A stretch of 64,000 nucleotides of DNA from Cliona cf. orientalis (Eukaryota; Porifera; Demospongiae; Clionaida; Clionaidae), in contig OZ005694.1 of assembly GCA_963930775.1 (NCBI GenBank), positions 620,001 through 684,000 on the forward strand, given 5' to 3'. The notes beneath the pieces were generated by a model. The model did no database searches. It worked only from the letters and a program-made list of their open reading frames with translations, and had not been told where the DNA came from. A program made the position numbers and the translations under genes. Below, piece by piece: positions 1 to 64,000 of the stretch. The first letter of the stretch is position 1. Each line of letters opens with the position of its first letter.

Positions 1-146
1 GTAGCATCCCGAGCGCAGCGAGGGTGCTACTAAGGGCCTGAGGGTCTCTTAAAATGCGTAAGCCTGAGAGACCCGAAGGCCCGAGACTGTAGCATTCCGA
101 GCGAAGCGAGGGTGCTACTAAAGGCCTGAGGGTCTCTTAAAAGCGT
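1..146. repeat. Tandem hairpin repeat (two units)
   Basis: Two near-identical units start at 1 and 89. Each opens with a small hairpin (GTAGCATCCC pairing with GGGTGCTAC) around a CGAGCGCAGCGAG-type core, followed by a block ending in GGTCTCTTAAAA. No coding potential is seen. Similar cores recur near 15420, 15480 and 39170. Confidence 0.75.
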
Positions 147-176
147 AGAGACCATTGGACGAGGTCTCTAACTGGT

Positions 177-505
177 TTAGAATATAGCAACTGTAAGCGT
201 GGTAGTTGACCTGAGGACTAGGCTACTGTTGCAATGTGCATTCTTCTTTGCCCTTGGCTATACTTGTAGGTCTCTATGTAATAGTTATTGACCAACTCCC
301 AAGGTTTGTATGCAGTATAGAAGCACAAATCCCGAGGGCAAAGCCCGAGGGATGAGTGCTTCTATACTGCATACAAAGCGAGGGATTGGTCAATAACTAT
401 TACTTAGAATATAGCAACTGTAACCGTGGTAGTTGACCTGAGGACTAGGCTACTGTTGCAATGTGCATCTTTCTTTGCCCTTGGCTATACTTGTAGGTCT
501 CTATG
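177..505. repeat. About 100-bp direct repeat flanking a hairpin
   Basis: A block of about 100 bp starting TAGAATATAGCAACTG occurs at 177-278 and again at 405-505 with only a few differences. The hairpin element at 278-403 lies exactly between the two copies. Confidence 0.75.
278..403. mobile_element. Short palindromic element with CCCGAGGG core
   Basis: The arms GTAATAGTTATTGACC and GGTCAATAACTATTAC are perfect inverted repeats. Inner arms (CAGTATAGAAGCAC and GTGCTTCTATACTG) surround a core with two CCCGAGGG units. Similar hairpins occur at 23478-23600 and, more degenerate, 24199-24312. I interpret it as a non-autonomous palindromic (MITE-like) element. Confidence 0.6.
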
Positions 506-548
506 AGAACTTGTAGGTCTCTATGAAAACTTGTAGGTCTCTATGAGA
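489..548. repeat. 20-bp tandem repeat, three copies
   Basis: ACTTGTAGGTCTCTATGAGA repeats three times with one or two changes. Its unit is the 3' end of the adjacent 100-bp repeat. Confidence 0.8.
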
Positions 549-617
549 AATAGAGACCTCTGAGTGTCCAATCAGATCACAGTATTTGTTACAACTATAT
601 TCTAATATTCTTTATTA

Positions 618-1692
618 TTTTTCATTCTACAGTTCAATCGTTTTGCTCTACCTACAAGGGTCTTGCGAGGCTCTATTAAAGGGCCTCGCTGGGACCCGTG
701 ATTGCCTCTCAGTCTCTCTTCAGGAGTTACAACTCTCTAAGGGCCTCTCTGGGACCCACACACCAATCCTAGGATAAAGGAGGTATGAGTACAAATAAGA
801 GGTTGTAAGCCAATTTCCTGGTATTGTACATGCCCAAGGGTTCTCCCCAGAAAAAGTTTAAGGTTACAGTGTAGTGACAAAAAGAATTTCTCAACTGTTT
901 ACCTTCCACCTTCCAGCTATGCTTAGCAAGAGACCGAGTTTTTAGTCGTGAGAAGTGGGTAAAAGTGTAGTAAGTAGAGTGCTTATGTGTGCGGGTGTGC
1001 TTGGTAGGCATGCGGCGATTATGCCGGCGTAATTTCCGGAATAATAGGAAGCTTTGAGAATCAGGCATTATGCAGGAATAAACTGTGGAAAAATGGTAAT
1101 AATTGCATGACTTATGGTTTTTTTTGGTGAGAAGTGGGTAAAAGTGTAGTAAGTAGAGTGCTTATGTGTGCGGTGTGCTTGGTAGGCATGCCGCGATTAT
1201 GCCGGCATAATTTCCGGAATAATAGGAAGCTTTGAGAATCAGGCATTATGGGGGGGGAAATGGTAATAATTGCATGACTTATGGTTTTTTTCTAAATAAC
1301 GCCCACTACACGTGATAATTATTGTCACGTCAGCACTTTACTCTTTACTTTGGAAGTGGAAGGTGGTCCCAGCATAAAGATTTTATCAGCATTTGCATAT
1401 TATTATTATGTTGAATGATAACTTTTTTCCGGGAATAATCGGACTGAAGCCAGAGAATAATGGGTACACATTTTGGGAATTGTGGAACAGCAGAATTTTG
1501 AGCATAATAGCCTCATGCCTAGTGCTTGGTAGGGTTTAATATTTGCTGTCCTAAGAGCTAGTTCGAATATTTTTACTGGATAGTTCGTCCATATTATACT
1601 ACTCGACTTTCTGCAATTGACACCTAGACTTTATTTTCTGCACCTGGGTCCTCGAGACCAATCCAAGGCTAAAAAAAATGAGCAGGTATAAC
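618..1692. repeat. Dispersed repeat, copy 1
   Basis: Positions 618-1006 and 1522-1692 match 2709-3101 and 3092-3270 closely in the same orientation. The part at 1007-1521, missing from copy 2, holds a second copy of an internal 120-bp unit (948-1070 against 1128-1250) and unique AT-rich sequence. Short ORFs here (586-777 and 769-1068) have no family features. Just past 1692 the sequence reads on as the uninterrupted version of the site where copy 2 carries a foldback insertion. Confidence 0.7.
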
Positions 1693-2353
1693 CACTGCAA
1701 GCCAGTTATGTGATGTATAATTATCTGCCCATGCCAGTCTCTGAACCAGACCACTCCCTCTGCAGAGCTGGATGTATTGTATCACCACAGTGGAATGCAC
1801 CTGGCTGGGATATGGGCTTAGCAGCTTGTAGTGTGGTCACCACTGTCTGCAGATAGTGCATTGATGTTACTCCACACACCTACAAATTTTGATAACAACA
1901 CTTTGATCTCTACTCCAGGTGCATTCAAAATTTGCTCTAGCTTGAATCTGATTGGTCATGTTCTCATTTCAACATGGGTCACAAAAACTGTGCCAGAGTG
2001 GCCAGTAGGCCTTGCCCAATTATGCTAGCATAATTTTGAGACTAATAGGTAACACAGAGCATTGATAATAATGCCAAGACTAATAGGCACTATTTCCCCA
2101 AAAATGCAAATAATTAGAACAGATATGACCTTTGCATCGGAAAAAATTTGTTAAGTAGCTCTAAAAACAAAATTCCAATAGCTATGACCTTTGCACCTGA
2201 GCACAAGGCAAAAAATTTGCTTAGTGGCTCAAAATTCGAATATTTAGAACAGCCGTTACAGCTATGACCTTAGCACCTGAGCGCATGGCCTAAGTAGCTA
2301 TGGCAAGTTGTAGTAAAACTCCCAATTAATTTTTGTCATTTCTCAAGAATTTT

Positions 2354-2354
2354 T

Positions 2355-2393
<39 letters not shown>

Positions 2394-2396
2394 TTT
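2354..2396. repeat. (TA)n plus poly-T microsatellite
   Basis: An alternating AT run of about 30 bp is followed by a T run. Positions 1700-2700 otherwise contain only imperfect repeated phrases (for example GAGACTAATAGGT) and no supportable gene. Confidence 0.8.
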
Positions 2397-2516
2397 CATT
2401 GAGACTTATGGGTGTGAGTCTTGAGACTAATAGGTGAAAAACTTGAGACTTGTAGACTTGACTAATAGGTAAATTTTGGAGCATAATTGGGCAAGGCCTA
2501 GTGGCCAGACCCTCCC

Positions 2517-2578
2517 TCCACGTGCTGGTGATGCAATACATCCAGCGCTGTGGAGGGAGTGGTCTGGTTCATGAGACT
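2517..2578. repeat. Inverted copy of a 60-bp repeat (mate at 3967-4030)
   Basis: The sequence around GGAGGGAGTGGTCTGGTTC reappears as its reverse complement at 3967-4030, and a degenerate copy lies near 1745-1800. Confidence 0.7.
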
Positions 2579-2708
2579 AGCCAGTTGCATGGTAGCGTTC
2601 ATTTCATCTTCGTAGCTTCTTTCTTTGTCGAGATACAAATAGTGTACCTGGCAGGGTCATTTGCTGTTCTAAACGCTAGTTCGAATAATCTATTAATATT
2701 ATTTGTTA

Positions 2709-3270
2709 ATTTTCATTCTACAGTTCAATCGTCTTACTCTACCTACCTACAAGGGTCTTGCGAGGCTCTATTAAAGGGCCTCGCTGGGACCCGTGATTGC
2801 CTCTCAGTCTCTCTTCAGGAGTTACAACTCTCTAATGGCCTCTCTGGGACCCACACACCAAGGAGGTATCGAGTACAAATAAGAGAATTAAAAGACTGTA
2901 AGCCAATTTCGTGGTATTGTACATGCCCGAGGGTTCTCCCCTGAAAAAGTTTAAAGTTACAGTGTAGTGACAAAAAGAATTTCTCAACTGTTTACCTTCC
3001 ACCTTCCAGCTATGCTTAGCAAGTGACCAAGTTTTTAGTCGTGAGAAGTGGGTAAAAGTGTAGTGAGTAGAGTGCTTATGTGTGCGCGTGTGCTTGGTAG
3101 GGTTTAATATTTGCTATCCTAAGTGCTAGTTCGAATATTTTAACTGATAGTTTGTCCACATATACTACTCGATTTTCTGCAATTTACACCTAGACTTTAT
3201 TTTCTGCACCTGGGTCCTCGGGACCAATCCAAGGCTAAAAAAAATGAGCAGGTATAATGACTGCAAGCTG
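2709..3270. repeat. Dispersed repeat, copy 2
   Basis: Second copy of the 618-1692 repeat in the same orientation. It continues at 3805 after an inserted long-TIR foldback element. The 147-codon ORF at 2501-2944 runs through this repeat and is not considered a gene. Confidence 0.7.
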
Positions 3271-3804
3271 TAGCCTCGTCCCCAGGCCACTCCCACGTTT
3301 TCAATGTTGCACGCAGAAAAGAGGGAGAGCCTGGGAGGCGAAATCACGTGAGCGCGATTGCGCAATGGCTTTGTACACAAAGCATAGAACCGTACCCGAA
3401 CCGTACCGACAGCACAAACGGCCCTATTTCGCCATTTGTTAGCCTTTGCTACTGTTTCAGGGGAGTCACTCGAGACGTTTACAGCTACTAAAAGTGTTCA
3501 ACTCGATCGCTGTGTCGATTTGTCTGTTGTGGCTGCTCGGATCGATCATCTAGTCTGAAGTCTCTAGTCACGATCGACGTTATCTCGAGTGTTGGATGTC
3601 AAATGTAGTCGTGCACTGGCCAGGTGAGCGAAGATAACGCCCGCACTTTCCTTCAAAACATCCGTTTTTCACGGTTCGGGTACGGTTCTATGCTTTGTGT
3701 ACAAAGTGATTGCGCAATCGCGCTCACGTGATTTCGCCTCCCAGGCCTTCCCTCTTTTCTGCGTGCAACATTGAAAACGTGGGAGTGGCCTGGGGACGAG
3801 GCTA
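3271..3804. mobile_element. Long-TIR foldback element, MULE-like, 9-bp TSD
   Basis: The element starts TAGCCTCGTCCCC and ends with its reverse complement. The two arms (about 3271-3403 and 3671-3804) are inverted repeats of roughly 130 bp. The direct repeat TGCAAGCTG flanks it at 3262-3270 and 3805-3813. The homologous repeat copy near 1690 has a single TGCAAGC-like site and no insert, so it serves as an empty-site control. Long TIRs with a 9-bp duplication are typical of Mutator-like elements. No transposase is present. Confidence 0.75.
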
Positions 3805-4129
3805 TGCAAGCTGGTTATGTGATGTTGTATATGCCTATACCAGTTGCATTTTAGTGTTCATTTTTGGTTCATGGTTTCTTCCTTTGTTGACATACAAGTA
3901 GTTTTATAAGGTTTTGTTACTCGTAAAACTAGCTATTCAGTTTAAAGATGGACAGTGGCTATATATTAGTCTCGTGAACCAGACCACTCCCTCCACAGCG
4001 GTGGATGTATTGCATCACCAGCACACCGAGGGAGGGTTTTTTCCACTCTGGCACAATATTTTTGTGACCCATATCCAGGGTTTCTTTCAGAAAATTTCCC
4101 AAGAGGGGCGAAACCAGGGTTTGGTGAAA

Positions 4130-4376
4130 TTTGGGGGGGGGGGGGGGGGGGGGGGGGGGGCAAAGTAGAATCAAACAATGTGCCATCAAGGTGGGTCTGG
4201 GGGTCCTCCCCCAGAATATTTTAGGTTCTCTCAGACCGTTTCTGGCACAATCTGACAGCCAAAATTAGTTGTGCCATTGCCTATTTCTCTGTCACAGTGT
4301 TTATAATTGACAATGTGAGAATGCCAGAGGGGGGGGGGGCGAATGCCCCCTCCCGCCCCCCCCCCCCCCCCCCCGA
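4130..4376. repeat. Poly-G and poly-C tracts
   Basis: G runs at about 4132-4160 and 4330-4339 and a C run at about 4353-4374. They generate spurious Gly- or Pro-rich ORFs on both strands. Confidence 0.85.
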
Positions 4377-4455
4377 AAGAAACCCTGCATATCGGAATGT
4401 GAACATGACCAATCAGATTCCAGCTAGAGCAGTGATTGAAGGGTGTCTAGATTCA

Positions 4456-4540
4456 ATGGAACGTGGAACGGTGGAATGGAACAGTGGAACGATGGAATGG
4501 AATAGTGGAATGGTGGAACGGTGGAATAGTGGAATGGGCA
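4456..4540. repeat. TGGAAYRG minisatellite
   Basis: Imperfect tandem copies of GTGGAAYGG-type units about 9-10 bp long. The overlapping antisense ORFs (His/Ser/Pro-rich) come from this repeat. Confidence 0.75.
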
Positions 4541-4545
4541 ACTGT

Positions 4546-5382
4546 GACTAACGACCCTGTACCACACCACTTGCGCACTATGCAGCTCAGCTTGAGCGGA
4601 GTCAGAAAGGCAAGAGAGAAGAATAGGCCAGGGATGTAGACTCGGAGAAAGATAGAGAGGCAAAAGCCATAGGGCACGTGCTGATAGTCTGGCTATAGAT
4701 CTAGATAGTATTATACTGCTACTTCCAGCACAGATAGAATGCCGCCTATTTAATTAATTTGTTGCTCAGCCTATTGCCATGCCATAATATTATGGCCTTG
4801 AATGCTATATCCCTGGCACTGCCTGGGACCAAGGCCTGGGTAGTTTTATCAGTCACGGTGCCCCTTACATTTTTTGAATAGATAAGTTATCATAATACTA
4901 GCTCCCCGGGTGACGATCATGTCAACTGTGGCACTTGGCTGGATACCGTAGTCAATCAATCAAATATTCATATTAAAGTTTAAGCATATAGTACCACTTT
5001 TGTATTATATTTGATATAATACGTTGTTGTTTCAAAAGGATTGTTAATATTCACTACCGTCAAGTCCTAATAATATGACATTGTGAGTGTATTGACAGTA
5101 CCGTGAGTGACTACTATGATGAGTATGGGTGTGCATAATTCTCCACTGTATTGCATACTTCAATCTCCCTGAATGTGGTCCTCTTCGTTCCTCCTTCAGC
5201 CAGGGTCCAATGATGGCTGATGAGTCAATCAATGCTTCAGTATAGCTAGTTATCACAGACTAGGTGTGTGCCAGGGGTTGATATGATACTCCACTGAGAA
5301 TAAGTATTTGTCTGCCAGTTAGATAGCTATAGCTATGCGTAACACAACAATAAGGTAAAGGGCCCATGTACTGGACACTTAA
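4546..5382. other. Intergenic, nothing recognised
   Basis: AT-rich single-copy-looking sequence upstream of the PIN-like gene. No ORF, RNA or repeat was supportable. It presumably holds that gene's promoter, but I see no specific element. Confidence 0.5.
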
Positions 5383-6416
5383 ATGATGACGCACTTCTTC
5401 CTGGACTCCAGTGTGGCCACTCATATCCTAGACGGGGAGTTGTGGACAAGAAATCCCAAGAAATTGGTGGTATACAGGCCGGAACTGATGTACAGCAGTT
5501 GGTCTCTCGCGGACATGGAGAGAGAGGAAGATTGTGTGGTGCGAGCTCTTCTTGCGTTGAAGTGGGCCAAGGAAACTTGCGGTGGAGGGGGCAGGTTGTG
5601 GATCACTCCTACTGTGAAGATGGAGCTCTCCTGTTCGCCCCAGGTATTTATAAATAAAATTGTTTATAAGCGCGTGTGTAGGTAGCATCATGGTAATAAG
5701 CATTTATTTTAATGTACAGTTTAGGGCCTTCGACTGGACTAGCGATTTGAGCGAAGTGGGGCTTGGAGAAGTGCGGAAATTGAGCTCTGTTGTCAAGGAC
5801 GAGTTAGTAAACTTGGTGTTCAAGAACATGGGCATGAGCCTCCACACCGCCATCGCTGTGACGCAGCTAGACGAGGAACAGGAGGCGGCGTTGGTGGACC
5901 CAGTGGACTTATTCGGATCGCCCCACAATTGGAGCAAATACCACAACGATCTGAAAATCTTCATGGAGTGCTGCTTGGCTCACGCCAAAAACGGTCTACC
6001 AGCGCAGATCCTCGTCACTAACGACCATAAGTTTTTCTCCATGTTCCTCAGAAGTTCTCTTGCCGAGGACACGCTCCACTCTGTAGTTACAGACGTCCTA
6101 GGCGTGCAGGAGGGAGTCAGAGTCAAGCTGCTGGGAGAGATCGTACATGGATTGTAAGGGCCCGGTGAAAACTGCATTGTATACTATTGAAAGTCTACAA
6201 CGTAACGTAACCCCCATGCATAGACGTTAATGGTGTATTTAAATATGGATCGTCTTTTGTACAATACCTTTGATGCAAGAAAAATATTTTTTTTTTCAAT
6301 ATTGCAGCCACTTGCCGCCAGCAGCAGTCCGACAGGGGCGGCGCCCCGCAGCGGCTCCCAGCAGGCCCCGGCCCCGGCCCCTAGGCCCTATGCAGCTGGA
6401 CGGCCCAGCGGACTGA
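5383..6416 (+). CDS. PIN-like nuclease-fold protein, 3 exons
   Basis: Exon 1 is 5383-5643 (starts ATG-ATG, ends CAG before GTATTT) and exon 2 begins at 5720 after a TACAG acceptor. The 76-bp intron is phase 0. Exon 2 can read to a TAA at 6155-6157 (232 aa). That stop overlaps a strong donor (TT|GTAAGG at 6154), and a pyrimidine-rich acceptor at 6307 opens exon 3 (6308-6416), giving about 267 aa with a basic Pro/Arg-rich tail. Features resembling PIN domains are an early beta strand with Asp (FFLDSS), a central Glu (TPTVKMEL) and a late VTNDHKFF motif. PIN domains are metal-dependent RNA nucleases with conserved acids at such places. The assignment is by motif only. No signal peptide or membrane segment is seen. 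Confidence 0.65.
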
Positions 6417-6725
6417 CCTGGCGAGGAAGAATACCTGAACTGGCTGGCCACATCACTCACTCAAGACTACTCAAATGAATCAGACTGGATCTCACTTCCA
6501 ATTGATGCTTCTTATTTCATCCCGACTATGTTATATACCATTATAATGAAAAGATCTCAAGTTTGATTATTTAGAAATGCTCGCAGATTGGGTGTGTGGG
6601 ATAATTGCTTGGAGAAATCTGAAGCTGCGCAGAGCCTATATTATACGATGTGTTGTTGTGGAGCCGGAGCGTGGTTCTAGGTACTAGGTATAGATAAATA
6701 TGGGTGTGGTTTTCTCCCCGATGTA

Positions 6726-7000
6726 GTGCCCAGCCCCCCTCTTCATGCACGCGCGAGTACTATAGAAAGGGTATGTACGTATATTGCGGCCCAATCAGGT
6801 TGCAGAACCATGGTCACATGATATTAGTGGAATGTAATTATGCGTTATCGGCGCGCACGCGCGTGCGCTCGGTCTATGCACACGATACGGAAGTGGCGGT
6901 TAGTACGCACACCTGAATTGCCAATTATTGCATTCCAACCGGACGCGTAAGTGCGACCCGTTTGACCCTTTCTCGCGCGTGCATGAAGGGGGCTGGGCAC
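6726..7000. mobile_element. TIR element with GTGCCCAGCCCCC ends
   Basis: GTGCCCAGCCCCCCTCTTCA at 6726 and the reverse complement ending GGCTGGGCAC at 7000 form terminal inverted repeats of about 30 bp. The interior is GC-rich with CG-rich palindromes and no gene. The target duplication is unclear. Confidence 0.6.
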
Positions 7001-7040
7001 GAGACTAGTATTATATACTATAGTGTCATGCAGGGCCTGT

Positions 7041-7691
7041 TTGGGGCGAGCCTCTGCATGTAAGTCTCTATCAGTAGCTGCGACTCGAAAACTTTATTAG
7101 AACAAAGCCATAGCACAATAGATCATGAAGACCATGGCACTAACACATATCCAAGCATACAATGAGCGACGGTCTCATAGTGCTATGTAGGCCTATACAG
7201 CTGCATGATAGATAGTTCCCTCGACATAGTGTCTGCCAACAGTCAAGAGAAGATATAATTTTGGCCTGCCTGAATTGTCAGAGTCAGTTTAAATAGCAGC
7301 ACGTCTATCTTTATCACGTTCTTAGCTGGTCCTTGCGCTGTTGAGCTGACGACGAGTTCTATCTCGCTCTCTCCTCCTTTGGAGCCTGGCGTGGTACGGT
7401 ATAGCTTGATACCAATGCCTGCATGGTAGCTAGCTTACTTGATCAATACAGCAGGCACAAGTGTAAATTTGCAATTTGCTAAATTAGAACAGTGTATAAA
7501 TACGGCGCATAGCCCAGGCATGAGAATGCGCAATAGAATATTTCGAGCCTATATCCATAGAGCCATATACTGGGCATATATTTCGCGTGACCGACGTACC
7601 ATAATAATATATAATATATATATATATGTGTATATATACAATTCGCGCACAGCAGTACCGTTTATGTGGGGCTCGCTCAGGCTCGCCCCAA
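7041..7691. mobile_element. TTGGGGCGAGCCT-ended TIR element, copy A
   Basis: Starts TTGGGGCGAGCCT and ends AGGCTCGCCCCAA. It is homologous over its length to copy B (7799-8384), including an internal (TA)n stretch. The small ORFs are inside the repeat and differ between copies, so it looks non-coding and non-autonomous. Confidence 0.65.
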
Positions 7692-7798
7692 TTATGCGAA
7701 CTTTACAGCAATAGGCAGGGTGATACAAGGCAGAAGTGGTTCAGGTAAAAAATGTAAATGCTGACAAACTAGATCAACTAGTGACATGCAGGGCCTGT

Positions 7799-8384
7799 TT
7801 GGGGCGAGCCTGAGCTGAGCCTCTGAAAGTCTCTGTCAGTAGCTGCGACTCAAAAACTTTAATAAAGCCGTAGCACGATAAATCTTGAAGGTTACTGGTA
7901 CAGATCCAAGCAAATAATGACAGTCTCATAGTGCCGTGTAGGCTTGTAGGTCTACAGCTGCATGATAGATCCTTCAGTGCCGACCCCTGAGTCAATACAA
8001 AGTTTTAACAGAGTCATCAGTGAGCAGCACGTCTAGTCTATCTTTATCGTGTTCTTAGCTGGTCCTTGCTGATGACAGGCTCTATCTCGCTCAGAGTCTC
8101 CTCCTTTGGAGCCTTCTGCTTGCTTCTGTACAGCGCGGTACGGTTTGCTTGGTCACAAGCTCGAGTGTAAATTTGCAATTCGCTAAATTAGAACGGCGTA
8201 TATACGGCTCGTATGGCTCAGAGATGAAAATGCGAAAAAGAATACTTCGCGTGCATGTGCATAGAGCCACGCTGGGCATATATATTTCGCGTGACCGACG
8301 TACCATAATAATATATATATATATATATATACAATTCGCGCACAGCTGTACCGTTTATGTGGGGCTCGCTCAGGCTCGCCCCAA
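7799..8384. mobile_element. TTGGGGCGAGCCT-ended TIR element, copy B
   Basis: Second copy in direct orientation, about 110 bp after copy A. It is slightly shorter, and its left end has a fuller inverted repeat reading into GAGCTGAGCC. The two copies may have arisen by tandem duplication or by independent insertion. Confidence 0.65.
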
Positions 8385-8894
8385 TAAAGGTTTCCGAATA
8401 GCTGAATAGTATACAAACTGAAAGGTGCAATTGAAGCAGAATTGAATTTGGATGATATAGTATTTAATTATAGGAATAAAATTAATATTATAAACTAAGA
8501 AACTATACACAATGACATAATTATTATTGACAACAAAGAAATACAATTTTAATAATTAATGCATGAATATTACTTTATGGAGATGATGGATGACAGTTCA
8601 CTAAGCGAAACATTTGCTGCATGGGCAGATGAAATGGAAAGTATACATGTATTCTCTGGATCAAACTTTTGAATGCAGTTATGAATCAGATGCTCTCATA
8701 CTCGTCTTTTAATAGTTGCAAATGATTTTGATAGGTCTATAGTGTGGCGTTCCAGAGATGCACAATTCTTGAGGAGTAGAAGTGTCTGCATGCATGAAGC
8801 TTGTAGCCTTATACTTTCAGCTTATTACCAGTTTGGCCTGCACGAGCTAGTGATCAAGTGTGAGAAGGATACCAGATTAGCAATCTCTGGATTG
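8385..8894. other. AT-rich intergenic sequence
   Basis: No supported gene. The stretch before the LINE fragment is AT-rich and may include degraded 5' LINE sequence near 8740-8890, but I could not read a convincing protein from it. Confidence 0.4.
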
Positions 8895-10618
8895 GCAGTT
8901 GGCTGTTGTAAGCACTTAACTGGAGGGCAGTAAAGTACCTCAGCAAACAAAAATCCTCAATCCCTACTTTAATGGATGAGGGTGATAACGAGGCTCTTAC
9001 TGGTGCTCAAAAGGCAGATATGCTCTATAATTTTTTCTCCAAATGTTTTAATCGTCGCAGTGCACCGCTGGAAGCCTGGTCTGAAAGTGACTCCCTGATA
9101 ACCCTTCAGACGAGATTCTTTGTAATGAAGATACAATATGTGAGCTTTTGACTGCATGGTTTGGATGTCTCTAAATCTAGTGGCCCAGACGGGATTTCGG
9201 CTAAGATGCTCAAGTATACTGCAGTAAGCATTACCCCTTCTATCACACAGCTCTTCAACTTGTCCATCAGTAGTGGCAGAATACCTAGGGACTGGAAATT
9301 ATCATCAGTTGTACCTATTCCCAAATCGGGAAGGTCTCATTCACCTGACAACTACAGACCAGTATCCTTGCTTAGCATTCTGAGTAAAGTGTTGGAGAAA
9401 CATATCCATGCCCTAATTTTTAGTCATCTGAAACAGCACCATCCACTTTCCGACTCCCAGTGGCTTTCGAAATGGTCGGTCTACAGTATCTGCATGCTCT
9501 TCTTCTGACCATACATCACTGGCTGCAGTTAATGGAGTCTGGTAAGGATGTTTATGCTGTCTTCCTCGACTATCGTAAGGCATTTGATAGTGTGCCACAT
9601 GCACCCCTGATGAGGAAACTGCAGGATATGGAGTTGCCTACAAATCTTCTAGCATGGATTTCAGACTACTTAACTCTCAGAAAGCAGCAGGTTATTGTGG
9701 ATGGAGCAACCTCCAGCCAATGTTCAGTCGCCTCGGGTGTTCCTCAAGGCTCGGTGCTGGGACCTTTGCTCTTTTCAATCTACATTAATCATGTATGGTA
9801 TTACCGAAGTTAGCATTTCAGCAAACTCTTACCGTGTTCTCTATGCTGACAATGTTTTGTTGTACCGTGGGATATCGATACCAGAGGAAGATATTCACAT
9901 GGTGCAGTCAGATATCAACGAGCTGCAAAAGTGGTCTGAAGAACAGTTGTTGCAGATGAATCCAAGCAAATGCAAGTATATGATTATTTCAAAGAAGTGC
10001 AGAACAAATCTCGGTGATTGTGTCCTACATCTCGGAGGAACAACTCTTGGAGAGGTGGAATCCTTCAAGTACCTGGGTGTTCTTCTCCATAAACACTTGA
10101 CGTGGTCTGAACACATCTAGATCTCGGGCATTTGCAACAAAGCTAAACAAATTCTTGGATTAATTTATAGACAATTTTATAACCACTCCTCTCCCTCGAC
10201 GGTGAAGCAGCTTTACTTGAGCCTTGTTCGGCCCCACTTGGAGTACGCTTGTCAGCTCTGGGATCCATACACCCAGAACGATGTCAACAAGCTCGAGTCA
10301 GTCCAGAAATTTGCCTTGAAACTCGTTTCTCATCGCTGGGATGCAGGCTATGAGGAGCTAACTAGGCTGGTAAATGTCCCCATGCTGAGCGAGAGGAGAC
10401 TACACTTGAAGCTTGTGCAAGTTTACAAAATTCTTCATGGATTGTGCAACTTTCCCGATGATATTCTACAAATCCAGTTGGCACATTCAAGCAGACTGGC
10501 CAGGGCACAAACTCTGCACTGCCCCTTTGCACGAACTTATAATTCATTTGTCCCCAGTAGCATCAGAGCTTGGAACTCGCTAGAGGAGGACCTAGTACTT
10601 ACCCCAAGTCATATGTGA
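8895..10618 (+). pseudogene. LINE reverse transcriptase fragment (Jockey/CR1-like), degraded
   Basis: Reading frames with shifts give the order of a non-LTR retrotransposon pol. A pre-RT segment (8930-9150) has the usual wording before the RT, then come SSGPDGI, DNYRPVSLL, DYRKAFDSVPH, GVPQGSVLGPLLF, a damaged catalytic box reading YADN instead of YADD, and the thumb and post-RT segment (VRPHLEYACQLWDP). Frameshifts occur near 9160, 9470 and 9790, with a stop near 10120. The endonuclease domain is absent, so this is a 5'-truncated, inactive copy. Clade assignment is tentative. Confidence 0.85.
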
Positions 10619-10623
10619 GTGAT

Positions 10624-12062
10624 TTATCTTCCGCGGTTTCCTATTTGAGAGTATTCAGTTTTAATTGACTCGGATATAGGCAGAGTTTGCAGTGCGTTGA
10701 TATCGTACTGTTTAAACTCCAATTCACTGGCTTCTTGGGATAGCGGGGCTCTGAATAATGTGTCGGCTATGAATAGTTGGGTTCCTGCTTTGTATTCAAC
10801 GGTAATGGGATATTTTTGAATCGACATGATCATTCGTTGTAGGCGAGCGGGTGCTTGGTGGAGAGGTTTACGGAGGATAGACTCCAGCGGCTTGTGGTCA
10901 GTTTCTAAGTGGAAATTTGGTAGGCCGTATACATAATCATGAAACTTGGTACACCCAAAGACGATGGCAAACATTTCCTTTTCAATTTGTGCATAATTAC
11001 GCTGGGAGGTCATTAATGATTTTGAGGCGTATGCAATTGGGCCATCCTCCCGGAGCAGAACTGCTCCTATCCCTTTGGAGCTTGCGTCAACTGAGATAGT
11101 GGTGGGTTTTCGGGGATCGTAGAATTTCAGTATAGGGTAGTGGGTGATCAAATTTTTCAATTCTTGGAGGCTTTCTTCCTGCTGGGATGACCAATGCCAT
11201 TCAGTATCCTTTTCAAGCAGGATCCTGAGGGGTGCAGCTACCCTGAGAGTAGTAGTTGGGTATGAAATTTGAAAGGTAAGTTGTCATACCAAGGAACCTC
11301 TGCAGAGCGTCGAGCAGCCTCTGGGGTTTTTTGTGTGACACACTTTAGCGTAATGATTCCTACGTCCACACTTGTAGCATTTGGTATCGATTGCTGGACA
11401 TTTCTGCTGGGGTGTGTGTCGGCCTCCGCAGTTACCAAACTGTTTCTGCTGTTTTGCTCCGGTTCGTTGTCCTTGTCTATCGCCTGCGTGCGAGTTCATC
11501 GTCCCTTTCTTTAGCAACTTCAGATCGAGGTCTTTGTCACTTGGATCCTTTTCGCCAGTGGCTAGAGATTTCATTCGTGCTGCGGTGGCCTCATCTGCTC
11601 TGCATATGTCTATGGCACCATCAAGGGTGAGGCCCGCATCCTTCAACAGTCTACTCCTAGTCCGGTCACTCAGGACTCCACACACAATGCGGTCACGAAT
11701 CAAGCTATCGGTAAGGGTTCCGAACTCACATTGTGCAGCCTTGCTGCGTAGGTCCGTGACATACTGATCAATTCTTTCTCCTGGTTGCTGGCTCCTACTG
11801 TTGAAAACGTATCTGTCCCACGTGACGTTCTTGCGTGGGGTACAATACGCTTCGAATTTTTTCATTATTTTGTCAACCTTCTTTTTGTCAGCTTCCTCGT
11901 CCCAAGTGAAAGCATTGTAAATTTCGAGCGCTTTTGGGCCTGCCATGTGGAGCAGGATGGCTGATTTGTCTCCTCGCTCTTCGAGCTATTGTCCGAGGCA
12001 GTCTGAAAGGAGAGCAGTTCCGGGTGCTGAAATTTGTCCATCCCACCTCTGACACCATATAA
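10624..12062 (-). pseudogene. Deleted Ty3/gypsy retrotransposon (gag plus RNase H)
   Basis: On the minus strand a Gag-like ORF (11946 to 11284, with an upstream segment in another frame from about 12045) carries a capsid-type helical region and one clear CCHC knuckle (CYKCGRRNHYAKVC). It is followed directly by the RT connection and RNase H region (11230 to 10624), recognised by SVDASSKGIGAVL and TDHKPLESIL. Protease, most of RT and integrase are missing, so an internal deletion is inferred. A TGGTGTCAGA-like primer-binding site lies at about 12062-12044, just where a 5' LTR would end. No matching LTR pair was found. It is unlike the complete element at 42460-47141. Confidence 0.8.
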
Positions 12063-12179
12063 CAACTTCTTGAGCGATTAGGATTATTCTTTTGATAGTT
12101 GAATTTCAGCACAAATCATAGCATGCATGCAATACTCAACCGATATACACGTGTCTAGTCACGTGCACGTGACTGTTCC

Positions 12180-12265
12180 ATAATAATATTAATAACTAAT
12201 GATAACGATAACAATAATATTACAATAATAACAGTAATAGTAATATAATAATAATGTCACAAAAG
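12180..12265. repeat. ATA/ATAAT-rich low-complexity tract
   Basis: Runs of ATAAT, ATAAC and GTAAT units between the gypsy fragment and the minus-strand LINE. Confidence 0.7.
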
Positions 12266-12269
12266 GGTT

Positions 12270-14290
12270 CTCCTAATCAAATTGAGTGCCATGTAGGCCT
12301 TGCGACTTATTTTGTTGCAATGATCCGTCCATAGCAGATCTTTCTGCACCACTACTACCAGGTCTTGTTGTGAACAAGTTGTTTTAAGATCTCTGTTGCT
12401 GATAGAGTAGGTATACCCATTTGATGTGTGGAGCGGCTAGATAGAGCCAGCCTCATTGAGCTGCATTTATTGGCATTTAAACTCAACTTCCATTCATTGC
12501 ACCATCTATTTACTGCATGTGTCTAAATCCTGCTGGAGCTGGGATTCATCATTTACACCCATGACAGGTTTTAGAAGTTTGGTGTCGTCTCACTTGTTCA
12601 GGTAGCTCGTTTATGTAGACAAGAAATAGTAATGGTCCCAGGAAGCTCCCTTGAGCGACTCCGGAAATTACTGGCAATAGTTCTGAAGAAATATACCATC
12701 GATCATCACATAGTGATACCTCCCATTCAAGGATGCCTGGAACCAACTCCATAGTTGGCCAGTGATATCCAGCTTCCATAGTTTAACTACCGTACTCGCT
12801 CTAATTATTCGAACATTCTAATAGCCCGAACGGCAAGTTTAAGTAATTTATTTCCTTCCTAATTCGTCGAACATCTTGAATTTCAAGTTTTCTCATCCGT
12901 TCTAAATCAATCAAATGGCCACACGGTATGGTATGGCAGGAGCTCGAGACAACTCTTCCACGTTCATCGAAGAGTGTGGCTACCACATCTTGGACAGCAT
13001 ATAAGAGCGGAAAGGCAACACAGACACAGACGGCGATCATTTTGTGATTGCTCCTGATAGCACAGCGATACTGAGAACTCTAGAGCTGGTCGACAACGAT
13101 AAACCTATAGTTGGACATCGACTGCTTTTTCTTCATCGCTATAATAGTACTTTCTCCATTTGCACCGGATCCGTTCTATGTACACTCGAACAAACCATTG
13201 CCCGAATTTATATACTTTCTATTTAACACCGAACGGCGATATTAATAATTATTTTTGGCCGTTCGGATAATTGGAGCGAGTACGGTAGTAGTTCATTGTG
13301 AGGGACTGAGTCGAAAGTTTTTCTAAAATATAGATAAATAACATTGACAGAAATGTTTTTGTCAAGATTGTCATAGATGAAGTTGAATGATAGCAGAAGC
13401 TGTGAGAGACAAGATCTGTTCTTGAGGAATCCATGCTGTTGGTCTAATGAAATTAATAGCTTTGTCGTAGACTAGTTTCTCAAGTATTTTGCCAGCAATG
13501 CATAAACTATAAAGTGAGATGGGTCGATAATTTTCCACATAAAAGGGGCTTCCACTCTTGGGGATTGAGCATATTTTGTGAATTTTCCACTCTGCTGGAA
13601 GAGTGCCGTTACTAAGTGAAGTGGTAAAGATCTTCTGGAATAGATGTGCTAAGAGCGTCTGCACATAGTTTTAGAACCTTGGGTGAAGATTGTCGCATCC
13701 TTTAGCTTTTGCTGGGTGTAGATCAGTAAGTACTTGGTATACTTCTGTGATATGAATGTGGTCGATGTATGAAGATGGTGCTGGTCAGTATAGTGATGCC
13801 ATTGTAGGAGGTGGTAGATTGCTATCCGTAAATGTTGAATGGAAGTAGTTATTAAAACATTGGGCTCTCTGAAAAGGATCGTGTAGCTATTGTTTGATCA
13901 TCTTTGATAATGAAATTGGGTTTTGAGTTTAGCTTGTTGAGACTTGCTAGATAACTGTACAGTTGCTTTGGTTTGGATTGAAAAGATATGGAGACAGATT
14001 GTAAGAACTCCTTAGATTTCTCTATTAATGTTTGTAGAGCAGTTTCCGTTTTTTGAGAAGATAGGGTGTGGGTTTTTCTTTACTCAGCTTCCTTAGAGTG
14101 TGCACCCTGTTTAGCTAATGTCTTATTTCTGAGTTAAACCATCTTGGGGTAGGTTTTTTTTGGGTATTTTTGCCCTAGGTATGAACTTATTGCAGCTGTC
14201 AACCACTGCTTGCTTGATGGAGTTCCAGGTTACATGGATGTTGGGGATTCTAATTGATAAGTGTTGTTCTAAGGATTCGAGCAGATTGTT
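12270..14290 (-). pseudogene. LINE (Jockey/CR1-like) on minus strand, degraded
   Basis: Read from 14290 down to 12270, the sequence shows the linker before the RT (near 14240), the RT fingers (ENYRPISLYSLCIAGKILEK, 13664-13371), an FDSVPH-type motif at about 13300, GVAQGSFLGPLLF with YINELPEQV (12660-12590), a damaged catalytic region keeping DDTK in another frame, and the downstream W..EWKLSLN segment. The frame is broken by shifts and by a 496-bp TIR element at 12790-13285. Removing that element and one TA makes the RT frame continuous. Confidence 0.8.
12790..13285. mobile_element. TA-flanked MITE (CCGTACTCGC ends) inside the LINE
   Basis: Ends are CCGTACTCGCTC and GAGCGAGTACGG, with further inverted similarity inward (TTATTCGAAC against GTTCGGATAA), flanked by TA at 12788-12789 and 13286-13287. 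The interior holds two short ORFs on opposite strands (12801-13040 minus, 13044-13226 plus) of unknown meaning. The TA duplication suggests mobilisation by a Tc1/mariner or pogo-type transposase. Confidence 0.8.
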
Positions 14291-14327
14291 TGCATTATTT
14301 ACGAGGCCTTGGTTGTCTACCTTCGAG

Positions 14328-14412
14328 TAGTTTGGTGGGCATGGCTAGGGCTCTGGTGTATGGATTAATGGACCTCAGTTCAATCCTCGCTCTGTTCATT
14401 GTTTTTTTTCCC
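14328..14412 (+). ncRNA. Possible tRNA-derived (SINE-like) sequence
   Basis: An A-box-like TGGCTAGGGCTCTGG and a B-box-like AGTTCAATCCTC are spaced about as in a tRNA gene, with a run of eight T's shortly after. It does not fold into a full cloverleaf by eye, so it is at best a degenerate tRNA-derived element. Confidence 0.3.
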
Positions 14413-15289
14413 CACATATACTCAGGAAATTTTTCTAACTTGGGAGCGGTTTTCAGGTATAATAACGCCGCTCTTGTATGCACCACCGTGAATGCCGCTG
14501 CCAGTTGCTCTTTTGTCACGACTTTATAGATAATACTAGTACTAACCCTTGTGTGTCAAACACTACTCTAAACCCAAACCCTACCTGACCTTAGCCGTAC
14601 ATAATATTGTGCAATTTATCCCAGCCCCCTATTATAGCTATGGGTTTTGGGTACATAACGGGATTCATTACAAATATACGGTAAGGGAAGCCGGATGTTG
14701 TCTTGGCTGAGCTCAGGGGGAAGAGTGCTCAACTGTATGTATCAGCAAATTAATTATTTTTCCACTTTCATATTTCAAGTGTTGTCTTCAGTGCATGGTA
14801 TTCATGATGGTAATGGTCTGCATGTACACATCAAAATCTAAAGTTTCCAGCATAGGATACCCTGGGCCCCATGGAGATAAGTCACGATGAAATTAAATAT
14901 AGATGGTGTCAAGCTTCACTAGAAATTCAGCATCTAGTGTGAATTGCTTTCTCATTGCATTCCTCACATCCTGTTAATTGATATACCAATTGCTGCTCTT
15001 TTCTAGCCATGGCCACCAAGCCAAAATTATTTGCTCCATCATAGTCTCTACAGCAGCAAGATTGATGGACACAAAATTGATTTGTTAAGTTTTCAACTTC
15101 AGTACAATAGGCTTTTGTTTTTCTTTGCTGTTGGATGTAGCTATTTGAATCACTTGAATAGGATTAGATGTAGTTATATATATACAACGAAAAATATTTT
15201 TCAGATGATCAATTTTCTTATATAGTCCGTGTCCTAACCTGGAGGGCATAAAAGATGCTCTCTCCTACAAGTTCAGAAGACTCACGATT
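14413..15289. other. Intergenic, nothing recognised
   Basis: AT-rich. The 91-codon ORF at 14254-14529 overlaps the LINE end and the tRNA-like sequence and has no family features. Confidence 0.4.
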
Positions 15290-15510
15290 GGTCAGAATTG
15301 TTGTGCCGTGTGCACAACGAGGTTGCCAAGGCCTAGGGGCCATAGAGGTGCATTCTCGAGCTCGAGCGAGCGGCGCAAGCGCCGCGCGTTTCGACAGGCC
15401 TGCTCGGTAGGCCACTGAGCTTCGAGCGAAGCGAGAGGCGATGTCTGCTCTTTATCATAGTCTGGTGGTAGATTCGACGTTCGAGCGGAGTGAGAACTTT
15501 GCCATTACGC
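15290..15510. repeat. GC-rich palindromic repeat block
   Basis: Contains TCGAGCGAAGCGAG, TTCGAGCGGAGTGAG and the self-complementary GGCGCAAGCGCCGCGC. The same core is found at positions 1-110. No gene is seen. Confidence 0.55.
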
Positions 15511-15682
15511 GGTAATACTCTTGGCCTCCAGTGAGGGGTGCGGTCTTCATCTGCGCATGCGCGCTATACTAACTGGCACTCGATTGTACTATAGCATGCT
15601 GTTAGTAGTGTTCAGTGCATGATTGTGACATCAAACATACTTGTTGAAATAAAAATTTATATCAGTTCACTACCATATTATT

Positions 15683-15835
15683 ATAGTGGGAAACTGAGAA
15701 AATCTACAGTCTCCTGCAGAAGTTTTCTCCATGAAATTTTAGGTACATGTATACGCCATTTATGCAATCAGTTATTAACATTCCGTGAAATGCTCCTTTC
15801 CTGAAAAGTTTTCTCCCTCAAATTTTCCCACTATA
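15683..15835. mobile_element. Short MITE with TATAGTGGGAAA ends
   Basis: TATAGTGGGAAA at the left is matched by TTTCCCACTATA at the right, with AGTTTTCTCC sequences internal to both. A related half-end lies at about 37700-37735. Confidence 0.55.
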
Positions 15836-16131
15836 AGTATACTTGTCAACCAGAAGCAGTATATTATATTACTGCCTGATACAGCCAAGGCACTGAAGAG
15901 GGTATATATGCTTGTAGTTATTGGCAGCCAATGGCAGCACAGTTACATACTCAGTCTGTAGAGAAAGGGCAATTATGAGACACATTAATTTTATATTGGT
16001 GAGATATTATTATTAATAAAAATTATATTTAGTGCTTAACAGTTGAAGGCCTGTAGTGTAGTATAATGAACATTGTTCTAGGCTAGAATAGTCATGGATG
16101 ATTACTTGTTGCAGGGTCTTGTATAGATGAG
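15836..16131. other. Intergenic, nothing recognised
   Basis: AT-rich sequence with no supportable feature. Confidence 0.4.
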
Positions 16132-16135
16132 TTAA

Positions 16136-16437
16136 GGCGTGACTGTTTAACTCATTAACTACATATGTTGGTGGTCAACGCTACCATAGCTTTATACAGC
16201 ATATGATTGCGAGTGCATTTCTCGTCTCTCAGCTCGCCTACGACACCATAAAGGCATTGAAGCTGTAACGCTCTCAGGCTGCTTTAGACAAACTATTGGT
16301 AAACTTCTTTGCTCATGATTGATCTTGCTAGCTTCCACAGGCGTACTGGCAGTACACACGGTATTGCCGCTTGACCACCAAAATGGCGGATAGCAATGTT
16401 GGGCTGCTATGCATTTAATGGGCTATATGGTCACGCC
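16136..16437. mobile_element. MITE with GGCGTGAC ends and TTAA (or TA) target site
   Basis: GGCGTGAC at the left and GTCACGCC at the right are flanked by TTAA on both sides (16132-16135 and 16438-16441). TTAA duplication is typical of piggyBac and Kolobok. A TA duplication with AGGCGTGAC ends is equally compatible. Confidence 0.6.
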
Positions 16438-16931
16438 TTAAGTCGACTATACCAGTTCCTAATAGTTGAAGCGAATCCGGAATTTCAGCAGGGAGAAGCA
16501 TCTTGGGCAGGGACATGCAAAGTAGTAGAAGCAGCTGACATCCATAGCTATCTGGGTTGAATTTTGTGAGAAATAATTTCCAAAAGATATCAATTAGCTA
16601 AATGCTTTCTGATTGTTGATAATATTATATGAATGATAAATTTAGGTCAAAAATAGAATTGTTTAATAGGAGGCTGAACTAGCTTATTGAAGGTACGTAC
16701 CAGACCAGGTGCTGGTATTGTGACTGAAGGAAACATGTTTGGAGATACTGGTATACTATAGCACTGTGGGCATCAGCAGTCACAACTGAGAAATATATAG
16801 AGCACATCAGCAATTGTATACAATATTGCGTGTGAGTGAGAGGGAGCACCACGGACATGGCTAGCAGCCATGGAGAGAGTGTCTGGATTCAGCATGCATG
16901 CAGACTCAAACTTAAATTCTCTGAGGCATGT
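16438..16931. other. Intergenic up to the assembly gap
   Basis: No supported gene. ORFs at 16836 and 16870 read through the N run and are not reliable. Confidence 0.4.
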
Positions 16932-17131
16932 NNNNNNNNNNNNNNNNNNNNNNNNNNNNNNNNNNNNNNNNNNNNNNNNNNNNNNNNNNNNNNNNNNNNN
17001 NNNNNNNNNNNNNNNNNNNNNNNNNNNNNNNNNNNNNNNNNNNNNNNNNNNNNNNNNNNNNNNNNNNNNNNNNNNNNNNNNNNNNNNNNNNNNNNNNNNN
17101 NNNNNNNNNNNNNNNNNNNNNNNNNNNNNNN
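16932..17131. other. Assembly gap (200 N)
   Basis: Exactly 200 undetermined bases. The round length suggests an estimated or placeholder size. Confidence 0.98.
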
Positions 17132-18193
17132 CAAGAGGGAATTAAGTATATTTCCTGCCTCGTCTAAAATTTGCTCAGTGCTTGAGATGCTATGGGATCT
17201 TTTCTCTAGTATGGCTTCATCATGGGTACAAACTTTTTGCTTTCCCATCGCCCATGAAAGGCTAACTAGAGTATCCCCTCCTTTACGGAAGATAAGTGTA
17301 CCAATTGACCTTCTTGTGAACACATTTGAAACTCATATATCTATGTAGATATACAACTAGTTGGTTTAATAGCCACTGTGCTGTGAACTTGATTGTGCCC
17401 TCCCCAACTTCCAGGAGAAGGTCCTCTGAAAGTGATGCTTCTGAACACTGATATACCTCCCGGAATATGGTTGATACATGAGGAAGAAGCAAAGCGTGCT
17501 GGGGAAGGAGTTCCTTTGCCACATAAACAACAGTGCTTAGAGTTGCTCTGGTAAGTTGAGACATATTACTTGCTTGCATTAGTTCATGCTCCCATGTGGA
17601 GATGTCTTTTTCCAACAATTCATTCGGTGTTAGTACCTCTCCCAAGGACGTGAGGGTTGCTACATGACTCTTGTAGCAGTCTAAGCAGATTTTGTCATTG
17701 GCCGCTAACTTGTGACTACTGCCTGTACTTTCTAATAGCACCAAATTAATTGTTTGTGGGTCTGGACAGTGTCTAGTGAAATGTTCTCCCCTTTTTGGCT
17801 TCATCCCACAGCTTGCACAACACTGTGGGGGTGCTAGCTTTCTTTGTGCCTCAGCATAGTGTTTTGGGCACAATACGAGGTGGTCTACGCTTGAACTGAT
17901 GTTTAGTGCTGGCTTCAGCATAGCGGGGGGTTGAAAAGAAGGTTCTATCAATCTAGCCTGACTAGCAGTTACAGAGCAATGTGGGTAACTGCATACTAGT
18001 GCTGTTTTTGCTGGCTGTGCTGTTTTTTTTCACTTGGGTATGTAATCATCATGTACGGAGTGCCGTTTAGCTTCCATATGATGAGCCTTGCATATACAGC
18101 TGCTAGGGGCGAGCTCCTTTCCTAAATGCTTTTCAACAAACTGTTTCTCGGTAGCACCCCAACCTCCAAAATGAGCAACTGCTGTTATTGTAT
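17132..18193 (-). pseudogene. Cys/His-rich ORF of unknown family, 3' part
   Basis: The minus strand encodes a protein with many zinc-ligand-like clusters: CICKAHHMEAKRH, CSYPHC, LCPKHY, CASCGMKPKRGEHFTRHC and CLDCYKSH. The frame is open apart from one TGA near 18030 (after DDYIPK) and a frameshift near 17345, after which it continues (SLSWAMGKQKVCTHDEAI) into the gap. Its 5' end joins 25548-25645 once the inserted transposon is removed. I do not recognise the family. Multiple CxxC and CxxH clusters suggest a DNA-binding or transposon protein. The two lesions suggest it is no longer intact. Confidence 0.6.
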
Positions 18194-18522
18194 GTGACCC
18201 GCTCCAGGAAAAGGGACCGTTCGCGAGAATAAATCAAATTGCAGTACGAGCCCGAGAAGGGCCGAATCAAGTATTTTTATAATTTTTTTTTTTTACACCA
18301 TATGAATCTATATTCTTTTCTCTTCATTTTGATATGCTTTGCTTGTATTCTAAGCAATTATAAGTATGTAAAAAAATAAAAATAAGATGAACAGTTCACT
18401 TACTTGCATAAATATACGGGCAACTGTATTATAAGATCGGCGAGTGATAAGCCGATTCCCGCCAAAGTAGTTATCGATCTTGATGCGGCTGCATACTATT
18501 ACTATTAGCAGTACTGCATGCA

Positions 18523-21254
18523 ATGGAGGACAGAATCGCCAGGGCACTCAACCGCTTAGGTGAAGACGCGGACCTTCTCTCCGCAGACACGGACGGCCTA
18601 CTCGACTTGCTGGACGATTACCTCGACGATGACGACCCTCCAGGTAAAACCCCACCCAAGTACCCACTTAAAAATACATTATTACACCACTACCACCACA
18701 AAGAATAATACATGCTACTACTATACAACATCATACACTAATATCAGGATTTAACAATAATTATAACAACAATACATTAGTGGCTAGCGATGAGGGCATG
18801 GATGGTGTGGAGGAGGACCCCCTCGAGGAGATAGATGAGCTGGAGGAGAGTAGTCCTCCATCAGCCGAAGAGATCGTCTCCGCGAGTCTTGAGAGTGGTT
18901 CCCTCACCGACATTTGCGATGTGTCAGTAACCATGAGATCCATCGATACTGACGAGGAGGAGCTGGTGAAGATGTTCGCAGATCATGGCTGCACGTGCGC
19001 GTTTGGTCCCCACAAGTCCCCTTGCTGCAAGCAGTTCTCGGAAGACCATTACCTCGCTGTCCGTGGAGCTCTCAGCGAGATGACTAAAGATGAGCTTGAC
19101 TTGATGGTGATGGGGCAGATCATGGCTCACTGTTCCCCATCCCCCTCAGCCCCCAGTCCCAGCACTAGTCCTGCAGAAAAGATAGAGGTGCACACACCCA
19201 TGAAGTTCTTTCATGCAGGTCTCCGTGTGTGTCAGCAAACGTTTCTCTTTCTGCACACCATTGGAATCAAGCGATTCAAGCACATAAAGGCGAGCTACTT
19301 GTGCAACGGACCAGCAGCGAGAGTGCATGGCAACAAGGGGAGGAAACCTAAGAAGACACTCTCACTGCAAGAGGTCAAGGATGTAGTTCAGTACATCTTA
19401 AACTACACAGGTATCAAACTCTATAGCATTCATTAGGCAAGAGTTTACCTTGCTCTCATACAGACGCAAACGCAATGGTACTTCCCGGACGAGTTCCCGG
19501 GTATAAGAGTGCTGACGTCCAGCTTCTCCCCAGCAGCACAACCAAGCACAAGGTGTGGGAGCTCTACCAGGAGTCTGCGACGGAGAATTCCATGAGACCT
19601 GTGGGCTATTCCACCTTCACAGGGTTGTGGAGGCAACTCCTGCCATACATCGTTGTCATGAAGCCGATGACCGACCTCTGCTGGCTCTGTCAACAAAATG
19701 GTTCTGCTCTTGCGAAGTGCTCTAACCGCTCTATAGAAGAGAAAGCAATGGTATGCATACTGAATACTTGTATGAATGCTTGTATGTGTGGCGGGTATGA
19801 GTGTGTACGTATGGATGTGTGCATGTACATGTAGATGCATTGTAGCAAACTATTCTGTACATGTACATGTCGTATGTATGCAAATGCTCTTTCCACATGC
19901 TTTTATGCATGCAAAAGGGATGTGTGACAGAAAGAGAGAAATATAATTTACATGAGATTGTTACGTCATTTCAGGCCCTTCGTCAAGCCGAGCAACACCT
20001 AGAAGAGGTCACTAAAGAGCGCTCCTTGTATAAGACGGCCATTGACACTGCCAAACAGTCCATCCGGCACTTCTTCTCTTCTGACGGTGTCTTCAGTCCT
20101 CCCCAACCTGCGTGCAAGTCACAACCGAGCTCAAGGCTCATCACAGCTCACTACTCTTTTGACATGGCCCAGCAGGTATTCTACCCGAATGACCCCCAAC
20201 AGCCAGGGCCCATGTACTTCCTTACACCAAGAAAGTGTGCCATCTTTGGAGTATGCTGTGAGGCTATCCCGCGTCAAGTTAATTACCTTATTGACGAGTC
20301 AGTTGATACTGGCAAGGGAGCAAACGCCATCATCAGCATGCTCCATCACTTCTTCGAAGTACATGGGCTTGGAGAGCAGGACGTCCACCTCCACGCTGAC
20401 AACTGTGGGGGTCAAAATAAGAACAACGCCATGGTAGGATACCTGCTGTGGCGCGTGCTCACCGGACTCCACCAAAACATCACCCTCTCCTTCATGATCA
20501 CCGGTCATACCAAGTTCTCCCCTGATTGGTGCTTTGGCCTAATGAAGAAGAGGTAATACAATCACATACTGTACTACTACAAATAAGTGATAGACATGTA
20601 CACACATGTACAATGTATACCACATGCAGATATCGACGTACGAAGATTGGGGGGCTAGCTGATCTTGCCAATGTGGTCAACAGTTCGGCAACAGTCAACG
20701 TTGCTCAGGCTGTTGGCACCATGGATGGGACAGTTATCGTCCCAACGTACGATTGGACCTCCTTCCTTGCTGAGCACATTGGCAAGTGTGTGGGGATCAA
20801 GTCACTACACCACCTGAGATTTCCAGGGAATAACAAGGGTCACGTCTTCGTTAGACACAAGTCCGATTCCCTGGAAGTTGACATGAAGCTCCTAAAGGAT
20901 GCCTGGAGTCCAGACCCCACAGATTTGCCAGAGCGAGTCATGCCGTCAGGACTTTCTCTCACCAGACAGTGGTATCTTTTTAATAAGATACGAGAGTATT
21001 GTCCTGACGAGTGCAAAGACACCACCTGTCCTGAGCCAACTGAGCCAGACGTCACTCCTGCCGCAGCCACCGTCCTTCCAAGTCCTGCCGCTACTCCAGA
21101 TCCTACCGCAGCCACTTCCACGACCACTGTAGTAGTTCCTGCCACTGCCTCTACCACTGGAGAGCTCAGTGAAACAAGAGCTAAGCGGCCGCGGCTCTGT
21201 GGAATCTGCAGGGAGGAAGGACACAATGCACGGAAGTGTCCTAAGAAAGTGTAG
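18523..21254 (+). CDS. DDE-type transposase, DUF7869-like, 5 exons
   Basis: Exons 18523-18643, 18781-19410, 19464-19750, 19975-20552 and 20630-21254 join in consistent phase to give 746 aa with no internal stop. The N-terminus (1-105) is acidic. A Cys cluster (C111, C113, C122, C123) follows, then a conserved block FFHAGLRVCQQTFLFLHTIG and a basic stretch leading to LPGR (257-260). The likely RNase H-fold core has D409 (HYSFDMAQQ), D488 (LHADNCGGQNKNN) and D530 (GHTKFSPDWCFG) as candidate catalytic acids. The C-terminus has a CCHC knuckle (C729, C732, H737, C742). The HADNC..QNKNN and GHTKF.PD pattern recalls the family I know as DUF7869, which is repetitive in invertebrates. The name is from memory and unverified. 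The position between two TIRs supports a transposase role. Confidence 0.85.
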
Positions 21255-23064
21255 TCTCTCTCCCTCACCTGCACATACTTTCCGCTATTTTGACTCTTTA
21301 ACTGTACAACGCCCCCCCCCCCCCCCCCCCCCCCATTTTTGTTACTGTATCTCTCTCACTCTGTACGTTTCTCTGCCCCCCCCCCCTCCTCCCCCACCTC
21401 TCAACTGGACAGAGTCATAATCTCTGCCATCCAGGGGAAAAAAAAAAAACTTGAATTGCCTTCAGTAGGCAACACCAGTTCATGAATAACAGCTACTGGG
21501 TTCATACTGTAGTAGACTAAAGAGAGTACTTACCTTCTCCTTTTGCCTACGTGGCACAGAGAGCAGTCAATCCGCCAACGTACGCATTGCCGTATACTTG
21601 TATTAAAATTTATTTGCACTCTCTAATTATCCGAATTGACGTATATTTCAGCGCGAAATCAATGGCGGTTATCTGCAGAAAGTAACGGCTGCCAAATGGC
21701 AGTTTTCGAGTGATAAAATATTCTTAACGGTCGAATTCACCAACTTCGACGCAAGATTAAGCTATCTCGCTGATATTCAATCCCTTGCCTTCCGTTATTC
21801 GGACTCACGAGCTCACCAAAAAGAATAGCTCCACCCATCATCAGAGAGGTGTATCAACGAATCGGTGTCCGAAATGCAATTCTTATCTCACAATCGTGAC
21901 TATACTTTGTTTTCATATTATTAATATGTTAAATAAGTATACAAAAGTAATAGCAAGTGTGTGGTTGATTCCTAATCTGGAGTACAGAGCATCAAAATTG
22001 CCTAATTTATGCCTTCAGGGAAGGAGCTGAACTTGGCTTGAATTCTTGTACTGAATGCTGTGATGTGTGCAAGAGGGGAAGAAGGAGAGACAGAGGGTGG
22101 GGAGAGAGAGAATGAAGGGGAAAGAGAGATAAATAAATGTTTACATGTACTCAATTTGTCAAATAATAGACACAAATGTGACCAAGAGCCCATGCTCACT
22201 ATGTAATCGGATGCCCACCCACTATTGCAGGAGTCTAGATCCCAGCCCTCATGCAATCCTAGCAACTGATGGGATCACATCAAGCTGGAATAGCCTATGG
22301 GTTGAAGCCCTGTGCTAATGGACATTCTTGTACATGAAACTGTTTAGATTTTCTTTGTGGAATTGTATATAATATTTCCATAGACCAATATTTTAATTCA
22401 AACCCCTCAACAGCGGACACCCCGCTATTCCGTATAACGGACACTTATTTTGGTCCCATTCGAGCCTGTGCAATAGTGAATAACCTCGCATAACGAACAG
22501 TTAGGCTACACCCACCATTTAAATTGGTCAGTTTCAGCAACCAAATGGGCAGAGAAAATGTGACGTTGTATAGTCATGCAGCTAGCTAGTCAAGAAGATG
22601 TGAAAACAAAACCATTAAAAGTTCCACTAAAGCGTTAGCAAGCAATTCCGCAAAATTTGCACCACACGGAAAGAAGTCCCTCACATAGCTATCTACAATT
22701 GCAATGGCTAAAAGCAATGTGGGTTGTACATACGCAGGCTGAAAATAAACGATCATTCAACATATTAAGAGTATGGATAATGATTACAGACCTCCAATTC
22801 AGCGAAATATCTTCCAGTGGGATATCAATATTCAGTCTAGTATCGATAATATATCATGAATCAAGCAGCCACATCATCATGCCTACTATTAATTTTGTGT
22901 ATGCATCAACTACTCTATGTGCATCCATCATTGTTTCTTTGCTAGTTTGTTCACTATGAGACTCTCTTTCAGTTCAGAACTATTGCTGCTAGGGCAGAAC
23001 TGCTTGCTATGCATGTACACTATGGTATGCATGACTTTCAGCCAATCAGGTGGAATATGTAATA
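21255..23064. other. Non-coding transposon interior with poly-C tracts
   Basis: C runs at about 21311-21334 and 21377-21386. A sequence at 22404-22525 resembles, in inverted orientation, the TIR element near 29640-29890. A minus-strand splice-donor-like site occurs near 21530, but no exon chain could be built. Confidence 0.45.
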
Positions 23065-23473
23065 CCGTATAGTGGGTAAATTTGGTGAGCATTAAATTTG
23101 GTGAATCACTCCCTTAAAGATATTGACGAATTTTAAATTTTGGCGACTTGATAAATTGTGAGTGCAAGCGCATGACGCGATAAACAAGTGACGTAATGCA
23201 TGGATCAGTTGGCCAGCCGGCCACTCCATTCGAAAGAACTTGAGCAGCGACATTGATTCCTGACAAACGAGTCTATTTTACACCACGGTTGCGAGCAATC
23301 AATCTAATTTTGCTTAACTCGTACTGCTCTCGTTCACATGTGCATGCGCACACGTAGTCATTACGTCATAAAAATACGTTATTTAAATATTGGCGAGTTT
23401 TAATTTGGCGATTTTCTTTAAAATTCACCAAATCGCCAAATTAAAAACCTCGCCAAAGTTTCCCACTATACAG
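23065..23473. mobile_element. TA-flanked MITE (CCGTATAGTGGG ends)
   Basis: CCGTATAGTGGG at the left and CCCACTATACAG at the right are flanked by TA. Sub-terminal repeats of the type TTTGGCGA / TCGCCAAA are present in inverted orientation. It is nested in the 7.35-kb transposon. Confidence 0.7.
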
Positions 23474-23477
23474 TAGG

Positions 23478-23600
23478 TAATAGTTATATCACGGGCGCGA
23501 GGGATGTATGGCATTTATTGCACCGAAGCCCGAGGGCCTTGTGCCCGAGGGTTGAGGGCAATAAATGCCATGCATCCCGAGTGCGCGTGATATAACTATT
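23478..23600. mobile_element. Palindromic element with CCCGAGGG core
   Basis: TAATAGTTATATCAC pairs with GTGATATAACTATT. The inner arms GCATTTATTG / CAATAAATGC surround CCCGAGGGC units. It shows the same architecture as 278-403. Confidence 0.65.
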
Positions 23601-24203
23601 TTATATCCCGTGGGCATAGCTACCATGGATACGCATAGAACACTAGAAAATAAAGAAAAACAGGATCGTCTCTTACTCGAAACAGACACACAAAGCCGCT
23701 CTCCGAGTGGGGTTCAGCTCGAACGCCAGTCGATCGAACTTCTGATGGTCTCGTGACCGAGGGGTGTGGTCAAATCGACACGACCATCGCGTAAGTGTGA
23801 CCAAGCATCATCGACTTTAGAAGCCAAGAAACAAAGCTCGAGCTGTTGCTTATCCTAGAAACAAGTCTACGCATTTCCATGCTATTTAAAGTGGCTACGC
23901 AGTAAGCGTACCTTTCAATTGATCGACAACTCCTCGAGCTGGACTCCGCCCTTCGCACCAAACCACTCAATTCTTCGATATCCTGCCGCCATACGCTCCT
24001 TTGAAACAGTTTACAGAGCATTGAGTCGCTGATCCTGGGACCGTTTTGCCTAGAGTACTTCATATTGCACTGTGGTTGCCCAAAGCTACTCATATTGCAC
24101 TGTGGTTGCCCAAAGCTACTCATATTGCACTGTGGTTGCCTGTAGCTATTCTATATGGATTTTAATGCACATAGCAACAATGTAGTAACGGGATATAATA
24201 GTT
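23598..24203. mobile_element. TIR element with ACTATTTTATATCCCGT ends and 30-bp tandem repeat
   Basis: The left end ACTATTTTATATCCCGT matches the reverse complement of ACGGGATATAATAGT at the right. Near the right end, a 30-bp unit (CATATTGCACTGTGGTTGCC...) is repeated three times at 24060-24148. The minus-strand ORF 23770-24123 reads through it with a repeated SSFGQPQCNM decapeptide and no recognised domain. Whether that ORF is expressed is unknown. Confidence 0.5.
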
Positions 24204-24312
24204 AGTTATAGCACGGCTGCCAGGGATTTATGGCAACGTATTAAAACCACCCACGTCCTCAGGCTACGTCCTCGGACTTGGGTTTGTTAAATCCCTGGCC
24301 CCATACTATTAC
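24199..24312. repeat. Degenerate palindromic element
   Basis: The arms GCCAGGGATTTA and TAAATCCCTGG lie between TAATAGTTAG and CTATTA ends, resembling the hairpin elements at 278 and 23478. Confidence 0.45.
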
Positions 24313-24553
24313 ACATTCTGCTAGGTTATATATATGCATGAGCAGAAACATAATAATATGGCCACTCATGGCTACAGGTGCCAATAAAAGGCACTATAAT
24401 TTGTGATGTTCGTCGATCATATGCGTGCAAAAGAAATTTATGCACATCTAACGGTGTTGGTACAAACAAAAGGGACTCACCTGTGATCAGGGATGCCAGA
24501 GCATCAATTGTAAACATGTCCTCCCGTCCACCTCACCCGACCAAACACCTCAT

Positions 24554-24904
24554 ATGGAAATACAGCAGTCCCTATATTTTACAAGTGAAATAGAGCAGTC
24601 ATTTCTTATTGGAGAAGAGGTAGAAGCTGGAAACTATTCTGACAGCAGTGATAGTACCTCAGACACTGACCCTGATACTGCCAGTAGTACTGACAGTGAC
24701 ACAGCAGAAGTCATGTATGCCATTAATACTAGCCGAATACATAAGTACATACAAATTGCTGTCCGAAATACAATTCTTATGGTTTACAAAACTTGGCAAT
24801 CATTCTATTACTGCTACAATTATTATATTTTCACCTGGCATAGTGATCTTCTGTGTGCTATCTTTGTAAGCGCTGATAGACGAACATCTTTGTACACGGT
24901 CTGA
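24554..24904 (+). CDS. Hypothetical Ser/Asp-rich ORF
   Basis: A 116-codon ORF whose first 50 residues are acidic (repeated SDS, TDTD, DTAS), then a hydrophobic, Tyr-rich C-terminus that looks non-coding. A true exon might end near residue 52. It lies inside the 7.35-kb transposon and could be a first exon of a cargo gene, but no downstream exon was found. Confidence 0.2.
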   Translation: MEIQQSLYFTSEIEQSFLIGEEVEAGNYSDSSDSTSDTDPDTASSTDSDTAEVMYAINTSRIHKYIQIAVRNTILMVYKTWQSFYYCYNYYIFTWHSDLLCAIFVSADRRTSLYTV

Positions 24905-25516
24905 ACCGATAGGTAAGTCACTGGTCAGCGTTCCTCGGTGTGCTTGACTTGAAACCAAATTTTAGCTCTCCAAAATATTTTCTTCAGCTATACTGATCCC
25001 TCAGCTCATCTTCTAGGGTCATTTTCGGTGCAAAGACAGCCTTTTTATGCTTCCAAAGTGAGTCACAACAACTGTCCTCTTCCACGCACATGGCGTAGTT
25101 TTGTGTGGTCACGTGACATGGGCGTTGCAATGAAATATTTACGGTCAGCGCTATTGGCGGATTGACTGAGAGAGCGTCTTCCTCGCCTCCTAGGATCCTT
25201 TTCGACCTCCTTTGTTCTTTCTACGAGGCGCGCGCGACCCCTCTCTGGCTTGGCCCGGCAAATCAATTATTTACCTGACGTCATCGAACATCACGTACGT
25301 GCACGGATACCCGCGTAACGTACACGGAATAAACAGGAAATAAACTAAACGCCCGTTTCTAGAAAATTTTTATCCTTGGCAACGGGCGACCCGGTCAATT
25401 TGAAACGGCCATAACACGGCCTCTGAATAATTTTAGAACTCCAAACTTGCACCATTGTACTCTACGCTTGTAGCGCTAACGATCCATACCAAAAACGCGA
25501 TATTGGCAAAAAAATT
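24905..25516. other. Right sub-terminal region of the 7.35-kb transposon
   Basis: Contains a short basic minus-strand ORF (25266-25063, Arg-rich) of doubtful reality. No other feature was supported. Confidence 0.35.
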
Positions 25517-25547
25517 GCGAACGGTCCCTTTTCCTGGAGCGGGTCAC

Positions 25548-25645
25548 GTATGGTCACACAAGACACAATTGGTACAATTCTGTTTTGGATGGTATTTGGA
25601 GTGATGGTGGTGTGCTTCTAACTTGGACACTACATGTACATTCTG
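25548..25645 (-). pseudogene. Cys/His-rich ORF of unknown family, 5' part
   Basis: The minus-strand frame reads a His-rich stretch and QNCTNCVLCDH, then meets the transposon end. It continues in the same frame at 18193 (HTITAVAHFGGWG), using the shared GTAT once. The upstream boundary may be a splice acceptor near 25640. Confidence 0.6.
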
Positions 25646-26957
25646 TTTCCTCCTGTTGCTCATTTTCCTAGTAAATTAAAACAACCAGTCAGTTATGGTT
25701 TTCCATATGCACGCATGAACAGTGCAGTGTATCTAGTCATTTTACAGGACAATTATTTTATTTACTTGAGGAATCTTATGCTTTACATTATGCAGGAGAG
25801 AAGATGTCAAGTCTATAATATTTATATTATTATTGTTTTTTTTTTAATGATTATCTTTGCAGTATTAATCTTATTGTTATGAGTACTATAGCATTGGATA
25901 ATAATTCTATTACAATTCACTTACTTTTGAGCATGTCACTTTGTTCAGGGTTAGGACCAGAGGGCAGAATGGAATGATAATATAACCTGGAATTTTTTTC
26001 CCCTAGTGGAGTGGGACACAAAATTTGTTACTTCAGTCTATTGGTTTAACCTATTATCTACCTATCTATAGTGGTTTTGAGTGGTACTTACTTGAGTTAC
26101 GCTAATGTTCCAAGCTTCATCAAAGAGACCGCAAATAGTCAACAGCAGCTGTCGTTTTGTCTAGTATGGTTTCTATGGACTACACTTCCGTGTTTGTCCG
26201 TGCACTAGGTTTGTGCATGCTATGTGCATCCGCATTCCTGGTCTGGGCATGCATAATTGAAGCGCGCGTGCGTACTACTTCAAAACAGCCACCCGCCTCT
26301 TTTAGCTAAATCGGTAAATTTGTCTCAATACGATTCACGTGAAAAATTATATCTCGAGATAGGAACGTTTATCGAGTCACGTGCGGTTCGACTGCACTCG
26401 CAAAATGCGCTGTACACACCCACAATTAAATCGCTGTCCTGATAACACAAAACGAGCGTGTCATGGACCTGCGTGCTACAAAATGGAGTGGATTTATACT
26501 CAAACTAAGATGAGCGATCAAGGCAGTGTTGAGTTAGCCCTGATAATGAAAAAGAAAGAAAGATTGAGAAAATGGCTTTTTTTTGAACATCTGGTTCTGG
26601 CATATACAATGGAGTTGATGAATGATCTTGGTCTTGTTAGATCGATAATTTGCTGTAGATTCTGATTTTGACACTTCGAAATCTCACAAAATTACCTGTT
26701 TTGAGATATTTTGATATTTATAATGTATTACATATATGGAGTATCCGTGCCATCCCTACTTATAGAGTCTACCGACTCTATGATAATAATAATACTTAGT
26801 TATGTCCCAAGTAAGCGCCCATGCAGGCCAAATTTAGAATAATAATAATTATTATTATTGTTATCTCCAATGATGCATAATATATAATAAAGGGGCATAG
26901 TTCTGTACGATTATTTATGTATTTGTACAGATACGATACAAAATAAACACATGCATA
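25646..26957. other. Intergenic, nothing recognised
   Basis: AT-rich. The short plus-strand ORFs (25634, 26257, 26381) have no domain features and were not called. Confidence 0.4.
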
Positions 26958-27233
26958 GCGTAAACCGTCGATTATCGACCACTATGTATTATCGACCAGG
27001 TATACTGATTGCATAAGCGGATTAGAATCCGAAGACGGCGGTTGAGTCCGCGAAGATATACGTAGCGTTTCACGGAGCGAACACACCAGCTACACGAGAG
27101 ATCAACTGAGATCGAGAATCGGTAAGTTTAACTACCTTTTGCGGCCCCTTTTCGTGTCTTTGTTCACATCATTTCCATTCTTTTATACAGCACAATAGTA
27201 CAATAGTTATCCTGTACCCTGCTGTTTATTTCC

Positions 27234-28387
27234 ATGGCCAGGAGCTCAAAGCAACGTCGACGAAGACGCTCAAGCGCTTCTCAGGCTACAAAGTCGCGGC
27301 GACGACGAGCCGGTGGAAAGCGAAAGCAGTGGAGCGATTTGTCGATGGTAGCAGCCATGGAGGCAGCCAAAGATGGAACTATATCCATAAACAAAGTGGC
27401 ACTGCTACATGGTGTACCCCCAACTACTTTGAAGGATCGCCTAAGCGGCAGAGTGAAACACGGAACTAAACCAGGGCCAAGACCAAGAGGAGCATGCTCT
27501 AGCAGACCACCTTATCGAAGCAGCCAAGATTGGCTATGGTAAGACCAGAAAGGAGGTGAAATCAATAGTCGAGAGAGTCTGAGCTGAGGAAAAGCATTGC
27601 CTTCGTGGGACGCAAGTGACCGATGGATGGTGGACGAAATTTCTTCAAAGATAGCCTCAATTATCCTTAAGACGTGGTGATGCTACAACCCATATCCGTC
27701 TGGATTTTACCAATAGAGAAGCAATCGAGCAGTATTTCGACCTTCTAGAGGAAACCCTTACAAAGCACGACTTGTCCGACTTTCCCGCTCAGATGTATAA
27801 CATGGACGAGTGCCTCTCGATCCTCGAAGAGAAAAAGAAGCAACGGGAGGAGGAGAAGCAAAAGAAGGCGGAACAAAAAATACTAAAAAAGAGAGAAAGA
27901 GAGAAGTAGGGAGAAAAGAAGGCAGAGGAAAAGGCACGAAAGGCAGAAGAGCGAGCAAGAAAGCCAAGAGCAGATGCCACTAGTAAAACAGCAGCAAGAG
28001 GGGCCCCCTCGGAACGATCCCAACCTCCTCAACCCAAATGGATTCTTCGTGACTGTATAAATGTGCCTGAACCCAAAGGACCAAGAGAAGATACGCAAAG
28101 TACAGATTCTAATAAATGTTGTGTTTGCCTACAGTCATATGAAGAAGACGTGGAGCTGGGTTTCGGTGTTGAATGGATCCAGTGTGCCTGTGAACGCTGG
28201 CTGCGAGTTCATGAAGACTGTATTATTGACTATCATGGACAGCAGTGGCAAAGAGAGGCTATGCCTCTTCTGTACTTTGCTAGCTCCATGCATCCCTTCA
28301 TGCAAGCCCCATTTCTGGCCCGACTTTTGAACCTTGATTCACTGTCAACAAAAATATTGCTTACGTTTACACGCGCTTGCGTGTAGT
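27234..28387 (+). pseudogene. Pogo/Tigger-type transposase, broken
   Basis: A basic N-terminus leads to a psq-type helix-turn-helix (WSDLSMVAAMEAAKDG...VALLHGVPPTTLKDR). Frames then shift near 27490 and stops appear near 27580, 27650 and 27907. The first catalytic Asp context YNMDE is visible near 27800, but the rest of the DDE core is deleted. A Lys/Glu-rich linker and a C-terminal zinc-finger-like module (CCVCLQSYEEDVE...WIQCACERWLRVHEDC) remain. Such C-terminal PHD-like fingers are known from invertebrate pogo elements. This copy is non-functional. Confidence 0.75.
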
Positions 28388-29201
28388 AATTGCAATGTAT
28401 GCACGTATGCACAGTATTGTGTACTATATAAAATGAATTGTCAAATATTTCTAGATCAAAACAATATACGCTTATTTAGAGTTAGTTGAACTTTGTATCT
28501 TACATATATTATGGAACCGCTGGATCGTTCTTACAAAGAGTTATGGACACGCCTTTCCAATCTGGTCGATAATTGGAATGGCATTTTGTATGTGTGGACG
28601 ATGTTAGATACGGGTGATCGATAAATAATATATTACCTGCCCTGATGGTTAGCTTGCCGCTCTAACTCTGAAAATGGCAACTTCTTTGAGAGATGCTCGA
28701 AGGATAGGGGGTGTTCCAGGCTGCTGATAGGTGCAAGAATCGTGTTCGTCGGACATTCCATTATGAACACAGGGCCAGATCATACTGTGTACAACGCAGT
28801 ACACTATGGTGTATACTGTAGTTTACAGAGTAGTGGACATCCATGGATACTTGCCATGACAGTACTGTAAACTGTTGTAGATGAACTAGAATGAAACAAA
28901 GCCATATACAGCCAGTGGGAACTTCATGTTTCCAATGGTAAACTACTGTGTAGACTGCACCTTACTCTGTAGACTATGTTGTAGATAATGTATGAGCACA
29001 TGTCATTATCATCTTATGTACACTCATATTGTACACTCACTAGCCAATAATGATTATTAATAATGATAATAAGTTTAGAAATTCGAAAATTATTAATCGT
29101 TATTGCATAATTGTACAGAAACTGTATGAATCACATGATGAAAGAACATTTAATGTTGTGATAAAGTCAATTACAATTTATCCAAATCCTTGAAATCAGT
29201 A

Positions 29202-31964
29202 CTAATCTTGCTGCTCTTCGATTTCATTCTCTTTGTTAGCTTCCCCTACAAAAATAATTAGCAAAAATCCATTAAATAATCATTAGGCAAGTACAAATCA
29301 CCACAACAATTTTAATGTTTGCTAGTCCTGTCCCCACTGACCGTTGGTAGCCGGTTACATTCTTGACTGGGGAAAACCTTGGTCACCTATTCCCTCCCTA
29401 CACCAATTAAAGTGGAACTCCTTTAAAGCAGACACCATTGTGACCACAGATTTTGTCCACTGTAGCGAGGTGTCCTTAGCTCAGGGGTTAGTGGTTGACC
29501 ATGCCCATCCTACAATCACGGCCAGCTATGATAAAGCACTATTGTGGAGGATGAAAATTACCGTATTGATGAGAGATCTGTCAACAGACAGCTTCTAAGC
29601 AAGAATTTGAGATATATTAAATTTTAGGCTTTACTGTAGCTACTGGTCACTGAAACTGACTGATTTTAATGGTGGGTGTGGCTAACTGTCCGTTATGCGA
29701 GGTTGTTCACTATTGTGCACGCTTGAACAGGATCTAAGTTAAGCATCCATTATACGGGAATAGCGGAGAGTCTGCTTTTGAGGGGGGTTGAAATTTAAGT
29801 CTATGGAAATACAATCTGGATATTCAGAATCGTCCGTTATATCGCAGGTGTCTGCCATTGAGGGGTGTCCGTTAAGTGGAATTCCACTGTATACTAACAG
29901 TTACTGTTACCTCAGTATCAAGTACACGTACACAGTACTAGTACAATGTAAAGGAATTAACATTGCACTGTACACCCTTAAGATTGCACACTTAACTGTG
30001 TGATATTAAGAATTGTCTGAGAAAACTATGTAAAAGTGCACAAAACGCTTAGTCCTACATAATTATATTGGTATCTACTGCAATAATTATTACATACTTG
30101 CATGGGTTGTCACAGCCCACGATGGTGCATCGGAGGGTGGTACTGAGGTAGATGGGCTCCCCTGCCTTCTAACTTTCTTTGCAACCATTCCAGAGGGCAT
30201 CTTTTGTTCCTGAGTCATACGGCTATCAAGAACGGCCATGAAATCATTGAGCTCTACATAATAAATAACAGCACAGTGAAATATTTATGTATCCTCCTGA
30301 GTAGAGAGTAGATTTACTTACTTTTAGATCGCCACTGAAGTTTATGTTCGACAATACCATTAGGATTGTCGGGATCGTCAGATTCCTCAGTCATATATGC
30401 CAGTGATAGATACTTCCATCTCTCCATCTCAGCCTTGCCCACCACTCCAGTACGTGCTCGGAATTTCTAATAATTTATTTGAGTAACATCTAAACTTGCA
30501 TTAGTAAAATAAATTACCCGTTCACGACGTGAGCGATATTTTCTTCGCTTGGATTGCTGTTCAACAAACTCCTCTTTTCCAGCCTGTTGTTCCAGAAAAG
30601 TGCGACGTAGGTTCTCATAACATCTCTTAGTTGCAGCTATGTACATGAATCAACGATAAATATGGACAGGAGCAGACCTCATACTAACATTACTTATTCA
30701 CCTTTGACGGTGGACTCAGGAAATTTGCAGTCAGGCTGACTCAAAACTTCTGTCATTATTTTCTGCTGTACTGCTTTATTGTGGTCGGATGACCATCTGT
30801 ATTTGTGTGTGTACATTGTGAGAGTGTGCTTGTACATGTATACAGAAATTCATGTAGTAGTTTGAGCTCCACTTACAAAGCTGACGGATCATATGGAGTG
30901 TCTAACTATCGATGAATAGTATACACCTTGTTCTACAGAAAAAAGAAAGAACCAGATAATTTAATTAGAGACTCAATATTAATCTTGAAGATGGATTTGT
31001 TTTCCCCCTCCAAATGCACTGGTGACAAAATCTAAAAAAATAATTCAGTAGTAGGTAGCACCCATTTTTGGCAATGTCACGTGATATTTGGACCCCCTAT
31101 GCAGACCCTGAAGACTAACCCTGCCATACAGACCCTGGAAACTTACCCTGCTAACCATTCATACAGAACCCAGACCATGACCCTTTCTGAATCTCTGCTA
31201 TAGTTGATAACATATATGGGGGTCTGGTCCATATGCTTCAGAAATAAGGGTTGGGGGGTCCAAATATTTCGAAATATATGGATAGGGGGGAACAAAAAAG
31301 GAGGGCCAAATTTGTCATGACAGCACCAAAAATTGCCTTTACTTACGGAAGGGGGGGGGTAGGGATGACAAACTAAAGCTACACTATAAATAGTACTAAC
31401 CGACAGGGTTCGTGTAACAACTCGCTTCCTTTTCCCATCACCACTTGAACTAGATGGAGTAGACACAGGTGATTCCTCCACTTTAGATTGCAGTTCAGCA
31501 AGGTGAGACTCAACCGTGTCCTGTCGCTCTTTTAGAGCTTCCTGGCTGTCCAAAACCTCTTGTAGCATTGCTTGCTGTTTTTGAAGCATCAAAATAATAT
31601 TATTTTGATGTCCAGCAGCTTCCTCATGTCCACTTCTAATACTATTATTTGGTGTACTAGTGTGTCCCAGAGGGCTTGAAAAAGACATCATTTGCTGTTC
31701 AAAATGATCTGGAGCTCCAAGGGAATTATCCAATGCCTCGCCAAGGGGGTCACTTAAAGGGTCGAAATCGGCGTTGTCAGAAAGTTCATCACTCTCCGAA
31801 CTACTGCCACTTCTTATAGTAGCCTGAGCAGAGAGCTCACCAAGAGACATTCCAGGCTGGTAGTGAAAAGCTGAGCTATCATTTCGAGGTTGAAGAGCAA
31901 CTTTCTTTCTCCTGGGTGTGATCGCTTCTGCTGATCTCTTGAAACGGTTGCTGTTCGAACGCAC
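29202..31964 (-). CDS. CACTA accessory protein, 7 exons, unknown family
   Basis: Exons on the minus strand are 31964-31401, 30905-30877, 30796-30702, 30636-30518, 30466-30322, 30253-30098 and 29245-29202. All join in phase, giving about 383 aa. Residues 1-115 are Ser/Asp-rich. A Gln/Glu-rich coiled coil spans about 120-168 (MLQKQQAMLQEVLDSQEALK). After a KRKR basic patch comes a helical block (HNKAVQQKIMTEVLSQPDCKF... ATKRCYENLRRTFLEQQ... KRRKYRSRRERKFRARTG) that looks like a DNA-binding or oligomerisation domain. Exon 2 (29 nt) is the weakest call. By position it could play the role of TnpA in plant CACTA elements, which is inference only. Confidence 0.55.
29409..29893. mobile_element. TIR element in an intron of the CACTA accessory gene
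   Basis: AGTGGAACTCC at the left and GGAATTCCACT at the right are terminal inverted repeats. Internal phrases on CGGACA and GCAGACACC repeat in both orientations. Its 29640-29790 section matches 22404-22525 in inverse orientation. Confidence 0.5.
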
Positions 31965-32039
31965 ATTTTTCGATTGGTTTCGTGAGAATCTGCTGCTTCC
32001 GGTTAGACTTCAGAATAGGTACTACCTGGGTAGGCTGAC

Positions 32040-32306
32040 TTTTAGGATCTACCTACATGAGGGGTCAGGGGTTGGGTTTTGGGTAAGATTGTTTGTCAGG
32101 GTTAGTCTCCAGGGTCTGTATGGCAGGGTTAGTCTCAAGGGTTAGTCTCCAGGGTTGGTTTCGAGGGTTTATCTAACCTGGGTAGTACCTATTCTGAAGT
32201 CAGATTGTTTGTCAGGGTTAGTCTCCAGGGTCTGTATGGCAGGGTTAGTCTCAAGGGTTAGTCTCCAGGGTTGGTTTCGAGGGTTTATCTAACCTGGGTA
32301 GCTGCT
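32040..32306. repeat. GGGTTAGTCTCMAGGGT minisatellite
   Basis: Units around AGGGTTAGTCTCCAGGGT form a block of about 100-115 bp repeated at 32084-32199 and 32205-32306. Inverted relatives occur at 31088-31180. The repeats lie between the divergent accessory and transposase genes of the CACTA element. Confidence 0.65.
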
Positions 32307-32555
32307 TCCTTTTAAGCTTGGCTTCTTTTTGCCATAGAAACTGATACCAGACATGTTGAACAGACTCACTAGCACTGCACTGTGTGCCAGAAACTGTACC
32401 AGCGCGCGACCCGCCAAACAGTGAATGACAGGAATTCAAACTCATGTTCACGTGACAACCACGTGTGCAATTACCGCGCATGCACTACAACTAAGCTAAG
32501 GGGCTGGCCCGCGAGTGAGGCTCTGACCTTGAATCGTATTATATGGTGTGGAATC

Positions 32556-34552
32556 ATGGACAAAAGATTTCATTGTCAGCATTGCGGAGAAAAAGTGTCA
32601 AAAACATTGTATTATCAGCATAAAAGACTTTATTACTCGTCGGCTTCGAACACGTGGAGAAGTATTCAGGACACTCATGATGCTGATGGAGCGGCACAGT
32701 CTGAAACTCCAAGATTAGCTATAGCTTCGAGAGAAGAGTCTGACAACGAACAGGAGAATGGTTAGTGTTTTCTATTGAAATAATCATAGGTCTATTTAAT
32801 TTTTTCTTTTACTGTATTAGAAATAATAGACCAATCCAGTGAGCCCCGAGTCAGCCTCAGACAGAACTCTGATGAGCCTGAGAGTCCTGAGATGATCATG
32901 GATTCGGGATTGATGGATTCTGATGGTAACTCAGGAGATAATGACAGCTCCAGCGATGAATCAAGTGAAGAGACATTTGATATGGTATGATGAACTGAAA
33001 TGTATTCCCGGCCTAATCGTGCACTTAGCTAGTATCATAGCCTCAGTGTGCCCCTTGAATCTGGCACATCTTGATCGGAGTTCTAGTACTAGTCCCACCC
33101 ACACTTCTTTGCAAACTTAGCTGCTGTTCCCTAGGACCTCAAGTCCATGGGTTGGTGAGCTGCAATTAGAAATAGCATGCACACAGTCTATGTTCATGAT
33201 ATGCAGAACTCCCATTTCTTTTCTGATGGGATCAGTAAGATTGTGTTGCTATTATAGCATGCTTGTACATGTTTCTACAGACCCATGCACCCAGAGTTTT
33301 TAGCACGTTACCATTGGCTTATTTTTCTCTATAGATGGATGAAGGAGTTACAGAACTATGGTCTGACAATGAGGATGAACTTCTTCACGAAAACAATAGC
33401 CGTTCACCGAGTCAACTTGTGTGAATCTATGTGATGTTCTTATTCATGTGGCAAGCTCTTTTTAGGGTATCAGATACTGGTATGAACGTATTACTACTTT
33501 TTATAGCGAAATTCTTTACCCTCATTGGTGTTGTGACAAAATTAAATATTGACGGCTTCATTGATCATTTGCCCCAGACTATCACTGCCGCTAGAAAACT
33601 CATTGGAAATGTTACAGACAAATTCTCCAAGTATGCCAGCTGTCCAAAGTGTCACTCAATCTATCCAATACACATATGCAGTATTACATCTTCTGATCGA
33701 ACTACACACTCCAGAAATTGTTCTCATATTGAGTATCCCAATCACCCTCATGCTGCAAGAAGACGTCCATGCAATACACCCCTCATAAAAGTTGTGCGAA
33801 CTTCTGCAGGTACGACTACATTGCAAGCACGACAACTGTACTGCTATAAGAGTTTGATCGAATCGCTGCAAGAGTTCATGCAACAACCTAATTTTGTCAC
33901 AAAGTGTGAAGCTTGGAGGAAACGAATCATTTTATCTGAGACATTGAATGATGTATATGATGGTCAGGTATGGAAGGACTTCATGGATCCTGATGGTATA
34001 GCCTTTCTGTCTCTACCGTATAATTTTGCTTTATCCATGAACATAGACTGGTTTCAACCCTTCAAACATAGCACATATTCTATGGGAGCCATCTACATAG
34101 CAATCCAAAACCTGCCTCGTGAAGAACGCTATAGCAGTGAAAATATTATCCTAACTGGAGTCATTCCTGGCCCTCGTGAGCCAAAGAAAGTTATGAATAG
34201 TTACCTACGACCATTAGTTGAGGAATTAAAACAACTTTGGGGTGGTATTGTAATGAATTGTGCTTCCAGAACCCCAGTAATTGTTCGTGCTGCATTACTG
34301 TGCACCGCTTGTGATATTCCAGCTGCGCGGAAAGTTTCAGGATTTGTTGGACACTCAGCATACCGTGCTTGCTCACGTTGTCTAAAACCATTTCCTACTG
34401 CTGCGTTTGGAGAAAAGCCTGACTATAGTGGATTTTGCCGAGATACGTGGTCACCACGCTCCTCAGAATCTCATGTTGTTCATGCCAATATGCAAAGACA
34501 CACAAAGAACGAAAAGCAATCGAGCGTGAATATGGGTGTCGATATTCTGTGA
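32556..34552 (+). pseudogene. CACTA transposase (Tnp2-type), truncated and nonsense-mutated
   Basis: Exons 32556-32760 (start MDKRFHCQHCGEKVSK, a zinc-finger-like head), 32821-32984 (Asp/Ser-rich) and 33335 onward join in phase. One in-frame TGA at 33422-33424 interrupts exon 3, after which the frame is open to 34552. The Tnp2 core is clear: CPKC, an RRPC region, then PREERYSSENIILTGVIPGP, VEELKQLWGG and CDIPAARKVSGFVGHSAYRACSRC. Near 34480 the frame shifts, and the rest of a Tnp2 protein (with further catalytic acids) is absent, joining abruptly to the next ORF. It is therefore a deletion derivative. Confidence 0.8.
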
Positions 34553-34624
34553 ATCAAAAGGAGAAATCAAAAGAAGAAAAAACGCTCATCGCTGAAACAG
34601 AGTCTCCACTCGGGCGTTAACCAG

Positions 34625-35194
34625 GTGACACAGGATCTGGACTATGGAAACACCACTACAAATGAGCCTGCTCCTGAAATTGGAGATACAGTGTCATGTA
34701 GTACAACTGATAGCCGGTGTGGTAGCAGTGATGACGATAGTGCACTATTCGCAGCGTTAGATCGTATTGGTGATGACAGTGATCGATATTGGGAGGAAAA
34801 TGCAGCAAAAAAGATACAGGAGTTTGAATCATTTCGTGATGTACACCCCAGCATTATAACTGACAAGCAACGGTCCATAGAAGTGCGGGTGGATGGTACA
34901 GGTCAATACAGAGGCACTGCTGCTCTAAGGCGAGTTGACATAAAAAGCTATTTTGAACAACAAATGCAGAGAGAAGCAAAAGCTACAGACTTGTGTCGTA
35001 AGATGAGGGATCGTATTGAAACCCTAGAAAACGCACTTAAAGATTCCAAGGTGAAAATGATGAAAGTATACAGAGAAAGTCAGAAGAAAATAGAGAAAGT
35101 GCGCTATTTTTGGAGGAATAAGATATATGAAGGCAACAGTCGTGGAGCGGAATTATTGAAGTCGGCCCTGATATACCCAGATATGTTTTCTTAG
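34625..35194 (+). CDS. Coiled-coil C-terminal ORF of the CACTA element
   Basis: About 189 codons: an acidic Ser/Asp stretch, then a Lys/Glu-rich helix (RRVDIKSYFEQQMQREAK... MRDRIETLENALKDSKVKMM) ending SALIYPDMFS. A CAG acceptor precedes it at about 34625, so it is probably a terminal exon rather than a GTG-started gene. It may be the tail of a second CACTA gene left after the deletion that removed the end of the transposase. Family not recognised. Confidence 0.45.
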   Translation: MTQDLDYGNTTTNEPAPEIGDTVSCSTTDSRCGSSDDDSALFAALDRIGDDSDRYWEENAAKKIQEFESFRDVHPSIITDKQRSIEVRVDGTGQYRGTAALRRVDIKSYFEQQMQREAKATDLCRKMRDRIETLENALKDSKVKMMKVYRESQKKIEKVRYFWRNKIYEGNSRGAELLKSALIYPDMFS

Positions 35195-35345
35195 GAGAGC
35201 ATAACAGTGATATGTATAGCTACATGCTAGATACATGACTGTTACAGTATCGTTATTGATATTGCCAAATACAATAATAATATAATACAGTATCGTTATT
35301 GATATTGCCAAGTATAATAATGATTATGTTATTATCATGTAAACT

Positions 35346-35858
35346 AGCGTAAGTCATCATTAGTCGACCATCTTTTATTGTCGACCGATATCTACTATAC
35401 GGTGGTTTCGGGTGTGGTCGCGTTTTGCCATACACTATGAACGTATGGCGATGGTATTAATTTTGTGTATCCTACATATATAAAAGTTTCACTCGATATG
35501 AAAACTTGATATTTATGATAGTAGTAAGTAATAATCATGATGAAAGTATTATTTTAAGTATCTACCACTTGCATGCATATTTATTATAAAAATCGGCAAT
35601 CGGTCGACATTAGCGCTGTTGCAAATTACTGGGCGGTCGACAACAGATGGAAACGGTCGCCAAATCATAAAATCATGGGTCTAGCATACTCGCTCATAGT
35701 GACCTGCAGAAACGAGATTCATACATGGTAAGTGGTCCTTTATTAGACAAATGAATTATCTACCGAATGGATTTTGTTCGAGGTTCATAGCACGTACAGA
35801 GCCCGAGTTACAGTCCCGAACGTCTTAGACGGTCGAGAGTTGATGACTTACGCTACTT
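35346..35858. mobile_element. TA-flanked MITE (GCGTAAGTCATCA ends) in the CACTA element
   Basis: GCGTAAGTCATCA at the left and TGATGACTTACGC at the right are flanked by TA, with inner TCGACC / GGTCGA. It splits the right sub-terminal region of CACTA element 1 and has similar ends to the pogo-related elements at 58011 and 60443. Confidence 0.7.
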
Positions 35859-36296
35859 TGATGCACATAGTGTCAGTGTACACACCCTGAACACTACTTT
35901 GATTCCTATATCTACAGTGTACATGGATTGTAAATGCACATTTCAATTGCTTCTACAGTGTACATAGTAGTCTACTAGTGCTGTAAACCATAGCTATGTA
36001 AACCTGAAGGAGACTACTGTGTAATATCTGGGATTTCCTTTGCTGTACACTGCTGAAAACTATGATTCATGGAGCTGTGGAAGATACGCAAGTAAGTATG
36101 AATTATCGTCGATAATCGACGGCTTAGTATATTGTGGTTTCACAATGTAAGCACACAAAGTCCCATTCCCAGTCCAGGTACCAGTATAGTGGCATGTATG
36201 TGCAGTCATGTGTGGGAGTAAACATTAGTGTTGGACGAATGGCTGGTTTAGGTTTACCGTGTGTGCATATTATGCATGCACCCATGCTATGGTATA

Positions 36297-36764
36297 CCGT
36301 ATGGCCGGAAATTTTCGAGGGATCCAATTTTCGCGGAAGGCCCATCTTCAAAGATTTCGCGATCTAATTTTCGCGGATGGACATTCCAGGGTTGCTCCAC
36401 CTCTTACTGCACGCGCGCCGCAGCTCAGGAACCGTCCGAAAAAACAGCAAGCGATCGTTATACTTGTACTTAGCAGAGCTGGAGATCAAGAAATGGCACG
36501 AGAGTAGCATATATATGATCGAGGCTAGAGACATTAATTTGTGCAGAAGAAGCTCGATCAACAATAATGAACTGGTGTGAAGTAAACCTGCCGTTAGATC
36601 AATCCAGCTGAGCAGCGGCATGCACCACGATGGCCACGCCCCCTATTATCGCGCGTGCGCGCGTGCGTTTTGGCTTTTTATTTCGCGGATTTAATTTTCG
36701 TGGATCGCCAGTCAATCGCGAAAACCGCGAAAATTGGCTCCCTCGAAAATTTCCGGCCATACGG
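36297..36764. mobile_element. TA-flanked MITE (CCGTATGGCCGG ends)
   Basis: About 27-bp inverted ends start CCGTATGGCCGGAAATTTTC and are flanked by TA. Further inverted blocks use TTTTCGCGG / CCGCGAAAA. The ORFs inside are on several frames and not convincing. Confidence 0.8.
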
Positions 36765-37152
36765 TAGTATTTTACAGAAGTAAAAGTAATATTAATAATT
36801 ATTTAAGACGTAAATTATGTTATCTCTAGGGCAAAAAAATAATAATCTTTTTTATAGGCTAAAGTAGCCCATGGATTTGATGAACATCACAACAGTTACT
36901 AATACTGTAAACCATCAATAATAATATTATTACTATCAGTGCATGAGAAAGCATTGGAATAAGTGTGGATGGGTGAAAATATTATAAGACACTAATGGAA
37001 GCTAAAACTTATTTGATAATATTTGATTTAGTCAAAGCAGGGTGTATGTATAATTGTGTGTCTCTGAGTGTGTGGGGGGGGGATACTAAATTGACAATGA
37101 TTATTATATTATTAAAAGGGGAATTATTATACAATGTACCTAATGATTACTA
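36765..37152. other. 3' flank of the Death-domain gene
   Basis: AT-rich. AATAAT-type polyadenylation signals on the minus strand near 37100 could serve the Death-domain transcript. Confidence 0.35.
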
Positions 37153-37979
37153 TCATAATTCTTCCTTTATAACTTTGTTATAATCAAGGCCATGGGTTTC
37201 TGCTATCTGTTTGGCTACACGTTTATTACTGATAGGATGCATAGTCACTGCTTTTACAACATCACTCCAGTTTGCTTCTCCACCATTGAAGTATGCTCGT
37301 AGGCAGTCGGCTTTTTTGTCGTCTACAGTAGTAGTGGAATGAATGAGAGTATCAATTATTCCTTCGCTGACACCAAGGTTAGTACAAAGTCCATGCCAAT
37401 TGCCAATGTCCTTAACAGCCTGGATTAAGCTATTCAAACTCTGAACTTCATCATCTATAAAGTATAAAACAAAGACAGAGCAGATGGATAGATGAAGATA
37501 GATGACTAGTCTAAGAGGGTTTGAGGCAGAGAGTTGGGGGGGGTGGGGGGGGGGGGGGGGGACCGGATGGAGGTAGGGAGAGAGAATCAGAGTAGAAGTG
37601 TTTGATGGTGACACTGAATGTTATAATTAAACTGATTGCATAATGGGTATGGCTGCCTAAAATATTATTTTATGGATGGCTGTAAATCATGAAATTTATG
37701 AAGGTTTTCTCCCTCAAAAGTTTCCCGCTGTATATGGTATATGCACTAGTGCATGATTGATGGAATTTGTGCTGAGATATTGGTAGCTATATGCCTTTAG
37801 AGAGAATTCTTCAAATTGCTCTCCCTGCGTCCATAATTATACCATAATTATAATTGGAATAGTTGTTCAGACTCACTTTTGGGGGTGTGATGGTAATGGA
37901 AAGTCGAGACAGCATAATATCCAACAACAGAGAGTGCAAGTGCAAGTAAAACTAAGATGACCACTTTTAACTTGGAGGG
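37153..37979 (-). CDS. Severed 3' end of the Roc-COR gene: membrane segment and Death domain
   Basis: Two minus-strand exons. The first (37979-37877, continued upstream by 47563-47547 across the CACTA insertion) encodes PSKLK, a hydrophobic helix (VVILVLLALALSVVGYYAV) and HYHHTPK before a GTGAGT donor. The second (37454-37153) encodes a Death domain: IGNWHGLCTNLGVSEGIIDTL, then KKADCLRAYFNGGEANWSDVV and a final helix VAKQIAETHGLDY. Both are phase 1, matching the exon that ends at 48896. Death domains are adaptor modules for signalling complexes. In the present arrangement a cryptic AG in the CACTA terminus (TCTAG) could still act as acceptor for the damaged exon. Confidence 0.7.
37495..37562. 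repeat. Poly-G rich tract in the Death-domain gene intron
   Basis: A run of G with few interruptions at about 37536-37561, preceded by purine-rich sequence. Confidence 0.6.
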
Positions 37980-38139
37980 ACCCACTACTAGACAAATCTA
38001 TGTGAAAATTATTTTAAAAATGCTTGAATCAATCTCATTTTCAAATGTATTTGAAACGTCAGCGAAAACTGCGTGAACAATGTTGTGTGAAATTCCATTG
38101 AATTTTATTTGAAAAGTCATTGAAATGTATGTGCAAAGG

Positions 38140-38400
38140 ATTTGAAATTATGTGAAGTAATATAGATAAAGTGTATAAAAATGTATGAATCAGGGATGTG
38201 AAAGTGTATAAAAATGTATGAAACAGGAATATGAAAGTGTATGAATCAGAGGTCAAAAGGAATGTGAAGGTGTATAAAAATGTATGAATCAGGGGCTAAA
38301 AAGAATGTGAATGTGTATGAAATATTATGTATGAATCAGAGGTCAAAATAAGTTTTGTGAAGAGTATGAAAGTACAAGTATAAGTATTAGTAAGAAAGTA
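38140..38400. repeat. AT-rich sub-terminal minisatellite
   Basis: Repeated phrases GTGTATAAAAATGTATGAATCAG and GTATGAATCAGAGGTCAAAA, about 40 bp apart. Inverted relatives lie at 47250-47420. Confidence 0.65.
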
Positions 38401-38407
38401 TTTAGTA

Positions 38408-38413
38408 TTTATT
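38408..38413 (-). promoter_or_regulatory. AATAAA polyadenylation signal
   Basis: AATAAA on the minus strand lies ten bases past the stop codon of the 5-exon gene at 38423-39520. Confidence 0.45.
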
Positions 38414-38422
38414 ACAGTTACA

Positions 38423-39520
38423 TTAGCACAATCGGTCTGGAGGACGAGATGGTCTCGGTGAACGTCTGACAGGTCTACTAGTTTTCACCCTTTCAGTCTT
38501 CCAGATGAATTTGTCATCGTTCTAATAAAGATGAAGATAATAACAACGATAAACAGTTCACTTACACATAATATTATAGATAATCATCCTTCATGCTTTG
38601 GCCATGGGTTCAAAAAATTGGCCTGTGTCTATCTAACCTCCCTCTATACTGAATCCAACAATAAAAGACATGGGATATCATTGGGGTGACAAGCCGACCA
38701 TTGGAGGAAATTGTTATGTATACCCAGTACAATTCATAAACTTCGTACCTCCAATTGACCCAGATCCGTTTTGTCCTGACTGATCCATCACCACCGCTGG
38801 GAGTCAATTGAACACCTGCAACGTTCACGTGTTGCAGCACCTCCACAAATATCGGTTCTGAGAACATATCTATGGTAGTTGAAGTTGCAAGTAAATTTTG
38901 CATGTAGACATAATCATAATAAGATTAAACTTACCGTCAACTTTCCTGACATAAAAGGCAATTGCAAGTTCAACCCCTTCTGAATTGAGGACTATAACAC
39001 TATCACTGTAAGAAAGAATTGACTGAGAATATAAGTATCAGTCCACAAGTGATGGAATTAATTTTAGTATACTTGCCTTGCTCGTGGACCACTCTCCAGA
39101 TCTTTACTTGTAAGGGATCTACAATGTCAATTCCTGATGTCACCTGCAGCTGGGCAGTGACACCCGAGTGAAGCAAGGGTATCAGTCATTACTAAGGGGA
39201 CAATTTGCCAATGACTTCTAAGTGTTTATAAATATTCATGTACTGACACATGAATATCCTGAGGCTAATACGTGTATGTACCCTAACACATATTAGCCTC
39301 AGACTATTCATGTATCCTGTGTACATCCAGTATATACAATAAATTATTGCATGCTTGAAGTTATAGTAATAATCTTATTATTATTCTGCAGCATGCACAC
39401 TGTGTTTCTTACGTCCTCTGGTGGCTGGGTGTCTTCTGTTGTAGTTTCGCTGGTACTGTCACTGCTAGCTGATCCAGGACTATCATCATCATCCAACATA
39501 TCCACCTTCAGCAGTATCAT
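38423..39520 (-). CDS. Small 5-exon gene inside CACTA element 2, unknown family
   Basis: Exons 39520-39413, 39143-39073, 39005-38935, 38869-38724 and 38521-38423 join in phase to 164 aa with a stop at 38425-38423 and a nearby AATAAA. The N-terminus is acidic (LDDDDSPGSASSDSTSETTTEDT). The middle is beta-strand rich (DPLQVKIWRVVHEQG, SVIVLNSEGVELAIAFYVRKV, PIFVEVLQHVNVAGVQL). The tail is Arg/Pro-rich (RRSPRPSRPPDRLC). Not recognised. By position it is a CACTA-borne gene, perhaps accessory. The start may lie further upstream in another exon, since an acceptor CTACAG sits just before the ATG in the same frame. Confidence 0.5.
39248..39323. repeat. Hairpin of about 75 bp
   Basis: CATGAATATCCTGAGGCTAA pairs with TTAGCCTCAGACTATTCATG, leaving a loop of about 30 bases. 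It lies between exons 1 and 2 of the small gene. Confidence 0.65.
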
Positions 39521-41064
39521 CCTTTGACTCTGTAGTTGAGTAGGCTATTCACAAATTTGTACTATACTAAGAGGAAAAATCTCGCTCCGCTCTCTCACTC
39601 TTTCAAATCTGGCCTTTCACACACAAGTATAAACCTACTTAATTACTGTAGAGTAAAGCTGAGTGCATAATATTATTATAATTTCTAAACAGTTCTGCCT
39701 AGTACATCAAGTTGCTTATATGCACCTCCAGATCCCATTATGCAATAATATGATTAGCCATAATTTACAACATTGGTAGCTATACTGCTCTTATATTATT
39801 GTCTCTGCCACTCAAGTTGACCTCAAACATTCAGGCGGTATGTGTAGTTTAAAGGGTATAAGCATGAATTTTATATGTGTGCATGTCAGGTGTAGTAAGC
39901 AATCAAAAGTAGGCTTTGGCGGCTTACATGCACATGTACAGTGGTTCCACAATCAGTTGCCAAATTTGCCAATGGCTGAACTTATTCCACCCTGGCTACT
40001 ACTTCTGGGAGTAATAATATTAATTATATATGTTATCATTGCTCAGCAGTACTCTTTTGGTAAATTCAGTGATAATCTCCAATAACATTATGGCTACGAC
40101 ATTTCTAGAATTGGGGAACCACTGCATGTAGGTGTGTGATCATTTATACATTCAGGCTCAGTCCAGATACATCCATGGCCATCTCGGTGCACACCCTGTC
40201 CGTTGTCATGAGATGACTCCCCCTCAAAATGATTCCCCAGTAATTCTAGCCTATAGGCTCAAATGACCCCACTTCATTTTAACCTAGGTAGAAATGAATA
40301 CCCCAGTCATTTTCACCTAAGGAATAAATGACTCCCTCCAGGATAAAATGACTCCCCTACAAAATCAATGTAACTAATAATATTATTGTCTGTCACTATG
40401 CTATTGACATGTAGCTATACTCATGTTCTTCAGTTTGAACAATATTATACCAATCACTCTGTGGTGCACATTGACATATTATGCAAGGTGGCCATAGAAC
40501 CATGCAGTGAACACAGCCATCACAGGCCACCATGTGTTTCAGAGTGTCTGGACACTCATACATGCATACTTTACGTCGAAAGTTTGCTTGTATAGGTCTC
40601 TGGGTACCTTGCATTCTTGACTGAGATGATTTTTTTTACTTCTTCCATACATGTAGCTATCATAGTAAAATTTTGCAGTGTATTATTCTGAATTAGCTAT
40701 AGCTAGCAGGGTTTCACCCCCCCCCCCCCAAAAGGAAGAGAGAAGAAGAAAAAAAGGGAAAGGATAGAGAGAGAAGTAGTGGGGGAGGGGAGCATTTTAT
40801 TTTTTTGCACTGCGGTGCAAATGATCATTTTAGAACACTAGATGAAATCATATAATACCTCAGTGACATCCAAAAACATATCTTAATGATCAATGGGAGA
40901 GGAGGGGGACACGATGCGTGAAACTACCACACCCACTTCTCCCCCCAAATTTTTTTCTGGATGAAACCCTGGCTAGGTGCTGTTTGACAGGCCTTGAGAA
41001 TCAAGGTTCAAGAGATCATTTATTTAATTTGCTGCACATCAAACCACAAAAAAAGGAGGGATGC
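39521..41064. other. CACTA 2 interior: imperfect AAATGACTCCCC repeats, no clear gene
   Basis: Positions 40210-40370 repeat AAATGACTCCCC-like units, and 41480-41660 carry related units in the other orientation. A Cys-rich minus-strand ORF (40614-40396) is interesting only for its cysteines. Confidence 0.4.
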
Positions 41065-41416
41065 CAGGGGCGTAGCCAGGATTTTATGTAAGGGGGGTGC
41101 TGGAGTACGCGCGCGCAAAATTTTAAGCCACGCCCACTTATTAACCGTCAAGGTCGAAGTTCAAATTGTCAAAGAGAACGCGTTCTGAATGTAGCTAGCG
41201 AGCTAGCTCAAGGTTTTCGGCCAGATTTTGGGATAAGATAAGTTTCTAACTGTCTTCTAAGCTGTTTTTTGTAGTATATGATAGTTTGGAGTAGCCAAGG
41301 GGGTGCTGGATGAGGCTGTTCTATGGACTATGTGAACTAGGCATGTGACTAGGCCTAGGCCAAGAGCAGAGGGGGGTGCTCGAGCCCCCTGAGCACCCCC
41401 CCTGCCTACGCCACTG
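41065..41416. mobile_element. MITE with CAGGGGCGTAGCCAGG ends, TSD GATGC
   Basis: CAGGGGCGTAGCCAGG at the left and CCTGCCTACGCCACTG at the right are inverted repeats. GATGC is duplicated on both sides (41060-41064 and 41417-41421). A half-copy of the same end is at about 47790. Confidence 0.7.
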
Positions 41417-41995
41417 GATGCTCAGCGAAAGTGAGGGACTCGGGCTTTATAGGCAAAGGCCAATGGGCTATTCCAGTTAATAAAGATACACCCCTGTTGA
41501 GGAACGATAATTGTATCCTGAGGGGGTAGCTTGACTTGATGAAGTCTTGGGGGGTGTTGAGGCTATTTTAATGATGTTCTGGGGGTAAAATGGTGCATTT
41601 TAACAATGTCTTGGGGGTCACTGCCTCCATTTTAATTAAGTCTTCTGGTGGAAAGTTATCCGATTACTTGTCTTCAGGGGAACTGGAAAAGTGTTCCTCA
41701 ACAGGGGTGTATTCATATTAACTGTACTGGCCCAATGGCAACTTATTTAGGGGAGTCTGAGGCTTCTTTTTGTATCATGTACATCATTGTTGCATGCACA
41801 GGGGCAGCTGCTCAGCTGCAGGGAGTGTGATGACAACTGCAAAATTCCAATTATCTGGGGCAGCTTAGGTTAAAATTACTGGGGAGTCACTCTAGCCTGT
41901 AATACCGTTTCAGTAGCTAGTTCACCCACCAAATTCACAGGTCAGTACAATTTAAATAGGTACCTACGATATCCATCAGACTTTTCCTGGCTTAC

Positions 41996-42164
41996 CACTG
42001 TAAGCTTGACTCGGCCCATCTCGAGATAGCGTCTGACTCACTGTAGATGAATCTTCCGGCGCGTGCAATGGCCTCCGCTGCTGTAAAGCCTCCCGAAACT
42101 TTTGCGGTATGACGTCTAGATTTTCTGCTGCCCATGTCCCCAGCTCTTTCAGGATATCTTCCAT
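41996..42164 (-). CDS. Single exon, likely first exon of a CACTA-borne gene
   Basis: ATG at 42164, 56 codons beginning MEDILKELGTWAAENLD and rich in Gln/Arg/Ser, ending at a GTAAGC donor with one base over. It is phase-compatible with several downstream exons, but because it lies inside CACTA element 2 it more likely belongs to that element than to the Death-domain gene. Not recognised. Confidence 0.35.
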
Positions 42165-42459
42165 TGAAACTTCTGTTTGCTCTCGAACCTATCTGCACAA
42201 GAACTGAACAACCCGGATGATCCCGCAAAATTTTGAATCTAACTGGTCACATGATATTACATCACGCATGCACGAAACGACCAGCCACACCCAGTTCCCT
42301 CGAGATTGAAGGGTGTGGCTTGCACTGCAATTGACCGTGCTATATGAAACTGTGCAAATCACACTTCCTATTTATTACAGATATAGCACAGCTACATTCA
42401 CATATTTTACTACAAATATCGTTTCACATACTTTTATAACGGAAATATTCACATAAATC

Positions 42460-42708
42460 TGTGGTATCTTTGCCACAAATAGACGGCTACTGTACTACCT
42501 AGCTACCTATACTGTACTCACAAGTGGTGAGCGTCTATGCCTAGCTACACTTCACAGTGTTTTCATTAAAAAGTTAAAAGTGCACAGACATACAGGGGTA
42601 GTACAACATATGAGACAGCTACAGAAGACTGACTGACAAAACACAACATTGCAATGCATTATATAGGTAAATGTGTGGGCGTGGTACAGGAAGTATAAAT
42701 ATACCACA
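42460..42708 (-). repeat. 3' LTR of the Ty3/gypsy element
   Basis: 249 bp, TGTGGTATC...ATACCACA. By eye identical to the LTR at 46893-47141. The polypurine tract AGGAGGGAGGGA (minus strand, about 42720-42709) abuts it. Confidence 0.9.
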
Positions 42709-42827
42709 TCCCTCCCTCCTTAAGATGGGAAGGTCACAAAAATCAAATAAGTTTACAAAAATGAATAAGTACAAAACTCAACATAATAATGAATGAGAGT
42801 GTGAGAATGAGAGTTCAGTTCTGAGGT

Positions 42828-45800
42828 TCATTCGTAGCGGTTAGGAGGTCTACGAATCCTCTGTGGATATCGAGATTCGGTTGGCTCTGGCTCGGGAGGT
42901 GAGGTGTTCTCAGGAGTAATTTCTGGCTCCTCAACTTGAGGGTCAGTAGCCTCAGGCTCAACACCATCAGTAGGTTCAGCGGCAGGTTCCTCAGATACGT
43001 CTTCTGAATCAGAGACAGGTTCAGGAATATCCTCTGCGGCATTTCCAGAGGTAGTAGCAGGAACAGAAGGTAGCCAGTCTTTTAACTGGTCCGCATGCCG
43101 CTTCCAACGTTGACCTTGTTCTGTTTCGACAACATAAGTGACAGGTCCCATCACCTCCACAATAGTACTAGGCACCCAGTCGGGTCCAGGACGGAGATTA
43201 CGAGCCAGTACTCTATCACCAACGATCCAGTCACGAGAGCGAGCACGACGATCATGAGCAGACTTTTGCAGTGCTTGTTTGTCGGCTACAGATTTCTCTC
43301 GATCTGGTTGAAGTAGGGAAAAGCGAGTGCGAAGCTCACGATTCATCAATAGCTGGCAAGGGGGTACACCTGTGGTTGCATGAGCAGTAGTGCGATAAGT
43401 GAGTAGATACGATGAGAGTCGTTGAGTGAGGGAGCGTCCATCGTTCAGTGAAGCTTTCAGACTCTGTTTAAACGATTGCACGAAACGCTCGGCCAACCCA
43501 TTCGATGCTGGGTGGTACGGAGCACTCTTGACATGGCGAATTCCATTGCGCTGTGAATACCTTGAAAGCATCAGCGGTGAATTGAGAGCCATTATCTGTC
43601 ACAATCTGCTCAGGAATTCCATGAGTGCAGAACCATTCTCTCAGGACATCTAGTGTAGCTGAGACTGTAGTTGTGGACATCACTCTCACCTCTGGCCACT
43701 TTGAATAGGCATCAACAGCAATGAAAAACATGACACCTTGGAACGGACCTGCAAAGTCCAAGTGGACGCGTTGCCATGGCCGCGACGGCCAGATCCAGGG
43801 GTGGAGTGGAACTGTAGGAGGTGCTCTCTTCACTGCATGACAGGCTGTACAAGATTTGGCTAGATTCTCAATTTCTTTATCCAGCCCAGGCCACCACATG
43901 TAGCTTCTTGCCACTGACTTCATGCGTGTAACGCCAGGGTGGTCCTTGTGCAACTCCTGTAACAACTTCTCTCTCAGACTCTGGGGTATGATAACACGAA
44001 ATCCCCATAACAGGCAGCCCTCCTCCACCGTTAGCTCATTTCTCCGGTTGAAGAAGGGACGTAGATTTGCTGGCACTTGATGAGGCCAGACACCTTTAGT
44101 GTAGCGATAAACTTTGCTCAAAACTCTGTCTGAGGAGGTTGCAGCTCGCAGTTGTCGCACAGTCACAGGAAGAGCTTCCATTTGCGAAATGTTGAACACT
44201 TTTGGGTCTGCATTAGGGTCATCTGGAGGAGAAATTCGAAGAGGAAGGCGAGATAGTGCGTCTGCGTTACCATGATCACCTGTAGGGCGAAATTCAATCT
44301 CGTAGGTGTAGGCAGAGAGTATCCATGCCCATCTCTGAAGTCTGGCAGCGGCTAGGGGGGGTATCCCCTTCTTGGGTCCCAAGATGGCGGTGAGAGGCTT
44401 GTGATCAGTCACTATCGTAAAGTGCCGACCGTAAAGGTAGGAGTGAAAGCGTTTGACTCCAAAAATGAGAGAAAGAGCCTCCTTCTCAACTTGGGCGTAG
44501 TTTCGTTCGCTACTTGAGAGTGTGCGAGACGCAAAAGCCACTGGTCGCTCAGATCCATCGGGCAGGACGTGGGAAATGACTGCTCCTACTCCATAAGCTG
44601 AAGCGTCTCCTGCCATCTTGATTGGCAGGGATGGGTTGTAGTGCATCAAAACATCATTCGAAGCTAATGTCTCCTTGGCTTTGTCGAAGCTTTGCTGACA
44701 AGCTGGAGTCCATTTCCACTTTACATCCTTACGGAGCAGGCGGTTTAGAGGAGAGAGAATTGTTGCTGCGTTAGGGATGAATTTCCCGTAGTAGTTAATG
44801 AGGCCTAGGAATGAGCGTAACTCCTGTACGTTAGTAGGAGCTGGTGCCTGGAGTATGGCCTTCAACTTTTCTTTGAGCGGATGAATTCCGTCGGAATCGA
44901 TACGGTGTCCGAGAAAAATAACACTTTGCTGTAGAAATCGACATTTCGAAAGTTTCGCATGGATCCCATGACGCAATAGGCATTGCAGTACCTCTTCAAT
45001 ACGTGCTACATGCTCGGCTAGGGTTTTCCCCGTGATGATGATATCGTCTATGTAGCACGCCACACCTTCAACTCCTTGGAGGATAGTGTCCATTGTCCTT
45101 TGAAAGACTGCAGGAGCTGAAGCAATGCCAAAAGGCAGGCGGGTGTATTGGTACAAGCCTTTGTGGGTGTTAATCGTTACGTATTTTCGCGAATCTTCAT
45201 CGAGCAGAAGCTGGTTGTACGCATGCGAGAGATCGAGAGTCGTAAATAGCTGGCCTCCAGCCAGTGACGCAAAAATGTCATCAGGATTTGGAATGGGGTA
45301 CTGGTCGATATCCAGTACTGGATTGACTGTTACTTTGTAGTCGCCGCATAGTCGAACTCCTCCGTCTCGTTTGGGGACTACTACGACTGGAGCGGCCCAC
45401 TCGCTGTAGGGCACCTTCTCCAGTACTCCCGCTTCGGTTAGTCGATCCAACTCACTCTCCACTTTAGCTTTTAGAGCGAGTGGCACGGTGCGTGGCTTGA
45501 AAAACTTTGGCTTGGCTTCTTTTGTCACACTGAGCTTAGCTTGAAAAGGCGATATAGTTCCAAGTGACTCGGAAAAGACTTCTTGATAGCGATCCTGAAG
45601 TGCAGTGATTTGACTCGAAAGATTTTCGGATGAAGGTACTAAGGAGGTTACTTTGGCGATTGTCCTCCAATCTAGCCGTACGACCTTTAACCAATCGCGG
45701 CCCATCAGGCTGGGGCCTGATCCTTGTATAACGAGCAGCTTCAAGTTGCGGTGACTTTGTTGACCGTACTTGACTGTAACTGACAGAATTCCCTTGACTG

Positions 45801-46851
45801 GAATCTGCTCCCCGGTGTACGTCTTTAAGACTATGTTGGTGGGCTGTAACTCGGCAGAGGGTAGAAGATTGGCAACCGCTGACTCAGGGGCCAGAGACAC
45901 GGCAGCCCCAGTGTCGACCTCCATAGTAAGGGGTTGGTCGTTCACTTTCAGCTCCACACGGTACGGTGGGGAAGATGAGGTATCCCTGACAACAAATAAG
46001 GACTCCTCTACTGACTCATCTGCTGATTCTGCAGAGTCATCAGGCTGTGTTGTGGGCTCTTCTGGTAAAGGGGCAGGCTCAGTAGTAGTGGTTGTAGTAG
46101 TAGACAACCATTTGGTTTTCCTGGTGGGGCCTCTAGTGGGCTTCCCAGCTGCTTTAGAGCGACAAGCAGGCGCTATGTGGCCTATTTTACCACATTTGTG
46201 GCATGTAGCATTACGGAATTTACACGTACTTTTATCGTGGTTTCCTCGTCCGCATCGACCACACAACTTGTTTTGCACAGCAGGTGTTCCTACTGCTAGC
46301 ACAGAGCTCGAGGGTTGGCTTCCCTTCAATTCCTTTGATTTGATAGTGGCAGCTTCCATGCCTTGACTGATTTCAAGGGCTTTTTCCAAGGTAAGATTGG
46401 CTTTAGTGAGCAGCACCTTCTGAGTGCTTTCGCTTTGCATGCCACATACCAGGCGGTCTCTCAGAGCTTCTGGAAGAAATGTACCGAATTTGCATCGACT
46501 GGCGAGACGTCTGAGATTCGCCAGATAATCGCTGATTGACTCGCTTGTGCCTTGGTTCCTTCGATAGAAGTGAAACCTTTCAGCGATGACAATGGGCTCT
46601 GGATCATAATGCTTCTTGAGGGTGGCCACTAGTTCATCGAAACTCTTTTCCTTGGGCAATTGGGGAGACACGAGCCCCCGAAGTAGAGTGTAGTGGACCG
46701 AGCCGATAACGGTGAGCAGCGTCGGGACGAGTTTGTCCGCTTCGATACCGTTCGCTTCCACAAACAGCTGAAAACGTTCGAGATAAGCTGTCACGGTTTC
46801 ATCAGCAGGTTTGAATTCCTGCATTCGACCAATGGTCCTGGTAGCCGCCAT
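42828..46851 (-). pseudogene. Gag-Pol polyprotein with one frameshift in integrase
   Basis: From ATG at 46851 the frame runs to 43468. In order it has a Gag capsid-like region, two CCHC knuckles (CGRCGRGNHDKSTC and CHKCGKIGHIAPAC), a Ser/Thr-rich linker, an aspartic protease (MEVDTGAAVSLAP), reverse transcriptase with YIDDIIIT, RNase H (AGDASAYGVGAV and TDHKPLTAIL) and integrase with an HHCC zinc site and the first two catalytic Asp regions. Near 43550 the frame shifts. The integrase Glu region, its C-terminal domain and a Pro/Glu-rich tail continue in another frame to 42828. The single shift is either a disabling mutation, an assembly error or, less likely, programmed. Several antisense ORFs here (for example 45770-46366) are shadows. 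Confidence 0.9.
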
Positions 46852-46892
46852 GATAGAGGGATTGTCTCTGATCCCGTCCTCGTCGCCAGTTT

Positions 46893-47141
46893 TGTGGTAT
46901 CTTTGCCACAAATAGACGGCTACTGTACTACCTAGCTACCTATACTGTACTCACAAGTGGTGAGCGTCTATGCCTAGCTACACTTCACAGTGTTTTCATT
47001 AAAAAGTTAAAAGTGCACAGACATACAGGGGTAGTACAACATATGAGACAGCTACAGAAGACTGACTGACAAAACACAACATTGCAATGCATTATATAGG
47101 TAAATGTGTGGGCGTGGTACAGGAAGTATAAATATACCACA
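46893..47141 (-). repeat. 5' LTR of the Ty3/gypsy element
   Basis: 249 bp. It carries the element's promoter by family knowledge. AATATAC- and TATAAATA-like sequence occurs near one end. Confidence 0.9.
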
Positions 47142-47249
47142 AAATCCACACATATTTCCATACTATATGAAATCTTATTCATTTCAAATACTTTTCAAAT
47201 GATAGTATTCAAACAATTTCATATATTCTTAAAAGCAGTGGAAAGAATT

Positions 47250-47420
47250 CACATATTTTTACACAATATGCAAAATAATATTCATACATTTTCAAGCGTA
47301 CATAAAATGATATCAGAATTTCACACAATTTTCACAATATTTTTACACAATATGCAAAATAATATTCACACATTTTCAAACATACATAAAATGATACCAG
47401 AATTTCACATAATTTTCAAT
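47250..47420. repeat. Tandem duplication of about 90 bp
   Basis: The phrase ATTTTTACACAATATGCAAA with following sequence to AGAATTTCACA is present twice. It is part of the right sub-terminal region of CACTA element 2. Confidence 0.75.
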
Positions 47421-47546
47421 CCAATTCAAACATCTACTGAATGACAGAGTGAATCATATCAAACAGTTTTCACATACTAACTGAGTAGATCACATGCTTT
47501 TCAAACATATTCCACATAGATTTAACACAAATGATTCCCAGTAGTG

Positions 47547-47563
47547 ACCATGACCATGTCCTT
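47547..47563 (-). CDS. Orphan 5' part of the membrane-segment exon
   Basis: On the minus strand a pyrimidine-rich TTTTATTATTACAG acceptor is followed by 17 coding bases ending in GGT, the duplicated target site. Joined to 37979-37877 they give a 120-nt exon, phase 1 at both ends, with no stop. This is the strongest evidence that CACTA element 2 inserted in an exon. Confidence 0.65.
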
Positions 47564-48023
47564 CTGTAATAATAAAACTCCAATATTATTATAATGATAC
47601 TCAAGAAGCCTATATATTATTATGATTATTGTAGTAGTCATTATGGTCAATGTAGTAGGCCCACTCTAAACTAACCGCATGCGCAAGAGATAAATACGTA
47701 ATCGGTCATGTAGTTGTTGTCATGGACACAAAAATCGCCATAATAATATTGTTTCAATACCTAGGCACTCGTAAGTACAACGAATCCAGTGGCGTAAGAT
47801 GTTTTGGAGTAGGGGGGCTGAGAATTAGTAATTCAGTACCTATGGCGGGCTACACTTGTCAAAATCTACAGGGTCTGGGGGCATGCTCCATCAAGAAATT
47901 TTCTATTTTTACATATAGCTATTTAGAGCGATTCTGGTGCATACTGAGCATAATATTGGTTGACAAAAATGGGGTAAATTGCTAATTTCACTAGTACCCG
48001 TAAACAAGTGTCCTTAAGGTATA

Positions 48024-48407
48024 CCGTAGAATCCCGCGATTACGCCCCCCCTTTGTGCATGTTAGGATTGGGCAAAAGTGGGGAGGGGGCTTATACGCGG
48101 GATCCTAACATTTCCGTGTGACGACCATTACCGACCGCCGAATATCACGTGGGCGCGCGATCTCTGTACTTTCTCTGGCTGTTTGGTGGGCAAAACTCGA
48201 GAAAAACGACAAAGTAAGGCGTATTGTGACACAAATAGCTAGTTTGCTAGCTGTAGCTACTGTTTTTATTGACTTATGGACCCCATTTTACAGTCAGGGA
48301 GGGGGGGGGCTTATACGCGAGACAAAACTACCTATGCAGGAACTTGAGCTAAAAATGCAGGGGGGGCTTATGCGCGAGGGGGGGGGCGTAATCGCGGGAT
48401 TCTACGG
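48024..48407. mobile_element. TA-flanked MITE (CCGTAGAATCCCGC ends)
   Basis: The ends CCGTAGAATCCCGCGATTAC and the reverse complement are flanked by TA. G-rich repeats reading GGGGGGCTTATACGCG are internal. The same family is at 62437-62812. Confidence 0.8.
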
Positions 48408-48660
48408 TACTATTTTCATGGTGATCTTCCCTTCCAGAAATTCAATTTCTAACTTGGAGGGTGAAGCTAGCTCATCCTCCTAATATATTCATTGAGGAGT
48501 TTGTTTTCACAATATTATTTTGACAAAATGGGTAAATTTAGCAGGTGATATGCCCGACGGTTTAAATGCACTGAGATGTTCTTGTGTAGCTATGCTGTAT
48601 GCAACATTTGTGTAATGTATGTGCCGGAGGTGTAGCTATACATGATGTGACTACTCCAGT

Positions 48661-48758
48661 TTACCAGTGACTGTGTGTTGATCTCTTCCCTTGATTTGAC
48701 TGGAATGCTGGAGTGTGTGATCCCTTGATCCCACATAGGAACGGTCTCTTTCTGAAAC
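48661..48758 (-). CDS. Alternative terminal exon without Death domain
   Basis: AACAG acceptor, 32 further codons (FRKRPFLCGIKGSHTPAFQ...), TAA. It is phase-compatible with the SAM exon ending at 48896. The ancestral alternative is splicing from 48896 straight to the membrane-segment exon. It may be a real short isoform or a misprediction. Confidence 0.4.
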
Positions 48759-51700
48759 CTGTTGAATACAATGTTGGCCTGTGTGTACAAGAGTGGACAA
48801 AAAATAATCATGATCATGTATTAGCTACGTGTCACGGTTATCATGAATCACTAATTATAATCATGCAGAAAGACTTGACTTGAGATTAACTATACCTTTA
48901 ACTTCCATAAACATCTTTAAAAATAGCTTCTTTCCTATTTTGGTTAGTCCAATATCATCAAAATCTTTCTCATCACACAGAAGAAACCCAGAAGGAGATA
49001 TACCACTAGCTACAGAGGGAGTTAAGAAAAACACTGCATGTGATGGCAATATTCATGAATTAGTAGTCAGTGGAGGTTTGTACTTACGAGAGAGAGTCTT
49101 GCAGTCTTCATCACTTATTCCCTTTGATCCAAGCCACTTAAAAAAATCTTCATTAGACATGGAACTGCTAAACGTCAGATTATGTGTGGCCGAAGGTATA
49201 TCAGGAGGATCACTATGTTTGTCTATGAACATGTATTAATAATAATATTATTATTGTAGAGATGAAATATCTGTCATGTGTATAGCACAGTGTTCTCCCA
49301 AGTATGCATGCATGAGGCATAAGGCGGATCGGCCCAACAAGCTTTTAGTACAGAATTTCCTTTGATAGAGAGTATCCAAAAGATTTTGATGTGGCAACAG
49401 ACTTCACCCAAGCCACTAGCTCCCTCTTGTCATGGCTTAATTTTTGCTTGGAGAGAACACTGGGACTAGTATTATTATGCAAGAGGATGTACGCGAATGC
49501 TATACTGTCCTATGTACCAAATCAGACAGTGGTTTGTAACTAATTATAGTAGCAGCTGCTATCAGCATTTCAATATGCTTATTGATGATTTTTACTATTG
49601 CTCGCTAATTCATCTCCTAATTGGTTCGTTAAGGAGTTTGTGCTCACAATTTTGACACAATGGGTAAATTAAGCAGGTGACATGCCTTCAATAAACTGTG
49701 TATGGTGTGTGCATCACTTGTGTACACACTATGTGACTAGTTATGATCTACCGATTTTTGCTTGTTGTTTAATAGTTGAAGAGCTTAGCTGATGCTGTGT
49801 AGTTCTGGGAGTAGCCGCACCACTGGAATAATCTGTGTGCATCACAAATAAATATAATAATGCCATCTTAAAAGATTGACTGTATCTCTTACCTCTTGAA
49901 GGCATATATGATAGAATAACTTTGTGATGAGGTGACTTAATCCCCTTGAGGATGACCTGGTGTAGAAGTTGAGGGAAATTTTCACAGAGAGGGCGTGCCT
50001 CCAGTACACAGCTGGGTAACCCTCTACCCGGTTCAAAGTCATCAAGCTCAGCTTTGGTCACCTACGTATATACAACAATAAATTAACTTTTATGAATTAA
50101 TTGTAAATACCGTTGGCTGAGATGGATGTATTTCCCACTGATTATCCATCACTTTGGTCCACTTGACTGCATCAAGCACTACTTCAATTTCTTTCCCTTC
50201 TAACTCAACAACCCTGTGGCAGCCAGCTAGGAAAGTATCCTCAGGATAGTACTGGCTTATATGCTGCAAGTGTATAAAGATCACTGATCGACAGTATGTA
50301 TGACTATACATACAGACAGAGAAAGTCTACCATACATTTATATGCAATTCGGTGTTCCAAGTGAAAATTATGTGAATCTCGTGCCTCTGCTGATGGCTGA
50401 GATAACTACGGTAGAATAGCTGGTTGTAGTACATTCTCTCTGAATCTTGATTCTCTTCAATAGCACCAACTCCAGAGAAACCTTTCATGTCTATGACTCC
50501 ATAAAATGTGTCTGCATTAAAGCTACCTCCCAGCGGCTTGAACTTGTAGGGGAGGGACTTCTGACTACAAAATGCTCGTACTATTTTAAGCTTAGAGAGG
50601 TCCCGTTTAGTACTGCAATGCTGGATCTCAACTGTGACAGGCTTAACAAAGGTGCACTGTGGCTCACAGCGCAGCCAATAGATGGCACTGACTAGACTAG
50701 TGTTCTCAGGGAACTCATAGTCCCCGGCAAGAGAAGCTTTGATGAAAATGGTACATTGCTGAGAGCCTTCTGGTAAGCTGCCTGCACGGATATGAAGCTT
50801 CAAGCCATTCCACTTGACAAGCTGACCTTGAGAAGAGTGTACAACCACACTCGTTTCACCACACACTTCCACACCAGGTAATGTCCACACAGCTGTATAA
50901 AGATGTATACAAAATGATTAATTGCAGTTAGGCATGTACACCACCGCATGTGATGATGTAATCACAAAGAGTTCTATACAGCTTCAAATTTTAGTACGTA
51001 CCAATGTCAGTTGCTTCAGCTGACGTTGATTGTGTAGCATCAATTTCTTCAATCTGGAATTTACCTGCAGTGCATGGGAGTGAGCACGATAATAATAATT
51101 ACAGTATCACATACTAATAATGAATTAGTACTTTCTTCTGTAGACTGAACATCTGTGCTAGAGGAATCTGTAGCTGCAGTAAGCACTTTTAAAGAATTTT
51201 GCTGGTGTGGCTGCAACTCTATCTTAGTTTCAGGAGATTGTGGGTGCATTTTCTACAGTATATCATAACGTTCAAATGAAAAGTAGAAATAGGCATTTAG
51301 GGTTAGCTACATACCATTTCCTTAATAAGTTTCATCAGTGGTGTTTGGAATTTAGTAGACAATCCATAGTGCTCCAGTGAGTCTTTGTTCAGGCTCAGAA
51401 ATACATCACCACTTATTTTGGCGTCTACATGCAGTCGTAATAGTATGAATATATTTACAATGTTTGGATGTTATTGAAATAATTATACCTTTCAGTTTGC
51501 CAATATCATGTCTATAATCAACTGCCATAAATATTGGATGGTGAGATAACCATTGAGATAATTGCTCATGATCCAGGTGCTTTGAGAATGTCAACAGTGG
51601 ATCTTCTGCATGAATAATGTTAAGTACAAGCAAGTGAAAGAGTGTGAAAGACAGAGAGAGAGAGAGGGAGTTTAATTTCTCGGAGGGGAGGGGGGAGGGA

Positions 51701-54700
51701 GAAGGAAAGTGAATGAATGTTTACTATTACCAAATAGGCCTTCTCTTCCCACATGAGTTTCTGATTTCAGACTAAAACTCCGCTTTGCTTTCAAAAAATC
51801 TTCGATAACTTCTTTGTCCTCTTGAGAATATTGCATTCTTAGCTGACTAACTTGATGACCATAAGAACTCTCAATGTTGGCTCTAAAATCCGGAGTAGAT
51901 TATGCAGTGACATAATGAACTCTGATCAATATACCTGTAGTCGTAGCTGATTGCAGGAAACACACTCCATGGCTCTTTGCACTTAGGACAGAATTTGTCA
52001 AAATTTTTGTACATACGAGCCAAGCACAGTTGACAAATAGTGTGTCCGCACTGAAGTGTGCAGGGGTCGACTTGCAAGGTTCGACACACAGGGCACTTCA
52101 TTTCAGCCATTGAGGGTGTGCATAGTAATAATAATTAATATGCTATCAACCTTGAAATGTTTGAATAATATTACCTGTACTTCTTGTATTTCTGATGCAG
52201 AACTGATTTGGGCTGATTCAAAATGTATGCATAAGACCAAGAGTAAATAAAGAGGGGGAGAGTGTCGAACCGCGTATATGCCGTGCGTAATGGCTGTTCG
52301 TACGGTTCATGACCTTTATCATGATATTCGTTTGTGGAGGTCACTCTGAAGTGTACTAGCACTCATGCACACGCACTAGCACTACTATGGTATACTTGTG
52401 CGTGCACATGTGGCTGGCCTGGGCTGTAGTGTATATGAATTAGGGTGACCTCCAAACATGAATATCATTACAAAAATCATGAACTGTACGAATAGCTGTT
52501 ACACAGGGCGTATGCGCAGTTCGACACTCTCCCTCCCCCTCTTTACATACTCCTGATGATGTCAAAATAAAGCTGCCGAAGACTCACCAATTAAGCTCTT
52601 GAGTGCAGACTTTTCCTTTGAAGTTGGAGAGACTTCCTGAGACCATGAGTCATAAGAATTTAAATTGAAGTCATCAGCTGCTATGCTACAATCTGGAAGA
52701 AAATGAATGATACACTCAAAATTTCATGGGCAACTACCACTTAGTGATATACACAATAAATCATCGGTTGCATTATCAATTAGCATTATTAACCTCTCAC
52801 CTTTTAACATTTTACAAACTTTATAAGAAATTCCATTTGCATTGAGAAACAGCAGAAACTTACTCTGTTTCATTTTAGGATCAAAATTTTCTGGAGGAGC
52901 TATTTTACATAAAAGAAGTGGTAATCAGCACACTACCAATGCGCTTTAGCTATATTACCTGTTAGTTGAAGTTGTACTTCAGCAGTCACTGACAGCACAG
53001 GCTGACTGGTTGTGGAAATCACACACCGGTGATTTCCTTCAAGCTCACTTTCAAACTCTTTAATAGATAATACACCACACTCCTTTAGTTCGTAATGTCC
53101 ATCATCCTCTTCTATTTCTTCATCATCAACCAACCATTTATACTGTAGTTTCTCATCACTATGTTTGACTTTGAAAATAAGGTCTACAGAGAGATCAACT
53201 GCTTTACCCAAGTCAACAGTCTGACAAGCACTTGGTTCCTATATCATTGAATAGGATTCCAAATAAACAAAAAAATATATCTGATTTTTTATACATAACA
53301 ATGGAGATTAAAGGCCTATAATATACTCTAAAGCAGGAGAAAGGGCATGAAACTCCAAAAATTTCCTGCAGATCCTTGGACCATAGTGATAATAACAGTT
53401 AAAGTAGCTTTCTGGACAATAATGTACGTGTTTAAGCTTTAGCTAAGTTGATTTGTATGCCCTTTCAAGTTTCTGTTACAAGTCTATATAAGCCCTTTGT
53501 ATTAGTATTCCATTTTAGTGTTCACAACGCACCTTGAACCATACGATTACAGACTGTTTAGTGTCGTCCACCTTCACTGAAATTGGTTTAGCTTTATCTT
53601 TAAGACAGGATGCTGTAAGATGAGGTGTGCAATCATCAGGATTATGACTGAAAGTCATCACATGTCCATCGTAGTCTTCACTATTTCTATGCATGATGCA
53701 TTCACAAGCTGTTTCATACTCTTTCAATGGTTCACTCAGTGATGTTGATAGTACGTTGCTTACAGCATTCCACACTTTCTTGCATATTTGGTGACCTTCA
53801 TGACCAAATTGAAACGTCTCTGCAGGCTGAGAATAAATGATGTGAATCTCATAGTACTCATGTGTTGAAAGCAATGTGACATAGTATCTCTCATCGATTC
53901 TAAATGTGACCTTGTTTCTCCAATAAGTGTCATTTTTAGAAGTCTCATCAAAGATGTCAGGCAGGAGAAGTTCCCATCCTTTGTCACGGTTGTTTGTTAT
54001 CAATCTTGTGAATAAGTAGCAAAACCCACCCATTGGGGCAAATCCACATGTAAAATTTATCTGCAGTGGGATTATGGAGCAAACTTGAGCTTCCTGAATT
54101 TGTACACTCAACTCAGCTTGCTGAGCATCATTCAAAATGCATGGAATCACATACTGAGGATGAACATCATGTTCAGCATTGTCTGGATCCACTGGATCTA
54201 CTGAAGATACGTTAGATTCTGCAATCTTAATGATGTTTACAGGAGCAATGATTCCAAGATGCTCAAGGATAATCATTAGCTTATCAAGTTGTAGTGGACA
54301 CCCTTCTTTTTCTTTGCATCGTTCTTTCAGTTCTTTGACCATGAATACTCCCCACTTTTTCAGCCTCAAGGAAAGTTTAGGATGAGACGTTAAACTGAAT
54401 GAATTGAAGATGAGCTCTGAAATACTCTTATACACAACAGCAGGATCACAGATGACTATGTCCTTCAGTTGCTCCACTTCAGGGAAATAGATGACAATTC
54501 CAAGTATTTTGTGCATTCTTGAGAGTAAAGCCTGGAGTTGCATTTGCTTAATGTATAGCTTCCTAGCAATATACTCACAATGGTGAAATTGAAGTATGGA
54601 GTGGCCAGCTAGCTGCATTCTGCGGAGGATAACGCTGAACATATACCAGGATGCAGGCAATTTTTCAGACTCCGAACACTTGAGTCTATTTTCAACAAGG

Positions 54701-55872
54701 TTCATTATCACTTTTTGATAATCCTCAGGATTATTGTTCTGATATTCATTGGGATTGCCACTGCATCTTTTGTTAGGCTTGATGCTCACTTCAAGTGCTA
54801 GCTGATTTTCTTGAGCATAAACTAATGTTTCTTTAAGAAACGGTTTTACATTTTCATGAATAATAGTATTCACACGATCAATATCTTGTGTCTCAACTTT
54901 ATCGACGTGTGTACCAACAAGTAGTGCCACGTTTTCTGATGATACTTTAGAAGTGGTTGATACGCAGATTAGCGACTGCATGATAACTTCCATTTGCTTG
55001 TATATTGTGCCAGTACGCACCTCCTGGGGACTTGCTTTCAGCTGCACGGTTTCACTCAGCTCTTTCTCAAAATTTTCATACGAAAAGAAGAGTAGGTATA
55101 ATGCTTTACCTATGGTCACAGTGGGGAGCATTTCCAAAAATGCTCTTTGTCCACCAACATCTGCTAAACTGCATAACTTTTTAATGAGTGGAATATCAGG
55201 CAAGTCTTCGCCTGATCTCAATAAAGTAGTGAGATCTTCAAAATACTTATTGATTTCCTCCATGATAGGGTCTTTTTGCCTAACAATAGCAGCACTTGAC
55301 CAAGAGAATGGAGATTCTGCCATCTCTAAATCTGGCACAGAGGCTGGAAATTGTGCCTTCTCTGAATCTGGCACAGAGACTGGAGATTTTTCCTTCTCTG
55401 AATCTGGCAAAGAGACTGGAGAAACTATAGTATCCAAAATAGAAGTATTACTATCTGTTTCCATTGGATGTGAATCTGAAATTGCCTTCCTTTGAGGTGG
55501 ACCTTCAGTCAATACTTTCGCGTTATGTGTCATCAAGATATGCTTGTAGATTGTCAGTGCTTCCTTCCTCAGATCTGTTGTATCTTCATACAAGTGTAAA
55601 TCGAATAACATTGCTGAATCAAGATGAGGTGATGTACATTCTTTCTTCTCGTTAGCAGCTATAGTATGGGACTCATATGCAGCTGTACTTGGAGAAATCT
55701 CACTCGGCTGAAATCCTTTCACTTTAGCTAGCCTTTTCCAAAATGTCGTTTTTCCGGTGCGTGGTACACCACACAGGAGCATTCGAAAAACCTGCAGGCT
55801 GATTTGATGCTGTTCATTCTTCAAAGATTCTTGATAAACGTTTATGAAGATGTAGTCTTGAAGATCTTTCAC
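48661..55872 (-). CDS. Roc-COR / Ig / RING / SAM / ZU5 / SAM protein (18 exons visible, 5' end not found)
   Basis: Exon 1 of this model (55872-53533) encodes a Roc GTPase and COR-type domain: P-loop GVPRTGKT (residues 35-42), DVGGQ switch II, GTHVDK in place of the guanine motif, then a long helical COR-like region. Next come an Ig-like exon (53238-52959), three linker exons (52899-52864, 52692-52588, 52212-52175), a C3HC4-type RING exon (from 52095 or 52110 to 51935: CPVC, CTLQCGH, CQLC, CPKC), a helical exon (51882-51731), a SAM domain (51605-51489 and 51424-51315), linkers (51252-51132, 51064-51002), ZU5 (50892-50336), conserved post-ZU5 exons (50263-50111, 50061-49893, 49832-49752) and a second SAM (49222-49088, 49009-48896). 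The last exon here (48758-48661) ends at TAA. All phases agree, giving about 1,609 aa. It is probably a cytoplasmic sensor or scaffold. Exons beyond 55872 are likely, since that point looks like an acceptor, not a start. Confidence 0.75.
49223..49751. other. Long intron of the Roc-COR gene
   Basis: About 530 bp, AT-rich, no recognised element. It is longer than the gene's other introns, mostly 50-130 bp. Confidence 0.5.
52250..52543. mobile_element. TA-flanked MITE in a Roc-COR gene intron
   Basis: AAGAGGGGGAGAGTGTCGAAC at the left is matched by GTTCGACACTCTCCCTCCCCCTCTT at the right, with TA at both sides. It lies wholly in the intron between exons 52692-52588 and 52212-52175, so it need not disturb the protein. 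Confidence 0.7.
55300..55450 (-). repeat. 48-bp in-frame tandem repeat in the Roc domain
   Basis: Three or four degenerate copies encode units like SPVSVPDSEK (16 residues apart). They sit between the P-loop and switch II, so they form a low-complexity insert in a GTPase domain. Confidence 0.7.
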
Positions 55873-56214
55873 ACCTGATGGTTGTTCACAGAAAACGATG
55901 ATTTACGTGCGATTCAGTGCATTAACGTCAGTTACTATCTGGACAATTGCTTACTAACGTAATTTATCACAAACATTTGTATTGTGGCATCACGCATGGA
56001 AAGCACATAAAGACTATGTCAGTGTGGCCACATAATTATAGCTAAAACAAAATCCATTAAGGATTGTTGCAGCCAACATATAGTGCAGATCTGATAACAT
56101 GAACGTGAATGATGGGATGAATACAATTATTGAGGAGATAACAGAGTATGCTTGCTCATGATTTACATCTCCTGAAATAAGGTAACTATAATTCTAAGAC
56201 CACTTTGTTATTTA

Positions 56215-57099
56215 TGGTGGCCGAGAGAGACATACACGCACTATGATTCGATCTAAAGTGATTCGACTGTAATCCATTCCACTGTAAGCGATTCGACTCT
56301 AAGCGATTCAACCTTAAGTGATTCGACCGTAAGTGATTCAACCTTAAGCGATTCGTTGGTAAGTGATTTGACCCTAGAACTAATCGATTTGTTAGTTAGT
56401 GATTCGATCCTAAGTGATTCGTTGATAAGCTATTCATCTTTAAGCGATGTGATTTGTTGGTAAGCGATTCGACCGTAAGCGATTCGTTGGCAAATGATTC
56501 GACCGTAAGCGATTCATTGATAAGCTATTCATCTTTAAGCGATGTGATTCATTGATAAGCGATTCGACTGTAAGTGATTCGTTGGCAAGTGATTCAATCA
56601 TAAGCGATTCATTGGTAAGCGATTCGACCCTAAATGATTTGTTGGTAAGCTATTCATCTTTAAGGGATATTCGATTTCTTTGTACACGATTCAACCGCAA
56701 GCGATTCTTTGGGTAAGCTATGCGATTTGATTTCTTGGTGAGCAATTTAGCTAATCACGTGACATTAATTAATATTATTGCCTTCCTCGTGCATGTGAAC
56801 CTGTACCTCACGTCACTGAGCTCATGGTGCACCATGAATGTTGACGGTAAGTGATCTATAGAGCTATATTATATCATCGTTGCATTATGAATTACCTATG
56901 TACTGATCTGCATGCACGACAGAATCCTGCGCATGGGCTTGGGGGTGCAGCATAGGAAATAGCTATATCGGAGGGAGCTACTTCAATTTGATAGCTTCAG
57001 ACTGGCTGGTATCGGATACCTTGATATTTCAGTGGAATGGATTACGGTCGAATCACTTAAGGTTGAATCATAGCGCGTGTGTGTTTCTCTTGGCCACCG
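56215..57099. mobile_element. TA-flanked TIR element containing a GATTCG minisatellite
   Basis: Inverted ends of about 70 bp begin TGGTGGCCGAGAG / CTTGGCCACCG and are flanked by TA. The left half is a tandem array of about 8-17-bp units (TAAGCGATTCG and variants) from 56245 to 56720. A small plus-strand ATG with a GTAAGT donor (near 56830) is the only coding hint. Confidence 0.7.
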
Positions 57100-57269
57100 T
57101 AGTTAATCTATAGCTAAGATGAGCGAAATATACCAGTTGCAATGTTCAATCTTGCATTGTAGTAATTGAAGGAGTGAGGCTAAATCGCTAAACTAGTAAT
57201 TTGACCCAATACTGACATTATCTAACGTTGAGCCAACTATGGACAATTCTTATAATATGCTCATTTCCT

Positions 57270-57610
57270 ATTGCAGCAGTAACTGTTACTTTCCAATTGA
57301 GCTATGCATAATCCCTAATTCTTCGATGCTTCTGGCAGATATTTTCAAGTACATTTTTAGCCATGCCTCAGCCTCCAAGATAACTCAACATCCACCACTA
57401 CTTATACCAATACTGACATTATGGATACTTCAGTAAACTAATTTCCTATGCAGTAATCAAGTTACTTTTCAATTGAGCTATGCATGATATCCCTAATTCT
57501 TCTGAGCAAACATGTGCTTCTGGCAGATATTTTAGTACAAGGTAAGTACACTTTTTAGCCATGCATCAGCCTCCAAGATAACTCAACATCCACCATTACT
57601 TAAGAATGTA
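57270..57610. repeat. Tandem duplication of about 170 bp
   Basis: Sequence from TTTCCTATTGCAG through CTCAACATCCACCA (57265-57400) recurs with small indels at 57440-57600. Confidence 0.75.
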
Positions 57611-58010
57611 AGTGTCTTTCATGAACATGCTCTGCAGCTATCTCACCAGTACTAGCTAACTGCTGGCTCCAAACAACAGACACCCAGAAGATACTGTGAT
57701 CTAGCCTGCTGGAAGAATACTAAGTCCAGGATCACAAATTTAAAGGGTAATTCAAGGCAATACTCTATCCTAATATCCCAGCCCTATAGAATGTTATTTT
57801 TAACAAAAGTAACCAGGATTTTCCCATCCAGATCCCCTCAGAGTTTACCCAGTAGTGATAAACGTTAGAATAGGTATACAATGCTCAATTGGTTTCCTTA
57901 GACTAAGTGCGACCTAAACATCGGAAGCACAACATGCCATGTACGTATCAAAAACTCAATGCAAGGCATAACTCCAGGGTACATAAGCTCCACGACAGCT
58001 GTTTCTTTTT
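57611..58010. other. Intergenic, nothing recognised
   Basis: No supported feature. Confidence 0.4.
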
Positions 58011-58820
58011 GCGTAAAACCTTGATTACCGACCATCCTTGGTTATTGGCCGAGCGCACATTGATTATTGACCACGATTTTATATGTTTATACAGAAAAAT
58101 TTACAAAGGTGATGTGGAGGTCCGTTTATGCTCAAAGAATGAATCATAGGTTTTAGACTCGTTTGGATAAGCCAGGTAGGCTTAACTTACTTCTACAATA
58201 AAAATACAAGGAAAGAAAGGGTATAGAATGTTACTGAAATAATTGAATGGGCATGACATAGTGTACGTACTGAATGGTGGGTGATTGTAAGAGGACTACA
58301 CGGACTAATATGATATTAGACACATTACTTATTTCTATCCAGATCAGAATACTTATATGAACCCAGATAGATTCGCGCAAGTTAATAATATTTTATATAA
58401 TGTCATTATCAATCACAAAAATGAATGTATTGTACACATGTTCAATATGTGGTAGCTAATCATTGTTCATAGCTCGTACTCAGTAATACTGCATAAGAAT
58501 GAGTTGGTAAAGGGTTATCACACCTGCTGCTTTCAGTACCGTTGATCAGGAATTGCAATTTTGAATAGGTAAGAGTCGACTGACAAAAAATATTGATCTG
58601 GCCGATAATTGTTGCATTGAGCGGCTGATAACGAATGTTTGTGGATGATAATCGAGGGCATTTGGAGGACTATAACGTCGTCTCTGATTGCTGTATTGTC
58701 TTCATCTGCACATCCAGGTGAAGATCTATCTGTAAAACTTTGAAGCAAGGTCTGAAAGCATTCCTAAGTCGACTTATGAGCCGAATTATTGATAACTCGG
58801 CCGATAGTTGAGGTCTTACT
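58011..58820. mobile_element. GCGTAARACCT-ended TIR element, copy 1
   Basis: The left end GCGTAAAACCTTGATTACCG and the right end TCGGCCGATAGTTGAGGTCT are inverted relatives. The interior is homologous to 60443-61315, including a stretch AAATTTACAAAGGTGATG with an ORF that ends in a splice-donor-like AGGTAGG. It is probably a non-autonomous relative of pogo. Confidence 0.7.
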
Positions 58821-60442
58821 ATATATCACCATCCAAATGGCAGAGGTAACCTGGGCTTGGCTATTTTAAGCTCTACTATGGCAACACATCAGATTCTGTA
58901 TTATTATAGCAAGTATCCCATAATGATGTCATCCGACCACAACCATAGCAAACACAGCAGCAGTATGCTTTCCCTCCCAAGCCCTAAGCATCTGAACCAT
59001 AGTTAGCTACCCACCAACTGTCAGTTAATTACAGATTGCATTTCTTACAAGTACATGTATAACAAACCACTGAATCAAATTGGTGGATGAAGTAGGGATG
59101 ACAGTGCCCAAAAGTACACAAGCAAGAATTATAGGGGAAATGACATCCATTCGACATCTGTACACTTGCTTTTCTCTGTATCATGCACGTATTGGCCATA
59201 TCCTAGACAATTTCCTCTACAACAAAAGCAGTGTGAGTATGGGAGGCTGGTGGATATGTGAATAACTGAGATAGTCCTTTGTCTGATGATTGATGCAGGT
59301 GACCAGAGTCATTGTTTTACTTCACACTATCAATCACATCATCATACCTAGTACCCTTGAATACCCTTGCGTGATGAAACCGTGACCAGACCCTTGCATG
59401 TAGATCATGCAGCACTACTGATATTATTATTAAGGGATCAATTGGTTGCACATGCTACAATATACTGTGTACACTGTACACAATATACTAATTAGCACTA
59501 TTCAGGTACCAATTAGTATTGCAGTTCTGCCATGTGGCAAGATCAATGGTGAAGCCTGCTACTAGCCGACTTTTTTGTGACATCCTCACATTTTAGCTAG
59601 CATAGTTCTATAGTAACCATTGCCCGAGTTTATTGAACAGTGAAACTACTTTTAAATTTGTTGTTGAATCTATCTGACAAAGTGTGGCATAGTCAGATGG
59701 CAAAATGTTTGAGTCAATAATAATTTTTGTTGCAGTTATGCACATGATTCCAGGATCCTGAAGATAGGATTAGGGTGACCAGCTCATCTACCTGAGGGTA
59801 CTTACTGTAGTGCTGAACAGTGAGGCAACCAGGAATGGAATAACAGAAATACTTAATATCAGAGGAATCATGTAAGGGAATAATACTTAATTTGTAAGAT
59901 CCATATATAGCAACCACATAACGTCATACCAGTTGAATGTATGTCCTAGCTAACCATCTGCATAGCTGGCAGCACTTTTGTATACTAGTAGCAGCGATGC
60001 TTCTACCTAGCTCAATTCTTGATTCTTGGTTCCTACAGTGACAAGGATCATCTGCAGCAATTCCTTAATTATTTTTTGCTCTCTATGGTAAACAAACTTG
60101 AAAAAGAATAGCTTGCATGTCCTGCAGAGCTGTATACATGGGGAGTGTGCATAGCTGAAATAGGCAGTATCAACTTTGTGTAATTATTTTTGTAGTGTGT
60201 GGTTGAGATCCAGGATAGTACGAGCTAGCTATGATCGCTAATATATATGGCATACACGTGTGGTGGCTGGGTAATATAAATAATATTATTGCACTTTCAT
60301 CCACCCACGCAGTAGGCTTTACCTGCTATTAAGCACATGTGCTTATAAGTCCACAAGAAGATAACATGTGCATAATAGCGAGGTGTGCCTAACAGTGAGA
60401 TGCATCTAACTACAAATACCTTCATCCAAGTATGCATGAGTA
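58821..60442. other. Intergenic, nothing recognised
   Basis: AT-rich and apparently single copy. No ORF with family features and no clear repeat structure. Confidence 0.4.
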
Positions 60443-61315
60443 GCGTAAGACCTCGATTACCGGCCGACCTCGATTATCGGCTGAACGCACATCGATTATC
60501 GACCTATATTTTACGGACATTTACGCGTTTATACGGAAAAATTTACAAAGGTGATGCGGAGCTCCGTTTATGTTCAAAGAATGGATCAGTGGTTTTAGAC
60601 TCGTTTGAAGATACCAGGTAGGCTTAACTTACTTCTACAACGAAAATACAAGGGAGAGAAGGGTATAGAATGGTGTTGAACCAATTTGAATGGGCGTGAT
60701 ATGGCGTACTGAATGGTGGCAGATCGTGAGGGCTGGGAGCTAGCTACATGGCCTAATCTGATATTAGACACTTTATTTACTTTTTTCCAGAACAGAAGAA
60801 AGGAGACAGTACTCATATGAACCCCAGAAAGCATCGCCGAAGTTAACATTAGCATTTATATCATGCCATTATCAATCATAAAATGTATTGTATACAATGC
60901 AGTAATGATTTTTCATAGCTCGTTTTCACTGTATCTCAGCAATGTTGCATAAGAGCGAGCTGTTGTAATTGGTAAAGGGTAATCACACCTGCTGGTTTCA
61001 GTACTGTTGACCAGAAGTGGCAATTTTGAACAGGTAAGTGTCGACAGACTAAAAGGCTCGATTTGGCCAATAATTGCTGCATGCATGCGGTATGAGCGGC
61101 CAATAACAAATATCCGTGGACGGTATTCGAGGCCCGACCATCGGGATTTGGAGGACTATAGCGTCGTCTCTGATTGTCGTATTGTCTTCATCTTGATATC
61201 ATCTTGTAGAGGAGGTGAAGATCTGTCTGTAGAACTTTGAAGCAAGGTCTGAAAGTGTTCCTAAGTCGACTTATGAGCCGAACTTATAACTCGGCCGATA
61301 GTCAAGGTCTTACGC
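60443..61315. mobile_element. GCGTAARACCT-ended TIR element, copy 2
   Basis: Ends GCGTAAGACCTCGATTACCG and its approximate reverse complement at 61315, flanked by TA. It aligns throughout with copy 1. Confidence 0.75.
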
Positions 61316-61683
61316 TATATGCAGGCATATTTAAGGGTCATGGCCAATTGCTTGATTGATCACACGATTGTTTGTGTTGCACATTGCTGCACTCTATATG
61401 ATTTCCTTGAAATTGTGCTTACAGCTTTAAAAAGCCTGAGAATCAACTATATATAGCCATCGTATTAAAGTTCAACTAACTCAAAAAGGCTGGAACCATG
61501 GTCTAGCATTGTAGGCAATAAGAAAGCAGGTATTGAGGTCAATGGGTAATTACATAGGAATCAGCACAAATGCGCCTATAGGCGAAATGCACCTAGGTGA
61601 ATATGAATAGGACAGCAAAAAAAGCATGTGCTTCTCAGTAAATATGTGCTAATAAGTGAAATGCACCTAACATTATATTATTA

Positions 61684-62328
61684 CCGTATCCTCCCGAAAA
61701 TAAGCCCCCTTCGAAAATAACCCAAACCCAAACCGAACCCGAATAAGCCCCCTCCCCTCTTTGACCCTCAAGTTCTTGCACAGGTATGTTTGCCTCGATT
61801 ATAAGCCCCCCCTCCCACCAAGTAGACTGCACACGTACGTATATACGCGTGCGCAAGCGTGTACATACGTAACCCCGCCCTTCAATTGACTACGAGTACA
61901 AAGAGGAATCTTTTGTATGGTGGTGGCTTTTAGAAAAGCCGGTTTTGAAGTCACTCTGTTGTGATGGCACTTTTAGCTTGGCGAAGACACTTACGAGCCG
62001 GTCAAGATGCTTTTGCTTTCCTCTGAAGACGTACACACACGGAAAAACAAGTCCTTTCCCCACCGCCGATCGTCGTCTGTTGCTGTCTACTTAGCAAGTC
62101 ATCTCGCTGCCACTCTTTTGAAGAAAACTCTGGATATTTCCCGCGGTACGTGACCAACGATGGTGTCGTCCTTCCACACGGCGACTGCAAATGGATCGTG
62201 ATCGTTGTTGCTTTCACAGAGGGGGGCTTATATTCGAGGGAAAGTGCATATTCGAAAATAAGCCCCCTCCCCAGTCTAGGTCATATCTACTACTGAAAAA
62301 GGGGGGGCTTATTTTCGGGAGGATACGG
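61684..62328. mobile_element. TA-flanked MITE (CCGTATCCTCCCG ends)
   Basis: CCGTATCCTCCCGAAAATAA and its reverse complement at the right end, flanked by TA. AATAAGCCCCC units recur internally in both orientations. Confidence 0.8.
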
Positions 62329-62436
62329 TATTATGATATTTATTATTCGGACAATTTTAAGTGATTATGCATATCCTCAGAATGCCATGTCCCCACATAC
62401 TACTATACGCATAATTATTATTCCTACATAATATCA

Positions 62437-62812
62437 CCATAGAATCCCGCAATTACGCCCCTCCCCCCTCGCACATAAGCCCCCCTTACATTTTTAGCTC
62501 AAATTCCTGCAATGGTAGTTTTGTCTCGCATATAAGCCCTCCATCCCTAACAGTAAAATGTAGATATTTTGAGTCCATAGGCCAATAAAAACTATCGCTA
62601 CAGCTATAATTATTTGTGTCGTATTATGCCATACTTTCAGTTTTCTTGAGTTTTGCCCATCAAACAGCCAGAAAAAGTACAGAGATCGTGCGCCCACGTG
62701 GTATTCGACCGTTGGTAATAGTCGTCACGCAGAAATGTAAGGATCCCCCCTCCCCATTTTTGCCCAAAGCTAGCATACACAAAGGGGGGGGCGTAATCTT
62801 GGGATTCTACAG
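62437..62812. mobile_element. MITE (CCATAGAATCCCGC ends)
   Basis: Same family as 48024-48407, with a degenerate left end. The right end is GGGATTCTACAG followed by TA. Confidence 0.7.
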
Positions 62813-63050
62813 TATATGAATTTCTTTGTTTTAAATGGTAGCTAACTGGGCCCAGCCTTTTAAGTTAAAGAACCATACAACCTCATTATACAATCATAGT
62901 GGCTAGAGTGCTGGCACTGGCACCCAAATATAAGGCTTATAGAGCTGGCATAACTCATGTGATCTATAGATTACGTGAATACCTAATAATAACAACATAG
63001 AACAAGCTATTACTGAGCGATGCGATACGCGGCAAGTGAGACTAATAGGC

Positions 63051-63180
63051 TAGCGAGGGTTTGGGTTTCTGTAATCGGTTGTTGACGAGGGGTTTGGTTT
63101 TCAGTGATTTGTTGTTGGCGAGCTCGAGGGGTTTGGATTTCAGTAATCGATTGTTGATGAGGGGTTAGTATTATAGAGGC
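63051..63180. repeat. GAGGGGTTTGGNTTTCAGTAATCG tandem repeat
   Basis: Three imperfect copies of a unit of about 40-50 bp. Confidence 0.65.
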
Positions 63181-63225
63181 AAGGTGTATAAATTTGGCAA
63201 AAAACAGTAGCCAGCAGTGGCAAGC

Positions 63226-63302
63226 CGAGTAGCTCAGCGGACTGAGGCCAGGGCTAGTGGAGCAGTGATCATGGGTTCAAGTCCCGCTTGATCTATGAAT
63301 TT
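63226..63302 (+). tRNA. tRNA-like sequence or tRNA-derived SINE
   Basis: The A-box region GTAGCTCAGCGGACTGAGG forms a D-arm (CTCA/TGAG), and the B box GGTTCAAGTCC is followed by CCCG. A T run starts at about 63299. The two ends of the acceptor stem do not pair well and the anticodon arm is unclear, so a working tRNA is doubtful. Confidence 0.4.
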
Positions 63303-64000
63303 TTTTCCCTACTTTCGAAAAATTTTTTGATGGGCTTAGTTGCCAGCTCTCTAACTACGGCCTTATACAATTACTAGTAAATTTTCTCTCAAAAAGTTGA
63401 GGGAGACTTCTACACCCTTGGCTCATACATAGCGAGTGTTTTAAAGAGTCCAGTGTGCCAACGAAAAAATTTAATATTCCTATCACCAACTAATGAGAAT
63501 AAGATTATTAATACTTAATAACCTATTATTTATGATTTTCCATGACAAAATCAACCATATTGCACAGACAATTGATTTTAATAATGCCACCATTACCAAT
63601 TACAACCTTTTGAATTATTACTCGTGTAAATTTGAAGTGTGTAGTCAAGGAGATATGGGCCAAATGTAGCTACCTAGATCGTCTGCAAAATTGCAGCAAG
63701 TGTGATGAAACATTGCTAATGTGGAAATCTGTACGCTCATCCATGATACGGCCATAGTTGCAGTCAGGCAAGCACAGCAACTGCAAAGTCTCCAGTCACT
63801 TGTTCATTTGATTTTTGTGCACTAACGATCTATAGACGTGATTATCTTTTCATTGTTTTCCATTGAAACACCAGCTGCCACTCTCTTTCAACGTTTTGGC
63901 GTTAACTTAATGTGCGTGGCCATATATTCAACGGTCAATGTTGGCTAAACGGCCAACTTCTTGGAGTCATAAGTTGGTAAGTAGCTATAGCTTTCTAGAA
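63303..64000. other. Intergenic, nothing recognised
   Basis: No supported gene to the end of the window. Confidence 0.4.

Follow-up and report, generated by a model that had tools for sequence, protein, structure and literature searches.

A DUF7869 protein as the likely DDD transposase of a eukaryotic DNA transposon with relatives in bacterial insertion sequences

Introduction

Bao et al. reportedly found in 2009 that Sola1-3 transposons differ in their termini and targets. In the passages that bear on them, Sola elements are 2-9 kb long, occur in bacteria and metazoans, encode a DDD transposase and generate 4-bp target-site duplications (TSDs; PMC10741241), and AWWT sites are given for three Sola2 families of Dictyostelium fasciculatum (PMC3627910). 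Corresponding passages on other systems have Kolobok and piggyBac targeting TTAA (PMC9587614), and Zator and bacterial ISAzo13 forming a eukaryote-bacteria pair (PMC10045372, PMC5718144) that makes 3-bp TSDs (PMC10045372). A 2017 list, as excerpted, holds at least six eukaryote-prokaryote transposon pairs, and passages of the same source give the strand-helix order b1-b2-b3-a1-b4-a-b5 as the criterion for an RNase H-like fold (PMC5718144).

Here we describe an element within a 64,000-nucleotide stretch of DNA (the window), from a genome shown to be eukaryotic by the element's spliced gene. The best explanation of the whole, to which we assign a probability of about 0.9, is an autonomous transposon of ~3.75 kb, with a DUF7869 DDD transposase and 4-bp staggered joining, that contains an unrelated 3.6-kb insertion.

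Results

Boundaries and size of the element

The window element is a real, discrete DNA transposon. As an earlier note on this DNA had claimed, it has perfect 31-bp terminal inverted repeats (TIRs) and GTAT on both sides (Table 1), and once it is removed together with one GTAT, a minus-strand frame of 95 codons again runs across the junction. On contig C14, a paralogous empty site aligned over the junction without a gap and with 284 of 301 bases identical. With up to three mismatches allowed, the TIR pattern had 52 matches in the genome, against none for the backward control, and a chance TIR match was therefore rejected.

By contrast, the 7.35-kb autonomous unit of the earlier note is not one unit, as 3605 bp of it are a nested insertion. 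This insertion bears its own 15-bp TIR (CAGTCAATCCGCCAA / TTGGCGGATTGACTG), and its left end recurs at seven other places. It is missing from all 20 comparable copies, none of which has a BLAST match inside it (E 1e-20), although their alignments flank it, reaching the junction in 19 and only position 21328 in one (L052). The element proper is ~3.7-3.75 kb long, a second element that landed within it accounting for the 7.35 kb, and 17 of the 26 two-ended copies or relatives have lengths of 3474-3755 bp.

Table 1. Features of the element and its flanks, in window positions.
Feature	Position	Strand	Remark
Left target-site duplication	18190..18193	.	GTAT
Left terminal inverted repeat	18194..18224	+	31 bp, GTGACCCGCTCCAGGAAAAGGGACCGTTCGC
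Transposase exon 1	18523..18643	+	ATG at 18523
Transposase exon 2	18781..19410	+	
Transposase exon 3	19464..19750	+	
Transposase exon 4	19975..20552	+	holds the three Asp codons and the predicted RNase H-like core
Codon of D409	20161..20163	+	in predicted strand beta-1
Codon of D488	20398..20400	+	directly after predicted beta-4, HADNCGGQNKNN
Codon of D530	20524..20526	+	GHTKFSPD, conserved; modelled with pLDDT <50
Transposase exon 5 and stop	20630..21254	+	
C-terminal CCHC zinc-knuckle-like motif	21198..21239	+	CGICREEGHNARKC
Nested insertion, separate from the element	21564..25168	.	3605 bp, in an (AG)n stretch
Right terminal inverted repeat	25517..25547	-	31 bp
Right target-site duplication	25548..25551	.	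GTAT

Target sites across copies

The proposed 4-bp TSD, tested across copies, was exact and AT-rich in 21 of the 26 two-ended copies or relatives and missing in the other five. At lengths of 3 and of 5-9 bp, none of the 26 had matching flanks; at 2 bp, 11 did, since sites such as ATAT necessarily match at that length. Mispaired flanks, used as a control, agreed in 111/650 cases. Across the 21 TSDs, the first position was A in 18 and G in three, the fourth was T in 20, and 16 sites followed AWWT.

The transposase gene and its product

The gene was confirmed to be intact, with five exons and 746 codons, and D409, D488, D530 and the terminal CCHC motif were all present in the 746-aa protein as described; Pfam zf-CCHC reached only E 0.14 on that motif, under its cut-off. 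The protein is a clear member of Pfam DUF7869 (PF25273; E 2.1e-17, 63.8 bits, cut-off 26), which itself has no assigned function; no other Pfam family matched the whole protein at E<=1. There are 165 pieces matching DUF7869 in this genome, and none in 14 control genomes. Extrapolation from the matched positions places the first Asp ahead of where the Pfam model begins, so that the boundary of the domain splits the core. For the two window exons scanned, PHROGs and NCBIfam returned no match below E 0.1, sequence and profile searches of the PDB were empty, the term 'DUF7869' was absent from papers in the literature searched, and literature queries with motif fragments of the protein returned no paper on it by title.

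The gene aligned in all 22 other copies examined, a count that leaves out L040 and L042; it was intact in nine, and all four introns had GT-AG boundaries in every one of the 22. It is under purifying selection, with dN/dS of 0.10-0.17 between the window gene and the nine intact copies, and the element is apparently autonomous.

Predicted core and aspartate triad

The AF2 model of exon 4 has the order b1-b2-b3-a1-b4-a2-b5, in which strand b1 carries D63 and D142 follows immediately on b4 (D63, D142 and D184 of exon 4 are D409, D488 and D530 of the full protein), and a full-length bacterial model has the same strand-helix order. Both predicted models therefore display the features of the general DDE/D criterion, namely the fold order and the first two acids on or next to b1 and b4. 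The third acid should lie on or near the helix after b5, and bacterial D501 starts a predicted helix, but that stretch has pLDDT <50, as does the stretch around the third Asp in each model (residues 175-192 of exon 4 and 499-515 of the bacterial protein), within models of moderate confidence overall (mean pLDDT 65.1 and 66.8). Of the fold proposed in the earlier note, the predicted RNase H-like order and the placing of D409 and D488 were upheld, while the region of D530 was modelled with low confidence.

The three Asp residues were invariant in all eight rows of an alignment of window and bacterial sequences, and in register with a distant lineage in hhalign; we infer that D409, D488 and D530 are the catalytic triad. 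In L041, a degenerate copy, Asn replaces the first Asp. Foldseek against the PDB gave no match reaching E 0.001, with low TM-scores; its top rows include the C-terminal half of UvrC, PIWI, RuvC and TnsB, all of which we take to have RNase H-like folds.

A second lineage in the same genome

A second lineage (L078), with an intronless 699-aa frame, has a core only 21-22% identical to that of the window element. An exact 4-bp TSD was found in four of its six two-ended full-length copies, the other two being without one, and in the single short relative (1/1). In a tree of 15 core sequences the L078/L082 lineage was set apart, and 8 of the 12 inner branches were unsettled, meaning the tree does not tell whether transfer ran from bacteria to eukaryotes or the reverse. 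L077, which has a stop codon, was left out of the core alignment; L041 and L083, nearly identical to rows that stayed, were left out of the tree, the fragment L105 out of the full-length alignment and tree, and the intron-split L084-L086 out of alignment and tree.

Bacterial insertion sequences

The relatives in bacterial insertion sequences (ISs) were an unexpected finding, absent from the interpretation in the earlier note. A full-length bacterial homologue is 36% identical to the window protein over 607 aa (E 9e-127), and identity in the core is 48-55%. These relatives are spread over several bacterial phyla, and in the bacterial elements the homologue lies between inverted ends of 39-61 bp, placed by eye at the first G. 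The AT-rich 4-bp flanks of the five two-ended elements agreed exactly in two and at three of four bases in three. For the element in L101, the joined flanks reopened no frame past the insertion, giving no empty-site support there. The L101 protein had no tblastn match in plasmids or phages, and three scans of viral contigs revealed no relative. Taken together, these elements appear to share a family of cut-and-paste DDD transposases that occurs in a eukaryote and several bacterial phyla.

Discussion

The protein is very probably the DDD transposase of a discrete element, as the earlier note proposed. One spliced gene would produce a DUF7869 transposase whose N-terminal half contains Cys residues, whose DDD core is predicted to be RNase H-like and whose C-terminus bears a zinc-knuckle-like motif. 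This enzyme would bind the TIRs, cut both ends using metal ions held by D409, D488 and D530, and join them at AT-rich sites to the two target strands with a 4-bp stagger, with host repair then filling the gaps to leave the TSD. Judging from its class, transposition would be by cut-and-paste rather than copy-out.

Matched by published description rather than by sequence, the element most likely belongs to the Sola superfamily, the group described in 2009, with Sola2 the nearest published likeness. Both have a DDD triad (8/8 rows here, with a presumed catalytic role) and a 4-bp TSD (21/26); the AWWT printed for amoebozoan Sola2 compares with 16/21 sites here; and members of Sola in bacteria and metazoans are in print, while bacterial relatives of the window element, possibly a different set from the bacterial Sola in print, were found here. 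Because the printed Sola description and the Sola2 AWWT sites fit so well, as far as the passages go, an undescribed Sola member is likelier than an undescribed superfamily. The passages of PMC10294476, PMC4455052, PMC5753468, PMC12477816, PMC7998251 and PMC6875170 contained no Sola sequence.

Other named groups fit less well. Zator/ISAzo13 (PF07592) showed a faint profile likeness in 3 of 18 rows scanned, with a best score of 15.8 bits where the cut-off is 26.9; the window row was in both scan sets, and the window table of one set was without PF07592. This pair is rejected on its 3-bp TSD, as 0/26 flanks match at that length here. Kolobok and piggyBac share a 4-bp TSD with the window element, but are rejected because TTAA occurs in none of the 21 TSDs.

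It is doubtful that the DUF7869 transposase instead founds a superfamily apart from Sola and all named ones, with an unnamed IS family as its bacterial counterpart. In its favour, no Pfam transposase family came near its cut-off (DDE_Tnp_ISAZ013 at E 0.0075 and 0.018, DDE_3 at E 0.13), NCBIfam had no transposase match for any of the six bacterial proteins scanned, the PDB profile search was empty, and 'DUF7869' occurred in no paper of the literature searched. However, in the length of the TSD, the AT-rich target, the DDD triad, the size and the presence in bacteria, the element matches what the passages cited print for Sola, and the silence of Pfam and NCBIfam says little, since they may hold no model named Sola. 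Only tentatively might DUF7869 be regarded as an unnamed superfamily that unites spliced transposons of a eukaryote and intronless ISs of several bacterial phyla as another eukaryote-prokaryote pair.

That the bacterial loci come from eukaryotic DNA contaminating metagenome-assembled genomes (MAGs), with no bacterial branch, is very unlikely. Most of the contigs are indeed short and from MAGs, and the family is rare, with one weak match among 394 further genomes from a single phylum and one broken copy among 41 further genomes from a single order. Yet six of the eight bacterial frames run for 635-667 aa without stop or intron, and seven of ten neighbouring frames scanned had a Pfam match (three had none), including GAF and EAD11-TIR genes on a 48-kb contig of Desulfobacterales HSG2, and ISL3 and DDE_3 transposases, AlbA_2, GIY-YIG and DnaJ. 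Least credible of all is that a DUF7869 host gene was picked up as cargo by some other transposon, the owner of the TIRs. The window element by itself leaves room for this, as does the function-unknown label of DUF7869, but against it stand the gene's alignment in 22/22 copies, the same protein type enclosed by different ends in the L078 lineage and bacteria, and the predicted RNase H-like core with its conserved Asp.

An apparently autonomous transposon with its own DUF7869 transposase gives this family of 'unknown' function a likely one: at least the branches studied here are mobile-element transposases rather than host genes. The element also offers clean ends, targets and intact genes for a laboratory transposition assay. 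Bacterial ISs without a Pfam or NCBIfam transposase match are closer to it (36% over the protein, 48-55% in the core) than is the second lineage of the same genome (21-22%), which may point to a transfer across domains of life that postdates the split of this genome's own lineages. Hence the movement of transposons between bacteria and eukaryotes becomes a concrete, testable question.

A bounded transposon family

The window element is part of a genuine transposon family whose boundaries are clear and some of whose copies are intact. GTAT adjoins it at either end, and its terminal inverted repeat (TIR) pattern, allowing three mismatches, recurs at 52 places in the window's own genome assembly (216.8 Mb, 149 contigs), where a backward control of the pattern found none. 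From the window together with 39 loci fetched near these and weaker matches, 26 copies had two ends with at most seven mismatches in either. The earlier note had proposed a 4-bp target site duplication (TSD), and an exact 4-bp flanking repeat is indeed present in 21 of the 26 (the exceptions being L046, L056, L057, L062 and L068), with flanks identical in none of the 26 at 3 bp or at any length from 5 to 9 bp. Identity at 2 bp occurred in 11/26, because sites such as ATAT produce a 2-bp match by themselves, and 111 of 650 mispaired flanks (left and right of different copies) agreed at 4 bp because the target site is biased: the 21 TSDs comprised ten ATAT, three AATT, two each of GTAT and ATTT, and one each of GAAT, ATTA, AACT and AAAT, such that 16 fit AWWT. 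When the left end was matched at the DNA level, 31 of 40 matches fell on the 37.5-Mb contig C1, every one of them in the upper half (18.7-36.1 Mb), where DUF7869 matches also appear crowded by eye.

When the two flanks are joined with a single GTAT between them, a minus-strand frame of 95 codons reopens, on which the proposed boundaries had been based. The paralogue of this frame on contig C14 is uninterrupted and 94% identical, within a 927-aa frame, and its DNA matches the joined flanks at 284/301 bases without a gap. Therefore it is a natural empty site, beyond the reading frame alone, that settles the boundaries. The host frame has relatives in several parts of the genome, with 11 pieces matching it if the window's own two halves are counted, and it has no Pfam match above cut-off.

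The 7.35-kb unit itself did not survive as a single element, being a composite that contains a nested insertion. Twenty loci align both before and after 21564-25164 (19 reach the junction; L052 stops at 21328), and within this stretch BLAST found no match among the fetched copies at E 1e-20. Its left end occurs at seven other places in the genome; it lies in an (AG)n run, and brings a net gain of 4 bp relative to the other copies, with the (AG)n target blurring the TSD length. It has no long frame, the longest stop-to-stop stretch being 150 aa, and contains a MITE-like inverted repeat and a palindrome (23063-23475 and 23479-23600), whose arms measure 27 and 52 nt. Without the insertion the element is ~3.75 kb, and 17/26 two-ended copies measure 3474-3755 bp; the other nine include the window itself, four copies of 1638-4582 bp (L040, L044, L053, L054), and the relatives L070 and L071 (3448 and 3463 bp) and L067 and L068.

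Features of the window element and related loci (G000, the window's own assembly; C2, C14 and C16, its contigs)
Feature	Position	Strand	Description
Left TIR	18194-18224	+	perfect 31-bp inverted repeat GTGACCCGCTCCAGGAAAAGGGACCGTTCGC
Right TIR	25517-25547	-	perfect 31-bp inverted repeat GTGACCCGCTCCAGGAAAAGGGACCGTTCGC
Transposase exons 1-5	18523-18643, 18781-19410, 19464-19750, 19975-20552, 20630-21254	+	five-exon model, 746 aa
Nested insertion	21564-25168		3605 bp, 15-bp TIRs: start CAGTCAATCCGCCAA, end its reverse complement
Interrupted host frame	17286-18193 and 25552-25675	-	paralogue at G000 C14:5746608-5746892
L067, L068	G000 contig C2		410-415 bp, related end GTGACCTGCTCCAGGAAAAGGGACCGTTCAG
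L095, likely MITE	G000 C16:7029712-7029941		230 bp, second-lineage-related ends, ATAT either side

A selected gene with a predicted RNase H-like core

All four introns retain GT-AG in 22/22 other gene copies (L039-L062 minus L040 and L042), nine of which are free of frameshifts and of any stop before the terminal one. Between the window and these nine, dN/dS is 0.10-0.17 at dS 0.08-0.12, and introns diverge more than exons in every comparison, so selection has acted on the gene during the past spread of the lineage. DUF7869 (E 2.1e-17) is the only Pfam family matched by the whole protein at E<=1.

The three Asp all lie in exon 4, at residues 63, 142 and 184 of its translation (D-78-D-41-D). 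The AlphaFold2 model of exon 4, for which seven homologues from bacteria were added (mean pLDDT 65.1), has strands at 54-69, 87-95 and 98-107, a helix at 116-130, a strand at 134-141, a helix at 147-162 and a strand at 168-173; D63 falls within the first strand, D142 directly after the fourth, and D184 among residues 175-192, at pLDDT <50. A bacterial full-length model (mean pLDDT 66.8) has the same order, with a helix at 500-508 starting at D501 and residues 499-515 at pLDDT <50. Among the best 50 Foldseek matches, those to exon 4 included the UvrC C-half, PIWI, RuvC and terminase nucleases, and those to the full protein were led by TnsB, then PIWI and MutS-beta; many of the best 50 we take to be RNase H-like folds, and some others not. 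None of these 50 reached E 0.001, and TM-scores were low. The anticipated RNase H fold is borne out in part: the predicted core follows an RNase H-like order, its first two acids falling at DDE/D positions by the criterion in PMC5718144, and the position of the low-pLDDT third Asp is likely but not firm.

Relatives in the genome and in bacteria

The genome holds at least 165 DUF7869 pieces by profile search, and at least 169 exon-4-like pieces. A second, distant lineage (L078 and kin) has 21-22% core identity, an intronless 699-aa frame and ends GTGAAGGCATAGAG..., with a TSD of ATAT in L078. Three further copies of full length have ATAT, ATAT and ATGT, and the full-length copies L079 and C14:7342228 have none. 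Aligned to the bacterial profile by hhalign, it scored 99.2% probability with the three Asp in register. Further intron-bearing DUF7869 groups (L084-L086) have a GHTHEDIDQ-like motif where the third Asp sits. L067, with AAAT on either side, and L068, with no flank repeat, are likely non-autonomous relatives; short elements with related ends, as here, usually indicate action in trans.

A search with the core alignment through one genome for each bacterial or archaeal species yielded eight loci: Candidatus Thiomargarita nelsonii, a Nitrospirales MAG, two Deltaproteobacteria MAGs, Desulfobacterales HSG2, Bpl_7 (Desulfobacterales), a Legionellales MAG and a Verrucomicrobia MAG. In six of these loci the frame runs without interruption for 635-667 aa between stops; another frame, of 577 aa, is truncated where its contig ends, and the last locus is a fragment. 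Five elements have inverted repeats at both ends (39-61 bp, 87-98% complementary), starting GGGG except that one L104 end has GGCG. Two of the five have identical 4-bp flanks (AATT, AAAT), and in the remaining three the flanks share three of their four bases. Seven of ten neighbouring frames match Pfam (GAF, EAD11-TIR, DnaJ, GIY-YIG, ISL3 and DDE_3 transposases, AlbA_2), and three have no Pfam match. The Legionellales copy is 36% identical to the window protein over 607 aa (E 9e-127), core identity to the bacterial proteins is 48-55%, and the homology spans the full length. Such elements are rare: apart from the genomes used as starting points, 394 genomes from one phylum gave a single weak match, and 41 from one order a single broken copy. 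NCBIfam named none of the six bacterial proteins scanned as a transposase, and the core tree leaves donor and recipient undecided between bacteria and eukaryotes. In the Verrucomicrobia MAG (L105, 192-1982), a DUF7869 fragment follows another ORF after one stop codon; Pfam gave no match to the preceding ORF at E 0.001.

Classification and significance

The 2009 Sola paper reportedly found Sola enzymes to be unlike any others known. Judged by published descriptions, the window element works in the manner of a Sola transposon and is probably a member, with a probability of about 0.65, short of a formal assignment. Sola elements are described as having a DDD transposase, a 4-bp TSD, lengths mostly of 2-9 kb, and bacterial and metazoan members (PMC10741241), with AWWT reported for three amoebozoan Sola2 families (PMC3627910); these descriptions fit the conserved triad, TSD, size and AWWT sites seen here, and relatives occur in bacteria. 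That the family instead forms an unnamed superfamily seems less likely, and the suggestion of an undescribed superfamily is not established. Zator/ISAzo13, with a 3-bp TSD (PMC10045372), does not fit flanks that match at 3 bp in 0/26 copies, and nor does the TTAA target of Kolobok and piggyBac (PMC9587614) fit the TSDs found here.

The ends, site duplication, empty site, selection on the gene and conserved triad are demonstrated. In the proposed mechanism, the Cys-containing N-terminal half would bind the TIRs, cleavage would depend on metal, the strands would be transferred to AT-rich sites staggered by 4 bp, and the host would repair the gaps. Within the literature, Pfam and NCBIfam searches, two things seem to be new: the attribution of DUF7869 to a transposase core in which a DDD triad is conserved, and its relatives among bacterial insertion sequences.
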